From: Lachnospiraceae bacterium
GTDB lineage: Bacteria > Bacillota > Clostridia > Lachnospirales > Lachnospiraceae
Reading direction: 5' to 3'
DNA: 33,529 nt
Assembly: GCA_021205755.1 (NCBI GenBank)
Contig: JAJPWX010000052.1
Location: forward strand, 1-33,529
The notes under the pieces were generated by a model. That model searched no databases. It had not been told where the DNA came from and saw only the letters and a program-made list of their open reading frames with translations. Positions 1 to 33,529 of the stretch are shown one piece after another (the first letter of the stretch is position 1; each line of letters opens with the position of its first letter). The position numbers and the translations under genes are program-made.

Positions 1-64
1 ATTCGGTTTTCAAGGAACTAAGTAACTATTAACTATAAACATATTATACGAGGGGAAAACAGTT

Positions 65-1465
65 ATGAAGTATGCAGACGGAAAAGTATCGGATGTACAG
101 ATTGCTTATATTGGCGGCGGCTCACGGGGCTGGGCGTGGACGTTTATGACGGATCTCGCGCTGGAAGCGTCCATGAGCGGGACGATTCGCCTGTATGATA
201 TTGATGAGGCGGCCGCCAAGGCCAACGAGGTGATTGGAAACCGCGTGAGTGAGCGGGAAGAAGCCGTTGGAAAATGGAAGTATACGACCTGTAAAAGCCT
301 GGAGGAGTCTCTGAAGGGCGCGGATTTTGTAGTGATTTCCATTCTGCCGGGTACGTTTGACGAGATGGAAGTTGATGTGCATATGCCGGAGCGTCTCGGC
401 GTATGGCAGTCGGTAGGCGATACGGCCGGAGCCGGCGGTATGATGCGTGCGCTGCGCACGATTCCGATGTTTGTACCAATCGCCGAAGCCATTCGGGATT
501 ACGCGCCGGATGCCTGGGTGATCAACTACACGAACCCGATGAGCCTCTGTGTGAAGGTGCTGTATCAGGTATTTCCGCAGATCAAGGCATTTGGGTGCTG
601 CCATGAGGTATTTGGTACGCAGAAGGTGCTGGCGGGTATCACAGAAGAAACCTTTGGCCTTAAGGGCATCACCAGGCAGGACATCCATGTCAATGTGCTG
701 GGTATTAACCATTTTACCTGGTTTGATTACGCTTCCTACAAGGGAATCGACTTGTTCCCGGTTTACCGGAAGTACATAGAGGAACATTTTGAGGAGGGGT
801 ATTGGGAGAATGACCAGAACTGGGCAAATTCCTCCTTTGCCTGCCGCCATCGGGTCAAGTTTGACCTGTTCAATCGCTATGGACTGATCGCTGCGGCGGG
901 AGACCGCCATCTGGCGGAGTTTATGCCGGGAGATGAGTATCTGAAAGATCCACAGACTGTGGAGAACTGGGGCTACGGCCTGACCACGGTGGCCTGGAGA
1001 AAGAAAGATCTGCAGGATCGCCTGGCGAAGAGCCACCGGCTGCTGACCGGAGAGGAAGAGGTGCTGCTAGAGCCGACCGGCGAGGAGGGAATCCAGCTGA
1101 TCCGGGCACTCTGCGGTTTGACGCGGATCGTCAGTAACGTTAACATTCCGAATACAAATCGGCAGATCCCGAATCTTCCTGCCGGGGCTGTAGTGGAAAC
1201 AAATGCGGTATTTGAAAGAGACGCGATCCGTCTGCTGATCGCGGGCGAGGTTCCGGAAGACGTGCGTGCGCTTCTGATGCCACATATCGAGAATCATGAG
1301 TATATTCTGGAAGCGGCGCTCACCTGTAATAAAAAGCTTGTAGTGAAAGCATTTATGAATGACCCGGGAATCCGGGGGAAAAAGTGCCGGGAGGCGGATG
1401 TGCGCAGCCTGGTGGATGACATGATCCGGGGAACCAGCCGGTACCTGCCGGAGGGGTGGAAATAA
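65..1465 (+). CDS. Glycoside hydrolase family 4 (NAD/Mn-dependent alpha-glycosidase type)
   Basis: Cytosolic GH4 enzyme of 466 residues, a normal length for the family. The N-terminus carries the Rossmann NAD-binding stretch (IAYIGGGSRGW, residues 13-23). NYTNP follows at 154-158 and the diagnostic C-H-E-V at 179-182, where the Cys and a downstream His (INHFTW, about 216) are expected to hold the metal. GH4 enzymes oxidise C3 of the sugar with NAD, then eliminate and add back across C1-C2. The residues after C-H vary with substrate across the family; I do not assign a substrate beyond saying this is not the CN(V/I)P or CDMP type of the 6-phospho-glycosidases. The start is supported by GAGGGG 9 bases upstream. 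Galactokinase follows after 230 bases, so a galactoside is a reasonable guess but only a guess. The promoter probably lies left of the window. Confidence 0.9.
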   Translation: MKYADGKVSDVQIAYIGGGSRGWAWTFMTDLALEASMSGTIRLYDIDEAAAKANEVIGNRVSEREEAVGKWKYTTCKSLEESLKGADFVVISILPGTFDEMEVDVHMPERLGVWQSVGDTAGAGGMMRALRTIPMFVPIAEAIRDYAPDAWVINYTNPMSLCVKVLYQVFPQIKAFGCCHEVFGTQKVLAGITEETFGLKGITRQDIHVNVLGINHFTWFDYASYKGIDLFPVYRKYIEEHFEEGYWENDQNWANSSFACRHRVKFDLFNRYGLIAAAGDRHLAEFMPGDEYLKDPQTVENWGYGLTTVAWRKKDLQDRLAKSHRLLTGEEEVLLEPTGEEGIQLIRALCGLTRIVSNVNIPNTNRQIPNLPAGAVVETNAVFERDAIRLLIAGEVPEDVRALLMPHIENHEYILEAALTCNKKLVVKAFMNDPGIRGKKCREADVRSLVDDMIRGTSRYLPEGWK

Positions 1466-1489
1466 TTAAAGTGAATGGATAGCTGTAGA

Positions 1490-1526
1490 CTCTAAGTGAA
1501 CACAGTAACCGGATGTTTACTTAGAG
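1490..1526 (+). terminator. 13-bp hairpin after the GH4 gene
   Basis: CTCTAAGTGAACA (1490-1502) pairs fully with TGTTTACTTAGAG (1514-1526), allowing one G-U pair, with an 11-base loop. It begins about 25 bases after the GH4 stop. What follows is CCGAAAAAATTTG rather than a run of T, so it is either a weak terminator or mRNA stabiliser, or at the DNA level an operator-like palindrome in front of galactokinase. Confidence 0.45.
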
Positions 1527-1545
1527 CCGAAAAAATTTGCGTGTA

Positions 1546-1577
1546 TTATAGCCAAACCCCATATTTTGTGCTACACT
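1546..1577 (+). promoter_or_regulatory. Possible extended -10 promoter for galactokinase
   Basis: TGCTACACT (1569-1577) is an extended -10 element; the same nine bases form the -10 of the serA promoter near the right end of this window. No good -35 is seen at 17 bases. It would give a leader of about 110 bases before the galactokinase start. Confidence 0.35.
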
Positions 1578-1697
1578 ACGTGGGAAGATTTTCTGAACCG
1601 TTTGTTTGGCGTCACCTTGCGGCCTGAGGGGCAAAAATAAGGATGATATTATCAGCTGCGGACAGGAACAGAAAACAGAGGATGGAGGATGACAATT

Positions 1698-2978
1698 ATG
1701 AATTTACCGGGGCTTCAGGCATTGGAGCAGATTTACGGCGAGACGGAGCGCCCTCTGGCGCGTTTTCAGTCGCTGGCGGAGAATTATCAGAAGAATTTCG
1801 GCTCTGAGGAGATGGAGTTTTTTACAGCTCCCGGCCGGACGGAGATTGTTGGCAATCACACGGATCACAATGGCGGAAAGATTCTGGCGGGCAGCATCAG
1901 CCTGGATACGATCGGTGCGGCCGCTCCGAATGGGACGGATGTGATCACGATTGTGAGCGAGGGGTACCGCGATAAGATCATCGTGGATTTGACGAAGCTG
2001 GATCGGGTGCCGAAGAATAAGGGTTCTTTTTCCCTGGTAGCGGGCATGGCGATGGCAGCCCGCGAGATGGGCTTTGCGGTGGCCGGGTTTAACGCCTATG
2101 TGTCGACCGAAGTGATCGCGGCGGCGGGCGTGAGCTCTTCGGCGTCGTTTGAGATGCTGGTCTGCACGATCATGAATTACTTCTTCAATGACGGAAGGAT
2201 GCGTTATATTGATTACGCGCGCATTGGTCAGTACGCGGAGAATCATTTCTGGGATAAGGCTTCCGGCCTGATGGATCAGATGGCCTGTGCGGTGGGCGGT
2301 ACGATTTTGCTGGATTTCTCGAAGATTGCGACGGCGTCGCCGGAAGAGGTTGCTGCGCTGGACGATGCGGAGATTTGCAAGCAGGTAGATTTTTCTTTCT
2401 CGCAGCTGGGCTATGACCTGGTGATTGTGAATACGGGCAAGGGCCACGCGGATTTAAGCGATGAGTATTCGAGTGTGCCGCTTGAGATGAAGGAAGCGGC
2501 GCAGGCGGTCGGCGCGCATCTGCTCTGTGAGACAGACGAGGAGACATTTCTGGGCAGTCTTTCCGCGGTAAGCAATGACCGCGCGGCGCTGCGTGCCCTG
2601 CATTTTTTTGAAGAAAATAAACGAGTGGATGCGGCTTATCAGGCGAGTCTGGACCGTGATGAGAAGGCGCTGCTGCGGGCGATTGACGAGTCCGGGCGTT
2701 CCTCCTGGGAATGGCTGCAGAACTGCTATTCCATCCGGAACTTTAAGGAGCAGAAAGTCACTTTGACACTTGCCCTGACGAGACTGTTTCTTTCCCGCAC
2801 CGGCAAGGGCGTCTGCCGCGTACACGGCGGCGGCTTCGCCGGCGTAATCGCGTGTGTGCTGCCGCAGGCGGAGACTGCGGATTATGTGGAATACATCGCG
2901 CAGTATGTGGGCAAAGAAAATGTGTACCCGATGAATATCCGTACATTTGGAGCGGGACATATCCTGCGCGAAGCGTAG
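1698..2978 (+). CDS. galK: Galactokinase
   Basis: GHMP-family kinase that phosphorylates galactose at C1 with ATP, the first step of the Leloir pathway. It has the galactokinase signature GRTEIVGNHTDHNGG near residue 46, the GHMP ATP-binding motif with AAGVSSSASFE near 145, GLMDQMACAVGG near 192, and a C-terminal VHGGGFAG motif. Length is 426 residues, slightly longer than E. coli GalK (382), as is common in clostridial forms. I chose the ATG at 1698 over the in-frame ATG at 1689 because GGAGG (1684-1688) lies 9 bases before 1698 but directly abuts 1689. No galT or galE is in the window. YqeY follows after 44 bases and may be co-transcribed. Confidence 0.93.
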   Translation: MNLPGLQALEQIYGETERPLARFQSLAENYQKNFGSEEMEFFTAPGRTEIVGNHTDHNGGKILAGSISLDTIGAAAPNGTDVITIVSEGYRDKIIVDLTKLDRVPKNKGSFSLVAGMAMAAREMGFAVAGFNAYVSTEVIAAAGVSSSASFEMLVCTIMNYFFNDGRMRYIDYARIGQYAENHFWDKASGLMDQMACAVGGTILLDFSKIATASPEEVAALDDAEICKQVDFSFSQLGYDLVIVNTGKGHADLSDEYSSVPLEMKEAAQAVGAHLLCETDEETFLGSLSAVSNDRAALRALHFFEENKRVDAAYQASLDRDEKALLRAIDESGRSSWEWLQNCYSIRNFKEQKVTLTLALTRLFLSRTGKGVCRVHGGGFAGVIACVLPQAETADYVEYIAQYVGKENVYPMNIRTFGAGHILREA

Positions 2979-3022
2979 GATGTCTTCCCAGCGAGGGACA
3001 TATCAGAAAGGAGTAGAATGCA

Positions 3023-3460
3023 ATGAATATCGAGACATTGAGAAAAGATATGGTAGCTGCCATGAAGGCAAAGGACAAGCCGCGCAAGGAGGCGATTTCG
3101 TCACTGGTTTCCGCAGTGAAGAAGGTCGCGATTGACGAGGGCTGCCGTGATGACATTCCGGAGGAGATGGTAGACCGCGCGATCTTAAAGGAGCTGAAGT
3201 CGGTGAAAGAGCAGATTGACACCTGCCCGGATTCGCGTGCGGATCTGAAGGCGGAGTATCAGTTCCGCTATGATGTGATTGCTGAGTACGCGCCGAAGCT
3301 GTTGTCCGCCGATGAGGTAAAGACGATTTTGCAGGAGAAGTTTGCGGATGTTCTGGCGACGAAGAATAAAGGCCAGATCATGAAGAACGTTATGGGCGAG
3401 CTGAAAGGCAAGGCGGATGGAAAGGTTATCAACCAGGTTGTGGCAGAGCTTTGCCAGTAA
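3023..3460 (+). CDS. YqeY / GatB-Yqey domain protein
   Basis: This 145-residue protein matches the YqeY family along its whole length: the N-terminal helix (LRKDMVAAMKAKDKPRKEAI), a middle helical bundle, and the tail with KNKGQIMKNVMGELKGKADG, the conserved part resembling the C-terminal tail domain of GatB. In GatB that domain touches tRNA. Stand-alone YqeY proteins are widespread and their role is not settled, though tRNA-dependent amidation has been proposed. AAAGGAG lies 10 bases before the start. The gap to the next gene is small, so these two are probably one transcript. Confidence 0.9.
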   Translation: MNIETLRKDMVAAMKAKDKPRKEAISSLVSAVKKVAIDEGCRDDIPEEMVDRAILKELKSVKEQIDTCPDSRADLKAEYQFRYDVIAEYAPKLLSADEVKTILQEKFADVLATKNKGQIMKNVMGELKGKADGKVINQVVAELCQ

Positions 3461-3484
3461 ATAATGGAAAGGCGGATGATACAA

Positions 3485-4921
3485 ATGAAAAAAGATAACG
3501 CATGGAATTCATATTCTGAGGAGCAGCTCACGGAGCTGGAGGCTTTGGCGAAGCGCTACCGCGCTTTTTTAAATGTCGGAAAGACGGAGCGGGAATGTGT
3601 GACGGAGACGGTGCGCATCGCGCGTGAAAATGGATACCGCAGTCTGGAAGAGGTTCGGGCATCCGGGGAAACGCTGAAGACGGGGGACAAGGTTTACGCC
3701 GTCAATATGGAAAAGATGGTTGCGCTGTTTGTGATCGGCGAGCAGCCGATGGAGACGGGCATGCGCATCCTCGGCGCACATATCGATTCCCCGCGCCTCG
3801 ATGTGAAGCAGGATCCACTGTATGAGGATACGGAGATGGCCTATCTGGATACGCATTATTACGGCGGCATCAAAAAGTATCAGTGGGTGACGATTCCGCT
3901 GGCGATTCACGGTGTGGTTGTGAAAAAGGATGGCACAAAGGTGCAGGTGTGCGTTGGAGAAAAGGACGAGGATCCGGTGGTCTTTGTTTCGGATCTGCTG
4001 ATCCATCTGGCCGGTGAGCAGATGGAGAAGAAGGCACGCCTGGTGATTGAGGGGGAGCAGCTGGATCTACTGGTCGGCAGCCGCCCATATAAAGAAGAAA
4101 AAGCAGCACAGAGCGAAACGGAAAAGGACAAAGAGGCGAATGCGGAGCAGGCTGCGGCAAAGGATGCTGTGAAGAAAAATATTCTCGAAATCCTTAAAGA
4201 GGGCTATGACATTGAGGAAGAGGATTTCCTGTCTGCGGAGCTGGAGATTGTACCGGCGGCGAAAGCGAGAGACTGCGGCCTGGACCGCAGCATGGTGATG
4301 GCCTACGGTCAGGACGACCGCGTGTGTGCGTATACTTCTCTGGAGGCAATTTTGAGCATTCCCGCGCAGGAGCGCACCTGCTGCTGTCTGCTCGTAGATA
4401 AGGAAGAGATTGGCAGTGTCGGCGCGACGGGTATGCAGTCCCGCTTCTTTGAAAATACCGTCGCGGAGCTGATGGATGCGGCTGGACAGTACAGCGAGCT
4501 GGCTCTGCGCCGCGCGCTGAGCCGCAGCCGTATGCTCTCATCCGATGTGAGTGCGGCTTACGATCCGCTTTACGCAGGCAGTTTTGAGAAGAAAAACAGT
4601 GCTTACTTTGGAAAAGGCCTGGTATTCAACAAATTTACCGGTTCCCGCGGAAAGAGCGGCAGCAACGACGCAAACGCGGAGTATGTCGCGGCAATCCGCG
4701 CGATGCTGGAAAAACATCAGGTAGCGTTCCAGACAGCCGAGCTGGGTAAGGTCGACATCGGCGGCGGCGGAACGATCGCTTACATAACCGCTCTTTACGG
4801 TATGGAAGTTATTGACAGCGGCGTAGCAGTTCTGAATATGCATGCTCCGATGGAGGTCACCAGTAAGGCGGATATTTATGAAGCATTTAAAGGATACCGC
4901 GCGTTCTTGCAGGAGGCGTAA
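3485..4921 (+). CDS. M18 family aminopeptidase (aspartyl aminopeptidase type)
   Basis: Cytosolic zinc aminopeptidase of about 478 residues. Metal and active-site motifs are visible: AHIDSPR near residue 98 (first metal His), the family-typical HYYGG near 124, VDKEEIGSVGATGM (the Glu-Glu pair, catalytic base and metal ligand), and a final metal His in NMHAPMEVTSKAD. A charged, Glu/Lys/Ala-rich insert (around 200-225) sits between the two halves, where the dodecamer-forming subdomain of M18 enzymes varies. Three in-frame ATGs compete (3464, 3476, 3485). I prefer 3485 because GGCGG/AAAGG then falls 9-12 bases upstream. A strong terminator follows immediately, so this gene ends the galK-yqeY transcript. 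Confidence 0.9.
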   Translation: MKKDNAWNSYSEEQLTELEALAKRYRAFLNVGKTERECVTETVRIARENGYRSLEEVRASGETLKTGDKVYAVNMEKMVALFVIGEQPMETGMRILGAHIDSPRLDVKQDPLYEDTEMAYLDTHYYGGIKKYQWVTIPLAIHGVVVKKDGTKVQVCVGEKDEDPVVFVSDLLIHLAGEQMEKKARLVIEGEQLDLLVGSRPYKEEKAAQSETEKDKEANAEQAAAKDAVKKNILEILKEGYDIEEEDFLSAELEIVPAAKARDCGLDRSMVMAYGQDDRVCAYTSLEAILSIPAQERTCCCLLVDKEEIGSVGATGMQSRFFENTVAELMDAAGQYSELALRRALSRSRMLSSDVSAAYDPLYAGSFEKKNSAYFGKGLVFNKFTGSRGKSGSNDANAEYVAAIRAMLEKHQVAFQTAELGKVDIGGGGTIAYITALYGMEVIDSGVAVLNMHAPMEVTSKADIYEAFKGYRAFLQEA

Positions 4922-4922
4922 T

Positions 4923-4958
4923 AAAAAAGCCGGGGCATCTCGCTCCGGCTGACTTTTT
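4923..4958 (+). terminator. Rho-independent terminator after the aminopeptidase
   Basis: AGCCGGGGC (4928-4936) pairs with GCTCCGGCT (4942-4950) across a 5-base loop, followed by TTTTT (4954-4958) and preceded by a run of A. It starts directly after the stop codon. Confidence 0.88.
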
Positions 4959-4968
4959 AAAAGGGAGG

Positions 4969-4991
4969 GCCGGGATCATTGCGATCCCGGC
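4969..4991 (-). terminator. GC-rich hairpin between convergent units
   Basis: GCCGGGATC (4969-4977) and GATCCCGGC (4983-4991) form a perfect 9-bp stem. Read on minus it is followed by CCTCCCTTTT, so it may back up the tRNA terminator for transcription coming from the right. Confidence 0.5.
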
Positions 4992-5111
4992 GAGTATGAA
5001 AAAGAAAGATTTTTAGCACTTCTTGTCTGGTGCTGAAAACAGGATACTGTTTTCTTGTGATAGAAAAGTGAACGGTATTTGAAAAAAATGTGAAAATAGG
5101 ATTTGTAGATG

Positions 5112-5146
5112 AAAAGACCCACAGATAGCATGCGCCATCTGTGGGT
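5112..5146 (-). terminator. Terminator of tRNA-Ser
   Basis: ACCCACAGAT (5117-5126) pairs perfectly with ATCTGTGGGT (5137-5146). On the minus strand the stem is followed by CTTTTC (5111-5116). It lies 12 bases past the tRNA 3' end. Confidence 0.8.
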
Positions 5147-5157
5147 GTTCTGTAAAG

Positions 5158-5244
5158 CGGAGAGTGTGGGATTCGAACCCACGCGCCCAAAAAGGACGAC
5201 CGCATTTCGAGTGCGGCTCGTTATGACCACTTCGATAACTCTCC
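5158..5244 (-). tRNA. tRNA-Ser (anticodon CGA)
   Basis: On the minus strand, 87 bases fold as a class II tRNA. The acceptor stem GGAGAGT pairs with ACTCTCC, with G as discriminator. The anticodon stem CCGCA/TGCGG encloses the loop CTCGAAA, giving anticodon CGA (reads UCG, serine). The variable arm is long (GTCGTCCTTTTTGGGCGC) and the T arm is GTGGGTTCGAATCCCAC. CCA is not encoded; the next bases are CTT. The long variable arm and the G discriminator agree with serine identity. Confidence 0.95.
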
Positions 5245-5256
5245 AGACAGATTCTT

Positions 5257-5285
5257 ATTATAAAGCAGAGAATGAATTTCGTCAA
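5257..5285 (-). promoter_or_regulatory. Promoter of tRNA-Ser
   Basis: On minus: TTGACG (5280-5285), a 17-base spacer, then TATAAT (5257-5262). It sits 13 bases ahead of the tRNA 5' end, so transcription would start within a few bases of the mature end. Confidence 0.85.
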
Positions 5286-5316
5286 TCATTTCTGAAAAAA
5301 AGTTCGGAGGACATTT

Positions 5317-5844
5317 TTAATGTATGGAAAATCCCTCTCCGATCAGACGGCTCATCAGGTCGTCCAGGGAGCTGGTTTCTTCTGTGCTATTTTTCGGGTC
5401 TTTACTTTCAGAATTATCATCTGAATTTTCTTTTTCCGGATGAATGCCGTCCGAATCGTTTTCTGTTTCAGCTGCTGTTTCATCATCCGATTCTCTATCC
5501 AATTCGTCATTTGTTTCGTCTCCTTTATCATCTGTATTATCTTTATCATCCGTATTATCTGCTTCCGTGTATGTCTCTGTTTCGCCTTCCGTTTCGGTTT
5601 CTGGCAGCAGCTCATCCAGAAGATCCTGGTAAATGGTGATTTCTTCTGTCTCGCCTTCTGCTTCTGACTCGGTCTCGGCTTCATGCCCGGGGCAGATCTC
5701 GTCCGGCTCGGTTCCCACGGAAAAATATTCTGTGTAGACGGAGGAACAGCTGTCTGCGGCGGGTAAATGCGTTTCTTCACAGAGGGTTATCTCGACGACA
5801 CTTTCGGGCTGTGTGAATTCCCCGATGGGAAGCCCAGTGTGGAT
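5317..5844 (-). pseudogene. In-frame C-terminal part of PBP1A beyond an internal TGA
   Basis: These 175 codons continue the frame of the penicillin-binding protein directly after its TGA stop (5845-5847) and end at TAA. The first part reads IHTGLPIGEF and then a segment with HLPAADSC, TEYFSVGTEP and ICPGH. That is the conserved segment after the transpeptidase domain in Gram-positive PBP1a proteins, where a two-Cys stretch is usual. The rest is a very acidic Thr/Glu/Asp-rich low-complexity tail. No separate start is convincing; the first ATG-like codon (5718) lies inside the conserved segment. The tail is therefore the severed end of the upstream gene, not a gene of its own. A TGA that arose from CGA (Arg) by one transition is the simplest explanation. 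A sequencing error or partial read-through are alternatives. Confidence 0.75.
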
Positions 5845-8094
5845 TCAGTCCATCACGGATGTCCAGAGGACGCGGCTGTAGGAGTGCCAGATGGAGCCAT
5901 TCGGGAGTGCCTGGTTGTTGTCGTAGCCGCCCCAGACACAGCAGGCATAGTAAGGTGTGTAGCCGACAAACCAGATGTCCTTGTAGCTGGAAGTGGTGCC
6001 GGTTTTTCCCGCGACGGGCTGTCCGGCGGCGGAGACGGTGCCGTAGGCGGTTCCGCTTTCGGAGGAGATGACGTCCTCCATGGCGCTTGTGAGCAGAAAG
6101 GCGGTGCTATCCTGCAGGACGCGGGTGAAGCTGTCAAATTCGGAAGATGAGGCATCTGCGTCTGTCTGCTGGCTGGAGATTGCAGTAGCTGTAGCAGAGC
6201 GCCCGGCGGCGTCCAGCAGCACGTTTCCATCGCGATCGAGTATTTTGGTAAAGAAAAGAGGCTCAGCGTACATTCCTCCGTTTGCGATGGCGGCGTAGGC
6301 GGCGCAGAGCTCAAGATTCGTCACTCCGTTGGTGATTCCGCCGAGTGCGAGCGGCTGAATGACGTCGGAGGTTCCGTCCGGCGAATCCCAGTCGTCGACG
6401 AGAGTGGATATGCCGAGCCGTTCGGCATAGGTAAAGCCCAGACGCGGAGTGATTTCGGTGATGCAGCGGACGGCGACGACGTTGATGGAGCGTGTGATGG
6501 CCTCGCGGATGGTGACGGTGCCGGAATAGTCGGTGATGTCCCAGTTGCTGACTGATGTGCCGTCCTCGTATTTGTAAGGTTCGTTTTCATAGAGGGTGGC
6601 AAGCGTCTGTCCCGCAGAATCCAGTGCAGGGGCGTAGGCCGTCAAAATTTTGAAAGTGGAGCCGGGTTGCCGGGTCGTATCAGTTGCGCGGTTCAGCGTC
6701 AGGCTGGCCGTTTTTTCGCCGCGACCGCCGACAACCGCGCGGACGAAGCCAGTCTCCTGCTCGATCAGGACGAGAGAAGCCTGCGGCTGCGGGGAAAGGG
6801 TGAGGCGCTCGGAAAGTACGGAGCGGGAGGTCAAAATGTTCTCCCGGAACGCGTCCGCATAGCTCTGCGCTTCTTCCTGCGTGTCGCAGAGCAGGTCAAA
6901 AGAGGAGCCATAATTTTCCCGCACCCATGCGCGCAGAGCCTCTGAGCCGTATGTGGTGGTGGAGCCGTCAGCTTCCTGTATGACAAGCGAGTAGTCGACG
7001 CCGTATTGTGTACCTTCGGGGAAGTTGGAAAGATTTTGAAACTCCTCATCACAGATTTCCTGAAGCGCGGCGTCTTGTGCGGAATAAATGCGCAGACCGC
7101 CGCTGTATACGGCTTTCGCCGCCTGCTCGTAGGAGTAGTTCAGTTCAGATATCAGCATTTCTACGACCTGGTCGATCAGTGCGTCCTCGTAATAGGAATA
7201 AGCCGAGTCGGCTTCGTAGGATTCGTTATAGGCGCTGATGCGCAGATAAACATCATCCTCGAGCGCGTCCATCCGCTCTTCGTGGGAAATGTAGCCCTGC
7301 TCTTCCATGTAGCGCAGAATCAGGCGCTGCCTGGTCTGATTCGCCTCTGGGTACTCGATCGGATTGTAAGCGGTAGGATTCTGTGGAATTGCCGCGAGAA
7401 CGGCTGATTCAGAGAGTGTCAGGTCGGAGACCTCCTTGCCGAAATACCGCTGCGCCGCCGCTTCTACGCCGTAACAGCCAGAGCCGAAATTGATGGTATT
7501 CAGGTAATCCTCGAGTATTTCTTCTTTCGAAAGCTGTTTTTCCAGCTGAAGAGCCAGATACTGCTCCTGTACCTTTCGGGCGAAGCGGTCGGCAAAGGAA
7601 TTCTCCTGCGTCCAGTCTGTGAAAACGCTGTTCTTGATTAGCTGCTGCGTGATGGTGCTGGCACCCTCTGAAAAGGAGCCGCTGGTAATACCCCTCCAGA
7701 AAGCGCGCGCGATGCCGCGCAGGTCAATGCCGTTATGTTCATAAAAGCGCGAATCCTCAATGGCGACAATTGCATTTTGAAGTGTGTCCGGAATTTCCTC
7801 CAGTGACACAATATCCCGGTTGGATTCCGAAAGAGAAAGACGGCGCAAATAGTTGCCGTCCTCATTGCAGATCCAGGTGGCCGACCCGGACGGGGAGACA
7901 TCGATGGAATCGATGGAAGGGGCAATCGCGATCAGACGCCAGACGATGACAAGCATCGTGAGAAAAAATACAGCTATGCCAGCTGCGATCCCGATGCCGA
8001 TTTTTTTCCAGGGGATACGTTTCAGCGTTTGCCGGAAATCCTGCAGGAAATGGTGAGTCCCGATTCGTTGTCTGTTTTCATTTGCGTCTTTCAT
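5845..8094 (-). CDS. Class A penicillin-binding protein (PBP1A), cut short by an in-frame stop
   Basis: Bifunctional peptidoglycan synthase anchored in the membrane by one helix (about 32-57) with the rest outside. The GT51 glycosyltransferase domain shows EDSRFYEHNGID (catalytic Glu113) and SEGASTITQQ (142-151). The transpeptidase domain has all three penicillin-binding motifs: STFK (479-482, catalytic Ser479), SIN (536-538) and KTGT (697-700). AAAGGA lies 9 bases before the start. The frame stops at codon 750 (TGA, VMD-stop), where relatives normally read Met-x-x-Ile-His-x-Gly-Leu, and 175 in-frame codons follow. All catalytic residues precede the stop, so the 749-residue product could still be active, but it lacks the usual last strand or helix region and the acidic tail. 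Other genes here end in TGA normally, so TGA is not a sense codon in this organism. Confidence 0.88.
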   Translation of the reverse strand: MKDANENRQRIGTHHFLQDFRQTLKRIPWKKIGIGIAAGIAVFFLTMLVIVWRLIAIAPSIDSIDVSPSGSATWICNEDGNYLRRLSLSESNRDIVSLEEIPDTLQNAIVAIEDSRFYEHNGIDLRGIARAFWRGITSGSFSEGASTITQQLIKNSVFTDWTQENSFADRFARKVQEQYLALQLEKQLSKEEILEDYLNTINFGSGCYGVEAAAQRYFGKEVSDLTLSESAVLAAIPQNPTAYNPIEYPEANQTRQRLILRYMEEQGYISHEERMDALEDDVYLRISAYNESYEADSAYSYYEDALIDQVVEMLISELNYSYEQAAKAVYSGGLRIYSAQDAALQEICDEEFQNLSNFPEGTQYGVDYSLVIQEADGSTTTYGSEALRAWVRENYGSSFDLLCDTQEEAQSYADAFRENILTSRSVLSERLTLSPQPQASLVLIEQETGFVRAVVGGRGEKTASLTLNRATDTTRQPGSTFKILTAYAPALDSAGQTLATLYENEPYKYEDGTSVSNWDITDYSGTVTIREAITRSINVVAVRCITEITPRLGFTYAERLGISTLVDDWDSPDGTSDVIQPLALGGITNGVTNLELCAAYAAIANGGMYAEPLFFTKILDRDGNVLLDAAGRSATATAISSQQTDADASSSEFDSFTRVLQDSTAFLLTSAMEDVISSESGTAYGTVSAAGQPVAGKTGTTSSYKDIWFVGYTPYYACCVWGGYDNNQALPNGSIWHSYSRVLWTSVMD

Positions 8095-8273
8095 AGAGGC
8101 TGTTCCTTTCTGTGATGCTTTCTATATCAATGAGGGTGTTCTTTACCTGTTTTGGATGTTTACCGGAGCAAGGAATAGATAGAAATCCTTTCTGCCTGCA
8201 TACCATTTAAGTAGTATTTTCCGAAACTGGCAGTATTATACTGTGAATATGGTGGCCGCGTTGGTTTATGTGG

Positions 8274-8302
8274 TTGCCGGGACGGCAATTTTGTAGTAAG
8301 AT
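8274..8302 (+). promoter_or_regulatory. Possible promoter for the YigZ gene
   Basis: TTGCCG (8274-8279), 17 bases, TAAGAT (8297-8302). It would start transcription about 60 bases before the YigZ ATG. The -35 bases also form part of a small hairpin (TTGCCG-GGA-CGGCAA then TTTT), so the site may do something else. Confidence 0.35.
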
Positions 8303-8369
8303 GCTGGTAACTGTGAAGCTATGAATCGTTATGATAATAGGCAGAGAGAAAGAAGAGGTTTTCGGTTTT

Positions 8370-9008
8370 ATGAAGATCGTATACAGAGGCGGCGAAGCCG
8401 AGATTGTAGAAAAAAAATCCCGTTTTATTGCCACAGTGCACCCGGTGGACAATGAAGAGGATGCGTTGGTTTTCATTGCCGCCATGAAGAAGAAATATTG
8501 GGACGCGAGGCACAATTGTTTCGCTTATGTGATCGGAGAGCGTCAGGAGCTGCAGCGGTGCAGCGATGACGGCGAGCCGCAGGGGACAGCGGGACGGCCG
8601 ATGCTGGAGGTATTGCTGGGAGAGGATGTTCATAATATGGCAGTGGTAGTGACGCGGTATTTCGGCGGCGTTCTTTTGGGGACGGGCGGTCTGGTGCGCG
8701 CTTATTCGAAATCTGTGCAGGAAGGGCTTAGAAACAGTACCATTATCGAAAAGCAGGAAGGCGTTCGCCTGGCAATCCGGACCGATTACAGCGGCATTGG
8801 CAGGATTCAGTATCTGCTGGGTTCGCGGGGGCTGCCTATACTGGATTCAGAGTATACGGATGCGGTGCTTTTGCGCACAGTCGTTCCGAAGGAGCAGGCG
8901 TCTGCGCTGCAGGAAGCGGTGACAGAGGCGACCGCCGGCAGGGCGGAATTTCCGGAGGAAGCGGCGGTCTGCTACGCGATGGTTGACGGAGAAGTGGTTT
9001 TGTTTTAA
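8370..9008 (+). CDS. YigZ / IMPACT family protein
   Basis: A 212-residue member of the YigZ (UPF0029/IMPACT) family. Visible are the N-terminal EKKSRFIA block, the CSDDGEPQGTAG signature (64-75), and the VVVTRYFGG, LGTGGLVRAYS block (92-113), followed by a smaller ferredoxin-like C-terminal domain. Eukaryotic IMPACT regulates the Gcn1-Gcn2 pathway; bacterial members have no firm role, though RNA or ribosome binding is suspected. I take the ATG at 8370 rather than the upstream in-frame ATG at 8331, since homology begins at MKIVYRGG and AAGAGG lies about 12 bases before it. It stands divergent from the PBP gene. Confidence 0.88.
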   Translation: MKIVYRGGEAEIVEKKSRFIATVHPVDNEEDALVFIAAMKKKYWDARHNCFAYVIGERQELQRCSDDGEPQGTAGRPMLEVLLGEDVHNMAVVVTRYFGGVLLGTGGLVRAYSKSVQEGLRNSTIIEKQEGVRLAIRTDYSGIGRIQYLLGSRGLPILDSEYTDAVLLRTVVPKEQASALQEAVTEATAGRAEFPEEAAVCYAMVDGEVVLF

Positions 9009-9009
9009 A

Positions 9010-9111
9010 ATGATAAAACAGTTCCAGAACAGCATCAAAATGAAAAGGCGGTCTGCGGCTTGCTGTTCTGAATAATGATAAAACAGTTTAGAACAGCATC
9101 AAAATGAAAAG
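9010..9111. repeat. Miniature inverted-repeat element, copy A, with a duplicated arm
   Basis: CAGAACAGCA (9025-9034) and TGCTGTTCTG (9061-9070) are perfect 10-base inverted arms around 26 bases. ATGATAAAACAGTT flanks on both sides. A 37-38 base block (9010-9047) is repeated with two differences at 9075-9111. Its reverse complement matches the element at 18838-18892 beyond the arms (TTATTCAGAACAGCA then GCC-CAGA, and AACTGTT after the right arm). It fills the gap between YigZ and murI. Confidence 0.75.
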
Positions 9112-9140
9112 ACAGACTGAAAAAAACGAGGTTTACGTTT

Positions 9141-9980
9141 ATGGAAACGAATCATATGGCCTGCAGGGCGTCCATCGGTGTTTTTGACTCCGGTGTCGGC
9201 GGCCTGACGGTGGCGCGGGAGATTATGAGGAATCTTCCGAAGGAGCATATCGTTTATTTTGGAGATACGGCGCGCGTACCATATGGCAGCAAGTCGAAGG
9301 TTACAATCGTTCGCTATGCGCGGCAGATCATTCATTTTCTGCGGACACAGGACGTTAAGGCGATTGTGATTGCCTGCAATACTGCGAGTGCGCTGGCGCT
9401 GGATGAGGTAGAGAAGGATCTGGACATTCCGATTATCGGTGTGATCCGCCCAGGCGCGCGGGTGGCGGTAGGCGCGACCCGGAATCGCCGGATTGGCGTG
9501 ATCGGGACAGAGAGTACGATCAACAGCCATATGTATCAGAAGCTGATCTATGAGGAAGACCCGACCATTACGGTTTATGAAAAAGCCTGCCCGCTGTTCT
9601 GCCCGCTGGTAGAGGAGGGGTGGCTGAAGGATCCAGTTACGAAAGAAGTGGCGCGGCGGTATCTGGATGAGCTGCTTGAGAATGATATAGACAGTCTGAT
9701 TTTAGGCTGCACCCATTACCCGCTGCTGCGTTCGCTGATTCGGGAAATTGTGGGTGAGAAGATTACGTTGGTGAATCCGGCTTATGAGACGGCAAAGGAA
9801 CTGGGAGAGCTTCTGAAGCGGGAGGGGCTTGAGAATCCCGATGAGCCTGCGGATCCGCCTGCGACGGAGCCGTATCGGTTCTTTGTCAGCGATATGGCGG
9901 AGAAGTTCGGGCATTTTGCCAATTCGATTTTGCCGTATGATATAGAGACGATACAGAAGATTAATATAGAGGAGTACTGA
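9141..9980 (+). CDS. murI: Glutamate racemase
   Basis: Makes D-glutamate for peptidoglycan from L-glutamate, without cofactor, by a two-Cys mechanism. Seen: GVFDSGVGGLTV (13-24) with the Asp-Ser pair, YFGDTARVPYG (39-49), IACNTASALAL (first catalytic Cys79), and ILGCTHYPLL (second catalytic Cys190, His192). Length 279 is normal. The start at 9141 has only a weak CGAGG 9 bases upstream; the next ATG at 9156 would also keep the whole domain. DUF1934 follows after 10 bases, so they are co-transcribed. Confidence 0.95.
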   Translation: METNHMACRASIGVFDSGVGGLTVAREIMRNLPKEHIVYFGDTARVPYGSKSKVTIVRYARQIIHFLRTQDVKAIVIACNTASALALDEVEKDLDIPIIGVIRPGARVAVGATRNRRIGVIGTESTINSHMYQKLIYEEDPTITVYEKACPLFCPLVEEGWLKDPVTKEVARRYLDELLENDIDSLILGCTHYPLLRSLIREIVGEKITLVNPAYETAKELGELLKREGLENPDEPADPPATEPYRFFVSDMAEKFGHFANSILPYDIETIQKINIEEY

Positions 9981-9990
9981 AGAGAACGTT

Positions 9991-10512
9991 ATGACAAAAG
10001 ATGTCTGGATTAGTGTAAAAGGGCTGCATCATGTGAAAGATTCTGGCAATGGATCGGCAGAGGGTGCGCCGGAGGATGAGGTGGAGGTTTTTTCTCCCGG
10101 ACAGTATTATTTTCGCAATGGCAAGCATTATGTGGAATACGAGGAGATGGATGAGGAGAGCGGCGAGGTGATGAAAAACCGGATTACGCTGCGCGGCCGT
10201 CATCTGGAAGTGCTTCGCCGGGGTTCCATATACACAAAAATGATTTTTGAGGAAAATACAAAGAATGTGAGCTGGTATAATACGCCGGTCGGGAATCTGC
10301 TTGCGGGTTTTGACGTGGGTGTGATGCAGGTATCGGAGAGCGAGGATCTGATTGAGATTACGGTAGATTACGCGCTGGAGCTCAACTACGAGCATGTTTC
10401 TGATAGCCGTATTCAGATTTGTATTATGACGAAGGATCATCTCCCGCCGTTGTCTTCGCTTCATACGCCGCCGCAGACGATGACCGGGAGATCTGCCGCG
10501 GAATGTGTATAG
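9991..10512 (+). CDS. DUF1934 (YwiB-like) beta-barrel protein
   Basis: A 173-residue protein of the DUF1934 family, predicted to form a small calycin-like beta-barrel. Typical strand motifs are visible: VWISVKGLHH at the start, then EVFSPGQYYFRNGKHYVEYEE, RGSIYTKMIFEE, TPVGNLLAGFDV, and LELNYEHVSDSRIQI near the domain end. The last 30 residues are proline-rich and look like an unconserved tail. The biological role is unknown. Its position right behind murI, with 10 bases between, suggests shared expression. A hairpin terminator lies about 95 bases past its stop. Confidence 0.82.
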   Translation: MTKDVWISVKGLHHVKDSGNGSAEGAPEDEVEVFSPGQYYFRNGKHYVEYEEMDEESGEVMKNRITLRGRHLEVLRRGSIYTKMIFEENTKNVSWYNTPVGNLLAGFDVGVMQVSESEDLIEITVDYALELNYEHVSDSRIQICIMTKDHLPPLSSLHTPPQTMTGRSAAECV

Positions 10513-10605
10513 AATTGTCACGGGATTTGGTGGCAACCGCTTTGAAGCCAGGGAATGATTTCCCAGGGAAAATTAGGAATCCGTTTATACAGGATGTATA
10601 TGAAA

Positions 10606-10640
10606 GTCCCACCGAAGTCATTTTCGGTGGGACAGAGTTT
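10606..10640 (+). terminator. Terminator between convergent genes
   Basis: GTCCCACCGAA (10606-10616) pairs perfectly with TTCGGTGGGAC (10623-10633) across 6 bases, followed on + by AGAGTTTTTC. It ends the murI-DUF1934 unit and can act in reverse for the minus-strand gene beginning its end at 10642. Confidence 0.8.
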
Positions 10641-10641
10641 T

Positions 10642-11178
10642 TCAGGCTTTGTTTGATTTTTTGGAGGACTTCTGTGCCTTTTGTGCTTTCATTGCTTTCT
10701 CTTCTTCGTTCAGCTCTTTCTGCTTTCTGGAAACAAAAGAAGAAAGACGCGCGCGCCATCCGGGTTTTTTGTCCGGCTTCTTCTCCAGTGTACCGCCGCG
10801 GACACTTTTGACTTCCATGATGTAGATACCGCTGACCACAGCCTTGACTTCCTTTTTGACAGGGATCACGTCGAATACCTTGGCGTCAGCCACCAGGGTC
10901 ATGATGCGGGGGCCAACCTTTGCTTTCACGATCGGCAGTTTGGAGCGGCGCATCATCTTCGGCGTCTGGTCGATCACCATCTGCGGGAGTCCGGATTGCT
11001 TTACAGGCAACATTTTCTTATCTATAATCAGCATGGAAACGGTCTGCTTGGCGGCTTCCATCTGCTCTTCCTGAGCGATCTGCTTTTTCTGCATCCGCCG
11101 TCCGACGAAATAAAGCACTACCAGCGCGACTACAAGGATAATCAGGATGATCAGTAATACTTTTAGAAAGGTTGACAT
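10642..11178 (-). CDS. Membrane-anchored protein of unknown function
   Basis: I do not recognise a family. The protein has 178 residues: one N-terminal hydrophobic helix (about 5-25, rich in Leu/Ile/Val, then YFVGRRMQKK, so the bulk is probably cytosolic), a linker, and a compact domain with a predicted beta-strand pattern (SMLIIDKKMLPVKQSGLP, MMRRSKLPIVKAKVGPRIMT, VFDVIPVKKEVKAVVSGIYI). It closes with a very basic Lys-rich tail that might bind nucleic acid or membrane. The start at 11178 has GGAGG 6 bases upstream; a longer in-frame reading to 11337 has no such site. It has its own promoter and stands alone between a convergent and a divergent neighbour. Confidence 0.75.
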   Translation of the reverse strand: MSTFLKVLLIILIILVVALVVLYFVGRRMQKKQIAQEEQMEAAKQTVSMLIIDKKMLPVKQSGLPQMVIDQTPKMMRRSKLPIVKAKVGPRIMTLVADAKVFDVIPVKKEVKAVVSGIYIMEVKSVRGGTLEKKPDKKPGWRARLSSFVSRKQKELNEEEKAMKAQKAQKSSKKSNKA

Positions 11179-11269
11179 AAGTACCTCCGTCTTTTGAATT
11201 TCGTAGGCAGAAAACGGGATTCGCCTGTCTCCTGCAACGGGCTTGCTTTTTGCAATTTCACTGTGGATT

Positions 11270-11298
11270 ATTCTACCATTCTTTAGAGAAAAGGGCAA
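11270..11298 (-). promoter_or_regulatory. Promoter of the membrane-anchored protein
   Basis: On minus: TTGCCC (11293-11298), 17 bases, TAGAAT (11270-11275). The leader would be about 85 bases. Confidence 0.5.
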
Positions 11299-11398
11299 GT
11301 GTAATTTTGGCTGGAAGCAAAGCGGCATGCAAAACATAGATTGGTAAGCGATATTTTTTCTTAATTTTCATTTACTGGCTGAAAAAAAAACAGAGATA

Positions 11399-11407
11399 TG
11401 TTATACT
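11399..11407 (+). promoter_or_regulatory. Extended -10 promoter of the secreted foldase gene
   Basis: TGTTATACT (11399-11407) is an extended -10 element with no clear -35. It lies about 95 bases before the start of the FKBP/trigger-factor-like gene. Confidence 0.5.
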
Positions 11408-11503
11408 GGGCAAAAGCGTTTGCCGCCAGGAATCAGCTGTGTGAATCTGATTGACGGCAGGCCGGCTGTTTTGAAAATCCAAAAAAAGGAAGGAATTACA
11501 TTA

Positions 11504-12697
11504 ATGAAAAGAAAAAGCTTTTTTATGGCGCTCTCCTGTGTGTGTGTGATGGCAGTCAGTGCTGCTCCGGCGGCTGTGATGGCAGATGAGACGGAAAATG
11601 TGGAGACGGAAGCGGCCACGGAGAATGCAACGGACGCGGATGTGATCGTGGAAGATGATACCGAGGAAGAGGCGGAAACGGAGACAGAGGCGGTGCGTCC
11701 GACCTACACTGCGCTGGATTACGTGGTGCTTGGCGAATATAAGGGGCTGACGATTCAGGTGGAGGCATCGGAGGTGACCGATGAAGATGTCCTGGCGGAG
11801 GCGGAAGACCTGATCAGCTATTCGGATGCGGTAGAATGGCTGACGGAAGGCACGGTGCAGGACGGCGATACCGTAGATATCACCTATGTGGGCACGATGG
11901 ATGGAGAGGAATTTGACGGAGGATCCGGGGATTATGAGTTGGAGATCGGTTCCGGTACTTTTATCGATGGTTTTGAGGAAGGTCTGATCGGAGTGGAAGT
12001 GGGAGAGACGGTAGATCTGAACCTGACCTTCCCAGAGGATTACTATTATGACGAGCTGGCCGGTGCGGATGTCGTGTTTACGGTTACAGTGAATTCGATT
12101 ATGAGTGTGCCGGAGCTGTCAGATGAGGTGGTGGAGACGGCGACGGACGGCGAGTATACGGATGTGGATTCCTACCTGGAATATATCCGCAGCTATCTGG
12201 AGGAGGACGTGGACGACGCATGGCTCTATAACGTGCAGGAGGCGCTTTACACGGCACTGGCTGCCGGCTCAGAAATTACGGAATATCCGCAGGATCTGGT
12301 TGATTACTGTGTAGACGACGCGGTTGCGTATTATGAGCTGATCGCGAGCTATTATTCGATGGAATATGCGGATTTTATTGAAGCGTATTTTGGCTCAGAA
12401 GAGGAATTTATGGCGCTTCTGGAGGACGCGGTGAAAGAAAGCCTGCAGCAGGAGCTGCTCCTGGTCGCAGTCGCTGAGACGGAAGGCATGGAGATATCAG
12501 ACGAAGAGTATCAGGAAGGCTTGGAGGAGTACGCGGAGTACTATGGATGTGAGACTCCGGAGGAGATGGAAGAGTATTACAGCAAAGAAGAACTGACGCG
12601 GTATTTTCTCATGGATAAGGTCTACGAATTTCTGCAGGAAAATGCAGTGATTGAAGAGATCTCAGAGGGAGAGACAGAAACAGAGACAGAGGCGTAA
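11504..12697 (+). CDS. Secreted FKBP-type prolyl isomerase / trigger-factor-like foldase
   Basis: A 397-residue exported protein. The signal peptide is MKRKSFFMALSCVCVMAVSA to about residue 26, followed by an acidic Thr/Glu-rich linker to about 65. An FKBP domain follows at about 118-199 (DGDTVDITYVGTMDGEEFDGG, GSGTFIDGFEEGLIG, LTFPEDYY), and then a long helical region like the trigger-factor C-terminal arm domain. It ends in TETETEA. Cytosolic trigger factor lacks a signal peptide and binds the ribosome; this copy has no ribosome-binding part. It should therefore work outside the membrane, perhaps folding secreted or surface proteins. The ATG at 11504 has AAGGAAGG about 10 bases upstream. 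It is not PrsA (parvulin). Confidence 0.87.
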   Translation: MKRKSFFMALSCVCVMAVSAAPAAVMADETENVETEAATENATDADVIVEDDTEEEAETETEAVRPTYTALDYVVLGEYKGLTIQVEASEVTDEDVLAEAEDLISYSDAVEWLTEGTVQDGDTVDITYVGTMDGEEFDGGSGDYELEIGSGTFIDGFEEGLIGVEVGETVDLNLTFPEDYYYDELAGADVVFTVTVNSIMSVPELSDEVVETATDGEYTDVDSYLEYIRSYLEEDVDDAWLYNVQEALYTALAAGSEITEYPQDLVDYCVDDAVAYYELIASYYSMEYADFIEAYFGSEEEFMALLEDAVKESLQQELLLVAVAETEGMEISDEEYQEGLEEYAEYYGCETPEEMEEYYSKEELTRYFLMDKVYEFLQENAVIEEISEGETETETEA

Positions 12698-12736
12698 ACG
12701 AATCACTAAGGTCTCAACATCCCGGTTTGACATAAG

Positions 12737-12802
12737 ATGCGGGGGTGGGCGGCGATTGTGATTATAATTGTCCTGCTGGCTGCATATACTGCAGTAAAAT
12801 AG
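12737..12802 (+). CDS. Possible 21-residue membrane micropeptide
   Basis: ATG at 12737 opens 21 codons reading MRGWAA, then a run of Ile/Val/Leu, then AAYTAVK and TAG. It would make one short hydrophobic helix with basic ends. No good ribosome binding site precedes it, and it overlaps a TATAAT box (12763-12768) that might instead belong to the next gene, so it may be chance. Confidence 0.25.
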   Translation: MRGWAAIVIIIVLLAAYTAVK

Positions 12803-12823
12803 GTAACAGTTTCGAACTGTTAC
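12803..12823. promoter_or_regulatory. Perfect palindrome before the deacetylase gene
   Basis: GTAACAGTT (12803-12811), TCG, AACTGTTAC (12815-12823). The 9-base arms sit 24 bases before the deacetylase start. It could be an operator or a leader hairpin; there is no T run. AACTGTTA-like bases also border the miniature repeat element elsewhere in the window. Confidence 0.4.
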
Positions 12824-12846
12824 TGAAAGTAAAGCAGGGCAGTGCT

Positions 12847-13797
12847 ATGTTTCGAAATGGGAATGATGTAGTATTTTGGAAAAAGGCGGCGGTGGCAGTT
12901 TTGTTTATCGCCGCTTTTTTTACAGGAAGACTGGCTGCGTATCTGACTGCGAGTGAACCGTCGAATACAGGGCAGAGTTCGGAAACAGCAGGGGAACCAA
13001 CCAGTGATGGGGGCACCTCTGATCTGGCTGGGGAGGAGGCCGATGCGACATTCGCCGAGGATTCTGATCTGGATAGCACGGCTGTGTCGGCGGAGACGAC
13101 AGAAAACTGGGGTCTGAGCTTTCAGGAGGAAGGGAAGACGCCGGTAGCAAATGCTACGGCAGAGGAATTGGCGCAGTATGACGCGTATTTTGTCGGTGAT
13201 ACGGAAGAGAACGTGATTTATCTGACCTTTGACTGCGGGTATGAGAATGGGAATACTCCCGCGATATTGGAGGCACTGAAAAACCATGGCGTCTCTGCGA
13301 CATTTTTTGTTGTGGGAAATTTTGTGGAGGATAATCCGGGACTGGTGAATCAGATGCTCGCGGAAGGGCATACGGTGGGGAATCACACGGCGCATCATCC
13401 GGATATGTCCGCGATTTCGGATATAGAATCGTTCCAGGCGGAGATGGAGGAGCTGGAAACGCTGTTTTATGAGGCGACCGGGCAGGAAATTTCGAAATAT
13501 TATCGGCCGCCGCAGGGCAAGTACAGCCAGAGCAATCTTTCGATGGCACAGGAGCTGGGGTACCAGACCTTTTTCTGGAGCCTGGCTTATGTTGACTGGT
13601 ACCAGGATGACCAGCCGACCGAGGAAGAAGCATTCGAAAAGCTGCTTGGCCGGATTCATCCCGGCGCGGTTGTACTGCTGCACAATACATCCTCGACGAA
13701 CGCGGCGATTCTCGATGAACTGCTGACGCGGTGGGAGGAGATGGGCTATCGGTTTGGGACGCTGGAGGAGCTGACGCAGGCGAGCGAGAGTGTCTGA
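12847..13797 (+). CDS. PdaA-like polysaccharide deacetylase (CE4)
   Basis: Membrane-anchored or secreted deacetylase of 316 residues. It has a hydrophobic helix (11-28), a Ser/Thr/Glu/Asp-rich linker, and a CE4 (NodB) domain from about 120. Motifs: LTFDCGYENG (catalytic base Asp129), HTVGNHTAHHP (metal His180 and His184), YYRPPQGKYS (218-227), FWSLAYVDW and VLLHN (His279). The residue after Asp129 is Cys130, where most CE4 enzymes have a metal-binding Asp; B. subtilis PdaA has Asn there and shares the GYENG and WSLAF-DW patterns. PdaA removes acetyl from muramic acid to make muramic delta-lactam in the spore cortex, so a sporulation role is likely. The ATG at 12847 has only a weak GCAGGGCAG upstream. 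The decarboxylase follows closely. Confidence 0.88.
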   Translation: MFRNGNDVVFWKKAAVAVLFIAAFFTGRLAAYLTASEPSNTGQSSETAGEPTSDGGTSDLAGEEADATFAEDSDLDSTAVSAETTENWGLSFQEEGKTPVANATAEELAQYDAYFVGDTEENVIYLTFDCGYENGNTPAILEALKNHGVSATFFVVGNFVEDNPGLVNQMLAEGHTVGNHTAHHPDMSAISDIESFQAEMEELETLFYEATGQEISKYYRPPQGKYSQSNLSMAQELGYQTFFWSLAYVDWYQDDQPTEEEAFEKLLGRIHPGAVVLLHNTSSTNAAILDELLTRWEEMGYRFGTLEELTQASESV

Positions 13798-13829
13798 CGT
13801 GGTCGGACATATATATGGAGGAAGTTGGC

Positions 13830-15473
13830 TTGGGAAAATACTTACTGGATAAATTAACAGAATATACAGAGTCGGACGCCTATCCATTGCATATGCCAGG
13901 ACATAAGCGGCAAATGCGTTCGTTCGGAGATGCGTTTGCGATTGATATTACAGAGATTGATGGTTTTGATAATCTGCATCACGCGGAGGGGATTCTTCTG
14001 GAAGCGCAGAAGCGGGCGGCGCGCCTGTACGGGGCGGATGAGACATATTACCTGGTAAATGGAAGTACCTGCGGAATTCTTGCGGCGGTTTCTGCTTCTG
14101 TTCGGCGCGGAGGCCGCATTCTGATGGCGCGAAACAGTCATAAGGCCGCCTATAACGCCGCGCTTTTGAACGGGCTTCGCGTGACCTGGCTTTACCCGGA
14201 GACGGATTTGCGGCGCGGCATCTGCGGAAGCATTCGGCCGGAGCAGGTGCGAGCCGCGCTGGAAGCGGGGATGTGCGGGCAGGAAACCGATTTCTCAGGA
14301 AAATTCTATTGCGACAATCAGAAACGAGCGGATTCCAACGCAGTCAGAGGAGGAACGAGCGGCAGAATTGCGGCGGTTCTCATTACATCCCCAACGTATG
14401 ACGGTGTTGTATCGGACATCCGCGCCATCGCGGAGGAGGTACATCGGGCGGGCGCAATTCTGATTGTGGATGAGGCGCACGGCGCGCATTTTGCGATGCA
14501 TTCGTATTTTCCGGAATCTGCACTCTCTTGCGGAGCGGACGTGGTAATTAACAGCCTGCATAAAACGATGCCTTCTCTGACGCAGACCGCGCTTCTCCAT
14601 GTAAAAGGAGCGCGCGTGGATCGGGAACGGCTGCGGAAATATCTCGGCATTTTTCAGAGCAGCAGCCCCAGTTATGTCCTAATGGCCGGGATGGATGAAT
14701 GTGTCCGCCTGATGGAGACACAAAAAGAAGAATTGTTTGATCGCTTTGTGCATCGGCTGCAGGCATTGCGCGAGCGTCTTGGGAAGATGAAGCACCTGCG
14801 CCTTGTGACAGGGGAAGAAGCGGAGCTGTATACATTTGCCTTTGACCGTTCAAAAGTATTGATTTCGACAGAGAAGTGCGGGAGCCTGACCGGACCGGGG
14901 CTTGCAAAAATTCTGCGCGAGCGGTATCATCTGGAAGTGGAGATGGCTGCGGAGCGGTATATTACGGCGATTCTGACGGTCGCGGATACGCAGGAAGGGT
15001 TTGACCGCCTGGAATGTGCGCTTCTGGAGACGGATGCGGGGCTTGAGCGTGAGATTGCTGATATTGCGACAAATAGAATGACTGCGGGAAAAAAACGGAC
15101 AGGCAGCACTGCGCCGGAAGAATCAGGTACAGGCGAAAAGCTTATATGCCAAAAATCTATAGATGTATCGGATGAGGGCGATGCATGGATCATGCTGCGG
15201 ACAGAGGAACGCTTCACGATGGCGGAAGCGGACGAGCTTCCCCATGAAACCATTCGGTTAAAGGACAGCCCAGGGCGGATTGCAGCGGAATTTGTTTATC
15301 TTTATCCGCCTGGGATACCGATTCTGGTGCCAGGAGAGCGTATCCCCGAAGAATTGCCGGGGCTGCTTCTGCGTTACCGGAAAGGCGGATTGAATGTGCA
15401 GGGACTGGCGGATTACAGCGGAAAGACGATTCAGTGCGTGGCGCAAGGATTACAGCAGGACGATGGAGATTGA
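13830..15473 (+). CDS. Orn/Lys/Arg decarboxylase family protein (YaaO/SpeA type)
   Basis: PLP enzyme of fold type I, about 547 residues. Seen: PLHMPGHKR near the N-terminus, NGSTCG (phosphate loop), SHKAAYNA, TSPTYDG, VDEAHGAH (PLP-contacting Asp), INSLHKTMPSLTQ (Schiff-base Lys245), and the C-terminal domain with YPPGIPILVPGE. The likely product is a diamine or agmatine, but the substrate cannot be read from sequence. Start: GGAGGAA (13817-13823) fits a TTG at 13830 with 6-base spacing. The in-frame ATG at 13815 has no binding site and itself overlaps the GGAGG. Two unusual inserts occur, before TSPTYDG (about 30 residues with GQETDFSGKF) and before the C-terminal domain (Lys/Thr/Gly-rich). 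The kinase-like gene starts 6 bases after the stop. Confidence 0.88.
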   Translation: MGKYLLDKLTEYTESDAYPLHMPGHKRQMRSFGDAFAIDITEIDGFDNLHHAEGILLEAQKRAARLYGADETYYLVNGSTCGILAAVSASVRRGGRILMARNSHKAAYNAALLNGLRVTWLYPETDLRRGICGSIRPEQVRAALEAGMCGQETDFSGKFYCDNQKRADSNAVRGGTSGRIAAVLITSPTYDGVVSDIRAIAEEVHRAGAILIVDEAHGAHFAMHSYFPESALSCGADVVINSLHKTMPSLTQTALLHVKGARVDRERLRKYLGIFQSSSPSYVLMAGMDECVRLMETQKEELFDRFVHRLQALRERLGKMKHLRLVTGEEAELYTFAFDRSKVLISTEKCGSLTGPGLAKILRERYHLEVEMAAERYITAILTVADTQEGFDRLECALLETDAGLEREIADIATNRMTAGKKRTGSTAPEESGTGEKLICQKSIDVSDEGDAWIMLRTEERFTMAEADELPHETIRLKDSPGRIAAEFVYLYPPGIPILVPGERIPEELPGLLLRYRKGGLNVQGLADYSGKTIQCVAQGLQQDDGD

Positions 15474-15479
15474 AAGGAA

Positions 15480-16070
15480 ATGGGAAAAATATTTTATATT
15501 ATGGGAAAAAGCGCGAGCGGAAAGGATACGATATATGCGGAACTTCTTTCCCGGACGGAGCTGAATCTTCGTCCGATTATTTTGTACACAACCCGTCCGA
15601 TCCGAGCGAAAGAAACCGATGGTGTGGAGTACCATTTTGTAACTGCAGATGTTCTGCGGCAGATGCAGGAAGAGGGGAAGGTAATCGAACTCAGAACTTA
15701 CGACACGGTACAGGGACCGTGGCATTATTTTACGGCAGACAGCGATGCAGTGGATATGGAACATTTCAATTATCTCGCGTTGGGGACACTGGTGTCTTAT
15801 GAAAAGATTCGGGACTACTATGGAGCCGATCGGGTTGTGCCGTTGTATATTGAGGTAGAAGATGGGCGGCGGCTGGAACGCGCTATGAAGCGGGAAAAAA
15901 AGCAGGCAGTGCCGGATTATTCCGAGATGTGCCGGAGGTTTCTGGCAGATCAGGAGGACTTTTCGGAAGAAAACATCACGCATGCTGGAATTGAGAGACG
16001 ATTTTCAAATAACGATGACAGAGAAATCTGTATGGACGAGCTGGCGGAGTACATACGGGAGAAACTGTAA
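15480..16070 (+). CDS. Guanylate-kinase-like P-loop kinase
   Basis: A 196-residue nucleoside monophosphate kinase-fold protein with Walker A GKSASGKDT (9-17), TTRPIRAKETDGVEYHFV (the guanylate kinase GMP-binding signature region), and an acidic/basic lid region RAMKREKKQ. It is probably not the main Gmk, because canonical S-G-x-G-K-[ST] and several GMP contacts differ (here Ser-Ala-Ser-Gly-Lys-Asp). Clostridia often carry such a gene between the YaaO decarboxylase and holB, the place where Bacillus has tmk. Here holB is 9.9 kb further on. The substrate is unknown. Confidence 0.8.
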   Translation: MGKIFYIMGKSASGKDTIYAELLSRTELNLRPIILYTTRPIRAKETDGVEYHFVTADVLRQMQEEGKVIELRTYDTVQGPWHYFTADSDAVDMEHFNYLALGTLVSYEKIRDYYGADRVVPLYIEVEDGRRLERAMKREKKQAVPDYSEMCRRFLADQEDFSEENITHAGIERRFSNNDDREICMDELAEYIREKL

Positions 16071-16075
16071 AACAG

Positions 16076-16097
16076 ATAGGGGAGGACACTCCCCTAT
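16076..16097. terminator. Hairpin between convergent genes
   Basis: ATAGGGGAG (16076-16084) pairs with CTCCCCTAT (16089-16097) around GACA. On minus it is followed by CTGTTTTAC, so it better suits the Rpn-family gene, but it can halt either side. Confidence 0.55.
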
Positions 16098-16123
16098 TCA
16101 AGTGTGAAAGAAGTCGACCGTAA

Positions 16124-17305
16124 TTATCTGCGTCTTCTTGACCTATGTTTTTTTCGGCCAAGTAATCGTTGAAGCTTGGCATCTTTTTCATCTCTTTCTG
16201 CGATTATTAAGCGGATAAACTCGTCTTTTTCGGCTAAAGCAGAGTCTTTTTCGGCTAAAGCAGAGTCCTTTTCGGCTAAAGCAGAGTCTTTTTCAGCTAA
16301 GGCAATGTTTTTTTCAAGAACAATTTCCGCTTTTTCTCGTTCCAAACGAGCAATCGTTTCTCGTTCCCATTCCAATACAGGTGCAGTCATATCTAAAACC
16401 TCCCTTAAAAGCTTGCTGTCACGATGGAATACACGTATCATGGCTTTTCTGAAAAGCGCCAGGATATCTTTTTGGTTACTTTCGCTGAGAACATTTTTCT
16501 TTACTGCATCATCTAAGATAAGTATAATGTCCTGATAGAAGTTTGTCAATTCCATTTTTGCATTATGAAATTCATCGTCTGTCCGTGGTGGTCTGTCGCT
16601 TTTTTTGTCGATCGAATTTGGCCGAACCAGATGACTGAAACGAATTGGCATATATGGGATTAGAATATAAAGCTGTTTTGCATGTATGTCTTGAATTCCA
16701 TATTGTTGGACCTTTACTGCCGCAACGGTGTACAGGGTAGTTGTTTCAGGATTTTTCGTGTTGTTTTTCTTACAAAATGAAGTATTTTTTTGTTGCATAG
16801 GATGGTTTGGCAAATGAACTTTACAGGTTAGATAATCAGGCAGCGTAGTTCCCCCTTCGAGAATAAGGACGGCAGAATTAGGAAAGAATAATTCAGGCGC
16901 AATCTTTTTTGCACTAAGATTGCGACGGCTGAGGCTGTGCTGAGAATCGTATTCATACATACGGTATATCATTTCCGGATCAATATTTCGTTGGCATTCA
17001 AAATGAAAGGTTTTGGAATGATTGATTTTCATTATAATATCTGCACGGATAGAGGAAAGTTCCTTTGTTTCAACATTTTCTTTGGTATATTCAATGCCTG
17101 TCGGTTCAATTGCAACATCAGGAGGATAATCAATTCCATGTATTTCTCGAATCAGATACAGTAGAAGAAAAGGCATTTCTAAGGCTTCTTTTTTTAAAAT
17201 TTCATCCCAAAGATGGGCTTCGGTATGGATTTTTTCCGGAAGACCGTCGTTAGCTCGGATTTTTTCAATGGAATCTGTGGTTTCATTGAAATTGTTGAAA
17301 GTCAT
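16124..17305 (-). CDS. Rpn-family (PD-(D/E)XK nuclease / transposase-like) protein
   Basis: A 393-residue protein. The N-terminal part resembles Rpn/YhgA-like recombination-promoting nucleases of the PD-(D/E)XK fold: RADIIMKIN then FHFECQRN supplies the Asp and the Glu-x-Gln of the core, followed by MYRMYEYDSQ and a PNSAVLILEG strand. The C-terminal 90 residues are a coiled coil with heptads AEKDSAL repeated three times and a degenerate fourth, then a basic end (RKKHRSRRRR). The ATG at 17305 has AAAGGAG 8 bases upstream; further N-terminal reading is not supported. The gene is clearly richer in A/T than its neighbours and stands at the left edge of the accessory segment that separates the kinase from holB, suggesting transfer. 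Family members act in recA-independent recombination in E. coli; the role here is unproven. Confidence 0.78.
   Translation of the reverse strand: MTFNNFNETTDSIEKIRANDGLPEKIHTEAHLWDEILKKEALEMPFLLLYLIREIHGIDYPPDVAIEPTGIEYTKENVETKELSSIRADIIMKINHSKTFHFECQRNIDPEMIYRMYEYDSQHSLSRRNLSAKKIAPELFFPNSAVLILEGGTTLPDYLTCKVHLPNHPMQQKNTSFCKKNNTKNPETTTLYTVAAVKVQQYGIQDIHAKQLYILIPYMPIRFSHLVRPNSIDKKSDRPPRTDDEFHNAKMELTNFYQDIILILDDAVKKNVLSESNQKDILALFRKAMIRVFHRDSKLLREVLDMTAPVLEWERETIARLEREKAEIVLEKNIALAEKDSALAEKDSALAEKDSALAEKDEFIRLIIAERDEKDAKLQRLLGRKKHRSRRRR
16230..16313. repeat. 21-bp tandem repeat within the Rpn-family gene
   Basis: Three near-identical units (16230-16250, 16251-16271, 16272-16292; TCGGCTAAAGCAGAGTCTTT plus T) and a degenerate fourth to about 16313. 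Each encodes one heptad AEKDSAL, so changes in copy number keep frame and coiled-coil register. Confidence 0.9.
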
Positions 17306-17413
17306 ATAAGTTCTCCTTTGGTGTGTGTTTCCAGGTTCCTTTGATTTTTTGGACAGAGTTTGAAAAAACGAACGAGAAAAAGTGATTATGTAATATGCGG
17401 ATAGAATAAAAAG

Positions 17414-17442
17414 ATAATAACACATCAATTTATATATGTCAA
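17414..17442 (-). promoter_or_regulatory. Promoter of the Rpn-family gene
   Basis: On minus: TTGACA (17437-17442), 17 bases, TATTAT (17414-17419). It gives a leader of about 100 bases. The rest of 17306-17663 is AT-rich with no gene that I can support. Confidence 0.8.
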
Positions 17443-17611
17443 TATATTAGAGAAGAGAAAACAGAATATGTTGCGGATTGGCGGGGATTATCAGGAATAA
17501 GGTTGAAAATATGGCGTGTAATGCAATAAAAAATTACACAGTACCGAATGAAAAATCTTCCTGAAGTTGGAAAAATATTTCGAAAACAGGTGGAAATATC
17601 TACCACTTTTT

Positions 17612-17632
17612 TGTATAATCAGACATATAATC
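17612..17632 (+). promoter_or_regulatory. Possible -10 region of the first wall-binding gene
   Basis: Two TATAAT hexamers (about 17614-17619 and 17627-17632) stand 30-50 bases before the start at 17664. Neither has a convincing -35, so only the -10 is proposed. Confidence 0.35.
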
Positions 17633-17663
17633 TTGTAATCAGGGAGGGAGGTCATGGAGAGAT

Positions 17664-18803
17664 ATGAAAAATAAATTTCGCGTTTTATTACCTCTGCTGT
17701 TTCTGACATTCTTAGTCTGGAACTGGAGTTCCGGGTCTCTGACTGCGTTGGCGAGCACCGAGGCTGAGGCTGACTCTGCTGCGGCGGTATCGGAAGACAG
17801 TACGACCAAGACGAAGGCCGGCTGGGTTAAAATCGATGGGTATTATTACTGGCAGCGGGCGAATGGAACCATTGTCACGTCGAAAGGGTTCAAAAAGCTG
17901 GGCGGAAAGACGTATTATCTGGCGTCTGGCGGCCGCAGGAAGACGGGGCTTCTGACGATCAAAGGGAAAATCTATTATCTGAAGCCATCCCTTGTATATG
18001 GGCTGACAACGGTCAAAGGAAATACTTATTATTTTGATGAGACGACCGGAGCGGCTGTGACCAGTGACTGGGTGACGATCAAAAAGAAGACGTATTATTT
18101 TGACGCGAATGGCTGTATGGTAAAGGGACAGTGGATCGAATACGAGGGACATTATTACTATATCAAAAAGAACGGTGTTCTGCATTCGGCAGGGAAATGG
18201 ATGACACTTTCCACCGGGACTTATTATATCAGTAAGAAAGGGTACCGGGTGACTGGCCTGAAGACGATTAGCGGGAAAAAGTATTATTTCCTGTCAGACG
18301 GGACGCTGGTTACGGACAAGACAGCTTATGCGATCAATGGAACTTATTACACGATCAGCTCAAATGGCGTAGCGACGGTGGCGGATACCAGCAATGTGAA
18401 GGTACAGTGTTCGATTAAGACGCAGGAGTTTATCGCCAAGCATACAAGCTCAGGTCAGACGAATGCGGAGAAGTTCCGGAAGTGCTTTAATTACATTATT
18501 GCTTACACGCGATTTACCGGTTATGATCCGCTGACGAGTTCGGAAGCTGCTACAGATACCTGGCCGTATTCCCGGGCGCTGGAGATGCTGAACACGAATC
18601 TGACCGGCAATTGCTACGGTATGGCAAGTCTGATTGCTTCCTGCGCAAAGGAGCTGGGATATCAGCCGTATGTGGTTGCAATCACGGCGCAGCATGGATT
18701 TGTGATCATTGACGGAAAGTATTATGACAATATGGGGGCGCGCTTTGGCACGGATCAGCCTGCGATTTACCCATATACGGTCAGATGCCAGATCGAGTTC
18801 TGA
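17664..18803 (+). CDS. Secreted cell-wall-binding-repeat protein with transglutaminase-like domain
   Basis: A 379-residue exported protein. The signal peptide is MKNKFRVLLPLLFLTFLVWN to about residue 30. Residues 52-240 hold about nine glucan/choline-binding-type repeats of about 20 residues with the G-x-x-YY(Y/F) core (GYYYWQRANG, KTYYLASGG, NTYYFDE, KTYYFDANG, HYYYIKKNG, and so on). A C-terminal domain of about 130 residues ends with a plausible Cys-His-Asp triad: GNCYGMASL (Cys317), AQHGFVII (His344), KYYDNMG (Asp355). Such transglutaminase-like folds can be proteases, amidases or cross-linkers; the reaction is unknown. GGAGGT is 11 bases before the ATG. Two related genes follow. I infer wall attachment through the repeats. 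Confidence 0.83.
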   Translation: MKNKFRVLLPLLFLTFLVWNWSSGSLTALASTEAEADSAAAVSEDSTTKTKAGWVKIDGYYYWQRANGTIVTSKGFKKLGGKTYYLASGGRRKTGLLTIKGKIYYLKPSLVYGLTTVKGNTYYFDETTGAAVTSDWVTIKKKTYYFDANGCMVKGQWIEYEGHYYYIKKNGVLHSAGKWMTLSTGTYYISKKGYRVTGLKTISGKKYYFLSDGTLVTDKTAYAINGTYYTISSNGVATVADTSNVKVQCSIKTQEFIAKHTSSGQTNAEKFRKCFNYIIAYTRFTGYDPLTSSEAATDTWPYSRALEMLNTNLTGNCYGMASLIASCAKELGYQPYVVAITAQHGFVIIDGKYYDNMGARFGTDQPAIYPYTVRCQIEF

Positions 18804-18811
18804 CGATCTGG
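18788..18811 (+). terminator. Hairpin spanning the stop codon
   Basis: CCAGATCG (18788-18795) pairs with CGATCTGG (18804-18811); the loop includes the TGA stop. There is no T run, so it may slow decay or weaken transcription between the two wall-protein genes. Confidence 0.35.
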
Positions 18812-18837
18812 GGAATTATGGGGCAATTATGGGGCAC

Positions 18838-18892
18838 TTATTCAGAACAGCAGGCCACAGATCTGCGCTTTGCTGTTCTGAACTGTTATAAA
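18838..18892. repeat. Miniature inverted-repeat element, copy B
   Basis: CAGAACAGCA (18843-18852) and TGCTGTTCTG (18871-18880) around 18 bases. It matches the reverse complement of the element at 9010-9111 on both sides of the arms (TTATT before, AACTGTT after) and in part of the loop (GCC-CAGA). It lies just before the ribosome binding site of the next gene. Directly left of it, GGGGAATTAT/GGGGCAATTAT is a short tandem. Confidence 0.72.
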
Positions 18893-18916
18893 AAATGGGA
18901 AGGAGAAACATTTATA

Positions 18917-19564
18917 ATGAAAAAAATGAAGAAGGTTTTAAAAAAGGCTTTGCTGTTGATTCTCTGTCTGGCGATGGCGCAGACACCGGCTGTCTCAAAT
19001 GTGATCGGGGGGACATCCATCACGGCACAGGCGGCGACGAAGAATGGTTTGGTGACGAAGAACGGGAAGTATTATTATTATAAGAACGGTGTGAAGCTGA
19101 AAAACACCTGGAAGACGGTCACCAAGACTTCTTCGAGCGGAAAGACGACTACGAATAAGTATTATTTCGGCTCTAACGGCGCTGCTGTGATGGCGACGAC
19201 AACGATGGACTGCACGTATAATATCAAGGTCAAGACTATCAATGGAAAGAAATATGGATTTGATACGAAAGCGCGTCTGGCGAGTGGAATTTACGCTGAC
19301 GAATTGACCGGAAAGCTTTATTATTTCAATGCAAAGGGCGTTTACAATGCTACGAAAACAAAGAAACTGCGCGCAGCGGCAAAGCAGGGCTCAGACCTGG
19401 CTGCGCTGGTGAAGCTTCTGGGTACGCCGAAGAGCCGTAAGGAATCGAACAGCTGTCTGATTCTGGGTTATACGGATATCACGCTTACCTATGCGCATTT
19501 TACCGTCTATGGTCTGCAGGCACCGGATGGCACGGAAACGGTATACGCGATCTATACCATCTGA
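18917..19564 (+). CDS. Secreted protein with two or three wall-binding-type repeats
   Basis: A 215-residue exported protein. A Lys-rich signal peptide (MKKMKKVLKKALLLILCLAM, cleaved near TAQA-A) is followed by TKNGLVTKNGKYYYYKNGVK, nearly the same block as in the next gene, and further YYF and YYFNAKG repeats. The last 65 residues (from KLRAAAKQGSDLAALVKLLGTP to the end) form a small domain with SCLILGYTDITLTYAHFTVY. This lacks the Cys-His-Asp triad of its neighbours and faintly recalls BamE/SmpA-type small domains, which is only an impression. The start at 18917 has AAGGAG about 12 bases upstream; longer reading to 18785 would include the repeat element and is rejected. The function is unknown. 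Confidence 0.78.
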   Translation: MKKMKKVLKKALLLILCLAMAQTPAVSNVIGGTSITAQAATKNGLVTKNGKYYYYKNGVKLKNTWKTVTKTSSSGKTTTNKYYFGSNGAAVMATTTMDCTYNIKVKTINGKKYGFDTKARLASGIYADELTGKLYYFNAKGVYNATKTKKLRAAAKQGSDLAALVKLLGTPKSRKESNSCLILGYTDITLTYAHFTVYGLQAPDGTETVYAIYTI

Positions 19565-19574
19565 CGTAATTGGC

Positions 19575-19637
19575 GAGGGATGCCCGTCCGGCGAGGATAT
19601 ATCCCTCACGGAGTGAGGGATGCCCGTCCGGCGAGGA
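19575..19637. repeat. 23-bp direct repeat with a central hairpin
   Basis: GAGGGATGCCCGTCCGGCGA plus GGA occurs at 19575-19597 and again at 19615-19637, identical. Between them TCCCTCAC-GGA-GTGAGGGA (19602-19620) is a perfect 8-bp hairpin overlapping the second copy. It lies between two wall-protein genes. Two units and no protein reading suggest an intergenic repeat family or attenuator. Confidence 0.7.
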
Positions 19638-19679
19638 CCAGTGGAGAACATCTGAGATAAAGGGAGGAGGCCTGAGAGC

Positions 19680-20426
19680 ATGAAAAGGATGAAAAAAACC
19701 TTATTTTTATTGTTTTTAGCTATGTTGGTGACATTTTGCGCAGCTCCGGCTGTGACTTACGCGGATTCGAGTACATCTTCATCTTCTTCGACGACGAAAA
19801 ATGGTCTGGTGGAGAAGAATGGTAAGCTGTATTATTATAAAAATGGAAAGCTGGTTAAGGACAAGCTTGGCATCAAGATCGATGGTAATTATTATAAAAT
19901 CAGCGCGAAGGGCGTCTGTAAAAAGGTGAGTGAGGCGGCCGGCCGGGCAGGGATTCAGCTGGAGAAAATCGGTCGGGAAAGCACAAAGAGCAAAACGCTG
20001 AAAAAGGCGTTTACCTGGTGTTCGACGCAGATCACCTATGCGCCGGTGACGGGGTCGCCGGCTTCGGGTCAGACAAAGCTGGCTTATTATTCCATCTATG
20101 GATTTAAAAAGAAGGTGGGCGACTGCAATGTAATGGCCGCAACGTTTTGCCAGATGGCAAAAGTGCTCGGTTATGACGCGAAGTTTGTATCGGGCTATAT
20201 TATTTCCAGTTATGATTCGGATGGCAATCCGGTTTTAGCGAAGCATGCCTGGGTTACGATTAAGATCAGCGGGACGACCTATGTCTACGATCCGAATTTT
20301 GCGTACGTACAGCATACGCTGAATAACAATACGGCGGCGCACAGCGGCTATAAAATGACCTATACCAAGACTGGCACGAAATTGCAGTATACATATTATT
20401 CATCTAAGAAGAAATTGCTGAAATAA
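19680..20426 (+). CDS. Secreted transglutaminase-like protein with short wall-binding repeats
   Basis: A 248-residue exported protein. Its signal peptide is cleaved near TYADS, followed by a Ser/Thr stretch, two repeats (KNGLVEKNGKLYYYKNGK and IKIDGNYYKISAKG), then a transglutaminase-like domain. The domain is complete: VGDCNVMAATF (Cys149), AKHAWVTI (His189), YVYDPNF (Asp204). This is the clearest triad of the set and follows the usual order. The N-terminal block is nearly shared with the preceding gene, implying duplication and domain exchange. The substrate is unknown; wall peptide, protein cross-link or protease activity are all possible. GGAGG lies about 10 bases before the ATG. Confidence 0.85.
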   Translation: MKRMKKTLFLLFLAMLVTFCAAPAVTYADSSTSSSSSTTKNGLVEKNGKLYYYKNGKLVKDKLGIKIDGNYYKISAKGVCKKVSEAAGRAGIQLEKIGRESTKSKTLKKAFTWCSTQITYAPVTGSPASGQTKLAYYSIYGFKKKVGDCNVMAATFCQMAKVLGYDAKFVSGYIISSYDSDGNPVLAKHAWVTIKISGTTYVYDPNFAYVQHTLNNNTAAHSGYKMTYTKTGTKLQYTYYSSKKKLLK

Positions 20427-20526
20427 CGGCTCTTGCGAGACGTCAGGCTTGCAGAACGATTGAAAATAAGATGGAAAGAAAATATGCCTGGATAAAAGGC
20501 AGGAAGAAGGAGAAAGGATTTAGGAT

Positions 20527-21489
20527 ATGAAGACAGGACATGCAAAACAGGCGGGAAGTATTTTACTGGCGGTTCTTCTGGGTGCGTCGGGTGTCATGGG
20601 GACAGGCTGCCTGGCCTTTGCGGAAGAGGCGACAGAGGCGGTAAACGAGCAGAGCGAACTGGAAACGGAACTGGACGCTGACGCAGCGGATGCGGAGATT
20701 GAAATCACGGAGTTGGAAATTACAATTGGTGAGGAGACGCTGATTGTTTCAAATGTGACGGGAATTGCAGTGGAGCCTGTTTCCGCGGGAGAAGTATCGG
20801 AAGACGCGGATGGCGCAGAAGATACCGATTCCGAGAGCGCGGAGAATGCGGATGCTGAAACCGCAGAGGGTGCAGATAGTGAAACCGCAGAAGGCGATAC
20901 GGCCGTTGCCCTTGCATTTACGACGGAGGACGGTACAGTACATACGTTTGAGATTGCGGATGCGGAGGAGCTGACGGAGCTGACGGATTTGACTCTGACG
21001 GAGAAGATCGGATTCTTTTTTCTTTATGGAACGGACGGAAACGGAGACGCAAAATATTATTATGAGACGGCGGATGAGATTACGCTGGAAGAAGTGGTGA
21101 CGATGTACACGACCGGTCAGGTGACGGTTCGTGAGAGCGCGGACGGCTCTTCGGAGGCTTTAGGTTATGCGGACCGAGGAAGTGAACTGGAGGTCCTTGG
21201 CGGTACTTCGACCTGGTTTCTGATCAGCCAGGGCGACCTGACCGGTTACGTGGCGGCACGCTATCTGACGGTAGATGCGGAGGAAGCGCAGGCGGCGGTT
21301 GAGGCGGAGGAGAACGCACAGGCGGCCGCAGCAGCAGCAGCGCAGGAGGCAGCAGCGGCAGCGGCGGCACAGGCAGCGGCAGCAGCGGCGGCGGCTGCGT
21401 CATCGGCCGCATCAGATAGCAGCTCAAGTTCTCAGACAGAGACCACACAGACCGATAACGCATGCCTGACCGGAGGAGTTTTAAACTAA
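20527..21489 (+). CDS. Secreted SH3-domain protein with poly-Ala tail
   Basis: A 320-residue exported protein. The signal peptide runs to about 32 (LAFA-EE). Residues 33-125 are acidic and repetitive (ETAEGADSETAEG). A short uncharacterised strand-rich part (125-190) precedes one bacterial SH3 domain (about 197-250: VTVRESADGSSEALGYADRG, TGYVAARYLTV), of the type that often binds peptidoglycan. Residues 255-295 are almost all Ala with a few Gln/Glu, followed by a Ser/Thr/Gln end. The stop is only 6 bases before the MBOAT start, so this gene is part of the acylation operon and the product may be its exported acceptor or scaffold (inference). Confidence 0.82.
   Translation: MKTGHAKQAGSILLAVLLGASGVMGTGCLAFAEEATEAVNEQSELETELDADAADAEIEITELEITIGEETLIVSNVTGIAVEPVSAGEVSEDADGAEDTDSESAENADAETAEGADSETAEGDTAVALAFTTEDGTVHTFEIADAEELTELTDLTLTEKIGFFFLYGTDGNGDAKYYYETADEITLEEVVTMYTTGQVTVRESADGSSEALGYADRGSELEVLGGTSTWFLISQGDLTGYVAARYLTVDAEEAQAAVEAEENAQAAAAAAAQEAAAAAAAQAAAAAAAAASSAASDSSSSSQTETTQTDNACLTGGVLN
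21322..21399. repeat. GCN-trinucleotide tract (poly-Ala)
   Basis: About 25 GCA/GCG/GCC codons broken by a few CAG/GAG codons within the SH3 protein gene. It is slippage-prone in whole codons. Confidence 0.8.
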
Positions 21490-21495
21490 AAGATT

Positions 21496-23010
21496 ATGTC
21501 ATTCGTATCGAATACCTTTCTACTATTTGCGGGGGCGAGTGTCATTCTTTACTACCTTGCTCCCGCGCGATTCCGCTGGGTCGTGCTGCTGGTGTTCAGC
21601 TATATTTATTATCTGACAGCGGGGGTGCGCCTGGTCGGTTTCCTTTTGTTTTCTACGATCGTTACCTTTGTGGCAGGAAGAGTGATCGGGTATCTGTATG
21701 AAAAAGGCCGCGAGCCGAAGCAGGTTCGGTGGATTCTGATCCTGGCTTTGGTTCTGAACTTTTTTATGCTGGGGCTTACAAAGTACACGGGTATGCTGAT
21801 TGACGCGCTGAACGCACTTTTCCATATGGAATTGCGCGGACTGGATCTGGTGCTGCCGCTGGGGATTTCTTTTTATACGTTCCAGTCTTCCGGCTACCTG
21901 CTGGATGTCTATCTGAGGCGGATCACCGCGGAAAAACGTCCGCTGCAGTATGCGCTTTTCGTTTCGTTCTTTCCGCAGATCATGCAGGGACCGATCGGGC
22001 GCTACAATCAGCTGGCCGATCAGCTTTTTGAGCCGCATGCCCTGAAGGGGGAGAATCTTATCCGGGGCGCCGAGCGGATGCTGTGGGGCTTTTTTAAGAA
22101 AATGGTCATCGCGGACTGGACAGCGGTTTTTGTCGACGCGATTTTTGCCGCTCCGGATCAGTATCAGGGGCTGGCGTTTTTCGGAGCGTTTCTGTATCTG
22201 ATTCAGCTGTACGCGGATTTCTCCGGCGCGATGGATATTGTGATTGGCCTGGCGCAGATGTACGGGATTACGCTGGAAGAGAACTTCCGCAGGCCGCTGT
22301 TTTCGACTTCGGTCGCGGACTTCTGGCGCCGCTGGCACATTACACTTGGCCGCTGGATGAAGGATTATCTGTTCTATCCAATGATGCTTTCCAGCTGGAT
22401 GACGAAGATTACCAAGTGGGCAAAAACGAAATTCGGGCGCAAGACGGGGCGTATGGTGCCGATTGCCCTGGCGGATGTACTGGTATTCCTGGTTGTCGGT
22501 ATCTGGCACGGGGCGGGAGGAACCTATATTTTCTTTGGGTTCTACAACGGTCTGATTATTGGTGCGAGTGAGCTGCTGGCCGACCGCTATCGAAAATGGA
22601 AGACCGCCTTACATATTTCCGGTACGGAAGCGTGGTATCACGGTTTTATGATCGTGCGCACACTGCTTTTGACCATCAGCCGGATGTATTTCAGCCGCGC
22701 GGATTCGATGGCTCAGGCGCTGCAGATGATCAAAAATACTTTCACCAGCTTTCAGCCGTCGCTGCTTCTGACCATACCGGCGGGGCGGGACGGTCTGTCC
22801 TTTACACCGTACGCGCTTTTGATTATTGTGTGCGGGTGTATTGTAATGCTGGCGGTGGATATTTTACAGGAGCGGGGAGTAAAAATACGGGAATCACTGT
22901 CCAGGCTTCCGCTTCCGGCTACAGCAGCAGTGTATTTTGTACTACTTTTGTCCATTGGCTTATTTGGCTCAACGGACGCAACGAAAGGCTTTATTTATGC
23001 ACAATTTTGA
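21496..23010 (+). CDS. MBOAT-family membrane O-acyltransferase (DltB/AlgI-like)
   Basis: A 504-residue polytopic membrane protein with about ten hydrophobic helices. Family landmarks: LVLPLGISFYTFQSSGYLLD (118-137), FFPQIMQGPIGRY (158-170), YADFSGAMDIVIGL (239-252), FWRRWHITLGRWMKDYLFYP (276-295) and VGIWHGAGGTYIFFG (334-348), with His338 as the expected catalytic residue and His281 as the second conserved one. DltB and AlgI move D-Ala or acetyl groups across or onto exported polymers. With the carrier protein and ligase downstream, a DltB-like role is more likely than an acetyl-CoA type. The strong GGAGGAG upstream is 16 bases away, so initiation may depend on coupling to the SH3 gene. It overlaps the next gene by 14 bases. 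Confidence 0.92.
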   Translation: MSFVSNTFLLFAGASVILYYLAPARFRWVVLLVFSYIYYLTAGVRLVGFLLFSTIVTFVAGRVIGYLYEKGREPKQVRWILILALVLNFFMLGLTKYTGMLIDALNALFHMELRGLDLVLPLGISFYTFQSSGYLLDVYLRRITAEKRPLQYALFVSFFPQIMQGPIGRYNQLADQLFEPHALKGENLIRGAERMLWGFFKKMVIADWTAVFVDAIFAAPDQYQGLAFFGAFLYLIQLYADFSGAMDIVIGLAQMYGITLEENFRRPLFSTSVADFWRRWHITLGRWMKDYLFYPMMLSSWMTKITKWAKTKFGRKTGRMVPIALADVLVFLVVGIWHGAGGTYIFFGFYNGLIIGASELLADRYRKWKTALHISGTEAWYHGFMIVRTLLLTISRMYFSRADSMAQALQMIKNTFTSFQPSLLLTIPAGRDGLSFTPYALLIIVCGCIVMLAVDILQERGVKIRESLSRLPLPATAAVYFVLLLSIGLFGSTDATKGFIYAQF

Positions 23011-23998
23011 TGGAAAACGGCGGCTGACCTGGTGGAAGGTACTGCTCGTCGCGGCGGTTTTTGCATTGCTTTTATATGGATTGGATCTCGCGCTGTACCC
23101 GTGTACCTTTATGCGCAATGACATTCACGCAATCACGACCACGCATTATGATGACATTATCGTGGGAACTTCCCACGGAAAGATGGGAATTGACCCGGAT
23201 ACGATGGAGGAGATCACTGGCAGGAGCGCCCACAACGCCTGCGTGGGCGGGGAATATGGGATAGATGTTTACTATCTTACTAAGCTGGCCATTGAAACGC
23301 AGGATCCTGAGCGCATCATCTATGAGGTAGGCCCCGGTTATTTTGCGACGGAAAAAGAAGAGGGGAACAATTACCTGCTCTTTTACCATGAATTTCCGCT
23401 GTCACTGACCAAGGTGGAATACTTTTTTGACTGCATTGCGCAGACAAATTTCCGAACCGTACTGTTCCCGTGGTACGAGTATTCCCTTTCCTATGAGCTT
23501 CCGCAGGTATCGGAGACATTGACGCGCAAGCTGACGGGTGATTACAGTGTGGACAGCCTGAAAAGCGATTCACAGGAATACCACGAAAGCGGTTTTATTG
23601 AGCGCTACGCTGTGGATACCTCCACACTTCCGCTGACCGTGCAGAATCTTTTTTCACTGGATGCGCTCGTAGAGGAGAATATGGAATACCTGGAAAAGAC
23701 CATTGATCTCTGTGAGGAAAACGGGGTTGAGTTTGTGGCGGTCATTACGCCGATTCCGGCGGCGACGCTGGGTACCTGGTGGGACAATTTTATGGATGCG
23801 TATGATTTATTTGCGGAACTCTTTGAGGAAAAGGGAGTTACCTGCCTGAATTTTAACACGGATTATTATTTTGAGGCCTCGCATGAGATCGAGGATTTTA
23901 CGGACTACGATGGTCATATGAACGGCGACGCGGCCAGAGAATTCTCGAAGGTATTGGCGAAGTATCTGAATGCGCTGGAGGAAGACAGTGAGATATAA
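22997..23998 (+). CDS. Membrane-anchored SGNH/DltD-like acyltransfer protein
   Basis: A 333-residue protein with one N-terminal membrane helix (about 12-33) and the rest outside. An SGNH-hydrolase-type pattern is visible: the nucleophile block IIVGTSHGKMGIDP (Ser59), an AxNxCVGG-like block II (NACVGGEYGID), VAVITPIPA, and the closing DYDGHMNGDAA (303-313) with the Asp/His pair. The layout matches DltD and AlgJ/PatB partners of MBOAT proteins, which handle the acyl group on the outer side. The ATG at 22997 lies inside the end of the MBOAT gene, implying translational coupling. The acceptor polymer is unknown. Confidence 0.83.
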   Translation: MHNFDGKRRLTWWKVLLVAAVFALLLYGLDLALYPCTFMRNDIHAITTTHYDDIIVGTSHGKMGIDPDTMEEITGRSAHNACVGGEYGIDVYYLTKLAIETQDPERIIYEVGPGYFATEKEEGNNYLLFYHEFPLSLTKVEYFFDCIAQTNFRTVLFPWYEYSLSYELPQVSETLTRKLTGDYSVDSLKSDSQEYHESGFIERYAVDTSTLPLTVQNLFSLDALVEENMEYLEKTIDLCEENGVEFVAVITPIPAATLGTWWDNFMDAYDLFAELFEEKGVTCLNFNTDYYFEASHEIEDFTDYDGHMNGDAAREFSKVLAKYLNALEEDSEI

Positions 23999-24079
23999 GC
24001 AGCAGTTCAGAATCGTTGCGGCACTTGTATTATAAAAGGGCTCTTTGAGCGGAAAATAGAGGGAGAAAGGCAGAAGAAA

Positions 24080-24313
24080 ATGGAACAACAGGTTTTAGAA
24101 CTTTTAAAAGAGGAATATCCGGAGATTGAATTTGAGACGACGAAGCGGCTCTGGGATGACGGGATTCTGGATTCCGTTACGTTAATTGGCATTGTCGGCG
24201 CATTGAATATGGAGTTTGGGATTTCGATTCCTTACGTGGAGATCATTGAGGCGAATTTTAACTCTGTGGCCGGTATGGCACGCCTGGTCGAGAAGCTGCA
24301 GGCCGCAAAGTAA
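24080..24313 (+). CDS. Acyl carrier protein (DltC-like)
   Basis: A 77-residue carrier protein with a four-helix pattern and the phosphopantetheine attachment site LWDDGILDSVTLI (Ser32). The sequence after the site (GIVGALNMEFGISIPYVEI) is closer to DltC and stand-alone carriers than to fatty-acid AcpP, whose site reads DSLD. It should be loaded by the ligase gene that follows and present the acyl group to the MBOAT/SGNH pair. GGGAGAAAGG lies about 10 bases upstream. Confidence 0.9.
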   Translation: MEQQVLELLKEEYPEIEFETTKRLWDDGILDSVTLIGIVGALNMEFGISIPYVEIIEANFNSVAGMARLVEKLQAAK

Positions 24314-24400
24314 ATGCCATAGATTGCTGCCGGAAGCGGACGGTTTGGCGTAATCATACGCATGGCCTGAGGCGATTGTCATAAGAGAGAGGAGAAAAAA

Positions 24401-25870
24401 GTGTGGAAATCCATTGAGGAGTATGTCTTTGCGCATGCGGAAAGGACACCGGAGCGCAAGGCAATTATTACAAAGACAAGGGAAGTGACGTACGCGCAGC
24501 TGGTTCACGAAGTGAAATGCTGCGTGAGCTATCTCAGAGACAAAGGCGTTGGCCGGGGCAGCGTAGTGGTGGTAAAGACCAGCCAGACGATTGAGCACAT
24601 TGTCCTTTATCTTGGCATTCATCTTGCGGGAGGCGTGATGGCCTCTCTGGAGCGGACGATTTCAAATGAGGGTCTCGCGAACGCGGCGAGGGCGGTGAAT
24701 GCGGATGCAATCATCAGTGACGATCCCGCAGTGGCGGAATTATACCCGTCGATTTTTATGGACAGCCGAATCGCGATTCCGGATATCGCTGATGAAGAAT
24801 TGCCGGAAATTTCTTTCCCGAAGGCGGAAGAGCCGGGGGAGATTTTATTTACGACAGGAACGACGGGAAAATCAAAGGGCGTGGAGATGTCGCACGGCGC
24901 GCTTTTTGCGCTGGCGGAAAATCTGATCGATGGGGTTTCCTGCCCAGACGAGTTTGTCCTTTTGATTCCCGGCCCTCTGAACCACGCGAACGCGATCCGC
25001 AATCTGACTGCGGCTCTGGTAAAAGGCGGTGCAGGTTATCTTTTAAATGGCATGATGAACCTGCGGGATTTTTACGAAGCGATGGATTATCCCTGTGAGA
25101 AGGTCAGCTGCTGCCTGCCGCCGGCTTATATCCGGATTCTTTTCATGCTGTCCGGGGATAAGATCGGGGAGTATGCGGATAAGGTTGATTATATTATGTC
25201 TTCCACCGCGCCGATTCCCGAGGCGGACAAGGAAAAGCTGTGCGCGCTTCTGCCGCACTCCAGGCTGTACAACAGTTATGGCTCCTCGGAGTCTGGCATG
25301 ATCTGCATGTACAATTACAATCAATATCCCGGTATGAAAAACTGCATCGGCCGGGAGACGAAGAATTCGGAGGTCCGGATTGTGGATGAGGAGCGGCATG
25401 AGATTGCATCCTCCACGGAGAATACCGGGCTGATTGCCTGCAAAAGCACTACAAATATGATGGGATATGTAAACGAGCCGGAGCTGACCGCGCAGTGTCT
25501 TTGCGATGGTGTTTTTTACACGAATGACATTGGCTATAAGGATGAGAATGGGTTTATTTATATTCTTGGACGAAAGGGCGATGTGATTAATGTCGGCGGG
25601 ATGAAAGTGGCGCCCTCTGAGGTAGAGGATGCGGCGCTTGCAAACGAGGCGGTGCAGGACTGCATCTGTATAGGCGTGGACGACGCCATCACCGGGAAAG
25701 CGCTGAAGCTGCTGGTTGTGATGCGGGACGGACAGAAGCTCGATAAAAAAGCACTTCGGCAGTTCCTTGCCTCCAGGCTGGAAGCCTATAAGGTACCGGC
25801 CGGCTACGAGCAGGTAGAGCGGATCCGGCGCACGTATAATGGAAAACTTGACCGAAAAGCGTATTTATAG
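24401..25870 (+). CDS. AMP-forming acyl/aminoacyl ligase (DltA-like position)
   Basis: ANL-superfamily adenylating enzyme of 489 residues starting at GTG (24401), with AGAGAGGAG about 7 bases upstream. Core motifs: P-loop TTGTTGKSKG (151-160), YNSYGSSESG (290-299), TNDIGYKDENGFIYILGRKGD (Asp376, Arg391 region), VGGMKVAPSEVE (398-409) and the C-terminal catalytic Lys in NGKLDRKAY (Lys482). It activates a carboxylate as acyl-AMP and, in this setting, loads the carrier protein. It departs from DltA in the substrate pocket region as far as I can judge, and the overall look is of a fatty or small acyl-CoA-ligase type, so the group need not be D-alanine. It is the last gene of the accessory segment. 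Confidence 0.88.
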   Translation: MWKSIEEYVFAHAERTPERKAIITKTREVTYAQLVHEVKCCVSYLRDKGVGRGSVVVVKTSQTIEHIVLYLGIHLAGGVMASLERTISNEGLANAARAVNADAIISDDPAVAELYPSIFMDSRIAIPDIADEELPEISFPKAEEPGEILFTTGTTGKSKGVEMSHGALFALAENLIDGVSCPDEFVLLIPGPLNHANAIRNLTAALVKGGAGYLLNGMMNLRDFYEAMDYPCEKVSCCLPPAYIRILFMLSGDKIGEYADKVDYIMSSTAPIPEADKEKLCALLPHSRLYNSYGSSESGMICMYNYNQYPGMKNCIGRETKNSEVRIVDEERHEIASSTENTGLIACKSTTNMMGYVNEPELTAQCLCDGVFYTNDIGYKDENGFIYILGRKGDVINVGGMKVAPSEVEDAALANEAVQDCICIGVDDAITGKALKLLVVMRDGQKLDKKALRQFLASRLEAYKVPAGYEQVERIRRTYNGKLDRKAYL

Positions 25871-25877
25871 TGAAAGT

Positions 25878-25896
25878 AAAACGACTTACGTCGTTT
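25878..25896 (+). terminator. Weak hairpin after the ligase gene
   Basis: AAACGAC (25879-25885) pairs with GTCGTTT (25890-25896) around TTAC. The T run is only the end of the stem, so termination is likely partial. Confidence 0.35.
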
Positions 25897-25910
25897 GCTA
25901 TATAACCTGC

Positions 25911-25939
25911 TTCACAGAATCCGCAAAGTATGCTATACT
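25911..25939 (+). promoter_or_regulatory. Promoter of the holB operon
   Basis: TTCACA (25911-25916), 17 bases, TATACT (25934-25939) with an extended TGC before the -10. It lies right at the right border of the accessory segment, giving holB and the genes after it their own transcription. Confidence 0.75.
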
Positions 25940-26003
25940 GTAACAGGTAAGAAATAAGTAACGATTATAACGATACCGTCCGCGATGCGCACAGGAGGAC
26001 ATA

Positions 26004-27068
26004 ATGGCAGGATTTCAGGGCATTCTTGGACATAAAAAAGAGATCGCGCACCTGGAGAGAGCGATTCGCTCCGGGAAAGTGAGTCATGCGTATATATTGA
26101 ATGGCGAAAAGGGAACCGGGAAGAGCGTGCTCGCGAAGGCGTTCGCTCAGACATTGCAGTGTGAGAATGTGAAGATGCCGGAGCTTATTGCCGGAGCAGC
26201 GGAGGAGAAGCTTCTTCCGGAGGAGCAGGCAGGTCTTGATGTGGAGGCTTGCGGGAAATGCCATTCCTGCAGGCAGGCCGAGAGCGGCAATCACCCGGAT
26301 ATTATCTACGTGCGCCATGAGAAGCCATCAAGCATTGGCGTCGATGATGTGCGGGAGCAGCTGATTGGCGACGCGCAGATTCGTCCATATAATGGAAAAT
26401 ATAAAATATACATCATCGCTGACGCGGAAAAGATGACGCCGCAGGCGCAGAACGCGATCCTTAAGACGATTGAGGAGCCGCCGGATTATGTGATTATCCT
26501 GCTTTTGACGGCAAATGACCGGGCGCTGCTGGATACGATCCGCTCGCGGTGTGTAACGCTGAATCTGAAGCCGGTGCCGGATGAAGTCGTGAAAGAATAT
26601 CTGATGGAGAAGATTCAGATACCGGACTATCAGGCGGATATCTGCGCGGCGTTCGCCCAGGGGAATATCGGGAAGGCCGAGCGGCTGGCGTCCTCGGATG
26701 ATTTCAACGCGATCAAGGCATCTGCAATGCGTCTGGTTCGCAATGCGGGTGACATGGAGATCAGCGCTATCATTGATTACGTGAAAGAGGTGCAGGAGTA
26801 TAAAATTTCCATCCAGGATTACCTGGATATTCTCGCCCTCTGGTATCGGGATATGGTATACTATAAGGCGACGAGAGACATCGACGGCCTGATTTTTAAA
26901 GACGAGCTGCGCACGATCCGGGAGACCGTCCGCAGATGCTCTTATGAGGGGGCAGAGGAGGTCATGAAAGCCATTGAGACGGCAAAGACGCGCCTGAATG
27001 CGAATGTCAATTTTGACCTGACAATGGAGCTTCTGTTCCTGGTGATTAAGGAGAACATACATGGTTAA
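26004..27068 (+). CDS. holB: DNA polymerase III delta' subunit
   Basis: Clamp-loader subunit of 354 residues, AAA+ fold. Walker A GEKGTGKS (34-41) is intact, unlike the degenerate one in E. coli delta'. A four-Cys zinc module is present (Cys53, 83, 86, 89: CGKCHSC). YIIADAEKMTPQAQNAILKTIEEPP is the family's strongest block, and TIRSRC carries the SRC arginine motif. The partner subunits are elsewhere. AGGAGG stands 7 bases before the ATG. It overlaps ricT by 8 bases, the usual order in Firmicutes. Confidence 0.92.
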   Translation: MAGFQGILGHKKEIAHLERAIRSGKVSHAYILNGEKGTGKSVLAKAFAQTLQCENVKMPELIAGAAEEKLLPEEQAGLDVEACGKCHSCRQAESGNHPDIIYVRHEKPSSIGVDDVREQLIGDAQIRPYNGKYKIYIIADAEKMTPQAQNAILKTIEEPPDYVIILLLTANDRALLDTIRSRCVTLNLKPVPDEVVKEYLMEKIQIPDYQADICAAFAQGNIGKAERLASSDDFNAIKASAMRLVRNAGDMEISAIIDYVKEVQEYKISIQDYLDILALWYRDMVYYKATRDIDGLIFKDELRTIRETVRRCSYEGAEEVMKAIETAKTRLNANVNFDLTMELLFLVIKENIHG

Positions 27069-28068
27069 AATTATTGGAGTCAGATTCCGAAACGCGGGCA
27101 AGGTTTACTACTTTGATCCCAAATCTTATGAAATTCATTCGGGAGATCATGTGATTGTGGAGACATCCCGCGGGGTGGAATACGGCACGGCGATTGGCGG
27201 TGTCCGGGAGGTGGAGGATGACAAGGTCATACCGCCGCTGAAAGAGGTTGTCCGGATGGCAACGGAGGAGGACGACGCTCATGCGCTTCGCAATCGTGAG
27301 AAGGAACGGGAGGCTATGCGGATCTGCCGGGAGAAAATCCTGAAGCATGGCCTGGAAATGAAGCTGATTGACGCAGAATACACCTTTGATGATAATAAAG
27401 TCCTGTTTTATTTTACGGCAGATGGGAGAATTGATTTTCGCGAGCTGGTCAAAGATCTGGCAGCAGTATTCCGCATGCGGATTGAGCTGAGACAGGTCGG
27501 TGTGCGCGACGAGACGAAGCTTCTGGGCGGCATCGGCATCTGCGGCCGGGAGCTTTGCTGCCATTCCTATCTCTCCGATTTTGCGCCAGTGTCTATCCGG
27601 ATGGCCAAGGAACAAAACCTTTCCCTGAATCCAACCAAGATTTCCGGTGTCTGCGGCCGCTTGATGTGCTGCCTGAAGAATGAGGAAGAGACTTACGAAT
27701 ACCTGAACAGCCGCCTTCCGGCGCAGGGTGATACCGTGACGACGGCAGACGGAAGGACCGGTGTGGTGCAGAACGTCAATGTTCTGCGTCAGAGAGTCAA
27801 GGTTCTTTTTGAAGAAGGCGATGACAAGGAGCTCGAAGAGTTTGAGGTCGCTGATCTGAATTTCCGTCCGAGACGCAGGAAGGAAAAAGGCGGCAAAGGC
27901 AAGGACAGAGATAAGGATAGAGAGAAAGACAAAGAGAGAGAGAAAGACAAAGAAAGCCGTCGCTCCCGCTCCGGCGGCGCCCAGACGCAGGAAGAGAAAG
28001 AACTGCAGGAACTGGAAGCGCTGGAACGAAAAGAAGGAAAACCAAAATCGAAATCCCATAAGTCCTGA
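27061..28068 (+). CDS. ricT: PSP1-domain protein RicT (YaaT)
   Basis: A 335-residue PSP1-family protein. Residues 1-235 are the conserved part. Two Cys clusters, GICGRELCC (Cys161, 166, 167) and GVCGRLMCC (Cys198, 203, 204), match the cysteines that in B. subtilis RicT help hold iron-sulfur clusters of the RicA-RicF-RicT (YaaT/YlbF/YmcA) complex. That complex guides RNase Y in mRNA maturation and affects competence, biofilm and sporulation. The tail after 270 is a strongly charged KDRDKDREKDKE run and then Glu/Lys-rich, absent from short homologues. Start ATG overlaps the end of holB, indicating coupling. Confidence 0.92.
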   Translation: MVKIIGVRFRNAGKVYYFDPKSYEIHSGDHVIVETSRGVEYGTAIGGVREVEDDKVIPPLKEVVRMATEEDDAHALRNREKEREAMRICREKILKHGLEMKLIDAEYTFDDNKVLFYFTADGRIDFRELVKDLAAVFRMRIELRQVGVRDETKLLGGIGICGRELCCHSYLSDFAPVSIRMAKEQNLSLNPTKISGVCGRLMCCLKNEEETYEYLNSRLPAQGDTVTTADGRTGVVQNVNVLRQRVKVLFEEGDDKELEEFEVADLNFRPRRRKEKGGKGKDRDKDREKDKEREKDKESRRSRSGGAQTQEEKELQELEALERKEGKPKSKSHKS

Positions 28069-28171
28069 AGAGGTAATGAAAAATCTTTTTGGGAACTTTG
28101 AATTAGGCCGACCGCAAGCTCATCGGTTTTCGGCGATGGGGGAGCCCACGGTTAGAAAGGAATTACTTCTT

Positions 28172-28909
28172 ATGGAAGTAGAATTAAAAGAGGGCGAACA
28201 TCTGGATGACCTGTACCGCAACGGTCTGCGGATTATCCAGAGTGAGCACCTGTTCCGGTTCGGGATGGATGCGGTGCTGCTTTCCGGGTTTGCCCGGGTA
28301 AAAGATGGCGGCCGGGCCCTTGATCTGGGGACAGGCACCGGTATCATACCGATTCTGCTCTCGGCGAAGACGCCGGGGCGGCATTTTACCGGACTGGAGA
28401 TTTCGGAGGCGAGCGCGGACATGGCCGCCCGCAGCGTTTTGCTCAATGACTTGTCTGGCCAGATCGAGATTGTAAAAGGAGATATCAGGGAAGCCGACGT
28501 GCTGTTTGCACCGGCTTCTTTTGACACCGTCACCTCCAATCCGCCGTATCTCCAGGGCAGTCATGGACTTTTAAACCCGGATATGGAGAAAGCTGCAGCG
28601 CGCCATGAGATTCTATGTACACTCGAGGACGTGGTGCGGGCGGCCGCGAAGCTGCTGGTGCCGGGCGGACATTTTTACATGGTACACCGTCCGTTCCGCC
28701 TGGCCGAGATCATCTGTCTGCTTTCACAGTATCGGCTGGAGCCCAAACGGATGCGTTTCGTTTACCCGTATGTGGACAAAGAACCGAACATGGTACTCAT
28801 CGAGGCCGTGCGCGGCGGGCGGGCGCGGATGACTGTGGAGAAGCCGCTGATTGTATACGACCAGCCGGGAGTGTATAACCGGGAGATCACGGAGATTTAT
28901 GGGTATTGA
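28172..28909 (+). CDS. tRNA1(Val) (adenine(37)-N6)-methyltransferase, YabB/TrmN6 type
   Basis: SAM-dependent methyltransferase of 245 residues: SAM loop LDLGTGTGIIPILL (51-60 region), acidic residue in GLEIS, and the N6-adenine catalytic motif SNPPYLQG (NPPY, 123-126). It is the YabB position in the Bacillus holB-yaaT-yabA-yabB-rsmI order. I choose the ATG at 28172 because AAAGGA is 11 bases upstream and homology begins at LDDL; the ATG at 28076 would add 32 unconserved residues and its GAGG is only 2 bases away. Bacillus YabA, normally between, is missing here. Confidence 0.87.
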   Translation: MEVELKEGEHLDDLYRNGLRIIQSEHLFRFGMDAVLLSGFARVKDGGRALDLGTGTGIIPILLSAKTPGRHFTGLEISEASADMAARSVLLNDLSGQIEIVKGDIREADVLFAPASFDTVTSNPPYLQGSHGLLNPDMEKAAARHEILCTLEDVVRAAAKLLVPGGHFYMVHRPFRLAEIICLLSQYRLEPKRMRFVYPYVDKEPNMVLIEAVRGGRARMTVEKPLIVYDQPGVYNREITEIYGY

Positions 28910-28967
28910 ACCGGTAGGTACGGCTCGGCAGCGCCAGGCCCCCACTTTAAATAGGAAAGGATATTGT

Positions 28968-29837
28968 ATGGTCAGGGAAGAAAAAGAATCGCCATCGTCT
29001 GGCGTCGGCCGCCTCTACCTTTGCGCCACTCCGATCGGCAATCTGGAGGACATTACGCTGCGCGTGATCCGCACGCTGAAAGAGGTCGATCTGATTGCGG
29101 CGGAGGATACGCGCGGAAGTATCAAGCTGCTGAATCATTTTGATATTCACACGCCGATGACGAGCTATCACGAGTACAACCGTATCGAAAAAGCGCATAC
29201 TCTGATCGCAAAAATGCTGGCGGGCAGCGATGTCGCCCTGATCACGGACGCCGGGACGCCGGGCATTTCCGACCCGGGCGAGGATCTTGTGCGGCTGTCC
29301 ATGGAGGCGGGGATTGAGGTGACCTCTCTGCCGGGCGCCTGTGCCTGTGTGACTGCGCTGACGCTTTCCGGACTTCCGACGAGGCGTTTTTGCTTCGAGG
29401 CGTTTCTGCCCGCGGACAAAAAAGAGCGGCGGCAGATTCTGGAGGAGTTAAAGAACGAGACGCGCACGATCATTCTCTATGAGGCTCCGCACCGGCTTGT
29501 GCGGACACTCACGGAGCTGTATGAGACGCTCGGCGACCGCCGCGCAACGGTCTGCCGCGAGCTGACGAAAAAACATGAGACCATCTTTGCTACGACTCTC
29601 GAAAAAGCGCTTGCCTGGTATCAGGAAAATGAGCCGCGCGGCGAGTGCGTGATTGTGCTGGAAGGGCGCAGCCGGAAAGAGATGGAGCGCGAAGAGCAGA
29701 TGCAGTGGGAGTCGCTGACGATTCCGGAGCATGTCGCGCTGTATGAAGCACAGGGGATGGAGCGCAAAGAAGCGATGAAGGCGGCCGCAAAGGATCGCGG
29801 GATTTCGAAGCGAGAGGTGTATGCGGCGCTGGTGTAA
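28968..29837 (+). CDS. rsmI: 16S rRNA (cytidine(1402)-2'-O)-methyltransferase
   Basis: Tetrapyrrole-methylase-fold enzyme of 289 residues which, with RsmH, modifies C1402 in the 16S decoding site. Seen: LYLCATPIGNLEDITLRVI, AAEDTRGSIKLLNHF, ALITDAGTPGISDPG, SLPGACACVTAL and the GLPTRRFCFEAFLP block. The start at 28968 has AAAGGA about 9 bases upstream; a longer in-frame reading starting inside trmN6 is rejected. The fucosidase gene begins 15 bases later, so they likely share a transcript. Confidence 0.93.
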   Translation: MVREEKESPSSGVGRLYLCATPIGNLEDITLRVIRTLKEVDLIAAEDTRGSIKLLNHFDIHTPMTSYHEYNRIEKAHTLIAKMLAGSDVALITDAGTPGISDPGEDLVRLSMEAGIEVTSLPGACACVTALTLSGLPTRRFCFEAFLPADKKERRQILEELKNETRTIILYEAPHRLVRTLTELYETLGDRRATVCRELTKKHETIFATTLEKALAWYQENEPRGECVIVLEGRSRKEMEREEQMQWESLTIPEHVALYEAQGMERKEAMKAAAKDRGISKREVYAALV

Positions 29838-29852
29838 AAGGAGGGAAACAAA

Positions 29853-31163
29853 ATGTCAGAATTTATTTTTGATCGGGAAGCTTACGACAAGCGGATGGAA
29901 TGGTACCTGGACGCGCGTTTTGGCATGTTCATTCACTGGGGATTATACGCAATTCCGGCGCGCGGTGAGTGGGTGCGCAGTGTGGAGCAGATGCCGAAAG
30001 AGGATTACATGAAGTATTTCCGGGAGTTTGACCCGGTGGACTATGACCCGCGCAAATGGGCGCGCGCGGCAAAGCGGGCGGGTATGAAGTACATGGTGAT
30101 GACCGCGAAGCACCATGATGGATTTTGCCTGTTTGACAGCCAGTACACGGATTTTAAGTCTACAAACACGAAAAGCGGCCGGGACCTGGTAAGGGAATAC
30201 GTAGAAGCCGTCCGTGCGGAAGGCTTGAAGGTGGGTTTGTATTTCTCTCTTCTGGACTGGTATCATGAGGATTTCCCGCATTATGGGGATGCGAACCATC
30301 CGATGCGGAACAATCCGGAGTATAGCAATGAGAACCGCGATTTTAACCGCTATCTTGATTATATGCACAACCAGGTGCGCGAGCTTTGTACCAATTATGG
30401 AAAGCTGGATATTCTCTGGTTTGACTTTTCTTATGATGAATTGCGCGGTGAGGCCTGGAAGGCGACCGAGTTGATGCAGATGGTGCGCTCCCTGCAGCCG
30501 GACGTGATCATCGATAACCGGCTCGAGGTGAACGGCGAGGGATTTGGCTCTCTGGCAGAGGGACATCCGACGCCTTATCACGGCGATTTTGTCAGCCCGG
30601 AGCAGATCATTCCGCCCAAAGGCCTGCAGGATGTGAATGGAAATGACCTGGCTTGGGAAGCCTGCTTTACGATGAACAACAGCTGGGGCTACCACGCGAC
30701 GGATCACTTTTATAAACCGGCATCTATGCTGATCCGGAAGCTGGTGGAGTGCGTCTCGAAAGGCGGCAATATGCTGCTGAATGTAGGACCGGACGCGCGC
30801 GGGAACTTCCCGTCGGAGGCGACCGAGCGGCTGGAAGCGATCGGTGAATGGATGGATAAAAACAGCCGGAGCATTTACGGCTGCGGCAAATCTGAGCTGG
30901 AAAAGCCGGACTATGGCCGCATCACCGCGGGAGACCATCGGCTGTACTTCCATGTGTTTGAGAACACGGTGGGTGCGGTTCCCCTGATCGGCGTAAAGCG
31001 CGAGGACGTCGAGGCCATCCGCTATCTGGCGACCGGCGCGGAGCTTCCGATCAGAAGCGACTGGGTCTACGCAGATTACCCGGATATTGTGTTTGCGTCG
31101 CTGGGCGAGAACCCGGTACTGCCGGATCCGGTGGATACGGTGATCGAGGTCGTGCTGAAATAA
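29853..31163 (+). CDS. GH29 alpha-L-fucosidase
   Basis: A 436-residue retaining alpha-L-fucosidase. Seen: RFGMFIHWG (22-30), GEWV, YMVMTAKHHDGFCLFDS (80-96), LDILWFDF (nucleophile Asp191), and KGGNMLLNVGPDARG near the end of the barrel domain, followed by a small beta domain. No signal peptide, so it acts in the cytosol on imported fucosylated sugars, as from mucin or milk glycans. AAGGAGGG lies about 7 bases before the ATG. It follows the rRNA methyltransferase with no terminator, an unusual mix of housekeeping and sugar catabolism. Confidence 0.92.
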   Translation: MSEFIFDREAYDKRMEWYLDARFGMFIHWGLYAIPARGEWVRSVEQMPKEDYMKYFREFDPVDYDPRKWARAAKRAGMKYMVMTAKHHDGFCLFDSQYTDFKSTNTKSGRDLVREYVEAVRAEGLKVGLYFSLLDWYHEDFPHYGDANHPMRNNPEYSNENRDFNRYLDYMHNQVRELCTNYGKLDILWFDFSYDELRGEAWKATELMQMVRSLQPDVIIDNRLEVNGEGFGSLAEGHPTPYHGDFVSPEQIIPPKGLQDVNGNDLAWEACFTMNNSWGYHATDHFYKPASMLIRKLVECVSKGGNMLLNVGPDARGNFPSEATERLEAIGEWMDKNSRSIYGCGKSELEKPDYGRITAGDHRLYFHVFENTVGAVPLIGVKREDVEAIRYLATGAELPIRSDWVYADYPDIVFASLGENPVLPDPVDTVIEVVLK

Positions 31164-31164
31164 A

Positions 31165-31198
31165 GAAAAAACAGCCTTTTGCAGGCTGTTTTTCTTTT
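31165..31198. terminator. Bidirectional terminator between fucosidase and serA
   Basis: AACAGCCT (31170-31177) pairs with AGGCTGTT (31183-31190), flanked by A6 on the left and TTTTTCTTTT on the right. It works on both strands. Confidence 0.9.
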
Positions 31199-31216
31199 CT
31201 ATGTTGTTCGGAACTG

Positions 31217-32383
31217 TTAGTAATAAATGACGCGCACTTTCTTCACACCGTCGATGGCGCGGATTTTCTCAATCACCGATTCATCCGGCAGCGTGTCACA
31301 GTCGATCAGGGTGTAAGCTGCCTCGCCGCGGCTCTTGTTTGTCATGTTCGGGATGTTGATGCCTTCCTGAGAGAGCAGGGAGGAAAAGCTCACGATCATG
31401 TTCGGCCGGTTCACGTTCATAATGCAGATGCGGCATGCGCATTTTTCCGGCGGCAGAGTGCAGCTCGGATAGTTGACCGAATTGCGGATGCGGCCGGTCT
31501 CGATAAAGTCGCGCAGCTCGTCGACAGCCATGGCTGCGCAATTGTCCTCCGATTCAGCGGTCGAAGCGCCCAGATGCGGTGTGGCAATGACGTTTTGCAT
31601 ATGGCAGGTCTTTGGATTCGGAAAATCCGTCATATAGCGGCGAATGCGCCCGGAGGCAAGCCCTTCCGCCATATCATCGTCATTTACCAGCAGGTCGCGG
31701 GCATAGTTCAGGATGACCGTACCCTCCTGCATCATGGCGATGGCGTCCTTATTGATCATTCCGCGGGTGTCGTCAAGAAGCGGCACATGCAAGGTGATGT
31801 AATTGCAGTTTGCGTAAATGGCGCCCGGCGTCTCCACAATCTTTACCTGACGGGAAAGGCGAAGCGCGCCGCTCACAGAAAGATAGGGGTCATAGCCGAT
31901 GACATGCATACCGAGCGCGTCCGCTGCGTTTGCCACTTCAATGCCGATCGCGCCAAGGCCGATCACGCCGAGCGTTTTGCCCTTCAGCTCTGTCCCGGCA
32001 AAATTTTTCTTACTCTTTTCCATATCCTTTGAAATGGTCTCATCCTCGCGGTTCTCCTCGACCCAGCGGATACCGCCGTCGATATCCCGCGCCGCGAGCA
32101 GCATTCCGGCGAGCACCAGCTCTTTTACCCCGTTCGCGTTCGCGCCAGGTGTATTGAAAACAACAATGCCCTGCTCGACGCAGCGATCCAGCGGAATATT
32201 ATTCACACCCGCTCCAGCGCGTGCGATCGCGACCAGATTTTCCGGCAGCTCCAGCGCGTGCATATCCGCGCTGCGCACCAGTACCGCGTCCGCCTCCTGC
32301 AGATTCTGCGTCAGCTCATAGTCACTGGTAAGATTGTTCGTCCCCACCTCCGAGATGGGGTTCAGGCAGCAAATTTTTGTCAT
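31217..32383 (-). CDS. serA: D-3-phosphoglycerate dehydrogenase
   Basis: First step of serine synthesis: 3-phosphoglycerate to phosphohydroxypyruvate with NAD. The 388 residues are a short SerA: substrate domain (IARAGAGVNNIPL), NAD domain (GVIGLGAIGIEVANAADALG, TLHVPLLDDTRGMI, ATPHLGAST with the catalytic His), and a C-terminal ACT domain (SLLSQEGINIPNM to the end), which may bind serine. The usual ARGG-x-VDE loop reads ARDLLVNDDD, as in many clostridial forms. Start: ATG 32383 with GAGGAG 7 bases upstream, rather than the ATG at 32398. No serC is adjacent. Confidence 0.92.
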   Translation of the reverse strand: MTKICCLNPISEVGTNNLTSDYELTQNLQEADAVLVRSADMHALELPENLVAIARAGAGVNNIPLDRCVEQGIVVFNTPGANANGVKELVLAGMLLAARDIDGGIRWVEENREDETISKDMEKSKKNFAGTELKGKTLGVIGLGAIGIEVANAADALGMHVIGYDPYLSVSGALRLSRQVKIVETPGAIYANCNYITLHVPLLDDTRGMINKDAIAMMQEGTVILNYARDLLVNDDDMAEGLASGRIRRYMTDFPNPKTCHMQNVIATPHLGASTAESEDNCAAMAVDELRDFIETGRIRNSVNYPSCTLPPEKCACRICIMNVNRPNMIVSFSSLLSQEGINIPNMTNKSRGEAAYTLIDCDTLPDESVIEKIRAIDGVKKVRVIYY

Positions 32384-32432
32384 AATGGTTCTCCTCATTG
32401 CACTTTATCCTGCTAATTTGTGAAACGGTATT

Positions 32433-32462
32433 AGTGTAGCACACCGCTGAGGGGGACGTCAA
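32433..32462 (-). promoter_or_regulatory. Promoter of serA
   Basis: On minus: TTGACG (32457-32462), 18 bases, TACACT (32433-32438) with an extended TGC. The leader is about 45 bases. Confidence 0.75.
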
Positions 32463-32501
32463 ATATAATTTTGCAGGAGCTGTCCCGTTTCTGTTTCCAG
32501 C

Positions 32502-32985
32502 TTACGCTTTCGCTGGCATTTCAGCTTCTATTTTGCGTACCTCATCAATTGGCATTTTTTGATATGCCGCAATTTTTTCAATAGGAAGTTTATCCTGCAG
32601 CATCATGATTACCGCCTCTGCTTTTTCCTTAGCCTGGTTCATTTCTGACTGCTCGATGCCTTGCTCTATACCATCTTCCACTCCGAGGTTGTATAGTTTT
32701 TCTGCCTCTGCACACATTAGCTCATAGCCCCCTTTCTCTCGCTTTAAATATTTTACACGCTTGGATAAATCACCATGACTCATGTCATCAGGATCTGCTG
32801 TTTTAAAATATCGCATCATTTTGGCTATGGCGCTGCCATCATCCACTTCTGCATTTACATAAATGATATGGCTCCCGTCGTCATATAGAAACAAACGTAT
32901 CGTTGAGCAGATTCGAAGCCCGTATGTTGTCTGCACTTTTTCTGATGGCTTCCATACGTAATTGTTGTTTTGCAGCTGTACCCAA
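32502..32985 (-). pseudogene. Rpn-family gene with internal deletion and frameshift
   Basis: On minus, a perfect GGAGGTGA (32991-32998) leads 5 bases later to TTG (32985), which opens 34 codons: MGTAAKQQLRMEAIRKSADN and then IRASNLLNDTFVSI, ending in TGA (32881-32883). From there a second frame reads YDDGSHIIYVNAEVDDGSA, AKMMRYFKTADPDDMSH and a helical tail to 32502. The two parts look like the first and last thirds of an Rpn-type nuclease. The middle, with the PD-(D/E)XK core, is missing, and the join shifts frame. A continuous reading from GTG at 32936 gives 144 residues, but its first 17 or so are only the other frame of the N-terminal part. Confidence 0.7.
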
Positions 32986-33466
32986 AAGAATCACCTCCAT
33001 AAATTGCGGCGACTCTTCTGTAGCGATATGTTCGGCATAAAGAAAAACAATGAACTTTGTTTATGCGTTGCTATGCTTTCATTATAGAGGAAAATATACC
33101 GTCATGCAAGAGTCGCTTCTCGATTTTTTGAATTGTAAAGAATCAGTTTTATAGCAAGGGGATAATAACATATTACAGGGGAAATGCAATATATAAATAT
33201 TACAATATCTATTTAATATGAAGAACACTATAAAACTGCAAACTACAGATATTGCTGTATTATTGCACGCCTCATCAATCGGTATATACTGGTATAGCGT
33301 GATCCTATAAACAGCTCTTGCAAAATACGAAATCACGAAAATTTTACGAAAAAATTGAGAAAAAGTTGACAAAACTTATGATGTATGAGAAAATTTTGCT
33401 AATGTTTTAGGTAAATTTGGCAATGATCTTATTTCGGAAAGGCTTTTTTAGGGTGATATTGGCACT
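32986..33466. other. AT-rich gap without a supported gene
   Basis: Contains the pseudogene's binding site and promoter, then AT-rich sequence. A minus-strand 96-codon reading (33082-33372) has hydrophobic stretches but no binding site and biased low-complexity composition, so I do not call it. TTGACA at 33367-33372 may be a -35 for the gene at the edge; no good -10 is at 17 bases. Confidence 0.5.
33081..33109 (-). promoter_or_regulatory. Promoter of the Rpn-family pseudogene
   Basis: On minus: TTGCAT (33104-33109), 17 bases, TATAAT (33081-33086). It is intact despite the broken gene; leader about 90 bases. Confidence 0.7.
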
Positions 33467-33529
33467 ATGAAAAAATTATATAAAGAAAGATGGAGACGAG
33501 GACTGGCGTGGATACTCACGGTGGTCATG
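33467..33529 (+). CDS. Start of a probable secreted or membrane protein (partial)
   Basis: ATG at 33467 opens 21 codons to the window end: MKKLYKERWRRG then LAWILTVVM. A basic N-region followed by a hydrophobic run is the shape of a signal peptide of large clostridial surface proteins. GGGTGA lies 10 bases upstream. The rest is outside the window. Confidence 0.6.
   Translation, partial: MKKLYKERWRRGLAWILTVVM

Follow-up and report, generated by a model that had tools for sequence, protein, structure and literature searches.

MBOAT–SGNH systems have been divided into two kinds, those in which a carrier protein is combined with the protein DltX (Dlt) and those in which CoA is combined with a fused motif, as set out in PMC12148441. 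The motif is the acyl-shuttle hexapeptide FXYXXF, which in Dlt lies on the separate protein DltX and whose acyl-tyrosine chemistry was demonstrated for PatA; the systems with the motif fused to the MBOAT protein have acyl-CoA donors and are described without a carrier protein (PMC12148441).

Gene set and fused acyl-shuttle motif

The window analysed here is a stretch of 33,529 nucleotides from a Lachnospiraceae bacterium, in which an earlier note had read five consecutive genes on the + strand as a Dlt-like extracellular acylation operon headed by a secreted SH3 protein. All five genes are present, with the 6-base gap before the MBOAT gene and the 14-base MBOAT/SGNH overlap that it had described:

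20527-21489, + strand: secreted tail protein (SH3 protein) gene, head of the five-gene set
21463-21486, + strand: conserved tail C313-L-T-G-G-V-L-N, C-terminus of the secreted protein
21496-23010, + strand: MBOAT acyltransferase gene (PF03062, 63.3 bits, cut-off 27)
22990-23007, + strand: fused acyl-shuttle motif F-I-Y501-A-Q-F, MBOAT C-terminus, the protein ending KGFIYAQF
22997-23998, + strand: SGNH protein gene, for a membrane-anchored SGNH transferase with a predicted fold nearest DltD
24080-24313, + strand: acyl carrier protein gene (PF00550, 22.4 bits, cut-off 20.8)
24401-25870, + strand: AMP-forming ligase gene with a GTG start (PF00501, 153 bits)

Pfam families could be assigned to the secreted SH3 protein, the MBOAT, the carrier and the ligase; for the SGNH protein, Pfam and NCBIfam gave no family at E 0.01. 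An SGNH gene adjoins the MBOAT gene in 72 of 81 MBOAT rows (80 relatives, the best 80 of 493), and the secreted protein gene is also kept in close relatives; judged by this conservation, the grouping of the genes exceeds chance. The codons of the acyl-shuttle motif (22990-23010 region) overlap the SGNH start codon, and the same 14-base overlap is seen in relatives such as L005, L006, L012 and L028 (L numbers denote loci). A promoter and terminator scan gave 30 promoter-like sites (9.7 expected) and 11 terminator-like sites (7.1 expected), and no operon boundary could be placed from them. The upstream limit of the set probably lies at ~17664, taking in choline-repeat and transglutaminase-like proteins:

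17664-18803, + strand: CBP1, secreted protein with choline repeats and a C-terminal part resembling transglutaminases (PF19127, 84.6 bits)
18917-19564, + strand: CBP2, secreted choline-repeat protein (PF19127, 28 bits, cut-off 27)
19680-20426, + strand: CBP3, secreted transglutaminase-like protein (PF01841, 42.4 bits, cut-off 23)

CBP1 reaches 18.7 bits to PF01841, below the cut-off of 23; it stands in the same place in several relatives and is likely a member of the set. Of 31 loci with an SGNH gene of the LYPC type, i.e. one with Cys36, 21 have a CBP2 homologue near that gene and 24 a CBP3 homologue, with Cys180 of CBP2 (counted from 18917) kept in 21/21 and the presumed catalytic Cys149 of CBP3 in 24/24 homologues. 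Some of the loci without them are cut contigs (L008, L013, L019, L040 and L181), and in L021 and L022 one long gene replaces the pair. Eight genus loci that duplicate already included contigs were removed from these counts and from the ligase-neighbour counts below.

The set shares with Dlt the carrier, the AMP-forming ligase, the MBOAT, an SGNH protein of DltD-nearest fold and the carrier-to-MBOAT-to-SGNH logic, so that the Dlt-like part of the earlier reading holds, outside the curated DltABCD models. None of these four models is reached: the MBOAT, whose sole NCBIfam match is the DltB equivalog TIGR04091, scores 149.3 bits (cut-off 375), the carrier 28.3 bits to the DltC equivalog PRK05087 (cut-off 68) and the ligase 115.5 bits to the DltA equivalog TIGR01734 (cut-off 559.85), and PF04914 (DltD) matches neither the window SGNH protein nor anything else in the genome at E 0.01, in a search whose controls, B. 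subtilis and L. lactis, both matched. The window set further differs from Dlt in a ligase that is not of DltA type, in its gene order (B-D-C-A), in the extra secreted tail protein and in carrying the motif fused to the MBOAT with no DltX in the window; no DltX-like frame was found there, and a six-frame reading of the window gives F.Y..[FY]-stop at a single place, the MBOAT end itself.

The MBOAT has its presumed catalytic His338 within WHG, and ends in an FXYXXF motif, read as FIYAQF, that is fused to its C-terminus as in the PatA/PatB and AlgI/AlgJ pairs. Those pairs are described as using acyl-CoA without a carrier protein (PMC12148441), whereas carrier and ligase genes follow the pair in the window; on the genes alone, the set is thus not of PatA/AlgI type. 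The one other MBOAT match in the genome is AlgI/AlgJ-like by eye and ends in FLYFRF. Counting an MBOAT row as ligase-linked when a ligase lies at most 7.5 kb away, an F.Y..[FY] end is present in 42 of 45 DltA-linked rows and in 16 of 17 rows linked to the group of the window ligase (termed LIGw here), and fused motif and carrier-type ligase, by motif, occur together in 58 of the 62. The four exceptions are L034, L081, L040, where a run of N accounts for the miss, and L003, which has a different end and an apparent frameshift. Beside the published two-way scheme, a carrier-type ligase with a fused motif forms a third architecture. Among the matches listed, a literature search returned no description of the gene set, and work on the DltX mechanism may already mention a carrier with a fused motif.

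The SGNH protein and the secreted tail protein

The structure model of the SGNH protein (pLDDT 89.7, pTM 0.87) was compared with the PDB by Foldseek, and the first eight places go to DltD chains (E 3.5e-6 to 1.2e-4) at low TM-scores of 0.40–0.47 on the query, followed by small GDSL esterases (e.g. TesA), with PatB at rank 41. Active-site candidates are Ser59 and His307, with Asp303 or Asp305. In the 24-row SGNH alignment Ser59 (GTSHG), Asp303 and His307 are invariant, and Asp305 is nearly so (Asp or Glu in the rows printed); as the DxxH spacing given for PatB is absent from this alignment, either Asp303 or Asp305 may complete the triad. Cys36 is placed by the predicted structure in a loop directly after the predicted membrane helix, on the outer side.

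The secreted protein is built of a signal peptide, an acidic part, an SH3_3 domain (residues 199-247), a poly-Ala/Ser linker and the C-terminal CLTGGVLN. Only M1, C313, L314 and G317 are invariant in a 16-row alignment, the Cys being the only invariant side-chain nucleophile in the tail, and the SH3 domain is missing from several of the aligned proteins; scanned against Pfam at E 0.1, the SH3-less proteins of L010, L012, L014, L018 and L040 match nothing. By this alignment, the SH3 domain is dispensable and the strictly conserved part is the C-terminal CLxxG tail. The tail gene is found in 23 of the 24 MBOAT rows with an LYPC-type SGNH neighbour (95 rows in all), the contig of L019 ending first. 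The link that the earlier note drew between the head gene and the rest of the set is therefore upheld; to its question whether the SH3 gene is always kept, the answer is that the tail protein is, with several of these proteins lacking the SH3 domain and the tail alone common to them. Of the other 71 MBOAT rows, 54 of which have an SGNH neighbour, L014 is the one with a tail, and there the tail is part of the tail-type pair that stands alongside. With genus loci added, 29 of 31 LYPC loci carry the tail (it was looked for in those loci only), and the remaining two, L019 and L181, are cut by contig ends. The window itself falls in the tail clade, which we define by an LYPC-type SGNH protein together with a secreted protein ending in a CLxxG tail. 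On this distribution the tail protein is probably a partner specific to SGNH proteins of this subtype, although its link with Cys36 amounts to one event followed by retention and not to independent tests, because both arose once on the tree.

The C-terminal CLxxG pattern gave 26 matches among 5956 frames, of which 22 are secreted tail proteins and 4 arise by chance; in L012 the tail takes the variant form CLDGALFN. At the DNA level, a tail pattern that misses variants such as L013, L014 and L040 was found at 29 places in 28 of 397 family genomes, a raw count that is meaningless because a reversed-pattern control also matches many genomes; only two of the 29 places (the window and G002) end a long open frame with a secreted-type start. 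The position of the tail gene varies, in that it adjoins the MBOAT gene in close relatives, and in L016, L020-L023 and L025 follows the genes for the carrier and the choline-repeat proteins. Of 29 tail proteins, those of L013 and L190 carry five tandem tails, a state that requires two changes on the SGNH tree. In L014 (1186-10650), a single DltA-PLP-DltC cassette is followed by two MBOAT/SGNH pairs, one ordinary and one tail-type, the SGNH protein of the ordinary pair being ~33% identical to that of the window; two pairs on one DltA cassette suggest different acceptors.

Donor cassette and its exchange within the genus

Compared with L005, from the same genus, the window DNA matches in pieces over 18921-23959 (73–78%) and again over 25977-30362 (85–90%), with no match over the carrier and ligase genes among pieces longer than 150 bases. 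Shown at the same length, the match of L004 with L009 runs up to 10556 and resumes at 14164 (L004) and 12559 (L009). On these alignments, the carrier and ligase, i.e. the donor cassette, have been replaced in place within the genus. In the MBOAT tree (91 of 95 rows; L003, L040, L078 and one partial L125 row were left out) the window groups with L011 and L004 in a LIGw clade (support 100) nested in DltA-linked tail rows, and the tail label requires one change and the donor label three. The SGNH tree likewise has LIGw as one clade of five (support 99), with the window type inside DltA-linked tail rows. This SGNH protein is present in 16 of 47 genus genomes at E 1e-40, with a LIGw ligase in 5, a DltA-like ligase in 10 and no ligase seen in 1; the tail gene accompanies it in 15, and in the sixteenth (L181) the contig starts inside the SGNH gene.

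The earlier note had doubted that the ligase is a plain DltA, and the missed TIGR01734 cut-off is joined by Ala196 at a column where DltA-like relatives carry Asp. This Asp is present in 0/24 LIGw ligases (Ser 12, Ala 9, Val 3) versus 41/43 DltA-like relatives, L012 and L018 being the exceptions. Four residues further on, Arg (Arg200 in the window) is found in 24/24 LIGw ligases and Lys in 39/43 DltA-like rows. The region, which we take to be the A4 motif, reads mostly FDVSVKD in DltA-like relatives and PLNHANAIR or similar in LIGw; the Asp of DltA at this column presumably binds the amino group of D-Ala, and the Arg200 column is assumed to be a pocket position in NRPS numbering. Given that the amine-binding Asp is absent, the acid used by the ligase is probably not an alpha-amino acid; the Lys of the DltA-like relatives makes their own use of D-Ala uncertain. 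LIGw and DltA-like groups split with support 100 in a ligase tree that carries a long-branch warning. The ligase model from a 5-row alignment has a pLDDT of 49.9, too low for the pocket to be read from it, and a fragment search gave no match to acyl-CoA ligase templates; whole-ligase PDB searches rank NRPS adenylation domains first, which bears on the column mapping and not on the substrate.

LIGw homologues give 30 matches in 27 of the 397 family genomes at E 1e-60, and an MBOAT is present in 12 of the 20 neighbourhoods examined, a sample that leaves aside the window and nine matches with open frames of 681-718 aa. A DASS transporter, by a profile built from 3 of the 6 positive loci, adjoins LIGw in 6/17 MBOAT-bearing rows versus 0/47 DltA rows (Fisher 0.00017), and a PLP decarboxylase-like gene lies beside the ligase in 22/47 DltA rows with MBOAT versus 0/17 LIGw rows; L191 is counted twice among the 47, and such p-values are too small because the loci are related to each other. 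The DASS neighbour is a hint that the acid may be anionic. The idea of a dicarboxylate or another anion as donor, drawn from this neighbour and Arg200, is nonetheless a lead only, since the L004 DASS protein has no match in the window's own genome at E 1e-10, the loci are related, and Arg200 also occurs in LIGw ligases without MBOAT neighbours.

Two groups of related operons share part of the window set. The DltA-type sister operons (L005, L016, L028 and others) have a related MBOAT and, within the tail clade, the SGNH protein, the tail protein and in many loci the choline-repeat genes of the window, and differ in their DltA-like donor cassette and in the PLP decarboxylase-like gene noted above. 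The 12 LIGw-MBOAT operons (L115-L121, L124-L127 and L130) share the LIGw ligase, the fused-motif MBOAT and the carrier, whereas their MBOATs fall elsewhere in the tree and no tail protein was found; a DASS transporter lies beside the ligase in 5/12 and an SsuA/NMT1-type binding protein in 2/12.

Several further loci may be recorded here. L113 and L114 combine LIGw, carrier and SDR genes with no MBOAT in the stretch taken, L113 also having an FrhB-type protein, and the ligase group may thus have other uses. The window ligase scores 176 bits, below cut-off and fourth in the list, to TIGR03098 (exosortase A-associated ligase), and at L028:6427-7632 and similar loci a PLP decarboxylase-like gene between the DltA-like ligase and the carrier has TIGR03099 (exosortase A-associated decarboxylase) as its best NCBIfam model (163.6 bits, below cut-off); ligase, decarboxylase and carrier may form a shared trio. 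The tail-clade operons of L012 (10497) and L018 (4829), where the DltA-like ligase also lacks the Asp, are possible further donor changes, and in L012 ligase and carrier are separated by an SSS symporter. Finally, L195:622-6501, on contig C112 of the window's own genome, encodes another ligase with an adenylation domain, which scores 233 bits to TIGR01734 (below cut-off) and adjoins a run of genes Sir2-like by eye only, with no MBOAT match on that contig.

Proposed acyl relay and alternative readings

We propose that the set forms a carrier-fed MBOAT–SGNH acyl relay with the tail protein as its dedicated partner, a reading to which we give a probability of about 0.6. Going by the protein families, the ligase would activate a carboxylic acid and load it onto the phosphopantetheine at Ser32 of the carrier (presumed site, in LDSV); the MBOAT would carry the acyl group, through His338, from the carrier across the membrane to its own Tyr501, whose motif would take over the job of DltX; and Ser59 of the SGNH protein would accept it from the MBOAT and hand it to an envelope acceptor. 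The tail protein would partner the SGNH/MBOAT pair via its C-terminal Cys tail, either as substrate or as adaptor.

An adaptor role is a possibility we take seriously without favouring it, in which a disulfide between the tail Cys and Cys36 docks the protein, and the acceptor is wall glycan bound via SH3 or choline-type repeats. The co-occurrence of tail and Cys36 and the position of Cys36 just past the membrane helix are consistent with docking, whereas five tandem tails in two lineages would be superfluous for it, the SH3 domain is absent from several tail proteins, and strict anaerobes would not usually form disulfides outside the cell. More tentatively, the tail protein may itself be the acyl acceptor, its C-terminal Cys being S-acylated (or charged as a thioester) by the relay, with the load depending on how many tail copies there are (1 or 5) and the acyl type exchangeable with the cassette. 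The repeated tails favour such a substrate role, and the pairing with Cys36 favours docking.

It is unlikely that the tail is instead a handle by which transglutaminase-like proteins attach the protein covalently to the wall, independently of acylation: the frequency of CBP2 and CBP3 homologues near LYPC-type SGNH genes and the constancy of Cys149 would fit, yet L014 and L018 keep tail and Cys36 with no CBP2 or CBP3 homologue at the threshold used (although further choline-repeat genes, of the CBP1 type, are present in both). That a divergent Dlt system simply D-alanylates teichoic acid in the ordinary way appears improbable as well. Such a system would account for DltB as the MBOAT's only NCBIfam match, albeit below cut-off, for the DltD-nearest SGNH fold, and for the three sister operons tested, whose ligases are nearest to DltA or amino-acid adenylation models; it is opposed by the low TIGR01734 score and missing Asp of the window ligase, by a genome without PF04914 and a window without a DltX-like frame, and by the side-by-side pairs of L014 with their suggestion of different acceptors. 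That the tail is conserved solely as a ribosome-binding sequence for the MBOAT gene, as GGAGGAG within the GGV codons (21472-21478) might suggest, is scarcely credible, since 17 bases separate this stretch from the MBOAT start, a long distance for a Shine-Dalgarno sequence, tandem tail copies are internal, and the idea is refuted for the distant loci (L016, L020-L023 and L025), where the tail is kept in a gene ending 5.9-6.8 kb after the MBOAT start.

Taken as a whole, the earlier reading is sustained for the Dlt-like set, the ligase and the head-gene link, with the correction that the SH3 domain is not the conserved part. It did not anticipate that the acyl-shuttle motif is fused or that the donor cassette was exchanged in place, nor Cys36 of the SGNH protein or the upstream choline-repeat and transglutaminase genes. 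By its gene content, the set of this gut bacterium works like Dlt and is not a member of it, but a third arrangement, one whose donor is exchangeable and which includes a secreted partner. The cassette exchange within one genus provides a natural experiment, in which the same acyltransferase and partners are combined with a probably different acid. Should the tail be the acceptor, bacteria would be using Dlt-type machinery to acylate a dedicated protein at their surface.
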